A stretch of DNA of 52,213 bases from Candidatus Bathyarchaeota archaeon (lineage in GTDB: Archaea > Thermoproteota > Bathyarchaeia > Bathyarchaeales > DTEX01). The stretch's first letter is position 1. Each line of letters begins with the position of its first letter. A program made the position numbers and the translations under genes. Positions 1 to 52,213 of this stretch are shown here, one piece after another. Below the pieces are notes generated by a model. It saw only the letters and a program-made list of their open reading frames with translations. It searched no databases and had not been told where the DNA came from. The stretch is from positions 1-52,213 of the forward strand of contig JAGTQE010000010.1 in assembly GCA_018396635.1 (NCBI GenBank), written 5' to 3'.

Positions 1-51
1 ATGGCAAGTTTTATAAGTTCTTCTATAATCATCATGATACAGGATGTGAAG

Positions 52-357
52 ATGATGTTTTATTTGGATTCGCATTATTTGGCTCGTCTTCGGCTTGAGG
101 CTATGCGGAGACATGTCTGGTTTAAGGCTTTATCCAGTCTTGAGAGGGGCTTGGTGGACTTCGTGATTAAAGTTGTTGATAAGCCGAGAAGTTTAAGGCT
201 GATAGAGGTCTTGGCTAGGATAATCGTCAAAGTTAAGAGGGCTATGATGAGCCCATTGAGAAGGCTTATGGAGGAGGTTGGCAGACCACTAGCCAAAAGG
301 ATCAGCGCAATAGCCCTAAGGTGGGGAAACAAGAGTGCCAATATCAATACCGCTTGA
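52..357 (+). CDS. Small hypothetical basic protein, about 101 aa
   Basis: I do not recognise this family. The reading frame is open from base 1, but the paired ATGs at 52 and 55, just after an AGGATGTG stretch, look like the better start than the ATG at base 1. The product is rich in Arg, Leu and Ala and predicted largely helical, with a YLDSHYLARL start and several Arg/Lys pairs. There is no obvious membrane segment or metal motif. Its 3' end overlaps the next small gene by 23 bases, which suggests translational coupling. The upstream neighbour lies outside the window, so its operon context is unknown. Coding is supported by the overlap and by residue composition, not by homology. Confidence 0.5.
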   Translation: MMFYLDSHYLARLRLEAMRRHVWFKALSSLERGLVDFVIKVVDKPRSLRLIEVLARIIVKVKRAMMSPLRRLMEEVGRPLAKRISAIALRWGNKSANINTA

Positions 358-502
358 GGGGCAAAGCGGCAACCAAACAGCCATAATTATAGCGGCGCTG
401 TCAATCATAGTGTTGGCGGCTGCCCTAGCAGCAGTAATATACTTCAGAAGGCAGAAGCATAAGATTAAAGATAAAACCCAAAAGCACACTAAATTCTCTT
501 GA
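335..502 (+). CDS. Small single-span membrane protein, 55 aa
   Basis: This short gene starts at a GTG preceded eight bases earlier by a strong GGTGGGG ribosome-binding site. An in-frame TAA at 317-319 rules out a longer 5' extension. The product has a short polar N-terminus (PISIPLEGQSGNQ), one clear hydrophobic span of about 23 residues (AIIIAALSIIVLAAALAAVI), then a basic tail (RRQKHKIKDKTQK). The positive-inside rule would place the tail in the cytoplasm. It overlaps the preceding gene by 23 bases in another frame, so the two are probably co-translated. It could instead be the detached C-terminal anchor of a larger surface protein, but the frame is closed upstream. The function is unknown. 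Confidence 0.5.
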   Translation: MPISIPLEGQSGNQTAIIIAALSIIVLAAALAAVIYFRRQKHKIKDKTQKHTKFS

Positions 503-758
503 ATGAGACTGCAGCCCAAATAAATTGGATTATGATTTGTTAGGCTCCAAAAATTAGTTTTCTTCCAGCTCACGTGCATTAGCTGAAATCACTAAACTAT
601 CAAATTTTTTAGAGTTAATTATTGGATTTTAAATAGCTGTTTTCTCACAGTTTTCTAGACTAGCCTCTCCTCCCTCCTCATTTACGCTTAATGCTGCTGC
701 GAAACTTCATCTAACACTAGATTGTGAGATAAAGTTAAATAGCGTTTCTTCCATCTCT
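503..758. other. Non-coding stretch before rpl12
   Basis: There is no convincing protein-coding frame here. The stretch is A+T-rich with several stop codons in all frames, and includes a T/C-rich run (TTTTCTAGACTAGCCTCTCC) near 650. The only structured element I see is the candidate C/D-box RNA that follows it, described separately. Confidence 0.5.
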
Positions 759-831
759 CTATTGAGATGAGGAAGCCGTCCCAGACTGACCTACTGGAAT
801 GAAGACTTCACGACGGCCTGATCAAAAATAG
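759..831 (+). ncRNA. Candidate C/D-box sRNA
   Basis: The boxes occur in the right order. They are a C-like box GAGATGA (764-770), a D' box CTGA (786-789), a C'-like box GGAATGA (796-802) and a D box CTGA (818-821). C-to-D' and C'-to-D spacers are both 15 nt, and D'-to-C' is 6 nt. A short terminal stem CTATT/AATAG (759-763 with 827-831) closes the unit. Weak points are that the C and C' boxes each depart from RTGATGA, the spacers exceed the usual 12 or so nt, and the two guide regions contain complementary six-mers (GCCGTC and GACGGC) that could form a hairpin instead. The unit sits directly upstream of the rpl12 promoter. Targets were not determined. Confidence 0.35.
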
Positions 832-845
832 GAAACTTTAAGTAG
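832..845 (+). promoter_or_regulatory. Putative BRE/TATA promoter of rpl12
   Basis: A purine-rich GAAAC (BRE-like) is followed by TTTAAGTA, a good archaeal TATA match. It lies about 45 bases before the rpl12 ATG, which leaves a short leader containing the GGTGGTG ribosome-binding site. This is pattern-based only. Confidence 0.45.
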
Positions 846-888
846 TAGATTTCCTATGTTTGAATGAGTTGCTGAATGGTGGTGTGGG

Positions 889-1212
889 ATGGAGTATATA
901 TATGCTGCAATGCTCCTTCACAGGGCTGGTAAGCCTATAGATGAGGAAAACCTAACAAGGGTTCTTCATGCTGCTGGTGTTAATGTAGATCCGATAAGGG
1001 TTAAGGCGCTTGTAGCAGCTCTTTCAGAGATAAATATTGATGAGGCGATAAAGTCCGCTCCAACATTCATGCCCATGGCGGTCCCAACATTACCAGCTGC
1101 AGCACCGCAGGCTGAGGCCCCGAAGGCTGAGGAGAAGCCTAAGGAAGAGGAGAAGAAGGAGGAGAAGAGGGAGGAGGAGGCCTTAGAGGGGCTCGCAGCC
1201 CTCTTCGGATAA
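889..1212 (+). CDS. rpl12: Ribosomal stalk protein P1 (archaeal L12)
   Basis: This is the archaeal/eukaryotic P1 (L12ae) protein of the large-subunit stalk, which recruits translation GTPases. At 107 aa it has the family's usual length. The N-terminal dimerisation helices ([17 protein letters not shown]) are followed by an Ala/Pro hinge around residues 65-80, a highly charged Glu/Lys run, and the conserved C-terminal LFG tip that binds elongation factors. The ATG follows GGTGGTG at ideal spacing. In many archaea this gene ends the L11-L1-L10-L12 operon, but no L10 gene precedes it here and it appears to have its own promoter. The identification is secure. Confidence 0.95.
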
Positions 1213-1345
1213 CCGCCATAATATTTAGGCTCATACAACATTAACAGCAGATAAATCATTTATTCGCCACACTTAAATAATTCTTCCACGCTAATTTTAT
1301 TTCTCGGCGGCAAAATGGTTCTAAAGGTTATTGAGGGTATTGTGA

Positions 1346-4126
1346 ATGCGCTTCGGCGAAGATGAATATAGGCTGCCATTCTTCCTTGAGAATGGCTATG
1401 TTAGGAAGAGGTGTCCACGCTGCGGAGAATTCTTCTGGACACTTAACCCAGACCAGGCTCTTTGCGGAGAATCAAATACTTATGGCTGCGCCGAGTACAC
1501 GTTTATTGGCTCTCCCCCAACCAGCAGGCCATACACGCTTGCGGAGATGCGTGAAGCCTTCCTCTCATTCTTTGAGGAAAGGGGCCATAAACGCATAGCA
1601 CCATACCCTATAGTTGCCAGGTGGAGGGACGACCTGTACTTCACAAACGCCAGCATAATAGACTTCCAGCCATATGTGACTGAGGGCATAATCCCCCCAC
1701 CTGCAAACCCGCTCGTCATAAGCCAGCCGTGCGTGAGGTTCCCGGATCTAGAGAACGTCGGCCCAACATTTGGAAGGCACTTAACCATATTCGAGATGGG
1801 GGGACACCACGCCTTCAACTACCCGGACAGGGAAGTTTACTGGAAAGATGAGACGGTACGCTTCCACCATGAGTTTGTGACTAAGCGGCTCGGCGTTAAG
1901 CCGGAGTACGTCATATATAAGGAGGGGGTTTGGTCGGGTGGAGGGAACGCTGGGCCCGACGTCGAGAGCATTATATGTGGCTTGGAGGTTGCAACCCTAG
2001 TATTCATGAGATATAAGGTCGTAGGCGAGGAGTTCATTGAGCTACCCATAAGGACTGTTGACACAGGCTATGGGATAGAGCGCTTCACATGGTTGTCTCA
2101 AGGCTCAGTGAGCTGCTTCCACGCAGTCTACGGGGAGCTTCTCGATAAGATAATGGGGCTGGCTGGCGTAAGGAACGTGGATAGAAGGCTCCTAGAAGAG
2201 TTCGCTAGGCTATCCGGCCTAATAAGCATATCTAAGAGCGTTAGCAGGAGCGAGAATTGGAGGAAGATAGCCTCAAGGCTTGGAATAGACGTAGGCGAGC
2301 TGCACGGCATAATTGACCCAGTTGTAGATGTATTCGCAGTTGCGGACCACACTAAATGCCTAGCTTTCATGCTGGCTGAGGGAGTTGTCCCATCCAACGT
2401 CGAGGAAGGCTACCTAGCGAGGCTACTAATCAGGAGGACATATAGGCTGCTAAGGAACCTCGGCATAGAGGGGCTCATGCCGGATATAATCGACATGCAG
2501 GTATCCTGGTGGTCTAGAGACTTCAGGCACCTCGCCGAGATGCGCGACGAGATCCTTGAGCTCCTCAAGATAGAGATTGAGAAGTATGAGCGAACCCTTC
2601 AGAGAGGCAGAGACCTTATTAAGCGCATGGTTAGAGATGTTAGGGCTAGGGGTGAGGATACAATACCGATAGATAAGCTCGTCGAACTATACGACTCGCA
2701 TGGCTTAACCCCTGAAGTTGTGAGCGAGGTGGCATCCTCAGAAGGCATATCAATAAACGTTCCGGAGGGCTTCTATAGCTTTGTGGCTGAGAAGCATACG
2801 TCTTCACCTAGGCCAGCATTCAAGATGTCTGAGGAGATCGAGGATTTAGGCATAGACCTCTCAAACATACCTGAGACGAAACCGCTATACTATGAGAACC
2901 CATACATGAGGGAATTCACGGCCAGGGTTCTAAGGGTCTCAGGCAACCGCATCATACTTGATAGAACAGCCTTCTACCCAGAGGGAGGCGGCCAAATATC
3001 TGACACAGGCTTCTTAGAGTTCAATGGCTCCAAGATCAGAGTTCTCAGCGTTAGGAAGGCGAGCGGCAACATAATAGTCCACTTCATTGAGGGCGAACCC
3101 CCAAGGGAGGGAGCTGAGGTTAGGGGCCTCATAGACTGGGATAGGCGCATAAGTCTAATGCGCCACCACACAGCAACCCACATAATAATGGGAGCCGCAA
3201 GAAGGGTTCTGGGAGAACATGTCTGGCAGGCCGGAGCCCAGAAGGAGGTTGAACAATCTAGGCTTGATATAACGCATCCAAAGAGGCTTACAAGAGAGGA
3301 GGTTAACCGCATAGAGGAGCTCGCCAACGAGACCATCATGCGCAACATACCCGTAGAAGCCTTCTGGATGCCCCGAGATGAAGCCGAGCGCAGATACGGC
3401 TTCCGCCTATATCAGGGCGGGGCTGTCCCAGGCAGAGAGATTAGGGTTGTCAGGATAGGCGACTGGGATGTTGAGGCTTGCGGCGGAACACACTGCATGT
3501 CCACTGGCGAGATTGGCTTAATAAAGATAATTAGGACCGAGAGGATTCAGGATGGCGTTGAGAGGATAATATTCAGCGCCGGAACCCATGCACTCAAAAG
3601 GATTCAGGAGGTTGAGGCGAAAGTTATGAGGGCCTCTGAGCTACTTGAGGCGCAGGTTGAGAAGATTGACACAGCCCTAGAGAAGATGGTTGAGGAATGG
3701 AGGAACCTTAAGCGCGAGAGGGATCATCTAATGGATAAGGTTGCTAGTTTCATGGCTGAGAGGTGCGTGGCATCCGCCAAGAGTATTGGGAGGCTGAAGT
3801 TTATCCCATACGTATCTGATGCCAAGGAGGCGGACGTAGACCTACTAATTAAAGTTTCAAATGAGGTTGTGAGATTAGACCCATATACCGTGGCAGTCTT
3901 CATACGAACTAACAGAGATGTGAGGGCTGTTGTGAGGGTTGGGAGCGAAGCCCTAAAGCTGGGCGTAAACGCAGCATCAATAGCCCAGAGGATTGGCAAG
4001 ATAATTGGCGGCGGCGGAAGCGGGAAAGCTGACTTCGCTCAGGCAGGAGGTCTCATTGTTGAGAATGTCCCTAAAGCTTTAGAGGAAGCTGAATCAATTA
4101 TATGTAGGATTGCTCTGGGAGGATAA
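1346..4126 (+). CDS. alaS: Alanyl-tRNA synthetase
   Basis: Charges tRNA-Ala with alanine and hydrolyses Ser- and Gly-tRNA-Ala. The 926-residue protein has the archaeal layout. It begins with a Cys-rich start (CPRCGEFFW), the class II catalytic core (FEMGGHHAFNYPDREVYW region), and an RNA-binding helical region. The editing domain follows, with the zinc ligands HHTATH and CGGTHC, and then a C-terminal DHHA1-type domain with GGGGSGKADFAQAGG. An in-frame TGA directly before the ATG fixes the start, and GAGGGT lies upstream. leuS begins 2 bases after the stop, so the two synthetase genes form an operon. Placement beside rpl12 makes this a translation cluster. Confidence 0.97.
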   Translation: MRFGEDEYRLPFFLENGYVRKRCPRCGEFFWTLNPDQALCGESNTYGCAEYTFIGSPPTSRPYTLAEMREAFLSFFEERGHKRIAPYPIVARWRDDLYFTNASIIDFQPYVTEGIIPPPANPLVISQPCVRFPDLENVGPTFGRHLTIFEMGGHHAFNYPDREVYWKDETVRFHHEFVTKRLGVKPEYVIYKEGVWSGGGNAGPDVESIICGLEVATLVFMRYKVVGEEFIELPIRTVDTGYGIERFTWLSQGSVSCFHAVYGELLDKIMGLAGVRNVDRRLLEEFARLSGLISISKSVSRSENWRKIASRLGIDVGELHGIIDPVVDVFAVADHTKCLAFMLAEGVVPSNVEEGYLARLLIRRTYRLLRNLGIEGLMPDIIDMQVSWWSRDFRHLAEMRDEILELLKIEIEKYERTLQRGRDLIKRMVRDVRARGEDTIPIDKLVELYDSHGLTPEVVSEVASSEGISINVPEGFYSFVAEKHTSSPRPAFKMSEEIEDLGIDLSNIPETKPLYYENPYMREFTARVLRVSGNRIILDRTAFYPEGGGQISDTGFLEFNGSKIRVLSVRKASGNIIVHFIEGEPPREGAEVRGLIDWDRRISLMRHHTATHIIMGAARRVLGEHVWQAGAQKEVEQSRLDITHPKRLTREEVNRIEELANETIMRNIPVEAFWMPRDEAERRYGFRLYQGGAVPGREIRVVRIGDWDVEACGGTHCMSTGEIGLIKIIRTERIQDGVERIIFSAGTHALKRIQEVEAKVMRASELLEAQVEKIDTALEKMVEEWRNLKRERDHLMDKVASFMAERCVASAKSIGRLKFIPYVSDAKEADVDLLIKVSNEVVRLDPYTVAVFIRTNRDVRAVVRVGSEALKLGVNAASIAQRIGKIIGGGGSGKADFAQAGGLIVENVPKALEEAESIICRIALGG

Positions 4127-4128
4127 GT

Positions 4129-7026
4129 ATGGCCCAGCAGCCAATCGACTGGAAGGCTATTGAGGAGAAGTGGCGTAGAAGGTGGGAGGAAGCCCGCCTC
4201 TTCGAAGCCGACCCAGATCCAAATAGAAAGAAGTGCTTCGTCACATTTCCATATCCATATATGAATGGGCCGCTTCACATAGGGCACGGCTTCACCGCCA
4301 CTAGGGTTGATATATATGCTAGGTTCATGAGGATGAGGGGCTACAACACGCTTTTCCCATGGGCATGGCACTGGACTGGCGAGCCCATAGTCGGCGCTTC
4401 TCTTAGGATTAAGATGGGCGACAAAGACCTGATAAGGGCGCTTAAAGAGATAGATAAGGTTCCAGACGAGGAGCTCGAGAAATTTATTGACCCAGTCTAC
4501 ATGGCCAGATACTATACGCGGGAGAGCAGGGAGGCTGTTAAGAGGATAGGTTTCTCAGTGGACTGGCGTAGGGAGTTCCACACAACAATATATGAGCCGA
4601 CATACAGCAGGTTCATTGAGTGGCAATATATGACTCTGCGTGACCTCGGATACGTTACTAGGGGGACGCATCCAGTGGTCTGGTGCCCATCATGCCAGAG
4701 CCCAACAGGGGACCACGATAGGCTTGAGGGTGAAGGAGTCTTCCCAGAGGAGTATACGCTCATAAAGTTCATCTTCGAGGACGGTTATCTTCCAGCAGCA
4801 ACATTCAGGCCCGAGACAATATTTGGCGTAACAAACATGTTCATAAACCCAGACGCAACATACGTTGAGGCCCTAGTTGACGGCGAAAAGTGGATCATCA
4901 GCAAGAGCGCAGCATTCAAGCTCTCTGAGCAACTTAAGAAGGTTAGGGTTCTGAGGGAGTTTAAGGGTAGAGAGCTCATAGGCAAATACTTTAAGGAGCC
5001 GATAAACGGTAGAGAGCTACCCATACTTCCAGGATGGTTCGTTGATCCTGAATCGGCTACTGGGGTGGTTTACAGCGTTCCGGCCCACGCCCCAGCCGAC
5101 TGGATAGCGCTAAAAGACCTAATGGATAAGCCTGAGATCCTCAGTGAGTTCGGCATACCGCCGGAAGTTGTCAGGGAGATTAAGCCAATTTCGCTTATAA
5201 GTGTTGAGGGCTTCGGCGAATACCCAGCCATAGAGGTTATTGAGCAGCTGAATGTTAAGGATCAGTTCGACCCCAAGCTTGAGGAGGCTACATCAATAGT
5301 TTATAGGAAGGAGTTCCATACGGGGGTCCTTAAGCCTATATGTGGCAAGTACGCTGGGAAGACGGTTAGGGATGTTAAGGCTCAGATAATAGAGGACTTT
5401 AAGAGGGCTAATATAGCTGACTCAATGTACGATCTTCCACAGAGAGTCGTCTGCCGCTGCACGACTAGATGCATTGTTAAGATACTGGAGGACCAATGGT
5501 TCCTAAAATACTCTGATCCGGAGTGGAAGCGCCTAGCCCATGAGGCTGTGGACGCCGCAAAAATATTCCCAGAGAGCGCCAGAGTATACTTCCATGATAA
5601 AATAGACTGGCTTAGGGATTGGGCCTGCGCCAGGAAGACTGGCCTTGGGACGCCGCTACCATGGAGCCCAGACTGGATAGTTGAGACCTTAAGCGACTCA
5701 ACAATCTACATGGCCTTCTACACGATAGTCAAGCATATTAGGAGATATGATATTAAGCCGGAACAGCTTGTTAGGGAGGTTTTCGACTACATCTTCCTTG
5801 GTAAGGGCGATCACGATAATGTCTCTAGGCTATCTGGCATACCGCCAAACATACTCCGCGAGATGCGTGAAGAATTCCTATACTGGTATCCAGTAGACCT
5901 AAGAGTTTCAGCCAAGGAGCTTGTTCCAAACCACCTATCCTTCTTCATATTCCAGCATGTCGCACTATTCCCAAGGGAGCTCTGGCCTAGGGCGATAGGC
6001 GTTAATGGCGTCTTAACCATCGAAGGCCAGAAGATGTCTAAGTCTAAAGGTAACTTCCTAACTTTGAGGGATGTTGTCGACCGCTTCGGCGCGGATGTAG
6101 TTAGGCTTACATTGGCGCTGGCCGCTGAGGAAATGGATGACCCGGACTGGCGTGAGGAGAACGCTAGAAGCGTAGATGCTAGATTAAGGTCGCTTTACGC
6201 TTTCATAAATCAGGTCTCTGGAATGTCTGGGGAAGACTCCATTAAAAGCATTGATAGATGGCTCCTCTCAATGCTCCAGAGCAGGATACGCGCAGTCACG
6301 GAGGCTATTGAGAATCTTAAGACTAGGACAGCTGCGGAAATAGCCCTATATGAGGTTTGGAATGATATTAGATGGTATCTTAGGAGGAGGGAGTCGCCGA
6401 ACCCGAAGATCCTTAGGGAGGTTGCAAACGTGTGGGTTAGGCTACTGGCACCTTTCACACCTTTCCTATGCGAGGAGTTGTGGAGCATGCTTGGCAATGA
6501 GGGCTTTGTGTCGATGGCTGAGTGGCCGAAATACGATGAGTCGAAGGTTGATGTTAGGGCTGAGGAGGTGGAAGAGTTCATTAGGGGTGTGATTGATGAT
6601 ACATGGAGCATTATTAGGGTTACAAGAGCCTCCCCAAAAACAATCTACTACTACGTCTCGGCTGGATGGAAATGGAAGGCGTTTATAAAGCTACTGGAAA
6701 TGTCGTCGGTGAAGAAGGTTGACATGAGAGAAGCTATGAGAACCCTCATGGAGGACAACGAATTGAGGAGCGTGGCTAAGGATCTGGCACAGTTCGTCAG
6801 CCGACTTATAGAGGAGGTCAATACACTGCCAGCTGAAAGGAGAAGAGCCCTCCTTAAAGCCGGAATAATAGATGAGTTGGGTGATCTTAGAGAGGCTGCA
6901 GATTTTCTGAAGAAGGAATTTAGCTGCGAGGTGATAGTTTACAGGGAGGATGATCCAGACAGATATGATCCGAGGGGTAAGGCCCGCCAAGCGAGGCCAT
7001 ATAGGCCAGCAATATACATCGAGTAA
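4129..7026 (+). CDS. leuS: Leucyl-tRNA synthetase
   Basis: A class I synthetase that charges tRNA-Leu. The HIGH motif is at residues 50-53 (GPLHIGHGF) and KMSKS is near residue 635 (GQKMSKSKGNF). The large insertion between them is the CP1 editing domain and carries the threonine-rich FRPETIFGVTN region. At 965 aa it matches the archaeal/eukaryotic LeuRS type, with a C-terminal tRNA-binding extension. The ATG lies 2 bases after the alaS stop, and GGAGG inside the alaS end serves as its ribosome-binding site. A tRNA-Leu gene occurs in the same window (23.2 kb). I see no defects. Confidence 0.97.
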   Translation: MAQQPIDWKAIEEKWRRRWEEARLFEADPDPNRKKCFVTFPYPYMNGPLHIGHGFTATRVDIYARFMRMRGYNTLFPWAWHWTGEPIVGASLRIKMGDKDLIRALKEIDKVPDEELEKFIDPVYMARYYTRESREAVKRIGFSVDWRREFHTTIYEPTYSRFIEWQYMTLRDLGYVTRGTHPVVWCPSCQSPTGDHDRLEGEGVFPEEYTLIKFIFEDGYLPAATFRPETIFGVTNMFINPDATYVEALVDGEKWIISKSAAFKLSEQLKKVRVLREFKGRELIGKYFKEPINGRELPILPGWFVDPESATGVVYSVPAHAPADWIALKDLMDKPEILSEFGIPPEVVREIKPISLISVEGFGEYPAIEVIEQLNVKDQFDPKLEEATSIVYRKEFHTGVLKPICGKYAGKTVRDVKAQIIEDFKRANIADSMYDLPQRVVCRCTTRCIVKILEDQWFLKYSDPEWKRLAHEAVDAAKIFPESARVYFHDKIDWLRDWACARKTGLGTPLPWSPDWIVETLSDSTIYMAFYTIVKHIRRYDIKPEQLVREVFDYIFLGKGDHDNVSRLSGIPPNILREMREEFLYWYPVDLRVSAKELVPNHLSFFIFQHVALFPRELWPRAIGVNGVLTIEGQKMSKSKGNFLTLRDVVDRFGADVVRLTLALAAEEMDDPDWREENARSVDARLRSLYAFINQVSGMSGEDSIKSIDRWLLSMLQSRIRAVTEAIENLKTRTAAEIALYEVWNDIRWYLRRRESPNPKILREVANVWVRLLAPFTPFLCEELWSMLGNEGFVSMAEWPKYDESKVDVRAEEVEEFIRGVIDDTWSIIRVTRASPKTIYYYVSAGWKWKAFIKLLEMSSVKKVDMREAMRTLMEDNELRSVAKDLAQFVSRLIEEVNTLPAERRRALLKAGIIDELGDLREAADFLKKEFSCEVIVYREDDPDRYDPRGKARQARPYRPAIYIE

Positions 7027-7050
7027 TATTGAAAATTAATCTCCAAATTT

Positions 7051-7596
7051 TTAAGATTCTTCACCCCTTTTATCACTTGAATGCATGATTATCCTATCTA
7101 TTAGCAGCTGGATTGAGGACTCAAATGCCGCGTATATAGTTCTTCCAGCATCGTAAGCTAATATTATTGAGAATGTTAGGGCCGCTATAGATAGAGCTAA
7201 GCTTAACCAACCTCCAATGTCTGGTATTGATGAGATTAGCGGTAGGGAGACGGATGCCGCTATAGCTATAACGAATACTGCCAGAAGCTCCTTCAAAGCC
7301 CTAAGCACCGATGGACCCCTATCGGGGTTAAAGCCTGGTATACGCTTTAAGACTGTTGTGGATGCTATGTCTATTAGCCTTATTAAGTCTAAAATTATCC
7401 TCACAAATATGAAGAAGAGTATTACGACGGCGATCAGCGCCACAGCCATCGTTAAAGAGAATCCGCCATAGGGGATCACGGCTATTATTGATGAAAGGCT
7501 TATATTGAGGAATCCTAGGATGAGTATCATCAGGAAGAGTAGGCCAATGTTTATTATAACCCTAAGCACCCTTCTCTCGACATCCTTCCTTGACAT
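7051..7596 (-). CDS. Four-span membrane protein, unknown
   Basis: An integral membrane protein of 181 aa with about four hydrophobic segments: near residues 12-32 (IINIGLLFLMILILGFL), 45-70, 100-125 and 130-150. A polar loop with GFNPDRGPS sits between the second and third. The C-terminus is charged (SSDKRGEES). I do not recognise the family, though small multi-span proteins of this shape occur in many archaeal genomes. It is convergent with leuS, 24 bases away, and divergent from the MFS gene, so it is probably transcribed alone. No catalytic residues are evident. Confidence 0.7.
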   Translation of the reverse strand: MSRKDVERRVLRVIINIGLLFLMILILGFLNISLSSIIAVIPYGGFSLTMAVALIAVVILFFIFVRIILDLIRLIDIASTTVLKRIPGFNPDRGPSVLRALKELLAVFVIAIAASVSLPLISSIPDIGGWLSLALSIAALTFSIILAYDAGRTIYAAFESSIQLLIDRIIMHSSDKRGEES

Positions 7597-7664
7597 TGCG
7601 CCCCTCCTATAAATGTAGACGTCTAGGCTTATATATTAGTGAGATAAGTTACAGTGTATCCTCG

Positions 7665-7676
7665 TATAAGTTTATA
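7665..7676 (+). promoter_or_regulatory. Putative TATA box of the MFS gene
   Basis: TATAAGTTTATA lies 35-46 bases before the ATG at 7711. That spacing would start transcription only about 10 bases before the coding region, so the mRNA would have a very short leader. No strong ribosome-binding site is seen before the ATG, which agrees with this. The call rests on pattern alone. Confidence 0.4.
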
Positions 7677-7710
7677 GGTTGGTTCTCCAAATAACTGGAA
7701 AGATGCATAT

Positions 7711-9069
7711 ATGTCGGAGTCGAAGAGTCAAGCGGAATCTGGAGATCTAAGGCTACTATATAGGAGAGTCTTTTTATCCTCCTTTGGGTCAGGGCTTATA
7801 AGCCCATTTATACCCATATATGCTGCCCAGCTCGGCGCCTCATCAACTGAAATAGGCTTAGTTCAAGCAATAAACTCAGTCTCACCTAGCATAGCGCAGA
7901 TACCATGGGGTTTCATCATCGACAAGGCTAGGAGAAGAGTAATTTTCCTATCCTTAAGCGGTTTACTATACTCGCTCCTACTACTCTTCCTATTCTTCGC
8001 CGATAATCCCATAGAGTTTATTGTTGTTGTTTTACTGGCTTACGTCTTTTCAGCAATGGCCTCGCCAGCATTAAATTCCCTGCTGGGCGAGTTCTCAGGC
8101 GTATCAGGTAGGGGGAAGATTCTGGCGAAGCTTAATGCGATGGCGTCTTTTGGGCATATCCCGGCGACAGTCCTCTCAGGATACATAATTTATAGGGTTG
8201 GTGGAACTGTTAGAGAAATGTATAGAATACCGTTGTTCCTATGTTTCCTATTCAACATCGCTTCATCGATGGTCACCCTAAAAATTAGGGAACCATCCTT
8301 CTCCCAAGAATCATTCTCGGTTAGGGGTTGGGTTAAGGCCTTAAAGGTTAACGTATATTTTAAGAGACTCTGCCTCCTATCGATCTTCCAGGGCTTCTCT
8401 ATGGGCTTGGCTTGGCCGCTCTTCACGTTGACGGTTGTGAGGGTTGTCAGAGCTGATATGTTCCAGATATCTCTCTTAAGCGTTGTCAGCGCATCAACAG
8501 CGATAGTCGCCCGCAGGTTTACTGGTAGGCTTGCAGATAGGGCTGGTAGAAAGCCATTGATTGTTTTGGGTAGGATGGGTCTCTTCTTAATCCCGCTCAT
8601 ATATGCGTTTGCCTCATCAATATATGAGCTTATAATAGTGAACTTCATCGTCGGCATCTTAACCGCATCCTCAGACGTCGCTCTCTCAGCATACCTGCTA
8701 GATATATCTCCGAGGAATATGAGAGCATCCTACATAAGCATATACAATGCCGTCGCAGGTTCATTCTCCTTTCTAGGCTCAACCATCGGCGGGTACCTAA
8801 TGGATACGTTAATGAGTATGGGCTTCGACTTCCACAGTGCAATGATGACCATGTATGCTATCTCCATATTTGGCAGACTGTTCTCTGGACTGCTCTACGT
8901 AACCATCCAAGAGCCCTATAAGTATCCCGCCAAATTCGAGGAGGAGATTAAGCGCATATTTGAGGAGGAGGTTGAAGCCATGGAGAGGATTATTAGCACT
9001 TATAGGAGGATTGAGGACGAGGATTTAGAGTGGTTTGAGAGGCTCTCGGAGATGTCGCAAAGGAGATGA
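7711..9069 (+). CDS. Major facilitator superfamily transporter
   Basis: A 452-residue MFS secondary carrier with about twelve hydrophobic segments. The family signature between TM2 and TM3 is present (GFIIDKARRRVIFL, a variant of GxLaDrxGrr) and is repeated after TM8 (GRLADRAGRKPLIVLG). The first span region SSFGSGLISPFIPIYAAQLG is typical of drug/metabolite and sugar-phosphate-like carriers. A charged cytoplasmic C-terminal tail of about 50 residues, rich in Glu and Arg, follows the last span. The substrate cannot be assigned. It is divergent from the 7051-7596 gene. A second MFS carrier at 39.6 kb shares the same general architecture but is not a recent duplicate by eye. Confidence 0.85.
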   Translation: MSESKSQAESGDLRLLYRRVFLSSFGSGLISPFIPIYAAQLGASSTEIGLVQAINSVSPSIAQIPWGFIIDKARRRVIFLSLSGLLYSLLLLFLFFADNPIEFIVVVLLAYVFSAMASPALNSLLGEFSGVSGRGKILAKLNAMASFGHIPATVLSGYIIYRVGGTVREMYRIPLFLCFLFNIASSMVTLKIREPSFSQESFSVRGWVKALKVNVYFKRLCLLSIFQGFSMGLAWPLFTLTVVRVVRADMFQISLLSVVSASTAIVARRFTGRLADRAGRKPLIVLGRMGLFLIPLIYAFASSIYELIIVNFIVGILTASSDVALSAYLLDISPRNMRASYISIYNAVAGSFSFLGSTIGGYLMDTLMSMGFDFHSAMMTMYAISIFGRLFSGLLYVTIQEPYKYPAKFEEEIKRIFEEEVEAMERIISTYRRIEDEDLEWFERLSEMSQRR

Positions 9070-9103
9070 TTTAGAGTCATCTCTTTAATACATGTAATTC
9101 ATT

Positions 9104-10624
9104 TTAACCTTTCATAATCATGTAAGCTGAACATAACCATAGGGCTGCCGGAATAATTATGCCGATTGAATTGAGCGAGAAGTTTAAATGTAATATTGCG
9201 GCGTAAGATGCTAGGAGGAGGATTGATGCGGTAACCCTAATCATACCTTCTTTAAGCTTAGCTCGTTTATCCTTCATAACGCTGCCCCTGTGAGATAAAG
9301 CCCTCTCCGTCGGAATCCACTCCCCTGTTCCCCCAGCAATTACCTCCAAAATCGGTATTAGACAGTTTATGAGGTTATCGTTCCAGATCAAAGCCACGCC
9401 AAGCATGGCTTTCAAATCAGCCCTCCTTAATCTTACAGCAACATCCCTGGGTAGAAGTATTAGGGCGAAAAGGGCTGCAATAGCTATTGTGAGCATTGAC
9501 GGTATGGGGGATACTATGATGGATGCGTATGGGAAAATCAACAGCATTAGCAGTGAGCATACATAGCCTAGCCCAGTATGCCAGAAATGGTCTAGGATGG
9601 CTCCTGGAACAAGCAGATACGTGAGCGTGTTCATGGCTATTAAGAGTAGCCCTAGTGGATAGACGAGTGGGTAGGCTAGCTGAATGAGAGCCTCAAACTT
9701 CTTTAGGGCGCTAATCTCTCTATGCCTAATGATTGGCGCAGCATGCTTAACTAAATTCTGTATAGGTCCCTTAATATGTCTCTTAAACCTCCTAACAGCT
9801 GAATAATACCTCGGCGGGACCTCCTCAAAGCTCTCAGCTTCCTCATAGAAGATAGCCCTCCAACCCCTAAGCTGAACCCTATATGCCGCATCTATATCCT
9901 CGGTTATCGTGTCGCTCATCCAACCGCCGATATCCTCCAAAGCCCTTCTGCGAAAAACCCCGCCGTGCCCAAGAAAACTCACTATCATTCCGCATCCTGA
10001 TAGTGTTGATTGGAGAAATACGGCGAACCAGTCATTTATTAGGGCTAGGGCCCTAGTTAACCAAGAGTTCTCAGCATTAAGGTATCTGGGCTTCCCCTGA
10101 ACGAAGCCCAGCTTCTCATCTGCTAGGAATAGTGGTATTGTCTTTTTAAGGAAGTCTGGCTTGGGCACCGAGTCGGCGTCAAGCACTAAAATATACTCGC
10201 CCCTAGAGTATTTTAGGGCCTCATTCAGCGCCCCAGCCTTATAGCCCGTTCTCTCAGACCTATGTATAACCTTAATCCTAGGATAATATCTCCTCTCATA
10301 ATCTCTGAGTATGCTTATTGTCTCGTCGGTAGAGTCGTCGACAACTATCACCTCAACCTTATCCGCCGGATAATCTAGCCTTAGGCAGCTATCGAGCAGC
10401 CTACTGACAACATCCCCCTCATTATATGTGGCAACATGGACAGACACGTTAGGCCACTCCGAGACGTTTGCAGAGATATATGCTATCTCTCTTCTCCAGC
10501 ATAGCTTAGATTTTAGGTATAGGAGTATGAGGTTATTTAAGCCAAATATGGATAGAAGGGAAAGGACTATGGATAAAGTTAAGCATATAAGAAACTGTGG
10601 CATATCAAGGGTGGTTAATAACAT
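9104..10624 (-). CDS. Family 2 glycosyltransferase, membrane-bound
   Basis: A processive-type GT2 enzyme of 506 aa that would transfer sugars from nucleotide-sugars to a surface polymer or lipid. Two N-terminal hydrophobic segments are followed by the GT-A domain. Its motifs are VDDSTD (nucleotide binding), DADSVPK (the DxD metal site), TEDIDAAYR (catalytic acid), and RRFKRHIKG where related synthases have QxxRW. Several C-terminal spans form the translocation pore region. The layout resembles cellulose- or hyaluronan-synthase-like proteins. It lies 20 bases after the upstream minus-strand ATPase gene, so they are probably co-transcribed. The acceptor and product are unknown. Confidence 0.85.
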   Translation of the reverse strand: MLLTTLDMPQFLICLTLSIVLSLLSIFGLNNLILLYLKSKLCWRREIAYISANVSEWPNVSVHVATYNEGDVVSRLLDSCLRLDYPADKVEVIVVDDSTDETISILRDYERRYYPRIKVIHRSERTGYKAGALNEALKYSRGEYILVLDADSVPKPDFLKKTIPLFLADEKLGFVQGKPRYLNAENSWLTRALALINDWFAVFLQSTLSGCGMIVSFLGHGGVFRRRALEDIGGWMSDTITEDIDAAYRVQLRGWRAIFYEEAESFEEVPPRYYSAVRRFKRHIKGPIQNLVKHAAPIIRHREISALKKFEALIQLAYPLVYPLGLLLIAMNTLTYLLVPGAILDHFWHTGLGYVCSLLMLLIFPYASIIVSPIPSMLTIAIAALFALILLPRDVAVRLRRADLKAMLGVALIWNDNLINCLIPILEVIAGGTGEWIPTERALSHRGSVMKDKRAKLKEGMIRVTASILLLASYAAILHLNFSLNSIGIIIPAALWLCSAYMIMKG

Positions 10625-10644
10625 CCTTAAAGCCCCCTCAACAT

Positions 10645-11742
10645 CTAAGGGCTATCTATTTCGATCGGCTGGATTACGCCGCTGCGGGATATGCTTACAA
10701 GCACGCTTCTATGCTCAAACCCACATAAACGGCAATACGCAATCTTAATGAGCCTCAGTCTCTCAGCTCCCTTAATATCACTAAAACTGACATCTGAGCG
10801 GGACAATAAATATTGTATTGGAACCATCAGGATTGCACAATCCATGATGGATAATGGATGGTCGCCCGGAATCCTATAATTTTTCTCATTGTACGTTAAG
10901 CTGTCGTGGACAACAAATATTCCCGTAACGCCATAAACCCTATTGAGGTTAATAATACTTGATATTCTCCAGCCAGCCTCCTCACGGCCGCCTAGAGCAT
11001 CAATCTTATTTAATGGATCTATTATTGCCAGATCTATCCCACCGCTACTAACAATTCTCTCATATTCGACGGAGAGATCATCAATGTCTGTTGGATTCAG
11101 TACGCAGAGGTTTCTATCAGCGCTACTCCAATCTACGCGGAGAGCTGCCGACCTGATTCTCATGCGTGATAGAAGATCGAATGACCTCTCAGACTCCCAA
11201 ACGTCATCTAAAACAACAAAGAGGGTCTTTCGATCCGAGGCTACCTTAAGAGCTATCTGACTGGCAAGCAAGCTCTTCCCAGAACCTAAAGGCCCAATAA
11301 GGGCTATCTGTCCAGACGATGGGATTCCACCTAGGGGGCTTCCATCTAGACCAAAAAATAACTCGTCTAGGAAGGTTCCAGTCTTAAACCCCACAAGCGT
11401 CTTCTGCTGGCGGGGCTTAACCTCTCTCTCCTGTGACCCAGTCTCAAATATTGTTCTCTGCTCCATGATAGTCTCTTTTAGAGTCTTCGCCAACTTATCT
11501 AAGCCTATCTCGGGCACTGATGCTGTTTTCCTGTTTTCTGTGTTGGCTTTTGGTTGAGTGGGTTCTATAAGGGCCCATGTGCCTCCCCTCCTCTCAACAA
11601 TATTCCTAGACTTCAGCGAGTAGAGTATCTCATACGCCGATTTAGGCCCATACTTTGGTATCTTTAAGAATGATGATATCTCCTCTAGGGTTGCTGCGCC
11701 ATGCTCCCTGAGAAACTTGATGATATCCTCCTCGCTAACCAT
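10645..11742 (-). CDS. Winged-helix plus RecA/KaiC-like ATPase
   Basis: A 365-aa protein. Residues 1-60 form a predicted winged-helix domain (FLREHGAATLEEISSFLKI, then SAYEILYSLKSRNIVERRGG). A linker follows, and then a RecA-superfamily ATPase with Walker A GPLGSGKS and a Walker B-like strand IDLAIIDPLNKI. The core resembles single-domain KaiC/RadA-like ATPases of archaea. The C-terminus has a CRLCGFEH pair of cysteines. Such proteins are often linked to signalling or to membrane and surface systems. Here it sits directly upstream of the glycosyltransferase on the same strand, which may mean it controls that enzyme. Its actual role is unknown. Confidence 0.75.
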   Translation of the reverse strand: MVSEEDIIKFLREHGAATLEEISSFLKIPKYGPKSAYEILYSLKSRNIVERRGGTWALIEPTQPKANTENRKTASVPEIGLDKLAKTLKETIMEQRTIFETGSQEREVKPRQQKTLVGFKTGTFLDELFFGLDGSPLGGIPSSGQIALIGPLGSGKSLLASQIALKVASDRKTLFVVLDDVWESERSFDLLSRMRIRSAALRVDWSSADRNLCVLNPTDIDDLSVEYERIVSSGGIDLAIIDPLNKIDALGGREEAGWRISSIINLNRVYGVTGIFVVHDSLTYNEKNYRIPGDHPLSIMDCAILMVPIQYLLSRSDVSFSDIKGAERLRLIKIAYCRLCGFEHRSVLVSISRSGVIQPIEIDSP

Positions 11743-11806
11743 GCTTCCACAAACACCACAATAATATCTTCTGCATTCTGCTCCTTTATCTTTTATCCAA
11801 AACGAG

Positions 11807-12481
11807 CTATTTTAGGAACGTCGGGAGACCGCTCTGCCTCGTCTCCCTCTCCATAAGTATGTTTTTCGCTGTCTTCCACGTCTTCCTCACAAAGTCCGGA
11901 TATGAGCCATACCTTTCAATCCAGCTTCTTAGGAAATTGATTGTTTTGGGGTCGGCCACGTAGCCTGATCCGAAGTCGCCATATTTGTTTCTGAGTTTCT
12001 CTATCTCCCTATCCCGTTCAACCTTAGCTATAATCGAAGCGGCTGATACAACGGGGTACTTTTTATCAGCCTTATGCTCTGATACGACATCGACCCTAAA
12101 AGGTATCTCCTCAAGGATATGCTGCTTAAACCTCTCTGGAAGAACATCGGAGGCGTCTACGTAAGCTATGTCTGGCTTAAGTTCCCTTATTATCGAGGCC
12201 ATAACACGCGCCTCAAGCCTATTCAATCTATTAAGCTTCTTACCAGTCATGATGACATGATCTATCTCTGACGGCGAGATCTTTACAACCCTATAGTCCC
12301 TAACAACCCTAAATATCTCATCAGCGAGCTGCTCTCTCCTTTTTGGAGATAACATTTTAGAGTCCTTGACCCCTAAGTGTATAAGTCTCTCTAGTCCCTC
12401 CTCATCAACCAGCACTCCAGCTATTACGAGGGGGCCTATGACGGGTCCCCGTCCAGCATCATCGACTCCACATATAAGCAT
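11807..12481 (-). CDS. rnhB: Ribonuclease HII
   Basis: Removes RNA from RNA-DNA hybrids and single ribonucleotides from DNA. The 224-aa protein starts with the family hallmark GVDDAGRGPVIGPLVIAG, where DDAGRG replaces the more common DEAGRG but keeps the first catalytic aspartate. Further acidic residues appear in IAYVDASDV and in the HKADKKYPVVSAASIIAKV region, which is characteristic of type 2 RNase H. The length is normal for archaea. It lies 6 bases downstream of the THEP1 NTPase gene and probably shares its transcript. Confidence 0.95.
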   Translation of the reverse strand: MLICGVDDAGRGPVIGPLVIAGVLVDEEGLERLIHLGVKDSKMLSPKRREQLADEIFRVVRDYRVVKISPSEIDHVIMTGKKLNRLNRLEARVMASIIRELKPDIAYVDASDVLPERFKQHILEEIPFRVDVVSEHKADKKYPVVSAASIIAKVERDREIEKLRNKYGDFGSGYVADPKTINFLRSWIERYGSYPDFVRKTWKTAKNILMERETRQSGLPTFLK

Positions 12482-12487
12482 GTAGAC

Positions 12488-13039
12488 TCACACGCCAATT
12501 CTCCTCAAAATCCTCTCAGATATCAACCTTGGGAGGGCATCCCTATTATTATGGGTGACTACAATAATCTCTATATCGCCCCTTTTCCTTATCCTTTCTA
12601 CGAAGGAATTTTCGGCCCTATAATGTATTGTCCCTAGAAGGGGCTTGTTGCCGTCTAGCGCCATTAGGACGGCTTCCTTAAAAGCCTTTGAGTAGAGTTC
12701 CATTGGACCAACCTCATCTACAACCACTAAGTCAGATATTTTACATGCCCTAACTATTGCCCCGACGCCAACCCTCTCTAAATCGCCTAAATGAACCCTG
12801 TATTTACCCACCTGAGGCCCATTCTTCTGCCTTATGTGGGCCAGTATACCCTCAGCGCCACTCTCCAAATCCAAAATCTTAAAGCCCACCCTAACGCCTT
12901 CCTCAAGGATCTCTTGGCTGATCATTCCTCCAACCTTAACGCCCCTACGCTTCAAATCCTCCACAATCTTCAGCACAACAGTAGTCTTCCCTATCCTTGG
13001 AGGACCAGTTAGGAATATGTGGCGCCTATCCATCTCCAA
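12488..13039 (-). CDS. THEP1-type nucleoside-triphosphatase
   Basis: A 183-aa NTPase of the THEP1/DUF265 family, which hydrolyses ATP, GTP and other NTPs in vitro. The motifs are Walker A TGPPRIGKTT near the N-terminus, the strand GVKVGGMISQEI, a Walker B region VVVDEVGPMELYS, and VVTHNNRDALP near the end. The length matches the archaeal family. The cellular role is poorly known, with RNA or nucleotide metabolism suspected. It sits between pyrI and rnhB on the minus strand with 6- and 18-base gaps, so the three probably form one operon. Confidence 0.9.
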   Translation of the reverse strand: MEMDRRHIFLTGPPRIGKTTVVLKIVEDLKRRGVKVGGMISQEILEEGVRVGFKILDLESGAEGILAHIRQKNGPQVGKYRVHLGDLERVGVGAIVRACKISDLVVVDEVGPMELYSKAFKEAVLMALDGNKPLLGTIHYRAENSFVERIRKRGDIEIIVVTHNNRDALPRLISERILRRIGV

Positions 13040-13057
13040 TACATAATCCCCTAAAAC

Positions 13058-13525
13058 TTAAAATTGCACCAGAACGTCCTCCTTACCCATTATTTTACCA
13101 CAGTAGCGGCATCTGAGCCTTAGGGGCTCCTCACTCTCCACATAGAAGGTTGGTTTTATGGGCTCATTCTCGCTATTAGATATACATGAAGGATTTGTGC
13201 ACTTTATTATCCCGAGTATTATGGGCGGAAGCTTAACTCTCTGCTTCTCAACAACCTTATAGTTCCTTATTATGTTTATTGTTGCGTGGGGAGCTATGAG
13301 CGCTATTTTATCGACCTCTTCAGGATTTAATTCTCGGCCCTCAATCTTAACTATATCTTTAACGCCGAGCTTCTGGCTTGGGACATTCATGGCTATTGTG
13401 ACAACACCATTACTGCAACCATCAATTCCTAGGATCTTAATCACATTGAGGGCGTGCCCTTTAGTTATATGATCTATAACAGTTCCATCCTTTATTTTCG
13501 AAACCCTGAGAGTCTTCTTAGACAT
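13058..13525 (-). CDS. pyrI: Aspartate carbamoyltransferase regulatory chain
   Basis: The regulatory subunit of aspartate transcarbamoylase, which binds ATP/CTP and tunes pyrimidine synthesis. The 155-aa protein has the allosteric N-terminal domain ([39 protein letters not shown]). The C-terminal zinc domain has the four cysteines as CTNPSC and CRYCGK. The catalytic-chain gene pyrB, normally directly adjacent, is not seen anywhere in this window. Instead, an NTPase and rnhB follow. The start ATG lies at the edge of a 167-base divergent spacer shared with the DUF151 gene. Confidence 0.95.
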
Positions 13526-13636
13526 CCCATAACACCAACAATCCTTTAGTTAAAGGATAAGATAAAGATATTTTTCACAGAAAACTGTAAAGAATAGGGG
13601 CTGCTGCGCAACCATTATCCATTTTCTCTATCCAAA

Positions 13637-13648
13637 AGTATAAATTTA
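13637..13648 (+). promoter_or_regulatory. Putative TATA box of the DUF151 gene
   Basis: AGTATAAATTTA lies about 45-55 bases before the ATG at 13693, preceded by an A-rich BRE-like stretch (CCAAA). It sits in the divergent spacer between pyrI and the DUF151 gene. Pattern-based call. Confidence 0.4.
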
Positions 13649-13692
13649 TGGAAGTGGATATTTAGGGGCATAAGGATAATGAGAGTAAGAAT

Positions 13693-14160
13693 ATGGATGA
13701 ATCAGTTAAAGTTCACGTGTCTGGAATAGCGCAAGTTGGGACCCCCTATGGTATGGCACCAGTCCTTCTTCTTGAGGACGATAGGGAAAGGGTTCTGCCC
13801 GTAATCATAGGCATGACGGAAGCGTCATCGATAGCCACCGCAATGCGGGGCATTCAGTCACCAGTACCTAACACACATGATTTTATAATGAGACTCCTCA
13901 ATGAGGTGAATGTGAGGATTAAGCGGGGAGAAATCTACGATCTACAGTTAAATAGATTTCTGGCGAGAATGATTGTTGAGTCTGGCGGAGGCGAAATTAG
14001 CGTAGAGGGTAGACCAAGCGACATAATAGCGCTAACATTGAGGGCTGGCGTAGACATATATGTTTCAGAGAACGTTATGAAGGAAGCATCAATAGAGAAA
14101 TCGGCACTGCTAAGAGAATCTGAGCACACGGAAACAGAAGAAGAGGGGCGGGAAAAATAG
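13693..14160 (+). CDS. Bifunctional nuclease family (DUF151) protein
   Basis: A 155-aa member of the DUF151 family, known in plants and bacteria as a bifunctional DNase/RNase domain. The family pattern is clear. It includes LLLEDDRERVLPVIIGMTEA near residues 25-45, then TAMRGI, then P.THDFIMRLL (the usual RP.THDL block), and finally GRPSDIIALTLRAGVDIYV, the most conserved stretch. The C-terminus ends in an acidic tail (ETEEEGREK). It has its own promoter region and is followed by a hairpin/T-rich terminator-like element, so it is probably monocistronic. The in vivo role in archaea is unknown. Confidence 0.88.
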   Translation: MDESVKVHVSGIAQVGTPYGMAPVLLLEDDRERVLPVIIGMTEASSIATAMRGIQSPVPNTHDFIMRLLNEVNVRIKRGEIYDLQLNRFLARMIVESGGGEISVEGRPSDIIALTLRAGVDIYVSENVMKEASIEKSALLRESEHTETEEEGREK

Positions 14161-14238
14161 ACTAGCTGAAATTCTAAGAACCCTTATATGATGTGGGTGT
14201 AAGTAGCCTTCGCTTTCCAGAATAAATCCATTCTCTGG

Positions 14239-14270
14239 GGGTTAGTTAACCCTTTTATATTGTTATTTTT
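14239..14270 (+). terminator. Hairpin followed by T-rich tract
   Basis: A perfect stem GGGTTA-GT-TAACCC (14239-14252) is followed at once by TTTT and then further T-runs ending in TTTTT at 14270. This resembles an intrinsic terminator. Archaeal RNA polymerase mainly responds to T-tracts, so the T-runs may matter more than the stem. It sits 80 bases after the DUF151 stop codon, before the next plus-strand gene. Confidence 0.5.
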
Positions 14271-14357
14271 ATGCATATATTGTATTAACATGTATATACC
14301 ATATTTCGACTATGTATATATGGCCGTTTAAGAATTTCATTTTCGGGATGATCAGAA

Positions 14358-16082
14358 ATGAGGGTGCTTGAGATAAGTCCCCTAGAGGGTAAGATACTAA
14401 AAGTTATAATTGTGGAGAAAGAGTATAGTGAACCGTTCTCAATCTCCGAGCCTCTGCAAGAATATTCTAGGAACTTGGTTCCAACAGCCTTTAAGCCATC
14501 TATAGCCTTCTGTAGTTTCCTTGAGAGGCTTATTGATGAAGTTAAGCCGGATTTTGCAACTGAGGAGCTAGGGAATCGATCACTGAAAGATTTCGCTGAG
14601 AACAATGTTTTAGTCCAGATATTCAGGAAGAAGGGCGTACCCCTCTTTGCCGTCGATATCGATGAGTATGCTAGAGAGAGCCTGGCTTCTCTAATAGATG
14701 AGAAAAAGCGCTTGAGGGATGAAGTTGTTAAAGCTATTGAGCAGATCTCTAAGAAGGAGGGGAAGGAACGTAGCTTTGAGGAGGAGTATTTAACTGCTCT
14801 CCTCCAGTGTCTACAGCAGGAAATTGAGGAGGCTGAGAGGGAAATAAAGTTCAACGTTAGGGAGAAATGGATAGCTATGGGTATACTGGAGAACGCCAGA
14901 AAGGTTGAGAAGAGCGAGGTTACATGCATACATATATCCAGTCCAGAGCATGTGGATGGAGTCAGAAAAACTCTGGAGTCCGTTGACGTCATAGTAGAAA
15001 CAATAAAACCAATAAAGAAAGTTGTCTTCGCCGAGAAAGCTTCTCCAATTAGCTTAAAAGACCTTCTAGAGTCCGCGCAGATCCAGCTGAAGCCAGTTGT
15101 AAGAAGATCTTCTGAGGAGACTCCATATATACTGATCTTTATGGACACCGATGAGAAGGCAAGCCCATTTGATATATGTATGGCTTATGATGCGGGGTTC
15201 AACGTCGTCGTCCCATATGGAAATGTTTCAGCTAACGATGCTAAAAGAATAGTTCAGGACGCTCTCTTCTCAAGGGACTTAAAGGGAGTCAAGAGGACGT
15301 GTTTCTTTATCGGCGGAAAAGATATGGATAAGGCTGAAGAAATTCTGAAGGTTGTTCAAGAAGCGATGTTTCCACCATTCAAGACCAACATAATAATAGA
15401 TCCAGCCGGAGCATACACCACGGCGGCAGCGATGGTGGCAAAGGTCGAGGATGCATTAGCGCGTTCAGGCCTAGGCAGCTTAAGGGATAAGAGGTGCGCA
15501 GTATTCGGAACCGGACCAGTTGGTAGAACGGCCGCAATCCTACTGTCTAAGATGGGATGCGATGTTACAATAGTCAGCCCTAACCCACAGCGTAAGGATG
15601 GAGAGGAGTACGTTTCAAACCTATCTAACCTGATTCGCACTAAATATGGCGCTGAGGTTAAAGGGGTCTTCGCCCCAACCAGAGAGAAGAAGATTGAAGT
15701 TATGGAGAGAGCCGACGTAATCTTCTGCGCAGCTGGAGCAGGGATTCAAATAATTGATAAAGAGATGTTGAATGCCATGAAGCTTAGCAAGGTGATAGTC
15801 GATGTTAACGCTGTGCCGCCATTAGGTGTGGAAGGAATAAAGCTTGACGACGATATGAGGGAGATATCTCCAGGAATATTTGCTATAGGCGCCTTAGCCG
15901 TTGGACGGCTGAAACATAAGGTTGAACAGGAAATCTTGCTGGAGGCTCGGAGAAGCGAGAAAGCGACCGTTTTCGACTACAATTACGCGCTCCAGCTGGC
16001 GCGAAGAATTTTGAGAGGAGAAGTATTAGCTAAGAGATTGACAGTGACCATAAGTCCGCCTGTTAGGAAAGGCAGGGCGTAG
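14358..16082 (+). CDS. Two-domain protein with C-terminal MtdA/MtdB-like dehydrogenase
   Basis: A 574-aa protein in two parts. Residues from about 255 onward match the bacterial NAD(P)-dependent methylene-tetrahydromethanopterin/folate dehydrogenases MtdA/MtdB. They show ILIFMDTDEKASPFD, MAYDAGFNVVVPYG, CFFIGGKDMDKAEEIL, the FPPFKTN block, AGAYTTAAAMVAK, and a Rossmann loop VFGTGPVGRTAA near residue 383. It would oxidise or reduce C1 units bound to a pterin, using NAD(P). Residues 1-235 are extra. They contain KPDFATEELGNRSLKDFA and a charged coiled stretch (130-175), then REKWIAMGIL and a HISSPEHVDGV strand. The last two recall the end of TraB/GumN-like domains, but that is tentative. Known MtdA/B proteins are about 290 aa, so this is a fusion. 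Archaea usually use F420-dependent Mtd. Confidence 0.75.
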   Translation: MRVLEISPLEGKILKVIIVEKEYSEPFSISEPLQEYSRNLVPTAFKPSIAFCSFLERLIDEVKPDFATEELGNRSLKDFAENNVLVQIFRKKGVPLFAVDIDEYARESLASLIDEKKRLRDEVVKAIEQISKKEGKERSFEEEYLTALLQCLQQEIEEAEREIKFNVREKWIAMGILENARKVEKSEVTCIHISSPEHVDGVRKTLESVDVIVETIKPIKKVVFAEKASPISLKDLLESAQIQLKPVVRRSSEETPYILIFMDTDEKASPFDICMAYDAGFNVVVPYGNVSANDAKRIVQDALFSRDLKGVKRTCFFIGGKDMDKAEEILKVVQEAMFPPFKTNIIIDPAGAYTTAAAMVAKVEDALARSGLGSLRDKRCAVFGTGPVGRTAAILLSKMGCDVTIVSPNPQRKDGEEYVSNLSNLIRTKYGAEVKGVFAPTREKKIEVMERADVIFCAAGAGIQIIDKEMLNAMKLSKVIVDVNAVPPLGVEGIKLDDDMREISPGIFAIGALAVGRLKHKVEQEILLEARRSEKATVFDYNYALQLARRILRGEVLAKRLTVTISPPVRKGRA

Positions 16083-16087
16083 AGGTA

Positions 16088-17110
16088 TCAGAGCGGCTTA
16101 AAGGATCTATTAATGGCTATCTCAGCTATATCCGCAGAATACTCAGCTATCCTCGATATACTATCGCGTAGTGAACAGCAGGCGCATATAGACTCAGCGC
16201 TCTTCTCTTCAGAGAACGATAAAATAGCTATCTCCTCATTCATCTTCTCTAATTCCATCCTCCTCTCAATGATATCATTTAAATCGTCTACTTTATTAGA
16301 TAAGAAGGCGGAAAGCGCCCTATCAAAATTATTCACGGCTTCAAAGCCTGCAAAACAGATTTTTTCCCTAACAATGTCGGATATGCCTTTACCCCTTCTA
16401 TTGAGCATTATGACATGTCTTGCCACATTTACAGCCTGGTCAGCCGTCTGCTCTATGCGGTGAATTAAGGTCTGATAGTCTAGGCAGTCTATTGCGTCAA
16501 GCCCAAGCTCATTTGCCAGAGCGGGATTTATAGCTGCCTTACGAATCAACCTTAAAAGGAAGAACGAGAAGCGGTCAACCTCATCATCGAGACTGTAAAC
16601 CGATTTTGCGAGATCAGAGTTCTGGTCTTTAAGAGATGTGAACGAGTCGCGGCACATAGAGCTAGAAACTTTATGCATCCTCGAGATTCCAGCTTGTACA
16701 GAGCCCTTAGACTCGTCTAGAAAGGTCATCATATTAATCTCCCTCACATCAGCCTCCATAATTCGCATGTAAAGCGACTGCGCAATCCTCTGTATAACCC
16801 TCTGCTGGGATGCTGAGAAGAAGCCTTTTGAGACAAGCTTAATATGTGAGTAGCCATTAAGATAGCAAGCAATTATCTTTCTGGATATAGCCGTATGCTT
16901 TTCGTCAGGCTCCACATGAAGTGTTATACTGCTTGTCTCATTCTCCCTCTTAAGCCCAGGGAAGATCACTAGAGCGCGGTCACGACTAACGGCTACTGAA
17001 ACAACATCCCCTGCCTTCAGCCCAATTGATTGAATCCAGTATTTTGGAAGGGAGATGACTAACGACGATCTCCCAAGAGATATTATTCTTCTCCGCTCCA
17101 TAAATTTCAC
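16088..17110 (-). CDS. AbrB-type DNA-binding/PhoU-domain regulator (copy 1)
   Basis: A 340-aa protein joining an N-terminal SpoVT/AbrB swapped-hairpin domain (residues 4-50: RRIISLGRSSLVISLPKYW, then GLKAGDVVSVAV) to C-terminal helical PhoU-like repeats. The repeats carry acidic, metal-binding-type patterns (SLDDEVDRFSFFLLRLI and later EKMNEEIAILSF). In archaea this pairing is annotated as a phosphate-uptake regulator. No pst or pit transporter gene lies nearby, so the phosphate link is by family only. A homologue with the same architecture is at 24.9 kb. It is convergent with the MtdA/B-like fusion gene, 5 bases apart. A long A+T-rich spacer (17111-17230) lies upstream. Confidence 0.85.
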   Translation of the reverse strand: MKFMERRRIISLGRSSLVISLPKYWIQSIGLKAGDVVSVAVSRDRALVIFPGLKRENETSSITLHVEPDEKHTAISRKIIACYLNGYSHIKLVSKGFFSASQQRVIQRIAQSLYMRIMEADVREINMMTFLDESKGSVQAGISRMHKVSSSMCRDSFTSLKDQNSDLAKSVYSLDDEVDRFSFFLLRLIRKAAINPALANELGLDAIDCLDYQTLIHRIEQTADQAVNVARHVIMLNRRGKGISDIVREKICFAGFEAVNNFDRALSAFLSNKVDDLNDIIERRMELEKMNEEIAILSFSEEKSAESICACCSLRDSISRIAEYSADIAEIAINRSFKPL

Positions 17111-17230
17111 ACAAATATCTTTTAATAATGATGTAAAATATATACTTTACAAGCATCATATTTATCCATAAGTCAAATATTTATTAAAATTTGAAGTATT
17201 TCGCTTATCGATTGCTGTTATCTCAAAATG

Positions 17231-17557
17231 TTAAGATGGCTTATAGATCTTTATGTGTCCCCCACCTGAAATATAGGAGATTACCCCTTGACGGTGCAGC
17301 TCCTCAAGAAAGTCTTTTGCGACACTTAGGCGTAGGTTGAAGCGTGAAGCCACAGTATATGGTGTTAAAACCTTCATCTTCTGGATCTCCTTTATAATTT
17401 TATCATCCTTTGGGTTCGGTGGAATTACGCTGGTAACCTTCTTCTCTACGCGAGCCGGTTCTTTAACCTTAGTCTCCTTCTTACCCTCCTTCTTCTGCTC
17501 CTCTCTCATCAGAGCCTTCTCAGCCTGCGAGAGAGTTAGCTTCTTTTTTCCGCCCAT
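17231..17557 (-). CDS. rps25e: Small-subunit ribosomal protein S25e
   Basis: An archaeal/eukaryotic-specific 30S protein near the decoding head. The start is basic and disordered (GGKKKLTLSQAEKALMREEQ, then a Lys/Glu-rich stretch). A winged-helix domain follows (KEIQKMKVLTPYTVASRFNL, LRLSVAKDFLEELHRQGVI), ending in GGGHIKIYKPS. The length of 108 aa is typical. I chose the ATG at 17557 because GGGAGAG lies just before it; a TTG five codons upstream is possible. It stands alone between the PhoU-type regulator and tes. Confidence 0.93.
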   Translation of the reverse strand: MGGKKKLTLSQAEKALMREEQKKEGKKETKVKEPARVEKKVTSVIPPNPKDDKIIKEIQKMKVLTPYTVASRFNLRLSVAKDFLEELHRQGVISYISGGGHIKIYKPS

Positions 17558-17640
17558 ATTATTCTCTCCCAATCTTCATTCTTTAACTAATAGAAGTAAA
17601 GTGAGTCCTCAGATTTATAGGCTTTTCTTTACCCCTGCTT

Positions 17641-19131
17641 TCATGCAACAGCGCTTATCTCAACCTTATGCTTCGCCTTCCATTCCTCAACGGGGACTCC
17701 CAGAGATTTTTCTATCAGAGATCTATGTATTGAATTCATTGTGCAGAACGGTATTATCCTGCCATCTGGGACAGCGTAATGTATAACGCAGCGCTGAACT
17801 CTCTCTAAATCGAAGTTGTACGGATCCATAAAATGCATGGCCGAAATCATAATCATCTTTCTATGTAAATCTCCTAGTGCCTTATAACTGCCCGTCTTGA
17901 GAACCGGCCACACATATTTTCTGAGCATGCCGAGCTTTACGTGGCGTAGCGCCCCAATAAGATGCATCTTAGCCCTAGACTTATGGCCCTTTGATGCTTC
18001 CTCGTATACACGCCTCATAGATCTAATAAAGCCTTCAACGTTGGCATACCTTGTTATTGGAACGATCCGTCCATCCTCGACAAATATATATGTTGCCATT
18101 CCACAGTGCGGATGCGCTGTAAACTCAACATAACGTCTATTTTTTATCGCTCCAACAGCCTTAGATACTGGAACAACAGTCGGTACTGGATAGAAGTCGG
18201 ATATCTTTATCTGCCCATTAGTCTGCTCCTCGACGAGCTTCATCCAGTCCGGTATTGTTATGCGCATGCTCATGCGCTCCTTAGCCGGTATCCTTCCGCA
18301 TAAGGATACTGGCTGAAAGTTTACGCATCTGACAACATCAGAGTTCTTTACAGCAAATCTAATTATATCGCCAACCTCACGGTCATTCACTCCCTTAATA
18401 AGAGTGCACACTAAAACCACGCTATCAATGCCAGCCTTTCTACAGTTTTCTATAGCCTTCTCTTTAACCTCAATTAGGTTGACGCCCCTAGTGAACTTAT
18501 AAACCTCTGGAGACACGCCATCAAACTGCAGGTAGATTGTGCTGACGCCAGCTTCCCTAAGGGTCCGGCAGAAGTCTAGGTCTGAGGCAATCCTAAGTCC
18601 ATTAGTGTTGACCTCGACATGCTTAAAACCCAGCTCCTTCGCCATCCTAATTATTTGAGGAAGATCCTCCCTGATTGTTGGCTCTCCACCAGATAGTTGA
18701 AGGGCCTCTGCTGGGACAGGCTTATTATTACGCAGGTTTACTAGCATCCCTCTTATGTCATCTATTGTCGGCTCGTAGACATATCCAGCTGTTCCAGCCG
18801 TCGCAAAGCATACCGGACAGCGTAGGTTGCAGCGGTTTGTAACATCTATTATTGCGAGGACGGTGTGGGACTTATGCTGCGGGCATATCCCACAGTCATA
18901 TGGGCAGCCGCTTTTCGTTATAGTCCTTGGATTTTCGAGCCCTTCACCAATATAATCAAATATCTTCGCCTTTTCATAAACCCCGTAGTCAGACCAGTAG
19001 ATATCTTGGAATGGACCGTGCTCAGGACATTCCTTCGCAATGTAAACAACATTATTCTCCTCAAATATAACAGCATCTAGAACTTTGAGACATTCTGGGC
19101 AGATGCTTTTCGTCCGCTTTATCTCCCTCAT
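17641..19131 (-). CDS. tes: Radical SAM tetraether-lipid synthase (Tes-like)
   Basis: Resembles the radical SAM enzyme Tes (the MJ0619 type), which joins two archaeol tails to make membrane-spanning tetraether lipids. An N-terminal CPECLKVLDAVIFEE zinc-like block is followed by the family's SGCPYDCGICPQHKSHTV Cys cluster. Then comes the radical SAM site CNLRCPVC (CxxxCxxC), and the SAM-binding LQLSGGEPTIREDLP. Later cysteines (SLCGR, HPHCGM) probably bind further clusters. The ATG at 19131 follows GGTGGGT and fits the family start; a start 15 codons upstream is also open. The gene predicts GDGT-type lipids, consistent with a thermophile or TACK archaeon. Product assignment is by family. Confidence 0.88.
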   Translation of the reverse strand: MREIKRTKSICPECLKVLDAVIFEENNVVYIAKECPEHGPFQDIYWSDYGVYEKAKIFDYIGEGLENPRTITKSGCPYDCGICPQHKSHTVLAIIDVTNRCNLRCPVCFATAGTAGYVYEPTIDDIRGMLVNLRNNKPVPAEALQLSGGEPTIREDLPQIIRMAKELGFKHVEVNTNGLRIASDLDFCRTLREAGVSTIYLQFDGVSPEVYKFTRGVNLIEVKEKAIENCRKAGIDSVVLVCTLIKGVNDREVGDIIRFAVKNSDVVRCVNFQPVSLCGRIPAKERMSMRITIPDWMKLVEEQTNGQIKISDFYPVPTVVPVSKAVGAIKNRRYVEFTAHPHCGMATYIFVEDGRIVPITRYANVEGFIRSMRRVYEEASKGHKSRAKMHLIGALRHVKLGMLRKYVWPVLKTGSYKALGDLHRKMIMISAMHFMDPYNFDLERVQRCVIHYAVPDGRIIPFCTMNSIHRSLIEKSLGVPVEEWKAKHKVEISAVA

Positions 19132-19244
19132 ACCCACCACTATCAAGGCGTATAAAGAGAGATTGTTCTTGGACATATAAGAAATTTTTTGATTTTCGCT
19201 TCACGCCCAGATCCTCAGTCAGAAGTAGACCTGTTCTCCGGAGA

Positions 19245-20162
19245 CTAGAGGATGCCCTCTATTGTGCTCTTTATGCTTTCGGCCCCAGAGTAAAATATTC
19301 TCCTTTCATCCTCGCTGAGATCCCACTCAATTATCGCTTCAACCCCTCTCCTGCCAAGTATGACTGGTACTCCTATGCTCAATTCAGTTAGACCGTATTC
19401 GCCGCTTAAAATCGCCGAACATATATAAATCTCCCTTTTATCCTTTAGGATCGCCTCAATCATATTCACTGTATTGTTTGCTGGCGCATAAACTGTTGCA
19501 CCCTTCTTTGAGATTACCGCTAAAGCTGACTGCCTGAGCTCCTCAGCAATTCTAGATTTTTCAGCATCAGTAAACTCTATCTTCCTCCCCCTAATCCTTA
19601 CCCTGCTAAAAACCGGAACCTGCCTCTCTCCATGCTCGCCTATTACGTAGGCGTCAACGTCTAGGATGGGTACATCATATATTCTGCTTAGAACGTATCT
19701 AAGCCTAGCTGAATCAAGCATGCCGGCGCTACCTATAACCCTCTCCCTTGGGAATCCACTATACTTCCACATGAGATAATTCATTATGTCTACTGGGTTA
19801 GTCAACGTTATGATGATCGGCTCCCCGCTCAGCTCCCTAATGCCCTTAGCGACGTCGCTTATTATCCTCTGGTTCACTCCAAGGAGTTCAAGCCTGGTCT
19901 TCATCTCTGGGGTTCTAGGTTTCCCAGCAGCCACAATGATGATCTGCGAGCCTTCTGCATCACCATAGTCTCCAGCATACACTCTAGTATTATTCCTGAA
20001 GGCGATGGCTTGCCCTATATCTGCAGCATTCCCCTCAGCCAAGTTTCTCAGAACATCTATGAGGACTAGCTCATTAGCCAGACCCCTATTTGCTATTTCA
20101 TACGCGATGCAGGAGCCTAGATTTCCAACGCCTATAACACTAATCTTGACTTCACTGCGCAT
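19245..20162 (-). CDS. mdh: Malate dehydrogenase (LDH-like family)
   Basis: Interconverts malate and oxaloacetate with NAD(P)H. The 305-aa protein has the Rossmann loop GVGNLGSCIAYEI, an acidic end of strand 2 (VLID) favouring NAD, and the substrate loop GKPRTPEMKTR. The arginine in KPR is the residue that marks malate rather than lactate enzymes. It is followed by TLTNPVDIMNYLMWKYSGFP and the catalytic histidine in IGEHGERQVP. The start is a clear ATG in a divergent spacer with the cyclophilin-like gene. It is probably transcribed alone. Confidence 0.93.
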   Translation of the reverse strand: MRSEVKISVIGVGNLGSCIAYEIANRGLANELVLIDVLRNLAEGNAADIGQAIAFRNNTRVYAGDYGDAEGSQIIIVAAGKPRTPEMKTRLELLGVNQRIISDVAKGIRELSGEPIIITLTNPVDIMNYLMWKYSGFPRERVIGSAGMLDSARLRYVLSRIYDVPILDVDAYVIGEHGERQVPVFSRVRIRGRKIEFTDAEKSRIAEELRQSALAVISKKGATVYAPANNTVNMIEAILKDKREIYICSAILSGEYGLTELSIGVPVILGRRGVEAIIEWDLSEDERRIFYSGAESIKSTIEGIL

Positions 20163-20254
20163 AACTATTTTAAAGGGACAAGTAGCCTTAAATATTTTTG
20201 ACTAGATAGTTTGAAGTTAGCTATACTTAAAGATATAATTTGGGGTGAGTGTTA

Positions 20255-20635
20255 GTGAAGAAGATTAGGATTATAAGCGATAGGATTGGCGTGGTTGAAG
20301 CAGAGCTTCTGGAGGATAAGAACCCTAAAACAGTTGCAGCCATATGGGAGAAGCTTCCATTTGAGGCAAGAGCGAATAGGTGGGGCGATGAAATATATTT
20401 CACCATACCAGTAGAGATTGGTGAGGAAAATGCTCAGGAAGTTGTTGAGGAGGGCGATATAGGATACTGGCCGCCTGGAAGAGGATTCTGCATCTTCTTT
20501 GGGCTAACGCCTATAAGCCGCGGAAATGAGATTAGGCCAGCAGATCCCGTAAACGTTTTTGGAAAGATAATCGGCGACCCAAAAATATTTAAGCGTGTTA
20601 GGACCGGGGATAGAATCAGGGTTGAGAGGGCTTAA
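20255..20635 (+). CDS. Cyclophilin-like (TM1367-fold) protein
   Basis: About 126 aa, matching the DUF369/cyclophilin-like family of bacteria and archaea that shares the cyclophilin beta-barrel. The diagnostic parts are KTVAAIWEKLPFEARANRWGDEIYF, IGYWPPGRGFCIFFG, and a C-terminal GDRIRVE. Prolyl isomerase activity has not been shown for the family in general, and the true function is unknown. I chose GTG 20255 because GGGGTGA ends 6 bases before it; a GTG at 20249 is also in frame. The gene is divergent from mdh. A second member with an added domain is at 45.6 kb. Confidence 0.85.
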   Translation: MKKIRIISDRIGVVEAELLEDKNPKTVAAIWEKLPFEARANRWGDEIYFTIPVEIGEENAQEVVEEGDIGYWPPGRGFCIFFGLTPISRGNEIRPADPVNVFGKIIGDPKIFKRVRTGDRIRVERA

Positions 20636-20703
20636 ATTGGCATCGATTAAAAGTAACAAAATAAAATGGGGCTTTAATAGCGTCTTTTGCATTGATTTTT
20701 CTT

Positions 20704-21012
20704 TTAGCTTGTCATTGTTATCGTGACGGTGTCTACAGTCTTCATCTCCATAAGCTCTACTGTCACAGAGATCGGCTTGAACTCCCCATTTTGTCCAACC
20801 TCATATTCTATAGTGAGCCTTGTAGGTTTATCGACGGCATTGCGCTTATTAATCTCCTCGATAACCTTCCTAGCCAGATCTACCCAAGCCCTCTTGTTCC
20901 CCTCTTTGACTTCAGCAGAAGCCTTCGTGTAGAAGGTTGAGTAGAACCACCTCTTAGCCCTGAATAAAGAACCTCTACTCGTAGGCGTTATTCTAAATCT
21001 TTGAGTCGGCAT
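20704..21012 (-). CDS. Conserved-looking hypothetical protein, 102 aa
   Basis: I do not recognise this protein. The start is ATG 21012, preceded by a strong GGAGGGTTAG site. It is basic, with MPTQRFRITPTSRGSLFRAK followed by KRWFYSTFYTKASAEV, a helix RAWVDLARKVIEEINKR, and two beta-like stretches (TRLTIEYEV, ISVTVELMEM). There are no membrane segments or metal motifs. Its convergent neighbour is the cyclophilin-like gene. Directly upstream on the other strand is the promoter region of tRNA-Pro. Confidence 0.65.
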   Translation of the reverse strand: MPTQRFRITPTSRGSLFRAKRWFYSTFYTKASAEVKEGNKRAWVDLARKVIEEINKRNAVDKPTRLTIEYEVGQNGEFKPISVTVELMEMKTVDTVTITMTS

Positions 21013-21136
21013 AGCTAACCCTCCAAACGAAACAATATACAATGCAAACTGCAATATAAATAATAATAGCTTTCCACACTCAATAATATACCCTAACCTC
21101 TCCGAAAGAAAAATTCATTCAACCCGGAAAGTAATG

Positions 21137-21143
21137 TTTTTAA
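21137..21143 (+). promoter_or_regulatory. Box A (TATA) of tRNA-Pro
   Basis: TTTTTAA is centred about 42 bases before the first base of tRNA-Pro, in line with archaeal tRNA promoters. Confidence 0.5.
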
Positions 21144-21181
21144 CCAAAAGCACATAATAATATTATATGACAATGTCATCT

Positions 21182-21259
21182 GGGGTCGTCGGCTAGCTTG
21201 GTCTAGGCTACGAGGCTTGGGCCCTCGTGACCCAGGTTCAAATCCTGGCGACCCCACCA
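21182..21259 (+). tRNA. tRNA-Pro (anticodon TGG)
   Basis: A complete cloverleaf with acceptor GGGGTCG/CGACCCC. The D-stem is GGCT/GGCT with G-U pairs, and the anticodon stem is CGAGG/CCTCG. The loop CTTGGGC gives anticodon TGG. The T-arm is CCAGG-TTCAAAT-CCTGG, discriminator A, and CCA is encoded in the DNA. No intron is present. An antisense ORF from a CcdA-like gene runs into its 3' half. Confidence 0.95.
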
Positions 21260-21421
21260 GCCCCACCTTATTTTCTGCTTTTCATCCTGTTTTGTTTGCG
21301 AAATGGGGTTTACTTCTTGAATTAATGCATTTTCACAGATTCTTGAGATGTTTAAGCCCAGTTTTCTGGCCTTTTCCCAGACTTCTGGGTTGATTCTTAT
21401 GCTGTAAATCTTTCGCTTCAT
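21203..21421 (-). pseudogene. CcdA-like antitoxin ORF running into tRNA-Pro
   Basis: The first 45 or so residues (MKRKIYSIRINPEVWEKA, then RKLGLNISRICENALIQEV) match the archaeal CcdA/ribbon-helix-helix antitoxin type, a short DNA-binding protein that usually pairs with a PIN or CcdB toxin. The frame then continues, with no stop, into the antisense strand of tRNA-Pro. The tail (WWGRQDLNLGHEGPSLVA) is simply the translated tRNA. The original C-terminus was therefore probably lost when the DNA next to the tRNA was rearranged. No toxin directly follows it. The nearest is the PIN gene 0.56 kb away on the other strand. It may still be expressed with the odd tail. Confidence 0.55.
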
Positions 21422-21436
21422 GCCATGTATATACAC

Positions 21437-21848
21437 TTGTAAATACTTTTCATCCTTTCCGTCAAAAAGATTTGCCTTTCATGAGAAAAAGATAAAATGG
21501 GGGATTTTATCCATCTATAACCGCCATTATGTTATTAGACAACCCAGTAGGAAGAAATATTAAGGGTGCTTGTTTAAGCGGCGTAAGCTTATGGGCATGT
21601 AGAAGTTTAACCAGCGGAGAAGTTGCTGGTTAAAGCACTGATCTTTAGCGCTGACCTACACTACACTATTATGCTAGCTGCAGATATCGCTAAATCGCAG
21701 TATACAAATTATTTGGGGAACATAACTGATTAACTGCCTAACTTTAGTGATCAAACATTCATCCTATTTTTGCAAAAACGAAGCAAAAATTATGCTTGCT
21801 TCTTACTCAAAAACAGCCAAAAAACAAGCCTAAAATGAGCAAAGGATA
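21437..21848. other. Gene-poor spacer in the tRNA-Pro to tRNA-Leu island
   Basis: No confident gene. A 34-codon frame (ATG 21531 to TAA 21631, ending SLTSGEVAG) overlaps a perfect hairpin and could be a relic of a longer gene, but I cannot name it. The rest is A+T-rich with stops in all frames. Confidence 0.4.
21606..21634. repeat. Perfect 10-bp inverted repeat (hairpin)
   Basis: TTTAACCAGC (21606-21615) and GCTGGTTAAA (21625-21634) pair perfectly around a 9-base loop GGAGAAGTT. The next bases are AGCACTGATC, not a T-tract, so it is unlikely to be a simple terminator. It could be a structured RNA part or the end of a lost mobile element. Confidence 0.6.
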
Positions 21849-21893
21849 TGGTGCGGGGGTTCGAACCTAAGGACGGCTGGCGACTTCTCCCGC
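21849..21893 (-). repeat. tRNA-Leu-like relic (possible att remnant)
   Basis: Read on the minus strand this 45-base segment begins GCGGGAG and ends TTCGAACCCCCGCACCA. It therefore has a 7-base acceptor pairing with one A-C mismatch, a T-loop, discriminator A and CCA, like the 3' end of tRNA-Leu at 23.2 kb. It lacks the 3' half of the T-stem, has no anticodon arm and cannot be a working tRNA. The same strand and orientation as tRNA-Leu fit a degraded copy of an integration site. Confidence 0.4.
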
Positions 21894-21984
21894 AAATCCC
21901 CTTCTTTCTTTTTCTATTTTATCAATCTTAAAGCATAAAAATTTGGATGTAAGATATGAGAGAAGTAACGAGTGTGCCCGATTC

Positions 21985-22464
21985 ATGGTTAGGGTTTACT
22001 TGGAGCTTTCGATATTAATATCGTTAGCTAATCCGCTTGATCTGTTTCATATTCAAACTAGGAATTTTATGGATGAGCTGAGAACTTTTGGTTTTGAGCT
22101 GGTATCCTGCAGGCAGGCTGTGGAGATGGATTTAGCGATTGGGCTCACTAGGAGGCCGTTGAGGGTGGGTGATGCGCTTAGAATATTAGAGGTGATGGAT
22201 GCCTATGAAATTAAACTTTTAAGTTTAAACTCGAGAGATTTACTGTTGCTTGTCAACGAATATTTAAGGGAGACTTCTTTGAAGTTTGGTGACCTGTTGC
22301 ATTACGCTGGGGCAACACTCCTCAACGCTGATTACCTTTCATCTTGGAACACGGATGATTTTAATAAGCGGACTGAAGAATCCATAAACAATGTGAATGT
22401 AAGAAGAGGCCTGAAAACTATAAAAGTGGGCACGCCAAATATGATCTTGAGGTGGCTGCGGTGA
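21985..22464 (+). CDS. PIN-domain protein (VapC-like)
   Basis: A PIN-fold ribonuclease-like protein of about 159 aa. The first strand RVYLELSILISLANPLD has Glu where most PIN domains have the first catalytic Asp. Later acidic sites are present: QAVEMDLAIG, the FGDLLHYAGATLLNADYL helix, and the terminal SSWNTDDFNK, which is the typical PIN ending. A start at 21943 would add 14 residues that do not look like part of the fold. It overlaps the following 52-codon gene by 4 bases (GTGA). Likely role: toxin of a small toxin-antitoxin pair in the tRNA-bounded island, or a relic thereof. The Asp-to-Glu change may weaken activity. Confidence 0.75.
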   Translation: MVRVYLELSILISLANPLDLFHIQTRNFMDELRTFGFELVSCRQAVEMDLAIGLTRRPLRVGDALRILEVMDAYEIKLLSLNSRDLLLLVNEYLRETSLKFGDLLHYAGATLLNADYLSSWNTDDFNKRTEESINNVNVRRGLKTIKVGTPNMILRWLR

Positions 22465-22619
22465 GCAGCGTCGACATAGCGAAGCAGATACATGAGGACA
22501 TAGATCGAATAATGAGAGGTCTAAGTGTAGAGGATCAGGAGATAGTGCTCAGAGAGGCACAAAATATAATTAGGAGCCTAAGAAGGATAGAAGAAGTAAT
22601 AAGCAAGGTTAAAGCCTAA
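22461..22619 (+). CDS. 52-aa helical partner of the PIN gene
   Basis: A small gene with a GTG start that overlaps the PIN stop codon (GTGA), so it is translationally coupled. The product (start VSSVDIAKQIHEDIDRIM, end IEEVISKVKA) is entirely helical and charged, with a heptad-like pattern and no DNA-binding motif I can name. By position it could be the antitoxin, placed after its toxin, which is the reverse of the usual vapBC order. Its stop overlaps the stop of an opposite-strand relic. The function is inferred from position only. Confidence 0.6.
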   Translation: MSSVDIAKQIHEDIDRIMRGLSVEDQEIVLREAQNIIRSLRRIEEVISKVKA

Positions 22620-22777
22620 ACGTAAGCCCCAGTTTCTATGGACTTGAGGCCTGTAAGCCTCTCAAGAGACTCAACATCATCCCATATATCTCTCAAAACC
22701 CTTCCAACGGAAAGATTATAACCGCATCTGCTTATGGAGTTTTCACCTTCATCTTGCAGATCTTAAAGGTGCACCAT
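22616..22777 (-). pseudogene. Short minus-strand ORF with an in-frame stop
   Basis: From ATG 22777 the frame reads MVHL, then a TAA (22763-22765), and then 48 open codons to a TAG at 22616. The second part (SRCGYNLSVGRVLRDIWDDV, ESLERLTGLKSIETG) looks protein-like, with amphipathic helices. There is no ATG, GTG or upstream TTG to start the second part at full length. Its end overlaps the stop of the 52-aa gene on the other strand, as in genuine convergent genes. I do not recognise the family. It is probably a small gene broken by a nonsense change, part of the decayed island. Confidence 0.35.
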
Positions 22778-22898
22778 ATAATTAGCTTTTATCATTGGGA
22801 TCAGCGGAGTGGGCTATCAGAATAGGCGATTAGGCTGATTGCGCATGTAATGGCTATTAAGAACCCGAGTCCAGGGCTTTTGGATGTTGCTGAGAAGC

Positions 22899-23129
22899 CT
22901 AATGCTCCATCGATGGGCAGGCTGATCCACCATATTTTATGCGTATATATCTATATGATTGGGTAGATGATGCATATGCCTTAATCTTATCACACCAATT
23001 TTTAGATAGAACTTGAAGCATCATATCTTGAGGAGAACCACTTAAAGACTTAATAATCCTCAGCTTCCTTTTAACTGTGCTTTCCCTATTACCCCTCTTA
23101 ATCAACCATAATCCAAAATCCAATAAAGA
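22899..23129 (-). pseudogene. Truncated integrase (tyrosine recombinase) fragment
   Basis: Read away from the 3' end of tRNA-Leu, the frame encodes LLDFGLWLIKRGNRESTVKR, then KLRIIKSLSGSPQDMMLQVL and SKNWCDKIKAYA. This pattern is typical of the N-terminal core-binding (SAM-like) domain of archaeal phage-type integrases. It ends at a stop after about 75 residues with no catalytic domain (no R..HxxR..Y). Upstream it merges with the tRNA sequence in the same frame and has no own start codon. This is what remains when an element integrates at a tRNA 3' end and then decays. Identification is by pattern and needs a profile search. Confidence 0.45.
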
Positions 23130-23151
23130 ACTATTTGCAGAGGTGCAGTAT

Positions 23152-23237
23152 TGGTGCGGGGGGTGGGGTTCGAACCCACGCAGCCCTACGGCAGCAGGTC
23201 CTAAGCCTGCCTCCTTTGACCACTCGGACACCCCCGC
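23152..23237 (-). tRNA. tRNA-Leu (anticodon TAG)
   Basis: A class II tRNA with acceptor GCGGGGG/CCCCCGC. The anticodon stem is GCAGG/CCTGC around loop CTTAGGA, giving anticodon TAG. A long variable arm (TGCCGTAGGGCTGC region) and T-arm GTGGG-TTCGAAC-CCCAC follow, with discriminator A and encoded CCA. An A/T-rich TATTTTTTAGG lies upstream on the minus strand. Its 3' side borders the integrase fragment, so it is the likely integration target of the island. Confidence 0.95.
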
Positions 23238-23385
23238 ATGCGAATTTAGTGTACCTAAAAAATAATTTGTCGGAAACAGAGATAAATCCATTTCTTTGGT
23301 TTTCTTCAAAGAAGTAGAAAAGATGGCAAAGCTATGTCTCTGGACTACGTTTTAATGATAAGAAATATGCAATGCCAATGAAGCG

Positions 23386-24582
23386 TTAAAGGTTGAAGTA
23401 TTCGTTAATGGGTTTTTGATATGCTTCAATTCTTCCTTCTAGAACATCTCTGTAGTTTACTGGTTGGCCTAAGTAAGCTGACTCATATATTGCTTCGCAT
23501 ATAGCTTTAGCCTTGAGCCCCTCTTCACCATCAACTTCAGGTTTCCTCCCCTTTTCAATGGCCTCTAAGAAATCGTAGCATTCAACAAAAACCCCATTTG
23601 TAATGCCATGTGGAAAAAGTCTCCTCTTTCTTTCGTCATCTAAGGAGTTTAAATATTCCCTCTCAATTGTTCTCATGGGGTAAATAATTTTCTTAGATCC
23701 CTCTTGAATGATAATTTCAGCATTATCGAAGGGTCCATGAAAAACGTCACCGTGATCCAGTAAGCACCCTCTACTACCATAATGCACTACGTTCGTGTAG
23801 CTATATCCTGGGGCCGCTATAGTCCAGCTCCAAGTGCATGTTAGGCCGCTTTTAAAGGATATTACAGCTATCCAGCTGTCCTCCCGCTCGTCATAGATTA
23901 TCCTATCTCCCTTCCTATGTGGCCATCTTTCGAATTGCGTAACCTTGGCATATATCGTTTCAGGGTCTCCATATAGATATCTTAGCATATCGGCGAAATG
24001 CGCCCCACTATCCATAACCATTCCGCCTCCGCTAAGCATTCTCTCAATTCTCCAATGCCAAATTCTCTCCTCTGCGGGGTCTTGCCAGCTGGCATGCTGA
24101 GCAAAGAATAATCTAGGTTCACCCAACATTTTCAGTTCATTTATGATCCAGTGCGCTGTTCTCTGGCTTAAACCCCGCCTAATGTTCTCAGCTACTGCGA
24201 CAATTTTATTATTCCTTTTTGCGGCTTCTATAATGGCTTTGCTGGCCTTCACGGTTACCCCAAAAGGCTTCTCAACCATAACATTTGCTCCAGCATTCAG
24301 GCATGCTATAGCAACTTTATGATGCTCTGAGTGAGGTGTACAAATATCTACAGCATCGACATCCTCCTTGGAGAGCATATCTTCTAGGCTGCCATATATC
24401 CTAGGCTTAAAAGTTTGGTTTTGAGCTGCAATATTAGCAAACTTTTCAGCTGAAGATAACACGTGGTCGCACATAGCTGCAAACTCAAATTTCTCAGGCT
24501 CCTTCTGCTTAATAGCGATATAGGCCCTTAGGTGAGATTCAGCCATACCCCCACATCCGACAATAGCGAGCTTCAGAACCAT
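23386..24582 (-). CDS. Gfo/Idh/MocA family NAD(P)-dependent oxidoreductase
   Basis: A sugar or inositol dehydrogenase-like enzyme of 398 aa. The N-terminal Rossmann domain has GCGGMAESHLRAY. It is followed by the family's DAVDICTPHSEHHKVAIACL and the EKPFG motif (NVMVEKPFGVTVKAS), where Lys is the catalytic base contact. The C-terminal half is the alpha/beta substrate domain with GGGMVMDSGAHFADMLRYLYG. The Asp and His in that stretch are typical active-site positions. The substrate cannot be told. Other sugar genes in the window (GH2, PfkB, MFS) are 12-18 kb away. It stands alone, 149 bases past tRNA-Leu. Confidence 0.92.
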   Translation of the reverse strand: MVLKLAIVGCGGMAESHLRAYIAIKQKEPEKFEFAAMCDHVLSSAEKFANIAAQNQTFKPRIYGSLEDMLSKEDVDAVDICTPHSEHHKVAIACLNAGANVMVEKPFGVTVKASKAIIEAAKRNNKIVAVAENIRRGLSQRTAHWIINELKMLGEPRLFFAQHASWQDPAEERIWHWRIERMLSGGGMVMDSGAHFADMLRYLYGDPETIYAKVTQFERWPHRKGDRIIYDEREDSWIAVISFKSGLTCTWSWTIAAPGYSYTNVVHYGSRGCLLDHGDVFHGPFDNAEIIIQEGSKKIIYPMRTIEREYLNSLDDERKRRLFPHGITNGVFVECYDFLEAIEKGRKPEVDGEEGLKAKAICEAIYESAYLGQPVNYRDVLEGRIEAYQKPINEYFNL

Positions 24583-24754
24583 AACGACACCAATGACAAT
24601 TCCTTAAAATCCACGTATATAGTTTTTTCGCAATTTGCTTTAAGAGTAGAGACTATTTATTATTTCTAAGAAAAATTTCATAATTTCATGCCTTTAAACC
24701 AGCTAACCAATTAATTTAGTAGCCTATATTAGAATTGTATTTTTAAGGAGGTTG

Positions 24755-24865
24755 ATGATGGCTAAAAAAGAGTATTTTAGACTTTTGTTACATAAGCCTA
24801 TCCACTATATGGCTATTTTTAGGCTTAAATTATTTAGCTGCTTTATAAGTCCTTTTGAATGCTAA
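24755..24865 (+). CDS. Possible 36-aa small protein
   Basis: AAGGAGGTTG, an almost perfect Shine-Dalgarno site, precedes the tandem ATGs at 24755 and 24758. The product (MMAKKEYFRLLLHKPIHYMA and a hydrophobic end) is basic then hydrophobic, possibly membrane-associated. Its stop overlaps the end of the opposite-strand regulator gene by 4 bases. It could also be the decayed start of a longer gene. Support is the ribosome-binding site only. Confidence 0.3.
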   Translation: MMAKKEYFRLLLHKPIHYMAIFRLKLFSCFISPFEC

Positions 24866-25920
24866 TTTCTTGGATGGATATGCCTAATTATTTTGACGAC
24901 GTCCCTAACATGCTTGTTATGTTCATGAATTGCCTTGTTTATAGCTATATTTGCGCATATTGCTCCAATATTTATTATGTTGGTTAGACCCGAAACCATC
25001 GCCCTTAAATAAGGTATCTCTGGAAGCTCCTGCATGAGTCTCTCAGCCTCAATATTAAGGGCACTCCTCATATCAAGTATACTATTCGCAATCTTGATAT
25101 CCCCTGTGAAGAAACAGTCGATAGCTCTTTGAAACACTGTTTTGACAGCCTCGCTAAATTCAAAAAGTCTCTTCAAAATAGGTTCGCTTACTCTATCCCT
25201 ATAAACTTTGAAAGCTATAACTTTTTTCGCTATATCCTCAGAGCAATCACCTATAAGCTCTAGAGCCTGCAGTATTAATCGCATAGCCGGTATGAGAAGC
25301 ACATCAGATATGCCTAATTTTTCAGCAACATCAAAGTTCTTTTGAGCATGTAATAGTAAGCGTGTGCCTAAGTAATAAATTGTATCTGCCTCATCTTCAT
25401 GCTCAATAGCTTCCTTAATTAAGGACTCGTCATTCTCTACTAGGGCTTGGATGGCTTTGGAGAGCACTGTTGAAGAAATTATAGATAGGCGTCTAATTAG
25501 CATATCAATCTTAAATTTAGCTGGATCTAAAGAACATTGTAAAAGTATAGAGTTTGGATTTTCCTCAATTATGCCTAAACCAATGAGTTTGCGCGTTATT
25601 CTTCGAACCGTATCTATGTGGGTCTTATGTATGCGGTTTGATGAAACTACCGTGATTACGCTGCATCCAAGAATATAACTGCCAACAATTAATCTTTCAA
25701 GCATACTGCTTCCATCACATGCATCAACATCAATAATATACTCTTCTTCAACCTCGCCTTCATGGAATAATTGACTTGGCATAATCTTTAATGCGCCATT
25801 TTTATCCGGCACTATAAAGACTATATCGCCTGGCTTAATGCCGTTCTCTTTGACCCATTTATTTGGCAGTGAGACAGTTATAGTTGAGCGGCCAACTCTT
25901 TGTAATTTTCTGCTCTCCAC
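24862..25920 (-). CDS. AbrB-type DNA-binding/PhoU-domain regulator (copy 2)
   Basis: The same two-part architecture as the 16.1 kb protein. It has an AbrB-type start (VESRKLQRVGRSTITVSLPN, then NGIKPGDIVFIVPDKNG) and helical PhoU-like repeats with acidic clusters (EHEDEADTIYYLGTRLLLHA). About 352 aa. I chose GTG 25920 because AGGTGGAG lies just upstream. The two proteins have clearly diverged, so this is an old duplication or two separate family members. It is divergent from the ribbon-helix-helix/GcvH gene and could regulate it through the shared 107-base spacer. No phosphate transporter gene is nearby. A TauE-type anion permease lies 0.8 kb away. Confidence 0.83.
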   Translation of the reverse strand: MESRKLQRVGRSTITVSLPNKWVKENGIKPGDIVFIVPDKNGALKIMPSQLFHEGEVEEEYIIDVDACDGSSMLERLIVGSYILGCSVITVVSSNRIHKTHIDTVRRITRKLIGLGIIEENPNSILLQCSLDPAKFKIDMLIRRLSIISSTVLSKAIQALVENDESLIKEAIEHEDEADTIYYLGTRLLLHAQKNFDVAEKLGISDVLLIPAMRLILQALELIGDCSEDIAKKVIAFKVYRDRVSEPILKRLFEFSEAVKTVFQRAIDCFFTGDIKIANSILDMRSALNIEAERLMQELPEIPYLRAMVSGLTNIINIGAICANIAINKAIHEHNKHVRDVVKIIRHIHPRN

Positions 25921-26027
25921 TACTCTCCACCTATATATTATATTTACCAATAATTATTCTATTTGCGGCAAATATATATTTTTCGCTTATGTTATATATC
26001 ACTCAAGTGTAAAGGAGGGTGAAATGT

Positions 26028-26621
26028 ATGCCTAAATGGAAAACCGTGAGTGTAAGGCAAGAGTTAATGGAGGAAGTTGAGAAAGTCGTTAAAACAGGAC
26101 GTTATAGAAGCATATCAGAGTTTGTCTCTGAAGCCATAAGACTACGCTTAGATGAGGTATTACGCGCTAAAGGCGTTCCAGTCGAGAGAAGAAAAGAAGT
26201 TCTGGCGACGGTAAAGGAACAAATTCTCTATACGCCGAAGCATACTTGGGCCCAGATAACCCCTGAGGGAAATGTACGTGTAGGTATCTCTGATTATGCT
26301 GCCCACCATTTAAAGGGCATAGTTCACGTTATGACGGACCCTGTTGGAAAAGAGATTAGCAAAATGGAGCCAGTAGGTGTCGTTGAAACTTGGATGTTTA
26401 TGTTTGACATATATGCGCCGGTCAGTGGAAAGATAGTCAAGATAAATGAGGATTTGAAGAATGATCCGCGACTTATAAATGAGGATCCTTATGGTAAGGG
26501 CTGGATTCTGGAGATTAAACCAAAGAATTCGGCGGTCCTTGAAGAAGAGCTAAGTGATCTACTAAGTGCAAGAGAGTATAACAAGTGGGTAAGCAAGTTA
26601 GAGGGCAGGTTACGAGAGTAA
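26028..26621 (+). CDS. Ribbon-helix-helix/GcvH-like fusion without lipoyl lysine
   Basis: A 197-aa two-domain protein. Residues 3-45 are a CopG-type ribbon-helix-helix (KWKTVSVRQELMEEVEKVVK, then YRSISEFVSEAIRLRL), a DNA-binding fold. Residues 66-165 match glycine-cleavage H protein: ILYTPKHTWAQI, VRVGISDYAAHHLKGIVHV, VGVVETWMFMFDIYAPVSGK, and NEDPYGKGW. In true GcvH the segment reads ESVKAxSD and its Lys carries lipoate. Here it reads ETWMFMFD, with Met123 in place of Lys, so it cannot be lipoylated there. It is probably a regulator using the H fold as a sensor or protein-interaction module. ATG 26028 sits 6 bases after GGAGGGTG. A TauE-type permease gene follows 64 bases later, perhaps its target. 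Confidence 0.82.
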   Translation: MPKWKTVSVRQELMEEVEKVVKTGRYRSISEFVSEAIRLRLDEVLRAKGVPVERRKEVLATVKEQILYTPKHTWAQITPEGNVRVGISDYAAHHLKGIVHVMTDPVGKEISKMEPVGVVETWMFMFDIYAPVSGKIVKINEDLKNDPRLINEDPYGKGWILEIKPKNSAVLEEELSDLLSAREYNKWVSKLEGRLRE

Positions 26622-26685
26622 AAAGCTAGGGAAATCGTTAAAAACCTCTTCCCTTTCTTCTTTTTTGTTTGGAGGACTATCATTG

Positions 26686-27672
26686 ATGGATCTAGGCTTG
26701 ATCTCTCTTCTTATCGGTGTAAGTTTTATTGTTGGCGTCTTATCCGGCTTCTTTGGTTTCGGTGGAGGTTTTATTCTCACACCTTTTCTTATTAGTTTAG
26801 GCTTTCCCGCTAATCTGTCTATTGGAACAACCATGACACAAATATTTATGTCCTCTATAGCTGCATTAGTTAAGCATAAGCGTTTAGGTAATATTGATCT
26901 GAGGTCGGGTTTAATAATTGCCGTCTTTTCTTTCTTTGGGGCAGAGGCGGGAGCGCAGCTAATTGAATATTTGAAGAGAACTGGAACATATTATTTAAAT
27001 TTCATTGTGAGTTTATCCTACGCTGTGATTTTAGGTTTAATCTCTCTCTGCATTTTTTACGAGAAATACAGGGCTAATAGACAAGAAAGTAAAAGAAGAA
27101 ATCTTTTAAAGGATAAAGTTCGTAGAGTTAGAATTCCACCAGTAATTGATTTACCAAAATCGGAGTCTGGACCAATATCCCTTTGGATAATAGTTTTAAT
27201 AGGCTTATGTACGGGCTTTTTAGCCGGGTTTTTGGGGGCGGGTGGGGGCTTCATACTTGTTCCTATCCTGATATATGTTATCGGATATAGTCCTCCTATC
27301 GCTGTTGGAACATGCGCCTTTCAAATGGTGCTGAATTGTGCTTACGCTTCATTCACTCATGCTACAAAAGGAAATGTTCTCTTCCAAATAGCTGCTCTAA
27401 CATTTATCGGTTCTTTTATCGGCTTGCAGGTTGGCATTTCAGCGGTAAAACACGTAGATGAAACTAAATTTAAAACAGCTTTTGCTTTCTGCCTAGGATC
27501 AATATCCTTAGGCGTTGTTATAAGACTGCTGTCAAAGGAGCTTAGCATGCCTTCTTTGGAATTCCTATCACAAGTAATCATGCTCCTATCAGCTTTTCTT
27601 GTAGCACTCTTCATTATGATATCTACTCTTATAAGGCAGTTGCGAGGGTACCCAAAAATTATTAATAAGTAG
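26686..27672 (+). CDS. TauE/SafE (DUF81) family anion permease
   Basis: A multi-span protein of about 328 aa in the sulfite/organosulfonate exporter family. The two halves repeat the hallmark glycine motif, SGFFGFGGGFILTPFLISLG and AGFLGAGGGFILVPILIYV. Each is followed by a short SIGTTMTQ / AVGTCAFQ stretch. Eight or so hydrophobic segments are visible, with a basic loop (KYRANRQESKRRN) in the middle. ATG 26686 is preceded by GGAGG. The substrate is probably a small sulfur or carboxylate anion, but this family is broad. Co-direction with the GcvH-like regulator suggests a shared function. Confidence 0.85.
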   Translation: MDLGLISLLIGVSFIVGVLSGFFGFGGGFILTPFLISLGFPANLSIGTTMTQIFMSSIAALVKHKRLGNIDLRSGLIIAVFSFFGAEAGAQLIEYLKRTGTYYLNFIVSLSYAVILGLISLCIFYEKYRANRQESKRRNLLKDKVRRVRIPPVIDLPKSESGPISLWIIVLIGLCTGFLAGFLGAGGGFILVPILIYVIGYSPPIAVGTCAFQMVLNCAYASFTHATKGNVLFQIAALTFIGSFIGLQVGISAVKHVDETKFKTAFAFCLGSISLGVVIRLLSKELSMPSLEFLSQVIMLLSAFLVALFIMISTLIRQLRGYPKIINK

Positions 27673-27733
27673 TAGGATATAGTTTAAGGATGAAATTGCG
27701 TTTAAAAAATTAATAGATAGGTGGACAATAATA

Positions 27734-28108
27734 ATGATTAGTAGTAGTATTTCCGAGGTTCTATCCAAGTGGTTATCCTCAATTTTTCCGACAAGTATAA
27801 TCCGCTCAGAGGAGGATAGAATTGAGGTTTACGATATTGAAGATAGCTACAGCATAGGTTATAGATTGGCGTACTGTATAATAACTAAGATTGGCGATCA
27901 ATTATCCGACTATTATAGCGGCTTAGGCCGGTGCTTAGCTTACTGCATTGAGAGCGGTTTTGCTCCAACATATATAGCTGTTCCAGAAGGCCATCCGTAC
28001 ACAGACAAATTAAGGAGAATATTGGATGCAATTAATCTACCCATTGGTTTGATAATTGTGAGTTCAAGTGGCGAAGTAAATATCGCTGTAAAGCCACACG
28101 TACCCTAA
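27734..28108 (+). CDS. Hypothetical protein, 124 aa
   Basis: I do not recognise it. An amphipathic N-terminus (SEVLSKWLSSIFPTSII) is followed by an acidic strand (RIEVYDIED), a helix LGRCLAYCIESGFAPTYIAV, then PEGHPYTDKLRRILDA and a strand LPIGLIIVSSSG. The strand-helix-strand pattern with AYCIES... YIAVPE recalls nuclease-like or Rossmann-like folds, but no catalytic set is clear. It sits between the TauE-type permease (61 bases upstream) and the hydrogenase operon (126 bases downstream), co-directional with both. It could belong to either or stand alone. Confidence 0.6.
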   Translation: MISSSISEVLSKWLSSIFPTSIIRSEEDRIEVYDIEDSYSIGYRLAYCIITKIGDQLSDYYSGLGRCLAYCIESGFAPTYIAVPEGHPYTDKLRRILDAINLPIGLIIVSSSGEVNIAVKPHVP

Positions 28109-28154
28109 AAACGATGCTATTAAGTTAGTATTAAGTTAAACATAATGAATAAAC

Positions 28155-28166
28155 TCTTAAATATTT
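28155..28166 (+). promoter_or_regulatory. Putative promoter of the hox operon
   Basis: TCTTAAATATTT lies about 70-80 bases before the first hox start. A second TATA-like GTATATAAG at 28219-28227 is too close to the TTG start to serve it, unless translation begins at the ATG at 28262. Pattern-based. Confidence 0.35.
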
Positions 28167-28234
28167 CTAGCTTATTTTCTCAAAAATAATTAAGATATGG
28201 CATAAAGCACCTGATTAGGCGGGGTATATAAGAC

Positions 28235-28726
28235 TTGTCGTCTGAAGATAGACGGTTACAGATGCTTGAGCGGATTATGCGGGAACATGGATACGATAAA
28301 AGTGCTCTTCTTGAGATCCTCCATATGGCACATGAATTATACGGTTACTTTGACAAAAACCTTCTTAACTATATATCCAGCCGCTTAAATCTTCCTCCAA
28401 GCCACGTTTATGGAGTTGCTTCATTCTATAATCTCTTTAAATTTAGAAGACCCGGAGAGCACGTTATCTCAGCATGTATGGGTACGGCATGTTATGTGAA
28501 GGGCGTTGAGGAAATAGTGTCGGCGATTGAGAGAGAATTTAATATTAAGCGCGGGGGGTCCAGTCCTGATGGAAGAATCTCATTATTTATTACTCGCTGT
28601 ATTGGGGCCTGTGCGATGGCTCCAAATATAACTATAGATGGTGAAGTTATTGGAAGGGCTACGAAGGAAGCTGTTTTAGAGAGAATAAGGAAGGTTCTTG
28701 GAGGAGGGGTTGTTGAAGCCAGATGA
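28235..28726 (+). CDS. hoxE: NAD-linked hydrogenase subunit HoxE (NuoE-like)
   Basis: The 24-kDa-type subunit carrying a [2Fe-2S] cluster. At 163 aa it has the helical N-terminal part (LLEILHMAHELYGYFDKNLL, HVYGVASFYNLFKF) and a thioredoxin-like fold. The four cluster ligands are Cys81, Cys86 (CMGTAC), Cys122 and Cys126 (CIGAC). The start is a TTG behind GGCGGGGT; an internal ATG at 28262 would also give a nearly complete protein. It is the first gene of five overlapping plus-strand hydrogenase genes and overlaps hoxF. It passes electrons between the flavin subunit and the rest of the diaphorase module. Confidence 0.9.
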   Translation: MSSEDRRLQMLERIMREHGYDKSALLEILHMAHELYGYFDKNLLNYISSRLNLPPSHVYGVASFYNLFKFRRPGEHVISACMGTACYVKGVEEIVSAIEREFNIKRGGSSPDGRISLFITRCIGACAMAPNITIDGEVIGRATKEAVLERIRKVLGGGVVEAR

Positions 28727-30356
28727 TATTTTAAGGGTGGCTGAAAGAGAGGCTGAGAAGCAAAGGGCATATAAGTCTAGAATAAATGTTTGCTGTTCAA
28801 GCGGATGTCTACCCTTCGGCGCACTGCAGGTTTTAAAAGCATTTGAAAGCGCCATTAAAGAGTATGGGCTTGAGGGAGAGTGTAAAGTATCTAGGACTGG
28901 ATGCATAGGGACATGCTCTGTTGGACCGGTGGCTTTAATAGAGCCAGGCGGCTTTCTCTATCAAAATATTACTCCTGAGAATGCCAAGGAGATAGTTAAG
29001 CGCCACATAATTTCTGGCGAACCAGTAAAGGAGTTACTATATGCAAATGAAGCTTTCTTTAAAAAGCAGTATAGGCTTGTCTTAAGAAATGCCGGCAGGA
29101 TAGACCCCCTAAGAATAGAGGAATATATAATGGTGGGCGGCTACTCCGCGCTAATTAAATGCCTAACTAAGATGACTCCGAAAGAGGTTATAGATGAGGT
29201 TATTGCAAGCGGGTTGAGAGGGCGCGGTGGGGCTGGCTTTCCAACAGGGCAGAAATGGAATTTTGTTGCTAGGGAGAAAGCCACGCCAAAATATGTTATT
29301 GCAAATTTGGACGAAGGCGACCCTGGAGTCTTCGCGAACAGAACTCTTGCCGAAGCCGATCCGCATGCGATAATTGAAGGCATGACGATAGCAGCCTATG
29401 CTGTTGGGGCAGAGAAAGGCTACATTTATGTCAGAGCTGAGTATCCTTTAGCGGTCCAAACTTTGAGGGAAGCTCTGAAACAGGCAAAGTCAATGAATCT
29501 TGTAGGGGAGAATATTCTTGAGACCCAGTTTAACTTTGATATAGAGTTAAGAATGGGGGCAGGAGCTTTCGTTGCTGGAGAAGAAACGGGTATACTTGCA
29601 TCTATAGAGGGTCGGAGGGCAACGCCTAGGCCGCGTCCACCATATCCGGCCACTTCAGGATTATGGGGGAAACCTACGTTAATACAGAATGTTGAAACGC
29701 TAGCAAATGTGCCGCTTATAATACTTAATGGTGGAAATTGGTTCGCTAAAATAGGAACACCTAAGTGTACTGGAACAAAATGCTTCTCATTAACTGGTAA
29801 AGTCAATAACCCTGGTCTAATCGAGGTTCCAATGGGCATAACGCTTAGGGAGATAGTGTTTGAGATTGGTGGAGGGGTTCCGGCGGGAAGAAAGTTTAAG
29901 GCCGTGCTGGTTGGCGGCCCCTCCGGCGGGTGTTTACCGGAGAGTGCGCTGGATTTGCCAATAGATTATGAGTCGCTAACTAAAGCTGGCGCCATTATGG
30001 GCTCTGGCGGAATAGTTGTTATCGATGATGAGTCATGCATGGTTGATACTGCCTGGTTCTTTACGGACTTTTGTGTTGATGAGTCGTGCGGCAAATGTGT
30101 TCCCTGTAGGGTTGGATTGCTGAAGATGAGGAATATTCTTGAGAGGATTATGAGGGGTGAAGGTAGATTAGAAGATTTGGATCTTCTCCAGGAGCTAGGT
30201 GAATATGTGAGGGATGTAAGTCTTTGCGGCTTAGGTCAAACAGCTCCAAATCCAATTCTAACAACATTACGTTACTTTAGGGACGAATATATTGCCCACA
30301 TAGTTGATAAGAAATGCCCGGCTGGTAAATGCTTTAGGCTGGAGGCTGAAATATGA
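28713..30356 (+). CDS. hoxF: NAD(P)-reducing hydrogenase flavin subunit HoxF (NuoF-like)
   Basis: The FMN- and NAD(P)-binding subunit. The N-terminus has an extra thioredoxin-like [2Fe-2S] domain (CCSSGC and CIGTC). The FMN/NAD core has GLRGRGGAGFPTGQKW, LDEGDPGVFANR and GAGAFVAGEETGIL. The C-terminal [4Fe-4S] site ESCGKCVPCR with the distal SLCGLG follows, and the protein ends in KKCPAGKCF, whose two cysteines recall HndC/HydB-type proteins. TTG 28713 is chosen because GGAGGAGG ends 5 bases before it; a TTG at 28698 is also open. It overlaps hoxE by 14 bases and hoxU by 4 (ATGA). It would reduce NAD(P)+ with electrons from H2, or run in reverse. Confidence 0.92.
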   Translation: MKPDDILRVAEREAEKQRAYKSRINVCCSSGCLPFGALQVLKAFESAIKEYGLEGECKVSRTGCIGTCSVGPVALIEPGGFLYQNITPENAKEIVKRHIISGEPVKELLYANEAFFKKQYRLVLRNAGRIDPLRIEEYIMVGGYSALIKCLTKMTPKEVIDEVIASGLRGRGGAGFPTGQKWNFVAREKATPKYVIANLDEGDPGVFANRTLAEADPHAIIEGMTIAAYAVGAEKGYIYVRAEYPLAVQTLREALKQAKSMNLVGENILETQFNFDIELRMGAGAFVAGEETGILASIEGRRATPRPRPPYPATSGLWGKPTLIQNVETLANVPLIILNGGNWFAKIGTPKCTGTKCFSLTGKVNNPGLIEVPMGITLREIVFEIGGGVPAGRKFKAVLVGGPSGGCLPESALDLPIDYESLTKAGAIMGSGGIVVIDDESCMVDTAWFFTDFCVDESCGKCVPCRVGLLKMRNILERIMRGEGRLEDLDLLQELGEYVRDVSLCGLGQTAPNPILTTLRYFRDEYIAHIVDKKCPAGKCFRLEAEI

Positions 30357-31060
30357 GTGGAACTGGGGTAGTTAAATTAAAAATAGATGGTGTGGAAGTA
30401 ACGGCTAATGAAGGAGAAACTATTTTAAGTGCTGCGAAAAGAGCTGGAATAAAGATTCCGGCGTTATGTTATTTGGATGGTTTAAGCAGTTATGGTGGCT
30501 GCCGCCTTTGCATAGTTGAGGTTAAAGGCTCGCCGAGGCTTTTCCCAGCATGCACAACCCCGGTTAGTAATGGGATGGAAGTTACTACAGACTCGCCAAA
30601 GCTGAGAAAATATAGGAAGATGACCATAGAACTTCTGCTGTCGGAGAAACCACATATATGCGCTATTTGCATTGCAAACGGCAATTGCGAGCTACAGGAC
30701 TTGGCAAGAGAGTTTGGCGTTGATCATTTAAGGGTTGAGCGAGAATGGAAAAGTCAAAAGATCGACTTGTCGCATAGCTTCCTAGTCTTAGATAACAACA
30801 GGTGTATCTTATGTACTCGGTGCTTGAGAGTATGCGATGAGATTGAGGGTGTTCATGCTTTAGATATAAAGATGAGAGGAAAAGATTCTCAGATAATAAT
30901 AGACATCGATGACGACTGGGGTTCTTCTATATCATGCACATCATGTAGAAAATGCGCTAGAGTATGTCCCGTTGGAGCAATATATGTCAGAGACGAGCCT
31001 ATCTCAAGGACGAAAAATAAGGATATAGCGCAATTCATACTTCTTAGGAGGAGACGTTAA
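30353..31060 (+). CDS. hoxU: Hydrogenase diaphorase ferredoxin subunit HoxU
   Basis: The NuoG N-terminal-like iron-sulfur subunit, 235 aa. A plant-type [2Fe-2S] ferredoxin domain comes first (CYLDGLSSYGGCRLCIVEV and a later CTT). It is followed by the histidine/cysteine [4Fe-4S] block (HICAICIANGNCELQDL), and two ferredoxin-type CxxCxxC sets (CILCTRCLRVC, CTSCRKCARVCPVG). It links HoxF to the hydrogenase pair HoxYH. It starts at an ATGA overlap with hoxF and ends in a TAATG overlap with hoxY, so the operon is tightly coupled. Confidence 0.92.
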   Translation: MSGTGVVKLKIDGVEVTANEGETILSAAKRAGIKIPALCYLDGLSSYGGCRLCIVEVKGSPRLFPACTTPVSNGMEVTTDSPKLRKYRKMTIELLLSEKPHICAICIANGNCELQDLAREFGVDHLRVEREWKSQKIDLSHSFLVLDNNRCILCTRCLRVCDEIEGVHALDIKMRGKDSQIIIDIDDDWGSSISCTSCRKCARVCPVGAIYVRDEPISRTKNKDIAQFILLRRRR

Positions 31061-31602
31061 TGAGCAGGGAAAAAAGGATTAATTTTGCGACAGTTTGGCT
31101 TAGTGGTTGCTCGGGCTGTCATATGTCATTTTTAGACCAAGATGAGCTACTAATAGATCTATCTCAGAAAATTAACTTAGTTTATAGCCCGCTTACAGAT
31201 GTTAAAGTCTTTCCAGATGATGTTGATGTAACGATTGTTGAGGGTGCCATTGGAAATGTTGAGCAAATGGAGCTACTTAAAAAAGTCAGGGAGCGTACAA
31301 AGATCCTTATAGCTATTGGCGACTGCGCAATAACGGGAAATGTGCCAGCCATGAGAAATATTATTAACAATAGTCCTGAGGAGGTTCTTAAAAGAGCTTA
31401 TGTCGAGACAGCAGATAAAAATCCTATAATTCCAACAGAGGTCCCGAAATTATTGAGACGTGTCCTCCCACTAAATGAAGTTATTAAAGTTGACTATTAT
31501 ATTCCAGGCTGCCCGCCTCCAGCTTCTCTTATAAATTACGTGTTAACTGAAGTTTTGGCTGGCAGAACGCCAGTTATGGAGGGTAAAGCCAAATATGGAT
31601 AG
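31060..31602 (+). CDS. hoxY: [NiFe]-hydrogenase small subunit HoxY
   Basis: The small subunit, 180 aa, holding the proximal [4Fe-4S] cluster. Ligands are visible as GCSGCH (Cys17 and Cys20), GDCAITGN and PGCPPP. There is no Tat signal, so the enzyme is cytoplasmic, in keeping with group 3 hydrogenases. Short length and a single cluster agree with HoxY rather than longer uptake-type small subunits. The ATG shares a base with the hoxU stop (TAATG), and GGAGGAG lies just upstream. It ends 8 bases inside hoxH. Confidence 0.92.
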   Translation: MSREKRINFATVWLSGCSGCHMSFLDQDELLIDLSQKINLVYSPLTDVKVFPDDVDVTIVEGAIGNVEQMELLKKVRERTKILIAIGDCAITGNVPAMRNIINNSPEEVLKRAYVETADKNPIIPTEVPKLLRRVLPLNEVIKVDYYIPGCPPPASLINYVLTEVLAGRTPVMEGKAKYG

Positions 31603-33034
31603 GGAAAGAAGCAGCATAATAGAGATAAGTCCAGTTACGAGAATTGAGGGTCACGCAAAGGTGACTATACATTTAAATAACGATGGATCTGTCAGAGAAG
31701 CCAGGTTTCATGTGACTGACTTTCGTGGGTTTGAAAAGTTTTGTGAGGGGCGACCGTTTTATGAGATGCCAAGCATAATGTCCAGAATTTGCGGGATATG
31801 TCCTGTTAGCCATCTTCTTGCATCGGCGAAGGCATGCGACGACATATTATCTGTTGATATTCCCGAAACAGCTATCCTACTTAGGCGCCTGATGCATATG
31901 GGGCAAATCATTCAATCCCATGCATTGAGTTTCTTCTTTTTATCGCTACCAGATTTCCTTTTGGGCATGGACTTTGACCCGCATAAGAGGAACATTTTCT
32001 ATTTAATAGAAAATCATCCTGAGGTAATGAAGCAAGGCATAAAGATTAGAGCATTTGGGCAAAAAATAATCGAATATTTATCTGGAAAAAGAATTCATTC
32101 AAGCGAGTGGATTGTTCCGGGAGGCGTTAGGTCACCGTTATCTAAAGATAAAGCTGAAAAAATCATGAGCGAATACAATGATATATTAACTATGACGCTT
32201 GAGAACATCTCTAAATTCAAAAGAATCATGAAAGATTTAAGCTGTGAAATAGAAAGCTTTGGAGACTTTCCAACATACTATATGGGTTTAGTTACACCCC
32301 ATGGTGAACTGGAGCATTATGACGGGCTACTTAGAATTGTTGATGAAAAGGGGCAGATAGTTGTTAATAAAGCTGATCCAAAAAGATATTATGAATATAT
32401 CGGCGAGGCAGTTGAAAATTGGTCTTACATGAAGTTTCCATATTATAAGCCATTGGGCTATCCGAGAGGAGTATATAGGGTTGGCCCGCTGGCGAGACTT
32501 AATATAGTTTCCAAATGCGGCACACCATTAGCCGATAAAGAGCTAGAAGAATTCAGAGAGTGGGGAGAAAATCATGTGGTTCAGAACACACTACTATACC
32601 ATTATGCACGCTTAATTGAGATGCTTTTCTGCATAGAGAAGGTTAAGGAAATCTTAGATAATCCAGAAACATACTCTGATAATATTCAGGCGATGGCTTC
32701 AGTCAATAAGCATATAGGAGTCGGCGTAGTTGAGGCTCCAAGAGGCACACTTATACATCACTATAAGGTTAATAGGCGCGGTTTGGTTGAGCAAGCTAAT
32801 CTGATAATTGCAACTGAGCACAATAACTTGGCATTCAACATTGCTATAACTCAAGCGGCGAAGAGATATATCAATGGTGGGGCTGCCAGCAGGGATCTGT
32901 TGAATAGGATTGAAGCAGTTATACGCGCCTTCGATCCATGCCTAAGCTGCGCTACGCATGCGTGGAAACCGATAAACTTAATTGTTGAAATATATGACTC
33001 GAAAGGAAATATAATACAGAGGTTGACTAAATAG
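31595..33034 (+). CDS. hoxH: [NiFe]-hydrogenase large subunit HoxH
   Basis: The catalytic Ni-Fe subunit, 479 aa. The nickel-binding cysteines are in RICGICPVSH (Cys66, Cys69) and DPCLSCATHA (Cys449, Cys452). RIEGHAKVTI is the usual N-terminal motif. The form RICGICPVSH fits group 3 NAD(P)-linked enzymes. After His455 there is a 24-residue C-terminal extension, the peptide normally removed by a maturation protease. No protease or hyp maturation gene is found in the window, so they must lie elsewhere. It closes the five-gene hoxEFUYH operon. Confidence 0.93.
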   Translation: MDRERSSIIEISPVTRIEGHAKVTIHLNNDGSVREARFHVTDFRGFEKFCEGRPFYEMPSIMSRICGICPVSHLLASAKACDDILSVDIPETAILLRRLMHMGQIIQSHALSFFFLSLPDFLLGMDFDPHKRNIFYLIENHPEVMKQGIKIRAFGQKIIEYLSGKRIHSSEWIVPGGVRSPLSKDKAEKIMSEYNDILTMTLENISKFKRIMKDLSCEIESFGDFPTYYMGLVTPHGELEHYDGLLRIVDEKGQIVVNKADPKRYYEYIGEAVENWSYMKFPYYKPLGYPRGVYRVGPLARLNIVSKCGTPLADKELEEFREWGENHVVQNTLLYHYARLIEMLFCIEKVKEILDNPETYSDNIQAMASVNKHIGVGVVEAPRGTLIHHYKVNRRGLVEQANLIIATEHNNLAFNIAITQAAKRYINGGAASRDLLNRIEAVIRAFDPCLSCATHAWKPINLIVEIYDSKGNIIQRLTK

Positions 33035-33098
33035 CGCTTAATTATACTCCAATAGTATTAATTAACCCGGCGTATTTAACTTTAGAAGTGGGTGAAGG

Positions 33099-33749
33099 AT
33101 GTCTGCCCATAAATCTTTAGACTTAAGGGAAATTAGCATTTACGTTTTATGCGCTGCCATTGTCTTTTTGGCTCAGTACCTTTTGGTGGCCCTCTTCACT
33201 TACGAGCTCTCAATAAGCCTTATTGCAGACCTACATGTGATTGTCTTATTTTATCTTATTCCACTTACTGTCACGCTCATAATTCTACTTAACATACACT
33301 ATATTACGAGAAGTTTGCCTACAGTGCGCCCATCTAAGAAGACGTGGACGAGCGCCCGTAGTGGCGCAGCACTCTATTTTATCTCATATTATAGGGTTTT
33401 TGAAAACTGCTTCATTGCAGTATCATTGTTCTGTCTCTCCCTACTTATAGTCTTGGCACTATTACATCCCATATTTATCCATAGATTTGCCGTGAACCTT
33501 TATTTGAGTAATGGTCTCTTTAGGGCTTTAGTTGCCCAATTTAGACAAATAACCTCAGCCATCGTTAGCGCTCTTATGGGCCCCAGCGCATTTTCATTCT
33601 GGAAAACCTTTCAACCTCTAATTGAGCAGGCGATGAATATAGATCCTATGTGGAAGTATTTGCTATGCCAAAATATTGCGGCTTGGTCAGTGTCGCTTAT
33701 ATCTTTTACATACGTTAGGTATTGTTTAAGAAGTCTCAAAAGATCTTAA
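33099..33749 (+). CDS. Multi-span membrane protein, unknown
   Basis: A 216-aa membrane protein with about five hydrophobic segments, near residues 12-35 (IYVLCAAIVFLAQYLLVAL), 42-66, 84-98, 107-130 and 190-210. A basic loop PSKKTWTSARSG follows the second. I do not recognise the family. A GGGTGAAGG site precedes the ATG. It follows hoxH by 64 bases on the same strand, so read-through from the hydrogenase operon is possible, but a membrane role for this cytoplasmic-type hydrogenase is not implied. It converges with the next gene by a 4-base overlap. Confidence 0.65.
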   Translation: MSAHKSLDLREISIYVLCAAIVFLAQYLLVALFTYELSISLIADLHVIVLFYLIPLTVTLIILLNIHYITRSLPTVRPSKKTWTSARSGAALYFISYYRVFENCFIAVSLFCLSLLIVLALLHPIFIHRFAVNLYLSNGLFRALVAQFRQITSAIVSALMGPSAFSFWKTFQPLIEQAMNIDPMWKYLLCQNIAAWSVSLISFTYVRYCLRSLKRS

Positions 33750-34390
33750 AGAAGACCTTCCTCCTCAGACACCTTCATTATGGCTTCGTCTCTCGTTAAC
33801 CCCAATCTGTCCATATACTCTCTAATTTTATATTCTAGGATGAATGCGCTTCCCCAAGTCTTAATATATTTTTCGTGTAATTCTCTGTATAGTTTCTCAG
33901 CGTCTACCGAAGCGCTTCTCCATCTGATTTTGTCCTCCATAAGCTTTCTTCTACTATATTCGCTTTCCAAAGCTAAGAGGATTTCATTAATATTCTTTAA
34001 GAATTCATTCAGTTCCTCTTTCATCCATAATATTATGAATAATGATATTATGGATAACGCCACGAATGATAATGTTGCCAATAGGAAGGGCGGCATCAGC
34101 GAAGATAAAGATAAGCCTACTATAATTAGGGATGCTATGAGAGCCAGTATAGCGAATATAAGCCTGCGATAGCTAAAGTCGAACTCAATCGAGCTAACTT
34201 CTCCCTCGGGAATTAACTGCATTCTAACTGTGGCGCAAATCCCTTTACCAACGCTAGTCTCATATATCCTCTTTCCTTCATCTTCCATCAAAATCCTTTC
34301 TCTAGAGATCTGAGGTAAAACTTCATAAAGCCGCTCTGCGGGTACCCTAACGGTTTTACGAAACTTAGATGGAAGTCCTACAGAATACAT
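33746..34390 (-). CDS. Two-span membrane protein with helical tail, unknown
   Basis: A 214-aa protein. Residues 1-75 look soluble and beta-rich (FRKTVRVPAERLYEVLPQIS, VRMQLIPEGEVSSIEFDF), somewhat like polyketide-cyclase/START-type folds. Two hydrophobic segments follow (LIFAILALIASLIIVGLSL and LATLSFVALSIISLFIILW), and then a charged helical C-terminus containing DRLGLTRDEAIMKVSEEEG, a UBA- or SHOCT-like short helix pair. I cannot name the family. It is in the same direction as the small four-span protein gene upstream (47-base gap), so they may be co-transcribed. Confidence 0.6.
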   Translation of the reverse strand: MYSVGLPSKFRKTVRVPAERLYEVLPQISRERILMEDEGKRIYETSVGKGICATVRMQLIPEGEVSSIEFDFSYRRLIFAILALIASLIIVGLSLSSLMPPFLLATLSFVALSIISLFIILWMKEELNEFLKNINEILLALESEYSRRKLMEDKIRWRSASVDAEKLYRELHEKYIKTWGSAFILEYKIREYMDRLGLTRDEAIMKVSEEEGLL

Positions 34391-34437
34391 TTATTCTCAA
34401 TGCATTTTAACCCCTATCAAAAATAAATTGATTTTGG

Positions 34438-34818
34438 TTAAGAGGATTTGTAGAAACTTATTCCCTGAAAAATGACATGTAATAATAGGGCTGAGGAGAG
34501 GGCGATGTAGAGGATTATCGCTAACAATATTAGTATGTTTATGAAATCATATTGTACTCCGAGGAATACTATTGCTGCCAATGTAATGAGGCCGAATAGG
34601 AGGCTCACTAATGATGTGAAAAGCGCTAAATAAAGTGCCCACTTTTCCCTAACCGTTATGCCATAAGATACAATAATATTTAGTGTTCCAATGAAAGTTA
34701 GGTGAAAAGGCATATATTTTGATTGAGTTGCCATAATTATTAGTATTACTCCTGCTATGAGACAAGATATCGACAATATATAGGTACGTTTAGATATAGC
34801 ATTCCTGTCTCCACTCAA
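34438..34818 (-). CDS. Four-span small membrane protein, unknown
   Basis: A 126-aa protein with four hydrophobic segments (near residues 12-30, 39-53, 60-85 and 92-118) and almost no soluble loops. A short basic N-terminus (SGDRNAISKR) suggests the N-terminus is inside. I do not recognise the family. It is divergent from the agmatinase-family gene, 86 bases away, and precedes the two-span protein gene on the minus strand. Confidence 0.6.
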   Translation of the reverse strand: MSGDRNAISKRTYILSISCLIAGVILIIMATQSKYMPFHLTFIGTLNIIVSYGITVREKWALYLALFTSLVSLLFGLITLAAIVFLGVQYDFINILILLAIILYIALSSALLLHVIFQGISFYKSS

Positions 34819-34904
34819 TTTAAGCTCCCGCTATCTTCAGTAAACAAATATCTATGATTTTACGCTTATCGGCTTATAAATATTTGGTGTTGAGGGAATA
34901 GTGC

Positions 34905-35798
34905 ATGAGCTACCTTAAACTATTTACCTCGGCAACACTATTTTTCAGCGGCTACCAAAAAGATCTCGAAGAAGCGAAGTACGTGATTCTCGGCGTACCC
35001 TTTGACGCTACAAGTACATATCGTTCAGGAGCCAGATTCGCGCCGACGGCAATTAGAGAAGCTTCCCTTAACATAGAGACATATAGTTTCAGATCGAATG
35101 TTGATATTGAAGATTTAAGTCTACATGATGCTGGCGACTTACATGTCAGTGGAAGTTTAGAGGAGACATTGAGGAGATTAAATCTTGTCTGTCGAGAGAT
35201 AGTTGGAATGAATAAGATCCCAGTAATTATTGGCGGTGAGCACACAATAACTCTCGGGGCATCCAGGAGCATTGGTGGAGACTTTGCATTAATTAGCTTT
35301 GATGCCCATCTAGACTTAAGGGACAAGTATTTGGATGAAAAAATATGCCACGCCACATTCATGCGCAGGATAAACGAGGAAGTTAAACCTAGGAAGATTA
35401 TTGAGGTTGGGATTAGGGCTGCTTGTAAGGAGGAGATAACATATCTATTTAGCGCTGACAACATTAAGTATATAACCTCACATAAAATTATGCGTGCCAG
35501 TCTAGAAGATATTTCGCGGGAGATTAAAGATGCGGTATGCGGCTGCAACAAGGTCTATATTACGATTGACATGGATGTTTTAGACCCTGCATATGCGCCA
35601 GCGGTTCAAAATCCTGAGCCGGAGGGGCTCTCAACGAGCATGCTCTTAGATATTTTGCTCAATGTATGTGATCAACGCCTAGCTATATTTGATTTAGTAG
35701 AGGTGGCGCCACATTACGACTCCGGCGTAACATCCGTGCAGGCCGCTAAAATTATATTTGAAGTTCTCTCACACCTATATAAAATAGGCGTAAGGTAG
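34905..35798 (+). CDS. speB: Agmatinase/ureohydrolase family protein
   Basis: A 297-aa manganese enzyme that would split agmatine, or a related guanidino compound, into urea and an amine. The metal ligands are in order: GGEHTITLG (His), FDAHLDLRD (Asp, His, Asp), and TIDMDVLDPAYAP (two Asp). The AVQNPEPEGLS stretch replaces the common TPEPGGLS. Length and motif set fit archaeal agmatinases. In archaea agmatine is a polyamine precursor made from arginine. Substrate is inferred. It is followed 11 bases later by the GH2 gene. Confidence 0.85.
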   Translation: MSYLKLFTSATLFFSGYQKDLEEAKYVILGVPFDATSTYRSGARFAPTAIREASLNIETYSFRSNVDIEDLSLHDAGDLHVSGSLEETLRRLNLVCREIVGMNKIPVIIGGEHTITLGASRSIGGDFALISFDAHLDLRDKYLDEKICHATFMRRINEEVKPRKIIEVGIRAACKEEITYLFSADNIKYITSHKIMRASLEDISREIKDAVCGCNKVYITIDMDVLDPAYAPAVQNPEPEGLSTSMLLDILLNVCDQRLAIFDLVEVAPHYDSGVTSVQAAKIIFEVLSHLYKIGVR

Positions 35799-35809
35799 AG
35801 TGATTTGGC

Positions 35810-37600
35810 TTGAGCGTCCCGAGGCCTGAGCATCCTAGACCAGATTTTGAAAGAAAAAACTGGATAAACCTCAACGGCGAATGGCAATTTGAGATAGATA
35901 ACGCTAAGAGCGGGCTTGAAAAGGGCTGGAATAGTGGAAGAGACCTATCTAGGAGGATAATCGTGCCATTTCCACCTGAAAGTCCTCTCTCCGGCATTGG
36001 GGAAAAGGATTTTATGGAGTCCGTTTGGTACAGGAGGTTCTTCAAGATCCCGGACAAGTGGCTTGATGGACGTGTGCTGCTTCACTTCGGCGCAGTAGAT
36101 TACAAGGCAACAGTTTGGGTTAATGGTCATATGGCAGGCTTCCATAAAGGGGGTTTCACACCCTTCTCGTTTGATATAACAGAATTGCTGGAGCCGGGCG
36201 AAAACGAGCTTACTGTTTGGGCTATAGACGAATGTAGGAGCGGGCTTCAGCCTACTGGTAAACAGAGTCACCGTCTAAAATCATATGGATGCCTTTATAC
36301 GCGGGTAACAGGTATATGGCAGACCGTTTGGTTAGAATCCGTTCCGCGGCAATATATAAAGTACTTTAAGGTGATTGCGGAGCCAAGTTCTGAGGAGCTT
36401 TTCCTAGAATTTCACATTGGGGGCGATGAGGGTGAGTGCGAGTTTTCAGCCCAAGTCTATGATGGAAACAAGATAATTGCTGAGGCTAAAATACTATCGT
36501 TTAAGCGAGTAAACCATATTTGCATGAGGGTTCCGGACGTGCATTTATGGTCTCCTGAAGATCCACACCTATATAACTTGGTACTTAGGCTGGCTTCAGG
36601 GGACAGTTTAATCGATGAGGTCAGTTCTTATGTAGGCTTTCGCGAAATACGAAGATTTAAAAACAAAATTCTACTTAACAATCAGGTACGCTTCTTAAGG
36701 TTTGTTCTGGACCAAGGATATTATCCGGATGGCATTTATACTGCACCTTCAGATGACGCTTTAAGACGCGATATAGAATTGGCAAAAGACATGGGGTTTG
36801 ACGGCGCAAGGCTCCACCAGAAGGTTTTTGAGCCGCGTTTCCTTTACTGGGCTGATAAGCTTGGCTATTTAGTTGCTGGCGAGTTTCCAGACTGGGGTGC
36901 AGACTTATCTAATGCAACTGCCAGAGACTCCCTATTAGATGAGTGGATCAGCGTAGTAAAGAGGGACTTCAATCATCCATCCATTATAATATGGACCCCA
37001 TTCAACGAAAGGATAATTAGCGTCAATGATCAGGCATGCGTCGAGTTTATTCGAAGGGTTACTTATATAACTAAAGTAATGGATCCAACACGCTTAATTA
37101 TTGATTGCAGCGGCTATACGCATGTTAGCGAAGAAATAGATATATATGATGCCCACGACTACGAGCAAAATCCAGTAATATTTAAGGAGCATTATGCAAA
37201 CTTACCTGAAAAAGTCTCCATATTTAAGCCGCGGCCAGGGTTCTTAGAAAATATGCCTTATAAAGGTCAGCCGTTTATCGTAAGTGAATATGGTGGAACC
37301 TGGTGGAATCCTTGGGAGGCGAAGCCGGGCGAGAGTTGGGGATATGGTGAGAGGCCTAAGACGATTGAGGAATTTATCGCACGATATAGGGTGTTAACGG
37401 AGAGTTTGCTTTTTAATGAGAATATTTCAGGCTTCTGTTATACACAACTGTATGACATAGAGCAGGAAGCAAATGGACTATATACTTTTGATAGGAAGCC
37501 AAAGGTTGACCCCAATATAATTCGGGAAATTAATAGGCAGAAAGCCCGTATAGAGATCACTCTACCCTCATCTGTAAAATCACGGAGAAACATTAATTAG
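35810..37600 (+). CDS. Glycoside hydrolase family 2 enzyme
   Basis: A 596-aa cytoplasmic glycosidase with no signal peptide. The layout is an N-terminal jelly-roll sugar-binding domain (NLNGEWQFEID to about residue 180, with SVWYRRFF and VWVNGHMAGFHKGGFTPFSFD), an Ig-like domain (190-285), and a TIM barrel. The acid/base Glu400 is in IIWTPFNERI and the nucleophile Glu493 is in IVSEYGGTWW. Beta-galactosidase, beta-glucuronidase or beta-mannosidase activity are all possible. The short barrel and missing C-terminal domains resemble small GH2 enzymes. The TTG at 35810 is the only start giving the full domain. It has the same direction as the agmatinase-family gene, 11 bases apart, and could work with the MFS carriers. 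Confidence 0.88.
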   Translation: MSVPRPEHPRPDFERKNWINLNGEWQFEIDNAKSGLEKGWNSGRDLSRRIIVPFPPESPLSGIGEKDFMESVWYRRFFKIPDKWLDGRVLLHFGAVDYKATVWVNGHMAGFHKGGFTPFSFDITELLEPGENELTVWAIDECRSGLQPTGKQSHRLKSYGCLYTRVTGIWQTVWLESVPRQYIKYFKVIAEPSSEELFLEFHIGGDEGECEFSAQVYDGNKIIAEAKILSFKRVNHICMRVPDVHLWSPEDPHLYNLVLRLASGDSLIDEVSSYVGFREIRRFKNKILLNNQVRFLRFVLDQGYYPDGIYTAPSDDALRRDIELAKDMGFDGARLHQKVFEPRFLYWADKLGYLVAGEFPDWGADLSNATARDSLLDEWISVVKRDFNHPSIIIWTPFNERIISVNDQACVEFIRRVTYITKVMDPTRLIIDCSGYTHVSEEIDIYDAHDYEQNPVIFKEHYANLPEKVSIFKPRPGFLENMPYKGQPFIVSEYGGTWWNPWEAKPGESWGYGERPKTIEEFIARYRVLTESLLFNENISGFCYTQLYDIEQEANGLYTFDRKPKVDPNIIREINRQKARIEITLPSSVKSRRNIN

Positions 37601-37636
37601 TTGGCTGCAAGCCTAATAAGGTAAGGTAGAGTTTAT

Positions 37637-38377
37637 ATGAGGGAAGCAATACTAGAGGTGCAGAACTTAAGCGTTGAAGTCTCTGGAAAGAGAATACTTA
37701 ATGACGTTAACTTGCAGATATTTGAGGGTGAAGTCCACGTTCTCTTTGGGCCAAACGGATCTGGAAAGAGTTCGTTAATAATGGCAATATTGGGTTTTCC
37801 AGCATACAGGATTGTTTCCGGAAGGATATTATTCAGGGGTAAAGATATAACTTATCTCCCAACAAATGAGAGGGTTAAGATGGGCATAAGCGTAGCCTTC
37901 CAGAATCCGCCAGCAATAAGAGGGGTAAAGCTTGGCGGCATACTTAAACACTTAACGCAGAGCGAGAAGAAAATTAATGATCTTCTTACAAAAGTTAATC
38001 TTCCAGTCAGCTTCCTTGAAAGAGACGTAAATTTTGGCTTCTCCGGCGGAGAGATTAAAAAGTCTGAGATACTTCAAGCTCTTGCTCAGAATGGAAGATT
38101 ATTAATACTTGATGAGCCAGATTCAGGGGTCGATGTTGAAAACCTGAGGGTTTTGGGGAACGTTATCAATGAAGCGCTTAAAGATCGCTCAGCTCTAATA
38201 ATAACGCATCTAGGCATCATATTACAGTATATTAATGCTGATATAGCACATGTTTTAATGAATGGCACAATAGCTTGCTCTGGCCATCCGACAAAAATAC
38301 TGGGTCAAATATTAAATGAGGGTTATGCGTGGTGCGAAAAATGTCTGAAAATAAGAACGCAGCGCTGCGAGCTATAA
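37637..38377 (+). CDS. sufC: Fe-S assembly ATPase SufC (SmsC)
   Basis: An ABC-type ATPase of 246 aa that drives the SufBC scaffold. Walker A GPNGSGKSS is at 38-46, the Q-loop is VAFQNPPAIRG, and the signature FSGGEIKKSEILQAL is followed by Walker B LLILDEPDSGVD. The lysine-containing GEIKKSE form of the signature is the usual SufC form, unlike common ABC importers. The start follows AAGGTAGAG. It overlaps sufB by 37 bases. Only B and C are present (no SufD, S, E or U), which is the minimal archaeal layout recently named SMS/SmsCB. The hydrogenase and Tes in this window need many Fe-S clusters. Confidence 0.92.
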   Translation: MREAILEVQNLSVEVSGKRILNDVNLQIFEGEVHVLFGPNGSGKSSLIMAILGFPAYRIVSGRILFRGKDITYLPTNERVKMGISVAFQNPPAIRGVKLGGILKHLTQSEKKINDLLTKVNLPVSFLERDVNFGFSGGEIKKSEILQALAQNGRLLILDEPDSGVDVENLRVLGNVINEALKDRSALIITHLGIILQYINADIAHVLMNGTIACSGHPTKILGQILNEGYAWCEKCLKIRTQRCEL

Positions 38378-39564
38378 ATAAGCCATCCCCATTCGGCCCT
38401 GATTTAGACATAAGCCAGTACTCTAGGCAGCCTAAAAACTGGGAGCCTTGCCCAATATCGAGCCTTCCAAAGGAAATTCTGGAGAAAGCTATTGAAGTGG
38501 GTGTTCTGCCGGAGCAGGAAAATAGGGCTGCAACCTTCTTCCAGATAGATCACTCGGTTATCTTTAAAGCTGTTCAGGAGATTTTCGAGAATAAAGTTGA
38601 AATCATGAGTGTAAAGGAGGCTCTTAAAAAATATGTTTGGCTGAAAGATTATTGGTGGAAAATAATTAGCGTTGACATGGATAAATACACTGCTCTAGCG
38701 GAGCTTTATTGGGATCAAGGATACTTTATCAGAATACTTGAAGACCAGAAGGTTACAATACCGCTTCAGGCATGCCTATTTATTTCAACCGATAACTTAA
38801 ATCAGAACGTCCATAATATAGTTATCGCTGAGCCCGGCTCAGAGGCACAAATAATAACCGGGTGCACGCTTCACTCCACTGTTCAGCGTGGCCTCCACGT
38901 CGGTATAACAGAGTTCTATGTTAAGGAGGATGCAAAACTAACGTTCACCATGATCCATAATTGGGCCCAAAACTTCGATTCTAGGCCTAGATCCGGCGCC
39001 ATAATAGAGGATAATGGCTTATTCGTGAGCAACTATATGTGCTTTAAGCCTCTTAAGAGCCTACAGATGTATCCGGTGGCATACTGCAGGGGCGTTAATG
39101 CACGCGCCAGGTTCAACACGATAATTTACGGCGTTGGCAGGTCGTATATTGATGTAGGCTCAAAAATAGTTTTACAGAATGAGGGCTGCAGAGGCGAGGT
39201 TATATCTAGAACCATAGCGACCGATGAGGCGAAGATATATGCTAGAGGTTTACTGCAAGGAGAGCATAGTGACACAAAAGCCCACTTAGAATGTAGGGGT
39301 CTCCTACTTTCAGATGAAGCCATGATCTACGCCGTGCCGGAGATCGTGGCTAAGGCTAAAGGCGCGGAGCTGTCGCATGAGGCTGCTGTCGGAAAAATAT
39401 CCGAGGAACAGATTCAATATTTAATGGCTAGGGGCTTCTCAAAAAGTGAGGCTGAAGCCTTAATTGTAAGGGGCTTCATGGACGTGAGCATATTCGGATT
39501 ACCGAAAAACCTTGAAAAAGAGATTCAGAGGATGGTTGATATGGCAACTGGGGGCGCGCTTTAA
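38341..39564 (+). CDS. sufB: Fe-S assembly scaffold SufB/SufD-type (SmsB)
   Basis: About 407 aa. Right-handed beta-helix core of the SufB/SufD family, with HNIVIAEPGSEAQIITGCTL, EGCRGEVISRTIATDEAKIYA and the C-terminal helical block ELSHEAAVGKISEEQIQYLM that docks SufC. This last block is the most conserved SufBD stretch. The archaeal protein is a single SufB-like chain thought to act as a homodimer. The cysteine used in bacterial SufB for cluster assembly does not appear at the equivalent spot (LLSDEAMIYAV), although other cysteines lie nearby (HLECRGLL). ATG 38341 is chosen; a GTG at 38329 is also in frame. Confidence 0.9.
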   Translation: MSENKNAALRAINKPSPFGPDLDISQYSRQPKNWEPCPISSLPKEILEKAIEVGVLPEQENRAATFFQIDHSVIFKAVQEIFENKVEIMSVKEALKKYVWLKDYWWKIISVDMDKYTALAELYWDQGYFIRILEDQKVTIPLQACLFISTDNLNQNVHNIVIAEPGSEAQIITGCTLHSTVQRGLHVGITEFYVKEDAKLTFTMIHNWAQNFDSRPRSGAIIEDNGLFVSNYMCFKPLKSLQMYPVAYCRGVNARARFNTIIYGVGRSYIDVGSKIVLQNEGCRGEVISRTIATDEAKIYARGLLQGEHSDTKAHLECRGLLLSDEAMIYAVPEIVAKAKGAELSHEAAVGKISEEQIQYLMARGFSKSEAEALIVRGFMDVSIFGLPKNLEKEIQRMVDMATGGAL

Positions 39565-39616
39565 GTTTTCACTTTTCATGCACAACGGAGACCAATTCAA
39601 GACGCTCTAAGAAGGA

Positions 39617-40867
39617 ATGCTGGTGATTTCAAATATTCTTAGACGCCTAGATAGGAGGTTTAAGGTTTTACTCCTCTCTATAGGTCTACAAACGTGGTCG
39701 TCGGGTCTTTCAGCGCAGTACAATCAGCTTTACGCTGTGGCTCTAGGAGCAAACCCTATAGAGCTCGGTTCGCTTAAGAGCGTTGGTGGAGTGGTTAGCT
39801 CAGCTTTCTCGGCTCCAGCGGGCTATTTCATAAGTAGGTTCGGCGTTAAGAGGATGCTTCTCCTTGGGTTAATTTTCTCAGTGCTTGTCGCCCTTCTATA
39901 TGGTTGCGCGTTAAACTGGTGGATGCTGATCCCAGCTATAATTTTTATGAGGATTAGCATGTGGCTTATCATGCCATTAACCGACATAATAATAGTTGGG
40001 GTAACACCTTCTGAGAGAAGAGCTCTAGCGATGAGCCTTTCACGTGCAATATGGGCTATACCCGCTTTATTCGCCCCATACTTTGCGGCGACCATAGTCT
40101 CCATTTTCGGCGGGATAAGTGTGGAGGGCATAAGGCCGCTTTACTTCATACAATTAGCAGCATCCTTAATAGCGTTAATATTGGTTTTAATAATGCTTGA
40201 ACCTCTACCAATCCAAAAAACTTTCTCGCATCCAATGTCATTAACGCTCAGCATAATTAGAGGCTATAGGGAGCTCCTAAAGAGCGAGAGGTGGCTTAAA
40301 CATTGGCTGGTAGCCTTAACAATTATCCGTTTAGGAGGAATCTCGGCACCATTTATCCCATTATGGATTGTTCATGTGAAGGGCGCTGACCAACAATTTC
40401 TAGGACTTATGGGCACTTTAAGCATATTAGCTCAATTTCTTTTGCAGATCCCAATGGGCTATTTGGCTGATAGCATTGGGCGCAAAAAGACCTTCTTAGT
40501 TCTTCGCCCTATGCTCTATGCCGGCACATTGATATTAATATGGGCACCGAACCACACAGTTTTGGCCTTAGCCGGAATATTGGGGGTGATAGGACTTATG
40601 GGTCCAGTAGGATTAAGTGGAATAGGCGGCATAAGTTTTATACCATTCATAACAATGTATTGGGAGAGTTTTCCAGCCGAGAAGAGGGGGATGGTTCAGG
40701 GAATAAGCGGTCTATTAGACTTCGTAGGTTCCATAGCATCACTGATTGGAGGTTTTCTCTGGAACATGGGGTATATGGAGATGGTTCTCATTTTACCACT
40801 TTTGGCAGACCTTTTAATTCTAGTCCCGGTCTTTATACGTATGCCGGAAGGATTAAAGAAAGATTAA
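39617..40867 (+). CDS. Major facilitator superfamily transporter
   Basis: A 416-aa carrier with about twelve hydrophobic segments. The TM2-TM3 motif is GYFISRFGVKRMLLLG and the mid-protein repeat is GYLADSIGRKKTFLVL, both family hallmarks. It has a short cytoplasmic end (RMPEGLKKD). ATG 39617 is preceded by AGAAGGA; an alternative GTG is two codons later. The substrate is unknown. It lies after the SufBC pair and before a PfkB kinase on the other strand. A sugar role is possible but not shown. Confidence 0.85.
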   Translation: MLVISNILRRLDRRFKVLLLSIGLQTWSSGLSAQYNQLYAVALGANPIELGSLKSVGGVVSSAFSAPAGYFISRFGVKRMLLLGLIFSVLVALLYGCALNWWMLIPAIIFMRISMWLIMPLTDIIIVGVTPSERRALAMSLSRAIWAIPALFAPYFAATIVSIFGGISVEGIRPLYFIQLAASLIALILVLIMLEPLPIQKTFSHPMSLTLSIIRGYRELLKSERWLKHWLVALTIIRLGGISAPFIPLWIVHVKGADQQFLGLMGTLSILAQFLLQIPMGYLADSIGRKKTFLVLRPMLYAGTLILIWAPNHTVLALAGILGVIGLMGPVGLSGIGGISFIPFITMYWESFPAEKRGMVQGISGLLDFVGSIASLIGGFLWNMGYMEMVLILPLLADLLILVPVFIRMPEGLKKD

Positions 40868-41003
40868 AGAAAACCTAAATTGAAAGCCGAAATGTTTTGC
40901 TAGGCTACTTTAACCCAATGTTATAGGGGTTCTTAAGATTGCTGAGCCATGCCTTCTCTCGCCCCATTTTGAGCGATAATTAGCAATTTGGTTTAAAGGG
41001 ATT

Positions 41004-41939
41004 TCACTTTTGCTTAGCTATGTAATCTAGGATTTTTTTCTGCACACCCCCTTCCTTTAATCCAATAATGTACTCTATTATGTCGTCCACTTTTCTAAAC
41101 TTTAGATTTAGTAGCCTACTGAAACCCCAGCCAGTGCACTTTATGCTGGAGATTATTGAGGCTGCTATCACAGATTTCATCAAATCTTCCGTTCGCTTAT
41201 AAGCTGCCAAGAAAGAGCCGCACCATGTGTCTCCGGCTCCAGTTGTGTCTATAACCCTTTCAATAGGCACTCTCAAGGCTGGCACCATTTGGGTTTCCCT
41301 ATTATCCATACTTATTATTGCGCCGAGCTCGCCAAGCGTTATAACAAGCATCTTTGCTTTCAGCGTCTTTAGGGCGGTTGATAGACTTTTGGTCTCCGTA
41401 AGAGCCTTAGCCTCAGAATCGTTTAATATGAAGAAATCGACTTCCTGCGCAATTTCCCTAAGAGTTTTCTTGTTCTCTCCCCTAATATATCCTATCCAAG
41501 TGTTGACGGAGATTTTCACTTTAGGTTTCTTCTCTCTAACTAGCTCCACGATCTTTTTAACCTTAGATGGCGATATTGGTGAAATATGTAATATGCTCTC
41601 TGGACCAAGTGATCCTAATGGTATGATTGAAGGCGATATGTGAATCCCAGATCCATAATTCGCTTCCAGATACTTTGCCTCCCACTTCTCATTATATTTG
41701 ATACTGAATCTTGTGGATGGTGTTCTTGATACCCTTATGTAACGGCTGGGGAACATGCTCAGCGCACTTAAGAATGGATAATCTTTGCCAATAACGGAGA
41801 TCAAGTAAACATTTTCCAGTAGAGTTTTAGCTGCTATGGCAGCGTAAAGTGCGGCGCCACCCGGCTGCGTATTTGATCCGTTAATATTTTGAACTTTATC
41901 TATAGAAACGTGGCCCACAAAGAATATCCCGTCAATCAT
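41004..41939 (-). CDS. PfkB-family carbohydrate kinase
   Basis: A ribokinase-fold kinase of 311 aa that would phosphorylate a sugar, nucleoside or related alcohol using ATP. The N-terminal part has the substrate region QPGGAALYAAIAAKTLLENV. The C-terminal signature is DTTGAGDTWCGSFLAAY, where Asp of GAGD is the catalytic base. The C-terminal extension after GFSRL is basic. The substrate is not evident. It is divergent from the class III aminotransferase gene across a 149-base spacer containing a perfect palindrome, so both could be co-regulated. Confidence 0.88.
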   Translation of the reverse strand: MIDGIFFVGHVSIDKVQNINGSNTQPGGAALYAAIAAKTLLENVYLISVIGKDYPFLSALSMFPSRYIRVSRTPSTRFSIKYNEKWEAKYLEANYGSGIHISPSIIPLGSLGPESILHISPISPSKVKKIVELVREKKPKVKISVNTWIGYIRGENKKTLREIAQEVDFFILNDSEAKALTETKSLSTALKTLKAKMLVITLGELGAIISMDNRETQMVPALRVPIERVIDTTGAGDTWCGSFLAAYKRTEDLMKSVIAASIISSIKCTGWGFSRLLNLKFRKVDDIIEYIIGLKEGGVQKKILDYIAKQK

Positions 41940-42028
41940 ACCTCACAATCCCACTTAATCTTCAGCTGAACTCGGTACATCCCAGCCATTACATGCTGCC
42001 GGATCTCTATACTCTTTTCGGGGGATAA

Positions 42029-42046
42029 GAAACTTTAAAAAGTTTC
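42029..42046. promoter_or_regulatory. Palindrome overlapping a TATA-like box
   Basis: GAAACTTTAAAAAGTTTC has two perfect 8-base arms around AA. The CTTTAAAA part is a good TATA match, about 50 bases before the aminotransferase ATG at 42089. A dimeric repressor bound here would block the promoter, so it is a candidate operator. Confidence 0.5.
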
Positions 42047-42088
42047 GTAACATGTTGGTATTGTGAGAAGTATATCTAGGTGTTAAGA

Positions 42089-43468
42089 ATGTTTTCCGGA
42101 AGCAGAATAGATTTAACATATTTGGAGAAACATCCAAAATCTAAGGGTCTCTATAGTAGAGCTAGAAGTGTTTTCGCTAGGGGTGTAACCCACGACGCCC
42201 GATACTTCGAACCGATGCCAATATACTGTGTTAAGGCTAAAGGTTCTAGGAAATGGGATGTTGATGGAAATGAGTATATAGACTACTGGATGGGTCATGG
42301 AGCCCTCATCTTAGGACACGCTCATCCAACAGTAACTAGGGCTGTCGTAGAGCAGGCTCGAAAAGGAACGCACCTAGGTGCTTCACATGAGCTTGAGATT
42401 CAATGGGCTGAGAAGGTCACGAAGTTAATACCATGTGCGCGTGGTGGTCTAGTTGAGTTCACAAGTTCTGGCACGGAAGCAACTATGATGGCGATAAGAA
42501 TAGCAAGGGCATATACCGGGCGGTCAAAGATTATAAAATTTTTATCACATTTCCATGGATGGTTTGATTACACAATAGTTGACTATAATCCGGATTATTC
42601 TCCTCCTCTATCTGGGAGTTATCCACTAGGCGTACCGCCAGAAATATGCAAATACACTGTTGCCTTGCCGCCAAACGATATTGGGGCGGTTGAGAAAACT
42701 ATCGAGGGCGGCGATGTCGCATGCGTTATACTTGAGCCGGGAGGAGCATCGATGGGGCTAATACCAACTAATGAAAAGTTTCTGAAAGATCTGAGAAAAG
42801 TGACAGCAGACAATGGTGTTGTCCTAATATTCGATGAGGTTGTTACGGGTTTTAGAGATGCGCCTGGTGGTGCACAGGAGCGTTATGGAGTGACGCCAGA
42901 TATATCAACGCTTGGCAAAATTCTCGCTGGCGGCTATCCTGGTGGGGCTGTTGCTGGGAGAAGGGAGTATTTGAGCATGCTCGAATTTAAGGCTGAAGGT
43001 AGACGTGACCCTAGGCGGATAAGTCATCCGGGAACATTTAATGCCAACCCAATCTCAGCCGCCGCTGGTAATGCGTGTTTGGGTCTAATACTTGATGGTA
43101 AGGTCCATCCATCAATTAATAGGAAGGGTGAAATGTTGAAGCGTGGTTTAAATGATGTAATTCAAGATAATCGTATTAATGGTTTAGCATGGGGTACGAC
43201 ACCATCAATAATCTACGTTGGTTTTGGTATAAGTCCAGAGGATCTCGTCGTATCGGATATTGAGAGCTACATGAGATTTCAGAGGAAGAGGGAGGCTAGC
43301 CAGAAGATTGTAAGCGTCTTGGAGAAAGCTCTAATAAACAGAGGAATACATCCAATGGGTTCAAGGCTCATCTTATCAATTGCGCATACGCAAAGAGATA
43401 TTGAGATGACAATAGAGAAATTTGATGAGTCATTAAAGGAGCTGAGGTCTGAGGGAATTATCGAATAG
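42089..43468 (+). CDS. Class III aminotransferase, HemL-like
   Basis: A PLP enzyme of 459 aa closest in pattern to glutamate-1-semialdehyde aminomutases and related transaminases. It has GVTHDARYFEPMPIYCVKA, DVDGNEYIDYWMGHGALILG, FTSSGTEATMMAIRIAR, the PLP-Asp region LIFDEVVTGFRDAPGG, and the Schiff-base Lys277 in STLGKILAGGYPGG. True HemL is part of heme synthesis, but no other heme gene is present and the protein is longer at the C-terminus, so a different amino or keto substrate is quite possible. ATG 42089 follows AGGTG at 6 bases. Confidence 0.85.
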   Translation: MFSGSRIDLTYLEKHPKSKGLYSRARSVFARGVTHDARYFEPMPIYCVKAKGSRKWDVDGNEYIDYWMGHGALILGHAHPTVTRAVVEQARKGTHLGASHELEIQWAEKVTKLIPCARGGLVEFTSSGTEATMMAIRIARAYTGRSKIIKFLSHFHGWFDYTIVDYNPDYSPPLSGSYPLGVPPEICKYTVALPPNDIGAVEKTIEGGDVACVILEPGGASMGLIPTNEKFLKDLRKVTADNGVVLIFDEVVTGFRDAPGGAQERYGVTPDISTLGKILAGGYPGGAVAGRREYLSMLEFKAEGRRDPRRISHPGTFNANPISAAAGNACLGLILDGKVHPSINRKGEMLKRGLNDVIQDNRINGLAWGTTPSIIYVGFGISPEDLVVSDIESYMRFQRKREASQKIVSVLEKALINRGIHPMGSRLILSIAHTQRDIEMTIEKFDESLKELRSEGIIE

Positions 43469-43706
43469 GTAAATTAGAGAAGAACTCTCTTTCCATGCTA
43501 AACTCTTCCAGATAAGTGTGCTTTAATAGCGATCCGTGCGAGAGCTATAAATCTTGTAATGGGTTTTCTCTCCCTTTATGAGAAATGTCCTGAGAGAGAC
43601 AAAATGCGAATATGATGAACGCTAATGCTCATATTAGTTATGTAAACATCTCAATGATAATAAGGCTCAAATATTCTCGGCTGCCAGATCACCCTTTGTG
43701 ATTTAA
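43469..43706 (+). promoter_or_regulatory. Spacer upstream of cdvB with short inverted repeat
   Basis: This 238-base spacer contains no gene. A short inverted repeat ATCAC-CCTTT-GTGAT (43688-43702) ends 4 bases before the ATG and could affect access of ribosomes or a regulator. An isolated ATGATGA near 43614 lacks matching D boxes and is not a C/D RNA. Confidence 0.3.
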
Positions 43707-44351
43707 ATGTCAAGATTTAGCAAAGAGTGGGAAGGGAATGCGGAGAACAATGCGGTAAGTAAGATTGTGGGGGTCGTAAAGTCACAACAGCCACTAAAGT
43801 ATAAGGTCTCATTGGCAATTAAACGCATAGAGGCGCAAATTCAGGCGCTTGAAAACGCCATGAACAATATGAGTCAGAGGGATAAATCTCTCTTCTCAAA
43901 GATTATTGATGCGCTTTCAAACCACGACGCAAAGAGAGCAATAGTATATGCTAATGAGCTTGCAGAGGTAAGGAGGACTGTGAATCTTATACTTAATGCT
44001 AAATTGGCCCTCGAAAGAGTATCATTACGTCTTAACACCATTACTTTTGTTGGCAATGTGGCGGCAGCCATAGCGCCAGCAATAGGCATCTTAGAGGATG
44101 TTCGCTCTGGCATAGCCAGCATTATGCCTGGTGCTGAGCGGGAGATAGATGCAATAAAAACCCTACTTGATGAAGTGATGACTGAAGCTGGTCAGCTCTC
44201 TGGGGCAGACTTTAGTTTAGGATCTGCGAGTGAGGAAGCCCAGAAGATACTTGAGGAAGCAGCACTTGTCGCTGAAGAGAAAGTAAAGGAGAAGCTTCCA
44301 GAGTTAGTAACCTCAAAGCAGGCTGAGGCTGAGCGTGAAAAATTCGGCTAG
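43707..44351 (+). CDS. cdvB: ESCRT-III-like protein (CdvB family)
   Basis: A 214-aa Snf7/ESCRT-III homologue, in archaea used for cell division and vesicle budding by forming membrane-remodelling filaments. It is a basic helical hairpin (PLKYKVSLAIKRIEAQIQAL, followed by AMNNMSQRDKSLFSKIIDAL) followed by acidic helices (EVRRTVNLILNAKLALERVS) and a C-terminal acidic tail with KLPELVTSKQ. The archaeal CdvB winged-helix tail that binds CdvA is not evident, so it looks more like the shorter CdvB1-3 type. No CdvA or CdvC (Vps4) gene is present here. A small membrane-protein gene follows within 25 bases. Confidence 0.85.
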   Translation: MSRFSKEWEGNAENNAVSKIVGVVKSQQPLKYKVSLAIKRIEAQIQALENAMNNMSQRDKSLFSKIIDALSNHDAKRAIVYANELAEVRRTVNLILNAKLALERVSLRLNTITFVGNVAAAIAPAIGILEDVRSGIASIMPGAEREIDAIKTLLDEVMTEAGQLSGADFSLGSASEEAQKILEEAALVAEEKVKEKLPELVTSKQAEAEREKFG

Positions 44352-44375
44352 TATATATCAATGGGGTGGAAGTTT

Positions 44376-44588
44376 ATGGGGCATAAGTCTAGGATAGCGC
44401 TCATATTATTTATGATCGGATTTACAGGCTTTATATTTGGAGCTATCGCCAATATAATTTACTCTAGGGCATTACCTATTCTTGTTGAGATTTTCCCACA
44501 AATATTTTCATCTGAGTGGGCTGCTTGGGGGCTTATAGGTGCAATTTTAGCGATAATTTGCTGTCTCATATATGCCTATCTGCTTTAA
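44376..44588 (+). CDS. Small two-span membrane protein, 70 aa
   Basis: The ATG at 44376 follows GGGGTGG by 7 bases; an in-frame ATG 5 codons earlier is less well placed. The product is hydrophobic with two spans (IALILFMIGFTGFIFGAIA and WAAWGLIGAILAIICCLIY) and a short loop. I do not know the family. It lies directly after the ESCRT-III gene in the same direction, so the two are probably co-transcribed, and it could act as a membrane partner. That is positional inference only. Confidence 0.6.
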   Translation: MGHKSRIALILFMIGFTGFIFGAIANIIYSRALPILVEIFPQIFSSEWAAWGLIGAILAIICCLIYAYLL

Positions 44589-44648
44589 CGATCCATAAGA
44601 CTTCATAGAAGACTAAAAAGATGCGTATAACAACTATCTGTTGTTAAT

Positions 44649-45548
44649 TTACTTAACTTTTATCTCCGCAAGAACTTCCTCTGAGCTCTTATAAGTTTTT
44701 GCTGACGCGTTAGCTAAAATTTCGCTGAGCCTAACCTGTTTTCCATCCTCAAACTCGATCAGCCTCCAACCAACCTTATCAATTAATGTTTTCTTTGTTG
44801 TAGGATAGCGTACTCTATCTATGATGGCTTTTGCTGCATCTATGCCAAAGCTATCATGTAAACGTGGAAAATAGCCTTTTTTGATAAAGTATGTAAAGCG
44901 TCTAGCATCCTCAAACATCGACAAATTGTTGAAGAGAACATACACGCCCCCCTCCAAACTCTCATACTTTTTTACCCTCTCGTAAATCTTCTCTAGCTCA
45001 TTATTAGTATACTGATAATAGTACATCCGATCACCTAGTCCATGAAGACGAAAATAGGCTACGCTAGAAACATATGCTGGCATAAGTTTCAGGGGGTCGG
45101 TTACATGCGTAACTGCTAGTTCGCTTAAAATCTCTCCAAGTCTCCTAAAACCATGTTCATCTTCCCAAGATGGTCCACGTGGCTCCCAAACTAAAATGAA
45201 GTTTTCGCGATTAATATTTTTAAAGAATTCCCTTGCAACATCGAGACTATTTATTCTGAAGGAGGCGGGAGTCTGTATAAGTATAATCTTTGCCTCCAGA
45301 ATGCGGCATATATGCTTAATCTTCTCAAATGGCTCAGCAGCCTTCTCTACGTCAAGTTTATATTTATGGCTTATATCTTGATGCGCCTTTACAGTGAACT
45401 CAAAGTCTTTAGGTGCGCTTCTTCGCCACTTGCTGACGGTTGTTTGTGACGGATATTTATAGAACGTGGTGTTCAGTTCGACTAAGCTGAATTCCTCATA
45501 GTATCTTTTTTGAGAAACCGGATAACCGCAACATCCAACTTTAATCAT
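44649..45548 (-). CDS. DUF72 (YecE-like) family protein
   Basis: A 299-aa TIM-barrel family protein of unknown function, widespread in bacteria and archaea. It opens with the standard IKVGCCGYPVSQKRYYEEFS, then VELNTTFYKYPSQTTVSKWR and APKDFEFTVKAHQDISHKY, and has the LVWEPRGPSW and YFRLHGLGDRMYYYQYTNNE blocks. Conserved acidic and aromatic residues (NTTFY, EPRG, RLHG) suggest an active site. It converges with the small membrane protein gene. The role is unknown. Confidence 0.88.
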   Translation of the reverse strand: MIKVGCCGYPVSQKRYYEEFSLVELNTTFYKYPSQTTVSKWRRSAPKDFEFTVKAHQDISHKYKLDVEKAAEPFEKIKHICRILEAKIILIQTPASFRINSLDVAREFFKNINRENFILVWEPRGPSWEDEHGFRRLGEILSELAVTHVTDPLKLMPAYVSSVAYFRLHGLGDRMYYYQYTNNELEKIYERVKKYESLEGGVYVLFNNLSMFEDARRFTYFIKKGYFPRLHDSFGIDAAKAIIDRVRYPTTKKTLIDKVGWRLIEFEDGKQVRLSEILANASAKTYKSSEEVLAEIKVK

Positions 45549-45637
45549 CTTGACACCTAAAGCTGAATTTTTATTCTAACTAAAGGTGATGATGGAGTGC
45601 TGATAAACCTTTAGATGCGAGGGATTATTTCCTCAAC

Positions 45638-46375
45638 TTATATTTGATCCGTTAGAAGTCTCCTTATAATCTCACAGTAAACCCTACTCATCTCGCTTAT
45701 GGCTTCTTGAATTTTATCTGGGTCTCTGCTAATAAATCCTGTTATGGTGATCCATTCATCCTCGCTCAAATCTAAGCGAGCATATTTGCTTCCATCAACT
45801 AGCTTCTTCACCTTATCTATGAACCTTAATGTTAATGGGTTATAATCTCGTGGGAAGATTGGTTCGCCCTCAATATGTAAGCCACTCTCCACATAAATCC
45901 TGAATGCCACTCTCTCTCCCTCGATGTTCTTAACGGTTTCAATGATTCTTTCTCCATCACGCATAGGTGTTGAGACTTTGAACCCTAAAGGTTCTATCTT
46001 AGAAACTATGTCAGAGTAGGGTTCATAGATCTTGTGAAGCTTGACATTAGCTTCGACCCCATCTTTAATTCTTCTTAAGTCATCCAAAACGCCTACATAT
46101 GAACCTAATGGGTACACGAAACTGTACGGTTGACTAATCCCGTAAAATATACAGAATCCCCTTTCATCAGGCCAATAATATAATCCTCCGGGCTTAGCTT
46201 TTAAGTAGCTGCAGAGCCCTGAAACATCTATATCGATTGGAGTTAGAAAATATATTTCCTCTTTCCAAACGTTTAGATTTGTAGTAAATGGTATTTTATT
46301 ATGGATAGCATGGCTAAATTGATCGTCTATCTCTATTACAAATGAAGACTTATCATATTCAACTTCAAGCCTCAT
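45638..46375 (-). CDS. Cyclophilin-like (TM1367-fold) protein with added domain
   Basis: A 245-aa protein. The N-terminal half matches the 20.3 kb protein: IPFTTNLNVWKEEIYFLTP corresponds to LPFEARANRWGDEIYFTIP, and LYYWPDERGFCIFYG to IGYWPPGRGFCIFFG. The C-terminal half (from about residue 125: EGERVAFRIYVESGLHIEGE, LVDGSKYARLDLSEDEWI) is a separate domain I cannot name. The function of the cyclophilin-like fold in archaea is unsettled. It stands alone, with 89 bases to DUF72 on the same strand. Confidence 0.75.
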   Translation of the reverse strand: MRLEVEYDKSSFVIEIDDQFSHAIHNKIPFTTNLNVWKEEIYFLTPIDIDVSGLCSYLKAKPGGLYYWPDERGFCIFYGISQPYSFVYPLGSYVGVLDDLRRIKDGVEANVKLHKIYEPYSDIVSKIEPLGFKVSTPMRDGERIIETVKNIEGERVAFRIYVESGLHIEGEPIFPRDYNPLTLRFIDKVKKLVDGSKYARLDLSEDEWITITGFISRDPDKIQEAISEMSRVYCEIIRRLLTDQI

Positions 46376-46474
46376 AATGCATCAAACAAGAATATTTTAT
46401 GGAAGCATATTAAAATTACTAATCTTGAGAAAAAATATCAAGCTTAGTGAAAATCAGTATAGGGGTGACATGAG

Positions 46475-48001
46475 GTGAGGGTGGTTTCTCCACAACTTTT
46501 TAGGCGATTATCCTCGATATGCGAGAGGTTACGTAGGCTATATTTTAATCCATTCGTGGTAGGGTTACTAAGCCTGTTATGGCTTATCCTTAGAACTGGA
46601 ACAAAACCCTCAAGAATAGTTTATCCATGTCAGAGGGCAGCTCTAGCGAACACCTACCTATGGCTAACAATATACATTTTCCCCTTCTTCCACATGCTAT
46701 ATCATAGGTTTTCTAGGAGAGTCAGCCTAAAAAGGAAGGTTATTCTTGTGGCGGTGATACTTGCAGTATTCGGCATTTCGCTATTATTATGGGGCGTGCA
46801 GGAAGGCATAAGAAGGAGAGAAGTGCGAGAGGTTGGATTGAGAATCGAGAGCAAAATAGCCAAGTTTGAACCGCACTCAAGCATTTTTGTCGTTAATGGT
46901 ACTAGAGGTGGCGATGGCGGCGTCTTTAAGCTGATTGAGATGATGGGCAAATATGGTTTATTATTCTATAAGTCCCCGACGCCTGGGGCGAATAAGGGCC
47001 CAAGTGGTTTAATAGATGCCAATGACGTCGTAATAATAAAGGTTAATAGCCAGTGGGATGAGAGAGGTGGAACAAATACAGACCTTGTTAAAGAGCTTAT
47101 TCAGGCAATACTCAGCCATCCAGATGGTTTTGTCGGTGAAATAGTTGTGGCGGATAATGGGCAGGCGCAATATGGGCCTCTCGGTACTGGCGGAAGCTTT
47201 ACTTGGAGTAGGAACAACGCTGAGAATATCTCGCAGTCAATTCAGAGTGTTGTAGACTTCTTTGCCAGGAAGGGATATAAGGTTTCAGCATATCTCTGGG
47301 ATAGAATTACCACTAAGATGGTTAAAGAATACTTCGAAGGAGATATGGATGATGGATATGTGGTCAATGCTACAAGGAATCCTAGAACTGGAATAATGGT
47401 CTCATATCCAAAATTTAAGACGGTATTTGGAACATACATAAGCTTTAAGTTTGGCGTGTGGAATCCTGAGAGTAAAACATACGACTATGAGAGACTTAAG
47501 GTTATTAATTTTCCAGTCCTGAAAACTCATAGCATATATGGTGTTACGGCCTGCGTAAAGCACTATATGGGGGTAGTTTCAGATAAGCTTACGTCTATGC
47601 TTGGTGCTAGGGCCCATGATGCTGTGGGCACTGGCGGAATGGGAACCGAAATGGTTGAGACAAGATTCCCAATCCTAAACATAATTGATGCCATATGGGT
47701 TAATGCCGTACCACGTGGTGGGCCAAGCACATCCTACAACGAAGCTACTAGGGTTAATATAATAGCCGCAAGCACGGATCCTGTTGCCCTAGATTATTGG
47801 GCTTCAAAATACATTCTCTTAGAAGTAGCGAAACTGAAGGGTTATAGCGACTTAAGCTCAATTAATCCCGATAATGTTGAACGCGGCTCCTTCGGCTACT
47901 GGCTCAGGCTCTCAATGGAGGAGATTAGGGGAGCTGGTTATCAGTCGACGACCGATGAAGACTATATGAGCGTTTACGTAGTGCATTTAAGGCAAGGTTA
48001 G
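46475..48001 (+). CDS. DUF362 domain protein with N-terminal membrane region
   Basis: A 508-aa protein. The N-terminus has hydrophobic stretches around residues 25-42 (FNPFVVGLLSLLWLILRTG), 60-75 (LWLTIYIFPFFHML) and 87-110 (VILVAVILAVFGISLLLWG). The motif GTKPSRIVYPCQRAALANTY lies between the first two. The rest is an extracellular or cytoplasmic DUF362 domain with VIIKVNSQWDERGGTNTD, LPVLKTHSIYGVTACVKHYM-like (FPVLKTHSIYGVTACVKHYM) and ASTDPVALDYWASKYILLE. The family includes iron-sulfur-linked proteins but has no clear biochemical role. It precedes the SMC operon by 189 bases on the same strand; a link is not shown. Confidence 0.75.
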   Translation: MRVVSPQLFRRLSSICERLRRLYFNPFVVGLLSLLWLILRTGTKPSRIVYPCQRAALANTYLWLTIYIFPFFHMLYHRFSRRVSLKRKVILVAVILAVFGISLLLWGVQEGIRRREVREVGLRIESKIAKFEPHSSIFVVNGTRGGDGGVFKLIEMMGKYGLLFYKSPTPGANKGPSGLIDANDVVIIKVNSQWDERGGTNTDLVKELIQAILSHPDGFVGEIVVADNGQAQYGPLGTGGSFTWSRNNAENISQSIQSVVDFFARKGYKVSAYLWDRITTKMVKEYFEGDMDDGYVVNATRNPRTGIMVSYPKFKTVFGTYISFKFGVWNPESKTYDYERLKVINFPVLKTHSIYGVTACVKHYMGVVSDKLTSMLGARAHDAVGTGGMGTEMVETRFPILNIIDAIWVNAVPRGGPSTSYNEATRVNIIAASTDPVALDYWASKYILLEVAKLKGYSDLSSINPDNVERGSFGYWLRLSMEEIRGAGYQSTTDEDYMSVYVVHLRQG

Positions 48002-48189
48002 CCTTTCTTAGAAATCTATCACGTGGGTTCTCTCGATTTCATATCTATCTATTTAAATCTTTCTTTAAATTCACGTTACTTTATCCGCTGAAAGTAGAAG
48101 GACTTAGTGGGATTTACCTTTTATCTGACATCATTAAATATCCTTAAATAAAGAGGATTGCTCATTATACTCGTTTCAGAGGGCTACGA

Positions 48190-50220
48190 ATGCTAATATC
48201 CGAAATCATATTAGAGAACTTTATGTCCTATGAGTATGCTAGGATACCCCTTAAACCCGGGGTCAACATAATCTGCGGTCCCAATGGAGCTGGTAAGTCC
48301 TCGATCCTCTTGGGGATATCCGTTGCTTTAGGGCAATCTTATACTGAACGTTCTAAGAGGCTTAGTGACCTCATAAGGTGGGGTAAGGATATTGGACGTG
48401 TAACCTTAGTTCTAAATAACTCTAAAGTTAAGGGTAGGCGCCCATATCCTAAAATTAATAAGGATCAGATTTACCTGAGTAGAGTTCTGAGGCGTGATGG
48501 AAAATATTGGTTTGAAATAGATAACGTTGCTGCAAGCAAAGCCGAAGTTTTGAGGCTTCTCTCGCGTTTTAATGTTGACCCGGACAACATGCTTATAATA
48601 ATGCATCAGGATATGGCTGAACAATTTATCCTTCTATCTCCCCAGGAGAAGTTGAAACTTGTGGAGTCAGCCGTTGGACTAGAGTCTTTCCGAAAAAACG
48701 TTTTGGAGGCTCAGAGCAAACTTAGTAAGATAACCAGCCAAGAAGAGTCGCTTAATAAGATGCTTGAGTCTGTTGAGCAGACCCTTGCTTACTGGCGTGA
48801 GCAGTATGAGCGCTATCAAGAGAAAAAGCAATTGATCCTCAAGAAACGCTTCCTGGAGCGTGAACTAGCTTGGGCTGAAGTCACTAGAAGGGAAGAGGAG
48901 ATTAATAAGGTAAGGATGGAGGTAGATGTTAAAAGGGCTGAGCTGAAGGAAGTTGAAGAGACCATTGATAAACATGAAAGATTGATTAAGTCACTTAATG
49001 ATGAATTTTCTAGCTTAAGAGAGAGGTGGCGGGATCTTCTGGAGAAGAGAATTTCTCTTGAGAGGGAGAAGGCTAGATACGACTTCGACCTTCTCAAAAT
49101 TAGGGAGATAGCAGGTGGCTTAGAAGAACTCCTTTCGATATTTGAAAAGAACCTAGTGAATATTACAGCAATTTTTCAGAGAGATATGATAAACGCTAAT
49201 ATAAATGTGGAAGGTACCGGGCTCTTAAAGGGAGTAAAGTTTTTCGAGGATTTAAAGGATTGGCTTAGCGCACTTAAATCTAAGATCAATGAGGTAAAAG
49301 ACCTTAGCGAGATAGCGAGTATTAAGCTAGCCAATATAGAGGTTAACCTTCTAGACATGAAAGATGAATTGCATAAGATTGAGGAGAAAATTGACGAGGT
49401 AATTAATGCTCTCGTTGAGAATAAGGTTAACTTAGCTATTCTAAATTATAGAAGAAGAATACTTCTAAGTGAACTTGAAGCCTTAAACAAAAATCTGTAT
49501 ACTTTGGAGTCAGGTCTTAGGGAAGCTATTAGCAGGGCTGAGGAGAAAGGTCCACGTATAGCTGTTTTAAGGAGTCCTAATGAGATTCTGGATGAAATTC
49601 GGATTACAGATGGACGTTTAATGGCTATGGCAGAGGTCTCTGAAGAGGTTGAAAAGATGTATGAATCCTATTCTAAGCTATATTTTGAGCTTAAAGAGAA
49701 GGCGAGGATAGCGGCCGAGAATCGCGAGAAGATATTAGGGGAGATTAGAGTTCGCATGGACGCATGGAGAAACGTCATTAAGAGTCTCCTTGAAAGCGTT
49801 AATGTTGAGTATCAAAACATCCTCTCTCAAGTTGCCGGCTCAGGTTTTGTGCGTCTGGTGAATGAAGATGATATTGAGTCGGCAGGCCTAGAAATTTATG
49901 TTGGATTTAAGGGTTCTCAGCCAATACCGTTAAACATATATTCTCAAAGCGGAGGCGAGAGGAGTACGGCGACAATGGCTTTTCTATTGGCCCTCCAGAA
50001 ACACATAAAATCCCCATTTAGGGCTATAGATGAGTATGACGTCCACATGGATCCGAGAAACCGTGAAATAATAGCGAATCTTCTGATATCGGCTGTTAAG
50101 AATGAGGGAGCGCAGTATCTTGCGATCACACCTAACCAAATGTTCTTTGAGGGTAAAGATGTTCATATAATAACAGTTCAAAATGTTGATGGGAAATCTC
50201 TTATTAGGGAGGTTATTTAG
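48190..50220 (+). CDS. SMC-family ATPase, Smc5/6-like, short-armed
   Basis: A 676-aa ABC-type chromosome-maintenance ATPase. The N-terminal head has ILENFMSYEYARIPLKPG and Walker A GPNGAGKSS at 30-38, then an Asp-rich MHQDMAEQFILLSPQEKL block. Coiled coil fills roughly 170-300 and 390-560. The C-terminal head has a signature SQSGGERSTATMAF (Ser587) and Walker B IDEYDVHMD (Asp614, Glu615). It ends with QYLAITPNQMF and HIITVQNVDG. The pieces SGGERST, SPFRAIDEYDVHMD and LAITPNQ match eukaryotic Smc6 (SGGERSFST, SPFRCLDEFDVYMD, LLTPQ) better than Rad50 or Smc1-4. Yet the arms are only about 390 residues in total, without a clear hinge or CxxC zinc hook. It is the first gene of an overlapping three-gene set, with GGGAGGT for the next start. 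Confidence 0.88.
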   Translation: MLISEIILENFMSYEYARIPLKPGVNIICGPNGAGKSSILLGISVALGQSYTERSKRLSDLIRWGKDIGRVTLVLNNSKVKGRRPYPKINKDQIYLSRVLRRDGKYWFEIDNVAASKAEVLRLLSRFNVDPDNMLIIMHQDMAEQFILLSPQEKLKLVESAVGLESFRKNVLEAQSKLSKITSQEESLNKMLESVEQTLAYWREQYERYQEKKQLILKKRFLERELAWAEVTRREEEINKVRMEVDVKRAELKEVEETIDKHERLIKSLNDEFSSLRERWRDLLEKRISLEREKARYDFDLLKIREIAGGLEELLSIFEKNLVNITAIFQRDMINANINVEGTGLLKGVKFFEDLKDWLSALKSKINEVKDLSEIASIKLANIEVNLLDMKDELHKIEEKIDEVINALVENKVNLAILNYRRRILLSELEALNKNLYTLESGLREAISRAEEKGPRIAVLRSPNEILDEIRITDGRLMAMAEVSEEVEKMYESYSKLYFELKEKARIAAENREKILGEIRVRMDAWRNVIKSLLESVNVEYQNILSQVAGSGFVRLVNEDDIESAGLEIYVGFKGSQPIPLNIYSQSGGERSTATMAFLLALQKHIKSPFRAIDEYDVHMDPRNREIIANLLISAVKNEGAQYLAITPNQMFFEGKDVHIITVQNVDGKSLIREVI

Positions 50221-51047
50221 TGGGCTCTCTGTTAAGCGAGAAACAGAGAGACATAAAAGAGGCTAGGGAAGAGCTGCAACGGATAATCGGCTTATGTAGA
50301 TCCGTTGAAATTAAAGGTTTAGACCCCTACATTGTTGATGTTGATGACTTAGTTAAAGTGATAAGGGATTATTTTCCAATGTGGAAGGATTCCGAGGATC
50401 TATGCTTAGACGCTGAAGCCGTAAATAGTATAGCTTCAGTTGTAAGGATGCAGGGAGAATGGGTTAAGCGGAGGGCTTCGGCTCTTTATAGGGATCCCTT
50501 CTTAATAGAGGAGAAGGTGCGTGGGCTGCCAGTAGATAAAATGGCTGAAATCTTCCTTAAAGTTTGGCGTCCAATAATTGAGCTCGAACAGCTAACTATT
50601 AAAGGATTTCGTGAAGCTCTAAAATACTGGAGCGATCTTCCGCCCTTAAACGTTAGATGGCAGAAAATCGGCTACACTAAAACTGAAACTGAATGCGTCA
50701 CTAGAGAAGAGGTTATTAAGGAGGGGGTTCTTTCAAGCGAGCCATTTATGGCCGAGCTGGAAAAAGTATGGCTTGAGCTGAAGAGCCGTGTGTTAAGGGA
50801 TGGGAAAATAAGGTACTGGGACTTTATCGGCTCAGAAACCTATGAAGATACTGTTAGAAGAGCTTATCTGACAAGCTTCCTAGTAACATATGGTTATGCT
50901 AATTTACAGATAAATTTCTCAGAGGATGAGATATTTATATTGCCTAACGAGAAGCCTCTAAATAGGGAGAATAGCGAGACAATATCTTTCCCAATCTCTA
51001 TAAGCTTTGAAGAGTGGGTGAGATGGAAAGAGAAAAGAAGGGCATAG
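50220..51047 (+). CDS. Kleisin-like protein resembling Nse4
   Basis: A 275-aa protein starting at a GTG that shares a base with the Smc-like stop; GGGAGGT lies 6 bases before it. The C-terminus reads like the Nse4 C-terminal winged helix: YWDFIGSETYEDTVRRAYLT, SFLVTYGYANLQINF and then FPISISFEEWVRW. In Nse4 the same order is a DFI/NPxSFxxTV helix, a SFLxxxGxA stretch, and QFVLSLxxxxW. The N-terminal 130 residues are helical (DVDDLVKVIRDYFPMW, IASVVRMQGEWVKRRAS) and could bind the ATPase neck. Kleisins bridge the two SMC heads, so this would link the ATPases and carry the third protein. The assignment is by motif, not by search. Confidence 0.7.
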   Translation: MGSLLSEKQRDIKEAREELQRIIGLCRSVEIKGLDPYIVDVDDLVKVIRDYFPMWKDSEDLCLDAEAVNSIASVVRMQGEWVKRRASALYRDPFLIEEKVRGLPVDKMAEIFLKVWRPIIELEQLTIKGFREALKYWSDLPPLNVRWQKIGYTKTETECVTREEVIKEGVLSSEPFMAELEKVWLELKSRVLRDGKIRYWDFIGSETYEDTVRRAYLTSFLVTYGYANLQINFSEDEIFILPNEKPLNRENSETISFPISISFEEWVRWKEKRRA

Positions 51048-51610
51048 ATAGGAAGGCTCGCTACGCCTCAAAGGTCAGAAAAGCAGCTCAGCTCCTACTC
51101 TACAGGAGGCACTCCACTCCTGGAGCTAAAGGCTGGGAGCTGAGAAAGAAGATTGGCTCAGACTACTCCAAAGTTATAGACTTATTAAATGAGTATTTGG
51201 CGAAAATAGGGCTTACAGTAAAAGTTGTCTTTGAGGAGGCTAATCCGCCTGAAAATCCAACTATAGATCAATATGATAGGGCAAGATTCTACATAACTCT
51301 TAAAGATGATTTAACTATCGAGGAAGCTAAGATGGTTGGTTGGCGCATAGATGATCTGGCAGCGCTGTGCGCCTCAATAGCATATATAATATCTAGGGGC
51401 GGTAAAGCGCAAAGGAAGGAGATTGAGGATTTATTGAAGGTTAAGATTCCGGGTTGGCGGGTTGAAATGGATCTTAATAAGTTCATTAGGCTAGGATATT
51501 TATTTGAGGATGAGAATGGCCAGATATATATAGGGTGGAGAACTAGGGCTGAAGTTGACCAGAAAAAGCTGATAGATCTACTGCTTGAAACTGAATCAAA
51601 AACAGAGTGA
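51023..51610 (+). CDS. KITE/MAGE-like protein resembling Nse3
   Basis: About 195 aa. It overlaps the kleisin-like gene by 25 bases, with a GGGTGAG stretch before the ATG at 51023; a GTG at 51014 is also open. It is helical, probably tandem winged helices: KAAQLLLYRRHSTPG, SKVIDLLNEYLAKIGLTVKV, AALCASIAYIISRGGKAQRK, and a final LNKFIRLGYLFEDENG followed by QIYIGWRTRAEVDQ. The last part matches the end of MAGE/Nse3 domains (YLxYxxxxx then YxfxWGxRAxxE). In Smc5/6 complexes Nse1-Nse3 KITE dimers bind the kleisin and DNA. Only one KITE gene is visible here, which would suit a homodimer as in prokaryotic complexes. Confidence 0.65.
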   Translation: MEREKKGIDRKARYASKVRKAAQLLLYRRHSTPGAKGWELRKKIGSDYSKVIDLLNEYLAKIGLTVKVVFEEANPPENPTIDQYDRARFYITLKDDLTIEEAKMVGWRIDDLAALCASIAYIISRGGKAQRKEIEDLLKVKIPGWRVEMDLNKFIRLGYLFEDENGQIYIGWRTRAEVDQKKLIDLLLETESKTE

Positions 51611-51671
51611 ATTATCTACAAGCCTTATTTGTTTAAAAATTGGTGGCATAGAAACTCTCTTACTTATCAAC

Positions 51672-52213
51672 TTATTCATATCTTAGGGCTGAGGCTGGAT
51701 TGAAGCTCACTATGTATCCTCCCAAAATGAAGCCGCTTGGAAGAATCGTCAACAAAATAAAGAGCGCAGCGTTAAGTAGAATATTGATTGAGTAGTGGAG
51801 AGGTATTGTGAAGGGTGTTATGCTGCTTAGAAACTTAGAAAATAATTCTAGAGTAATGGGTATAGTGAATAAACATAGCAATGCCCCATGCGTTTAATAT
51901 GCGCCATAGAACGCTGATAGGCATGATTGCGTATACTACCGAGCTTCCATACCATCTCGGCATCCAGATGGCTCTACATGTGCCAACCATAGTCACTGTC
52001 AAATTTCCAGACCTGGTTTCAATCGATATCTGCTTGTCCAGCAAATTCTCCCCATAATCATGTTCCGTAACTATTGCTTCTTCATTCTCTAAAGGTAATC
52101 TTCCCTTAACTACAATTATGTTATTCACTTTCAGTGGTAGATTCGCACCTATAAGTATGATCTCGGCTTCTCTTGGAAACCCTCTAACATTATATGCGGT
52201 AGTTCTATACGTT
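51672..52213 (-). pseudogene. Decayed FtsX/MacB-type ABC permease gene (partial)
   Basis: Read from the window's right edge on the minus strand, an open frame (52213 down to 51835) encodes part of an extracytoplasmic MacB-like core: NNIIVVKGRLPLENEEAIVT, ISIETRSGNLTVTMVGTCRA, VYAIMPISVLWRIL. It ends at an in-frame stop after RIIF. Another frame (51881-51672) then carries two hydrophobic segments and the FtsX-type ending SGFILGGYIVSFNPASALRYE. Intact permeases have far more between these two parts, so a deletion plus frame change has occurred. The gene continues past the window. It would have exported lipids or peptides with an ABC ATPase, none of which is seen. Confidence 0.6.

Follow-up and report, generated by a model that had tools for sequence, protein, structure and literature searches.

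One half of the protein described here resembles, from end to end, the dehydrogenases MtdA and MtdB of methylotrophic bacteria and shares with them the Mpt_N domain and conserved residues; bacterial MtdA accepts H4F as well as H4MPT. Enzymes of the same family also occur in archaea. NAD(P)-type Mtd is already in print for Bathyarchaeia (PMC7886697), where archaeal MtdB-type enzymes are common and where what supplies F420H2 to the methylene-H4MPT reductase (Mer) step is called unclear; these stand-alone enzymes come from the same archaeal order as our sequence. F420-dependent Mtd (PF01993, NF002162; here F420-Mtd) catalyzes the reaction of these dehydrogenases with a different electron carrier. 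A review (PMC8498797) lists Mtd under Euryarchaeota and names Fno as the enzyme of hydride transfer between F420 and NADP. Precedent for passing hydride by way of a C1 pterin comes from methanogens, in which Hmd and Mtd together run a coupled reaction between H2 and F420, as described in PMC12350162.

Here, we analyzed a 52,213-nucleotide stretch of DNA from a Candidatus Bathyarchaeota archaeon (the window), in which one gene fuses an N-terminal domain to an MtdB-type dehydrogenase in a single protein. Bacterial MtdA and MtdB lack the N-domain of about 235 amino acids, the form of the loop after the second strand, and the pairing with F420-Mtd that characterize the fused protein, and the stand-alone Bathyarchaeia enzymes lack the N-domain and are found without F420-Mtd in 64 of 65 genomes. 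MtdB in archaeal genomes therefore calls for two readings, a substitute for F420-Mtd where it stands alone and a companion of that enzyme where it is fused. As with Hmd and Mtd, two enzymes would act on one C1 pterin and move hydride between carriers; the carriers there are H2 and F420, whereas here they would be NAD(P)H and F420, in a cycle proposed from genes. The net reaction would be that of Fno (NpdG), a single Rossmann enzyme that works without a C1 carrier. Paired NAD(P)- and F420-linked dehydrogenases on one C1 carrier would link a Hox-fed NAD(P) pool to F420 with no need of Fno or Frh, and the N-domain would stand as a conserved domain of no known fold with a clear partner hypothesis. 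A literature search mainly of journals outside subscription listed no paper on the present fusion or on an MtdB/F420-Mtd pair.

Architecture and distribution of the fused gene

The open reading frame at positions 14358 to 16082 of the window (plus strand, ATG start) is free of interruptions and encodes 574 amino acids, including the motifs quoted in the preliminary description of this DNA. The N-half (residues 1 to 235; positions 14358 to 15062) is known only joined to the C-half, and within it hhalign delimits a TraB/PrgY-like stretch with a conserved SPEH (residues 159 to 211; 14832 to 14990). The MtdA/MtdB-type dehydrogenase region, placed by phmmer to solved chains, covers residues 258 to 552 (15129 to 16013); it contains the Mpt_N domain (PF09176; residues 270 to 350; 15165 to 15407) found by Pfam and an NAD(P)-binding Rossmann part with GTGPVG (residues ∼371 to 487; 15468 to 15818) placed by Pfam and by alignment columns. 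The union proposed earlier, of an N-domain without family assignment and an MtdA/MtdB-type NAD(P) dehydrogenase, is thus borne out by phmmer, Pfam, and the relatives. On the minus strand, a 287-amino-acid open frame (14285 to 15148) lies antisense to the N-half, and we take it to be a shadow frame.

The fused gene is present as a single copy in its own genome (G000; 1.45 Mb in 35 contigs, 99% complete). Among records that bear a name, the nearest comes from isolate SKW196 (a Candidatus Bathyarchaeota assembly), with a full-length identity of 81%. In comparison with this relative (L002), dN was 0.128 for the N-half and 0.092 for the C-half, with dS saturated near 3; selection on the protein is thus purifying in both halves. 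Complete fused frames were recovered from 12 of 61 genomes (60 relatives and the window’s own), the other 11 being 56 to 81% identical to the window’s protein. One genome (G317) carries two fused copies (C34:782-2494 and C91:13006-14712), one of which has an in-frame TGA.

To map the N-half across the order, a profile of 23 rows (alignment A3) was searched in 162 genomes. It was found in 40 of them, in frames of 568 to 607 amino acids together with the dehydrogenase; the exceptions to a full N-half frame lie at contig ends (G001 and G029) or at a run of 100 N (G057). No N-half occurred as a separate gene in the 162 genomes, a full-length profile untuned to the N-half alone found none beyond the order in 398 genomes of the phylum, and the viral contigs searched held no relative. 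The dehydrogenase profile matched 109 of the 162 genomes, comprising 38 of the 40 fused genomes, 65 with a stand-alone gene, four with fragments (G023, G420, G450, and G477), and G048 and G479; the fragments and the last two genomes are kept outside the stand-alone count. Apparent losses of the N-half in G048 and G057 were rejected and not counted, as both have exactly 100 N at the N-half site, and the long Mtd frame of G494 is the same 100-N artefact. Two genomes each carry two head-to-head stand-alone MtdB-type genes (G436:C1:2598-4599 and G437:C10:2-1953).

The dehydrogenase half

Residues 258 to 552 match solved MtdA/MtdB structures (6tlk, 6tge, and 1lu9; chain residues 5 to 288) with an E value of 4e-34 in phmmer. 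In Pfam, Mpt_N scores 97.6 bits against a cut-off of 27 (E value, 4.7e-28), and several Rossmann families match behind it. No NCBIfam family came near its own cut-off among the best 25 of 37 matches to the fused frame, and the FolD domain (THF_DHG_CYH_C) was absent both from the Pfam matches and from those best 25 of 37 NCBIfam matches. The C-half accordingly falls with MtdA/MtdB and does not group with FolD, as had been supposed from the window itself. A second supposition, that MtdA/MtdB is a bacterial speciality, does not survive: stand-alone relatives occur in 65 of the 162 genomes of the order, and the NAD(P)-type Mtd of Bathyarchaeia is in print (PMC7886697). Stand-alone rows in our alignment A7 are 36 to 53% identical to the window’s C-half.

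Conservation was assessed over 38 alignment columns that show no variation across five bacterial MtdB rows, with the long-branch bacterial row L126 left out, and that reach a constancy of at least 94% across 18 stand-alone archaeal rows, a set from which three stand-alone rows nested in the fused clade were removed. The fused set comprised 35 rows, of which 32 are full N-domain fusions, two have the N-half cut by a gap, and one is an Mtd fusion; in this set, 33 of the 38 columns are held at 94% or more, and in the other five the commonest residue is unchanged. Five columns distinguish the fused class. In addition, the fused proteins have a longer loop behind the second Rossmann strand, which reads SxNPxR rather than SRSLxR, unlike both MtdA and stand-alone MtdB, so that a preference for NAD or NADP is not callable from sequence. 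We consider it very probable that the C-half functions as a methylene-H4MPT dehydrogenase of the NAD(P) type.

In a tree of 62 C-half rows, the fused C-halves other than L019 form one set of 37 rows (support 99/99), together with G479, G014, G018, and G019. The last three are stand-alone C-halves that sit inside the fused clade and come from genomes without F420-Mtd; they may represent true loss of the N-half together with F420-Mtd. A single fused clade set apart from G014, G018, and G019 was not rejected by the AU test (p 0.098), from which L019 (G057), a long branch outside the fused clade, was excluded.

Pairing with F420-dependent Mtd

The genome of the window encodes a full-length F420-Mtd (C31:60644-61462) that scores 372 bits with the NCBI equivalog against a cut-off of 297. 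The earlier suggestion that the NAD(P) enzyme makes up for an absent F420-Mtd therefore fails. Across the order, F420-Mtd (PF01993) was detected in 71 of 162 genomes: in 37 of the 40 fused genomes, in a single one (G438) of the 65 with stand-alone MtdB, and in 31 of the 51 with neither. Our search for F420-Mtd found none in the fused genomes G008, G489, and G492.

The Fisher test for this co-occurrence gives p 1e-23, a value overstated by treating related genomes as independent and therefore given no weight by itself. When changes are instead placed on the C-half tree, three independent changes of the N-half can be compared, two of which track F420-Mtd and one of which makes no difference (sign test, p 0.5); the pairing in this sense rests on few independent evolutionary changes. 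The stronger case comes from the neighborhood, which is kept over six family codes (f1, f2, f4, f6, f7, and f8) despite N-halves that diverge at up to half of their positions. The fused gene directly adjoins F420-Mtd in 31 of 40 genomes; in 28 of these 31, Mtd lies upstream on the same strand with 114 to 211 bases between the matches, and in the other 3 the two genes are divergent. They are separate in the window’s genome and in G004, G009, G024, G045, and G057. The preliminary description had set its reading against the case of an F420-Mtd that is present beside an idle fused gene. An F420-Mtd is indeed present, and conservation together with the pairing argues that the fused gene is in use.

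Elsewhere in the order, one genome joins the two enzymes themselves: a 603-amino-acid frame (G479:C12; L133 664-2472) consists of F420-Mtd followed by an MtdB-type dehydrogenase, without the N-domain and without any N in its sequence. The F420-Mtd portion stops short of the final residues, and the frame comes from a single metagenome assembly, so misassembly is possible. In G042, genes close to the fused gene and F420-Mtd include cdhA (over cut-off) and one that is FrhB-like. The F420-Mtd gene of G004 follows Nfn-like NADPH genes, which could handle NADPH by an alternative route.

Several smaller observations concern these loci. In G489, where F420-Mtd went undetected, the fused gene and a set of flavoprotein genes are divergent (L161 3203-7485), and one of the flavoproteins carries an FlpD domain. 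The F420-Mtd sequences of the window’s genus (L106, L109, and L110) have an N-terminal motif unlike that of the type found beside the fused gene in other families (L099 to L104), and they adjoin a pseudouridine-synthase-like gene, named by eye.

A proposed hydride exchange on a C1 carrier

The fusion, its family, the conserved residues, the presence of both enzymes, their adjacency, and their co-occurrence are seen in the genomes; catalysis, cofactor, direction of flow, and a role for the N-domain are inferred. The fused enzyme would interconvert methenyl-H4MPT+ and methylene-H4MPT with NAD(P)H, and F420-Mtd would interconvert the same pair with F420H2. If one enzyme ran forward and the other backward, the net reaction would be NADPH + F420 ↔ NADP+ + F420H2, with the C1 pterin as a hydride shuttle between them. 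The window also contains, as had been noted, a Hox-type NAD(P)-linked NiFe hydrogenase (HoxE, F, U, Y, and H; positions 28235 to 33034, plus strand), recognized by its domains, with HoxEFU-like subunits; by this route, electrons from H2 could reach F420H2. We give a probability of a little under one-half (about 0.48) to the reading of the fused protein as an active methylene-H4MPT dehydrogenase of the NAD(P) type that acts alongside F420-Mtd as a C1-carrier-mediated F420/NADP exchange.

The N-domain would probably aid this partnership, whether by docking, channelling, or regulation; a role specifically in docking or channelling is conceivable and, on balance, doubtful. A more elaborate version, which we consider clearly unlikely, would make the pair an archaeal two-enzyme F420:NADP transhydrogenase working via methenyl/methylene-H4MPT, in which a new domain confined to this MtdB binds F420-Mtd and channels the pterin, the domain is lost where F420-Mtd is lost, and one lineage has put both enzymes in one chain.

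The distribution of Fno/NpdG has some bearing on the exchange. Within the 61-genome set, it was over cut-off in only four genomes, all stand-alone (G032, G041, G047, and G056), and in none of the 15 fused genomes; G048 likewise has none. It was also below cut-off in the 22 genomes of that set that have F420-Mtd but lack MtdB. The absence of Fno is thus a weak argument, because genomes with F420-Mtd alone are equally without it.

The two enzymes could instead have separate duties and form no cycle. F420-Mtd would then belong to the Wood-Ljungdahl branch, the fused enzyme would supply or withdraw C1 units for biosynthesis with NADP, perhaps on another pterin, and the N-domain would separate the two as an allosteric sensor. 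FolD was over cut-off in none of the 61 genomes, so an NAD(P)-linked biosynthetic C1 step may be needed, and this division of labor also suits the acceptance of both H4F and H4MPT by bacterial MtdA and the occurrence of bacterial relatives of the C-half in operons with mch and pterin genes. However, the adjacency to F420-Mtd and the one-frame fusion better fit a shared task, and the available genes indicate a single H4MPT-type carrier. Mch is found in 54 of 61 genomes, including that of the window, in agreement with the H4MPT-pathway genes sought for this archaeon, and the window encodes a radical SAM protein with an HMPTM zinc ribbon (17641 to 19176, minus strand; Pfam), which, with its function taken from the Pfam name, probably methylates methanopterin precursors. 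We regard separate duties as unlikely, if worth entertaining. One genome of the set (G045) has five Mch matches, on contigs C2, C13, and C26.

A further possibility is that MtdB is displacing F420-Mtd, and that the fused genomes retain an older gene still unlost, as a transitional backup. This predicts the observed lack of F420-Mtd in 64 of 65 genomes with stand-alone MtdB. It sits poorly with the direct adjacency of the two genes in 31 of 40 genomes, which spans six family codes and suggests that the pair is under selection, and with a fused clade old enough for N-half identity to have dropped to 44%. We consider displacement improbable.

The N-terminal half

Pfam placed no family above cut-off on the roughly 235 residues of the window’s N-half. 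Across its 23 aligned relatives (A3), among which identity falls to 44%, no Pfam family was consistent among the 25 of 39 families listed, and scattered weak matches, among them RdRP (5 of 23 N-halves; best E value, 9e-5), were judged to be chance. A profile match to a solved structure (best E value, 0.07) was discarded. The idea that the N-half is a degenerate copy of F420-Mtd was also rejected: no sequence relation to F420-Mtd was found, the hhalign score of 18.9 being equalled by 4 of 60 shuffles.

The likeness to TraB/GumN pointed out in the preliminary description holds for one part of the domain. Compared with archaeal TraB/PrgY (5 rows), the N-half profile shows a weak similarity, with an hhalign score of 37.3 (P 1e-4), that is confined to residues 159 to 211 and was reached by none of 60 column-shuffled controls; the last part of the N-half alone scores 33.0, a value not reached in 200 shuffles. 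The decoys were few, with four unrelated families scoring 10.6 to 15.7 against the N-half profile. The local motif shared with TraB/PrgY/GumN (PF01963) thus lies near the C-end of the N-half, and the remainder is without support, as 17 of 100 shuffles score as high as residues 1 to 150. By eye, the N-terminal GxxH of TraB (GTAH, invariant in the five TraB rows) has no counterpart in the 23 N-half rows, whereas the second TraB motif, GAAH, corresponds to SPEH, whose histidine is missing in 1 of the 23. PF01963 gave no match to the window’s N-half up to an E value of 10, was not among the 25 of 39 families listed for the 23 members, and had no match in a six-frame search of the window’s genome; a search for TraB on plasmids likewise returned no match. 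We treat the N-half as a separate domain that may be distantly related to TraB, rather than as a TraB member.

These results bear on a reading in which the N-half would be active as a hydrolase or protease like TraB/GumN and would perform a second chemical step or control the turnover of F420-Mtd. The local score and the SPEH found where TraB has GAAH favor this activity, but the first 150 residues, the lack of a GTAH counterpart and of a Pfam TraB match, and the histidine missing from one row speak against it, and we consider it improbable. The coiled stretch noted at first inspection has a counterpart in a long helical stretch in both of two predicted structures, although these models, built from two-row alignments, are of low confidence (pLDDT 45.7 and 44.9) and render even the known C-half poorly, so that we rest nothing on them.

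Finally, a C-half that is no longer a dehydrogenase, within a fused protein that regulates or scaffolds F420-Mtd, would suit the coexistence of a full F420-Mtd, by which the step is not missing, but is very improbable given the 33 of 38 bacterial and archaeal MtdB columns kept at 94% or more.

Neighboring genes

The gene next to the fused gene in the window encodes a MazE-PhoU protein (16088 to 17110, minus strand; Pfam). It is convergent to the fused gene here and in all inspected related stretches that extend far enough downstream. A second MazE-PhoU protein is encoded in the window at 24862 to 25950.

Follow-up and report, generated by a model that had tools for sequence, protein, structure and literature searches.

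The window analysed here, a 52,213-nucleotide stretch of DNA from a Candidatus Bathyarchaeota archaeon, contains a gene whose product joins a ribbon-helix-helix (RHH) domain to a GcvH (H-protein) fold. The gene and its surroundings are as follows.

24862-25950, minus strand: divergent AbrB(MazE-type)-PhoU regulator, from a domain search
25938-25949, plus strand: TTATATTTACCA, degenerate copy of a candidate operator, located from its distance to the start (~85 bp upstream) and from comparison with relatives
25961-25973, no strand: perfect palindrome ATTTGC-G-GCAAAT (ATTTGCGGCAAAT), directly upstream of the TATA-like ATATATATTT
26028-26621, plus strand: RHH-GcvH gene, 197 aa, coordinates including the stop
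26028-26165, plus strand: RHH (CopG/ParD-like) domain, aa 1-46, Pfam RHH_1
26226-26594, plus strand: GcvH-fold domain, aa 67-189, from Pfam GCV_H and Foldseek matches to H-proteins
26385-26408, plus strand: former lipoyl hairpin ETWMFMFD, aa 120-127, with tip W122-M123-F124, from the alignment and model strands 115-121/125-129
26665-27672, plus strand: TauE/SafE-type permease (Pfam TauE, 158.7 bits)
27734-28108, plus strand: 124-aa protein of cluster c23, conserved in 6 loci
28235-28726, plus strand: NuoE-like [2Fe-2S] subunit
28698-30356, plus strand: NuoF-like FMN/NADH-binding subunit
30353-31060, plus strand: NuoG-like Fe-S subunit
31060-31602, plus strand: [NiFe]-hydrogenase small subunit (Oxidored_q6; MvhG-like)
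31595-33034, plus strand: [NiFe]-hydrogenase large subunit (MvhA-like)

The RHH-GcvH reading frame begins with ATG and has GGAGG upstream, and the true start of the divergent AbrB-PhoU gene probably lies near 25920. A preliminary description of this DNA, made from the letters alone, had proposed that a CopG-type domain is fused here to an otherwise well-kept H-protein fold, and both halves of that proposal are borne out. The RHH signature (PF01402) is present at aa 6-42 with a score of 21.0 bits, just above the cut-off of 20.5, and the segment SEFVSEAIRLR is near-invariant in an alignment of the family; by sequence, the protein is an RHH protein. The fold expected of a functional H-protein is found by Pfam (GCV_H, PF01597, aa 67-189, 111.8 bits, E 2.5e-32), in the AlphaFold2 model (mean pLDDT 80, and 84-94 across most of aa 71-150, the GcvH core) and by Foldseek, with the C-terminal part of the model superposing on the E. 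coli H-protein 3a8j_E over 126 columns at a TM-score of 0.88 (target length) and an rmsd of 2.0 A.

To find relatives, 84,980 species genomes were scanned, and 398 genomes from the phylum and the 163 available from the order were searched. Full-length fusions were found in one order of Bathyarchaeia only: none lay outside the order among the 398 phylum genomes, and, of the top 80 loci in the wider scan, all that matched over the full length came from Bathyarchaeota or unnamed archaea. Within the order, 41 of the 163 genomes carry at least one fusion. Duplicate removal left 54 candidate open reading frames, two of which were set aside as unreadable (one RHH-only, one N-masked), giving about 52 distinct copies; three more are fragments that end before the lipoyl site, so that 49 copies can be read there, 38 of a main type (A) and 11 of a second type (B). 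Some genomes hold tandem paralogues, both lacking the Lys (L020:3079-4319, L098-L101, L129-L132), and in these pairs the upstream gene has a WWF-type hairpin tip and the downstream gene a WMF-type tip. The window's own assembly contains a second copy of the locus on a 5577-bp contig (G000:C22, L143), with an RHH-GcvH protein 86% identical and the same gene order as far as NuoE, which probably reflects co-binning of a relative and not a duplication. Several assemblies (L022/L024, L023/L146, L138) break within the fusion gene, at about aa 97-125, perhaps through strain variation or a repeat.

The same description had placed Met123 at the position of the lipoyl Lys. Met123 (26394-26396) does occupy it, in E120-T-W-M123-F-M-F-D127, and the description's own caveat, a misalignment with a lipoylated Lys nearby, can be dismissed because the flanking GcvH landmarks E120, D127, Y129, P131, G134, N140, P147, N151-DPY and W159 all align and the hairpin of the window protein has no Lys, nor any other basic residue. 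When the position is tabulated across the family, as had been suggested, the lipoyl-accepting Lys of ES[VM]K is found in none of the 49 readable fusions. Type A copies have Met in 37 cases and Leu in one; of the 11 type B copies, 8 have Trp, and the other three have Phe, Leu or Asn at a column left uncertain by a short insertion. The aromatic neighbours are conserved as anticipated, with Trp122 invariant in both types (38/38 and 11/11) and M123/F124 near-invariant in type A. A basic residue occurs in the hairpin of only four divergent type A copies (Lys in L100 and L101, Arg in L129 and L132), in each case two positions past the lipoyl position. A second change concerns a conserved Glu close to the arm, in the HEW motif; in pea H-protein this residue lines the cavity that houses the aminomethyl-lipoyl arm. 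The Glu is kept in 66 of 72 Lys-bearing GcvH proteins and appears in no fusion among the residues listed, nearly all of which are Thr, Met, Ile or Val.

Loss of lipoylation by the host is ruled out as the cause of the missing Lys, since the same genome encodes a canonical GcvH, GcvP and a protein of the lipoate-ligase family (PF03099). Measured against GcvH proper (PF01597; NF002270), the fusion shares the fold and most signature residues and passes the NCBIfam subfamily model PRK01202 (128.5 bits against a threshold of 117), but falls below the gcvH equivalog TIGR00527 (106.7 against 115.85 bits) and differs in the lost lipoyl Lys, the lost HEW Glu and the added RHH domain. Because the defining Lys is absent, the protein is neither a functional GcvH nor an LbpA. 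One way to account for what remains is that the GcvH domain serves a regulator as a small-molecule sensor, the lipoyl-arm pocket and aromatic tip binding a thiol, a disulfide or free lipoate. Losing both Lys and Glu would reshape the space once taken up by the arm and leave the rest of the fold intact, and an RHH domain joined to a ligand domain is a known plan, as in NikR. However, W122, M123 and F124 sit at the tip of the hairpin in the model, which is expected of a contact surface and not of a buried pocket, and we regard a sensor of this kind as rather unlikely.

When the GcvH domain was placed in a maximum-likelihood tree, all fusions grouped with two standalone proteins that also lack the Lys (L030 and L136) in one clade with support of 100/99, apart from all of the other 75 rows, including every Lys-bearing GcvH tested. 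The split is kept when the lipoyl columns and the Glu column are removed (SH-aLRT 99) and when the two long branches, L030 and L136, are also left out (98). A single loss of the Lys is the simplest reading of these sequences. Close pairs compared along the entire gene give a dN/dS of 0.02-0.06, with low values in each of the two domains, which rules out a decaying pseudogene and indicates that the altered GcvH domain is being maintained; as about 52 homologues keep the architecture under this constraint, the fusion is not a chance joining. Two variants of the arrangement were also seen: a standalone GcvH with the ETWMFMFD motif but without RHH (L030:7917-8411), in a genome that also carries both fusion types, and a related RHH domain with a different, Cys-containing C-terminus (L139:14260-14619), on the other side of AbrB-PhoU.

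The neighbours named in the preliminary description, AbrB-PhoU divergent and a TauE-type permease co-directional, are correct for the window. Family-wide, the TauE context does not hold: a permease directly beside the fusion is seen only in the window's genus, in which the fusion gene heads a run of TauE, the 124-aa protein, NuoE, NuoF, NuoG and the [NiFe]-hydrogenase. The description had overlooked the wider context, an Hdr/[NiFe]-hydrogenase operon, in which the fusion stands at the head with a GltD-like flavoprotein downstream (23 of 31 distinct loci). After the GltD-like gene, as far as contigs reach, come FlpD/MvhD-winged-helix, double HdrA, MvhD, HdrC, HdrB, MvhG and MvhA, and one locus (L019) has an intermediate order of RHH-GcvH, TauE, GltD-like and Hdr. 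The feature shared by the loci is a cytosolic hydrogenase/electron-bifurcation operon. Two conserved proteins without a family accompany the locus, c6 (L009:6250-6714) and the c23 protein of the window, for which Pfam and NCBIfam gave no match.

The same operon encodes a protein with an FlpD/MvhD electron-transfer domain and a C-terminal winged helix (L009:10435-11184, homologues in 41 genomes), modelled by AlphaFold2 at pLDDT 85 with an FlpD part matching MvhD of the Hdr-Mvh complex 5odc; it is a candidate for a second redox-linked DNA-binding fusion. RHH-GcvH is present in 41 genomes, full-length FlpD-winged-helix in 41 and both in 31 (odds ratio 35, Fisher p 3e-16, with shared ancestry inflating the p value and all of these co-occurrence counts). 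In 30 of the 31 genomes with both, the two genes share a contig, with starts separated by 2.0-3.6 kb; the remaining genome has them on separate contigs. The unit of FlpD-winged-helix and HdrAA is tandemly duplicated in two genomes (L017:10000-16585, L020:5713-12304).

As far as the available part of the published account of type II HdrA clusters goes (PMC12054007), the 1000-aa double HdrA downstream fits type II, with MvhD and HdrBC following, while the GltD-like flavoprotein, the FlpD-winged-helix fusion and the [NiFe]-hydrogenase genes are additions in our loci; that part mentions no GcvH-like or RHH protein. Two sibling genomes carry Lys-bearing GcvH genes on either side of a paralogous type II HdrA cluster, with a flavin disulfide oxidoreductase alongside (L159:4306-4722 and 17793-18263; L160:4175-4591 and 17598-18068), an arrangement suggesting that Hdr has a lipoylated carrier as partner in settings other than sulfur oxidation.

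A close parallel is LbpA, the lipoate-binding proteins of sHdr sulfur oxidation, all 95 aligned members of which keep the Lys (PMC6067878). Like our fusion, LbpA is a GcvH-like protein encoded with Hdr-type genes. Its Lys is strictly conserved and its operon is the sHdr operon, whereas the fusion lacks the Lys, stands with HdrABC/hydrogenase genes and carries a predicted DNA-binding domain of its own. This parallel lends some weight to the idea that the fusion serves the Hdr/hydrogenase complex chiefly as a structural or assembly subunit, using its RHH for dimerisation with DNA binding incidental: linkage to Hdr and hydrogenase genes is tight, LbpA proteins, as lipoyl carriers of H-protein type, partner Hdr-like complexes in sulfur oxidisers (PMC6067878), and the standalone L030 protein dispenses with RHH altogether. 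Yet the gene is also kept by genomes that lack the HdrAA operon and have another hydrogenase operon downstream of it, the RHH residues are conserved and a palindrome is enriched upstream. We consider a mainly structural role improbable.

The enriched palindrome is TAGTA-N2-TACTA (TAGTATTTACTA), found between AbrB-PhoU and RHH-GcvH in many relatives. Sites matching 9 or more of the 10 arm bases occur 15 times in 5.4 kb of these intergenic regions and 8 times in the remaining 405 kb, against a mean of 0.5 and a maximum of 3 in mononucleotide shuffles, although kinship among the loci makes the counts non-independent. In most loci the centre of the palindrome is 83-87 bp upstream of RHH-GcvH. In the window alone the palindrome is not significant (48 matches at up to 3 mismatches, with 73 expected). 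The perfect palindrome at 25961-25973 is possibly a second operator or a promoter element.

Another way to view this region is that AbrB-PhoU is its real regulator and that RHH-GcvH acts elsewhere or merely modulates. AbrB-PhoU is divergent from the fusion in 29 of the 30 loci with upstream sequence, and 8-30 bp separate its start from the palindrome, a position at which autorepression would operate. Intergenic regions longer than about 150 bp, however, usually have two copies, one near each gene, the second of which stays ~86 bp from RHH-GcvH. The duplication implies that both promoters need the site, without deciding which protein binds, and on balance we think it very unlikely that AbrB-PhoU is the real regulator here. 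For RHH-GcvH, the position at the head of an operon, the divergent neighbour and the enriched candidate operator all fit the transcription-factor role that the preliminary description had put forward on sequence grounds; against a regulator stand the degeneracy of the window's palindrome and an RHH_1 match that barely clears its cut-off here and falls below it in the second (type B) paralogue.

With slightly better than even confidence, we propose that RHH-GcvH is an autoregulatory one-component regulator of [NiFe]-hydrogenase/Hdr operons, with a GcvH domain that docks on a partner via its hydrophobic tip. The RHH domain would dimerise and bind the palindromic operator between the divergent AbrB-PhoU and its own operon; its targets would be cytosolic [NiFe]-hydrogenase and heterodisulfide-reductase-type operons, most likely with autoregulation as well. 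Lipoylation of the GcvH domain would have been lost a single time, ahead of the family's diversification, and the domain would now act as an effector, with the conserved WMF (or WWF) hairpin tip, the former seat of the lipoyl arm, docking into a partner that otherwise handles lipoylated H-protein. Candidates for this partner are an Hdr complex and the flavin disulfide oxidoreductase whose gene adjoins that of canonical GcvH. As the window's genome shows no HdrAA operon, an HdrAA-type Hdr complex cannot be the partner there; its canonical GcvH does adjoin a flavin disulfide oxidoreductase, at C32:5964-7307 of that genome. Docking would then set the amount of regulator free to bind DNA, in whichever direction regulation runs.

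A more specific and quite tentative version is that the disabled H-protein is a decoy of lipoylated GcvH, competing for its docking site on an electron-bifurcating Hdr/flavoprotein partner, sensing the engagement of the lipoyl carrier and signalling directly to hydrogenase/Hdr promoters. As decoys, the WMF and WWF paralogues of tandem-pair genomes might read different states or heterodimerise.

One-component regulators often borrow metabolic folds, and NikR and PutA are RHH regulators with an effector domain, which in NikR is a nickel-binding domain. RHH-GcvH resembles them in having an N-terminal RHH followed by a C-terminal domain that could read metabolic state, but its effector has the H-protein fold instead, and its similarity to NikR models is weak. 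A literature search, conducted outside most subscription journals, found no paper on an RHH-GcvH fusion or on an H-protein fold as a regulator. RHH-GcvH would thus follow the RHH regulator plan with a borrowed metabolic domain, the plan being known and the H-protein fold within it apparently new, and it seems that an ancient carrier has been recruited for regulation. If this is confirmed, a testable question follows: do Hdr complexes also work with lipoylated H-proteins in settings other than sulfur oxidation? The Lys-bearing GcvH genes found next to type II HdrA clusters likewise hint at such a partnership. Bathyarchaeia are abundant and mostly uncultured, and a confirmed regulator would offer a handle on how they control hydrogen metabolism and electron bifurcation.
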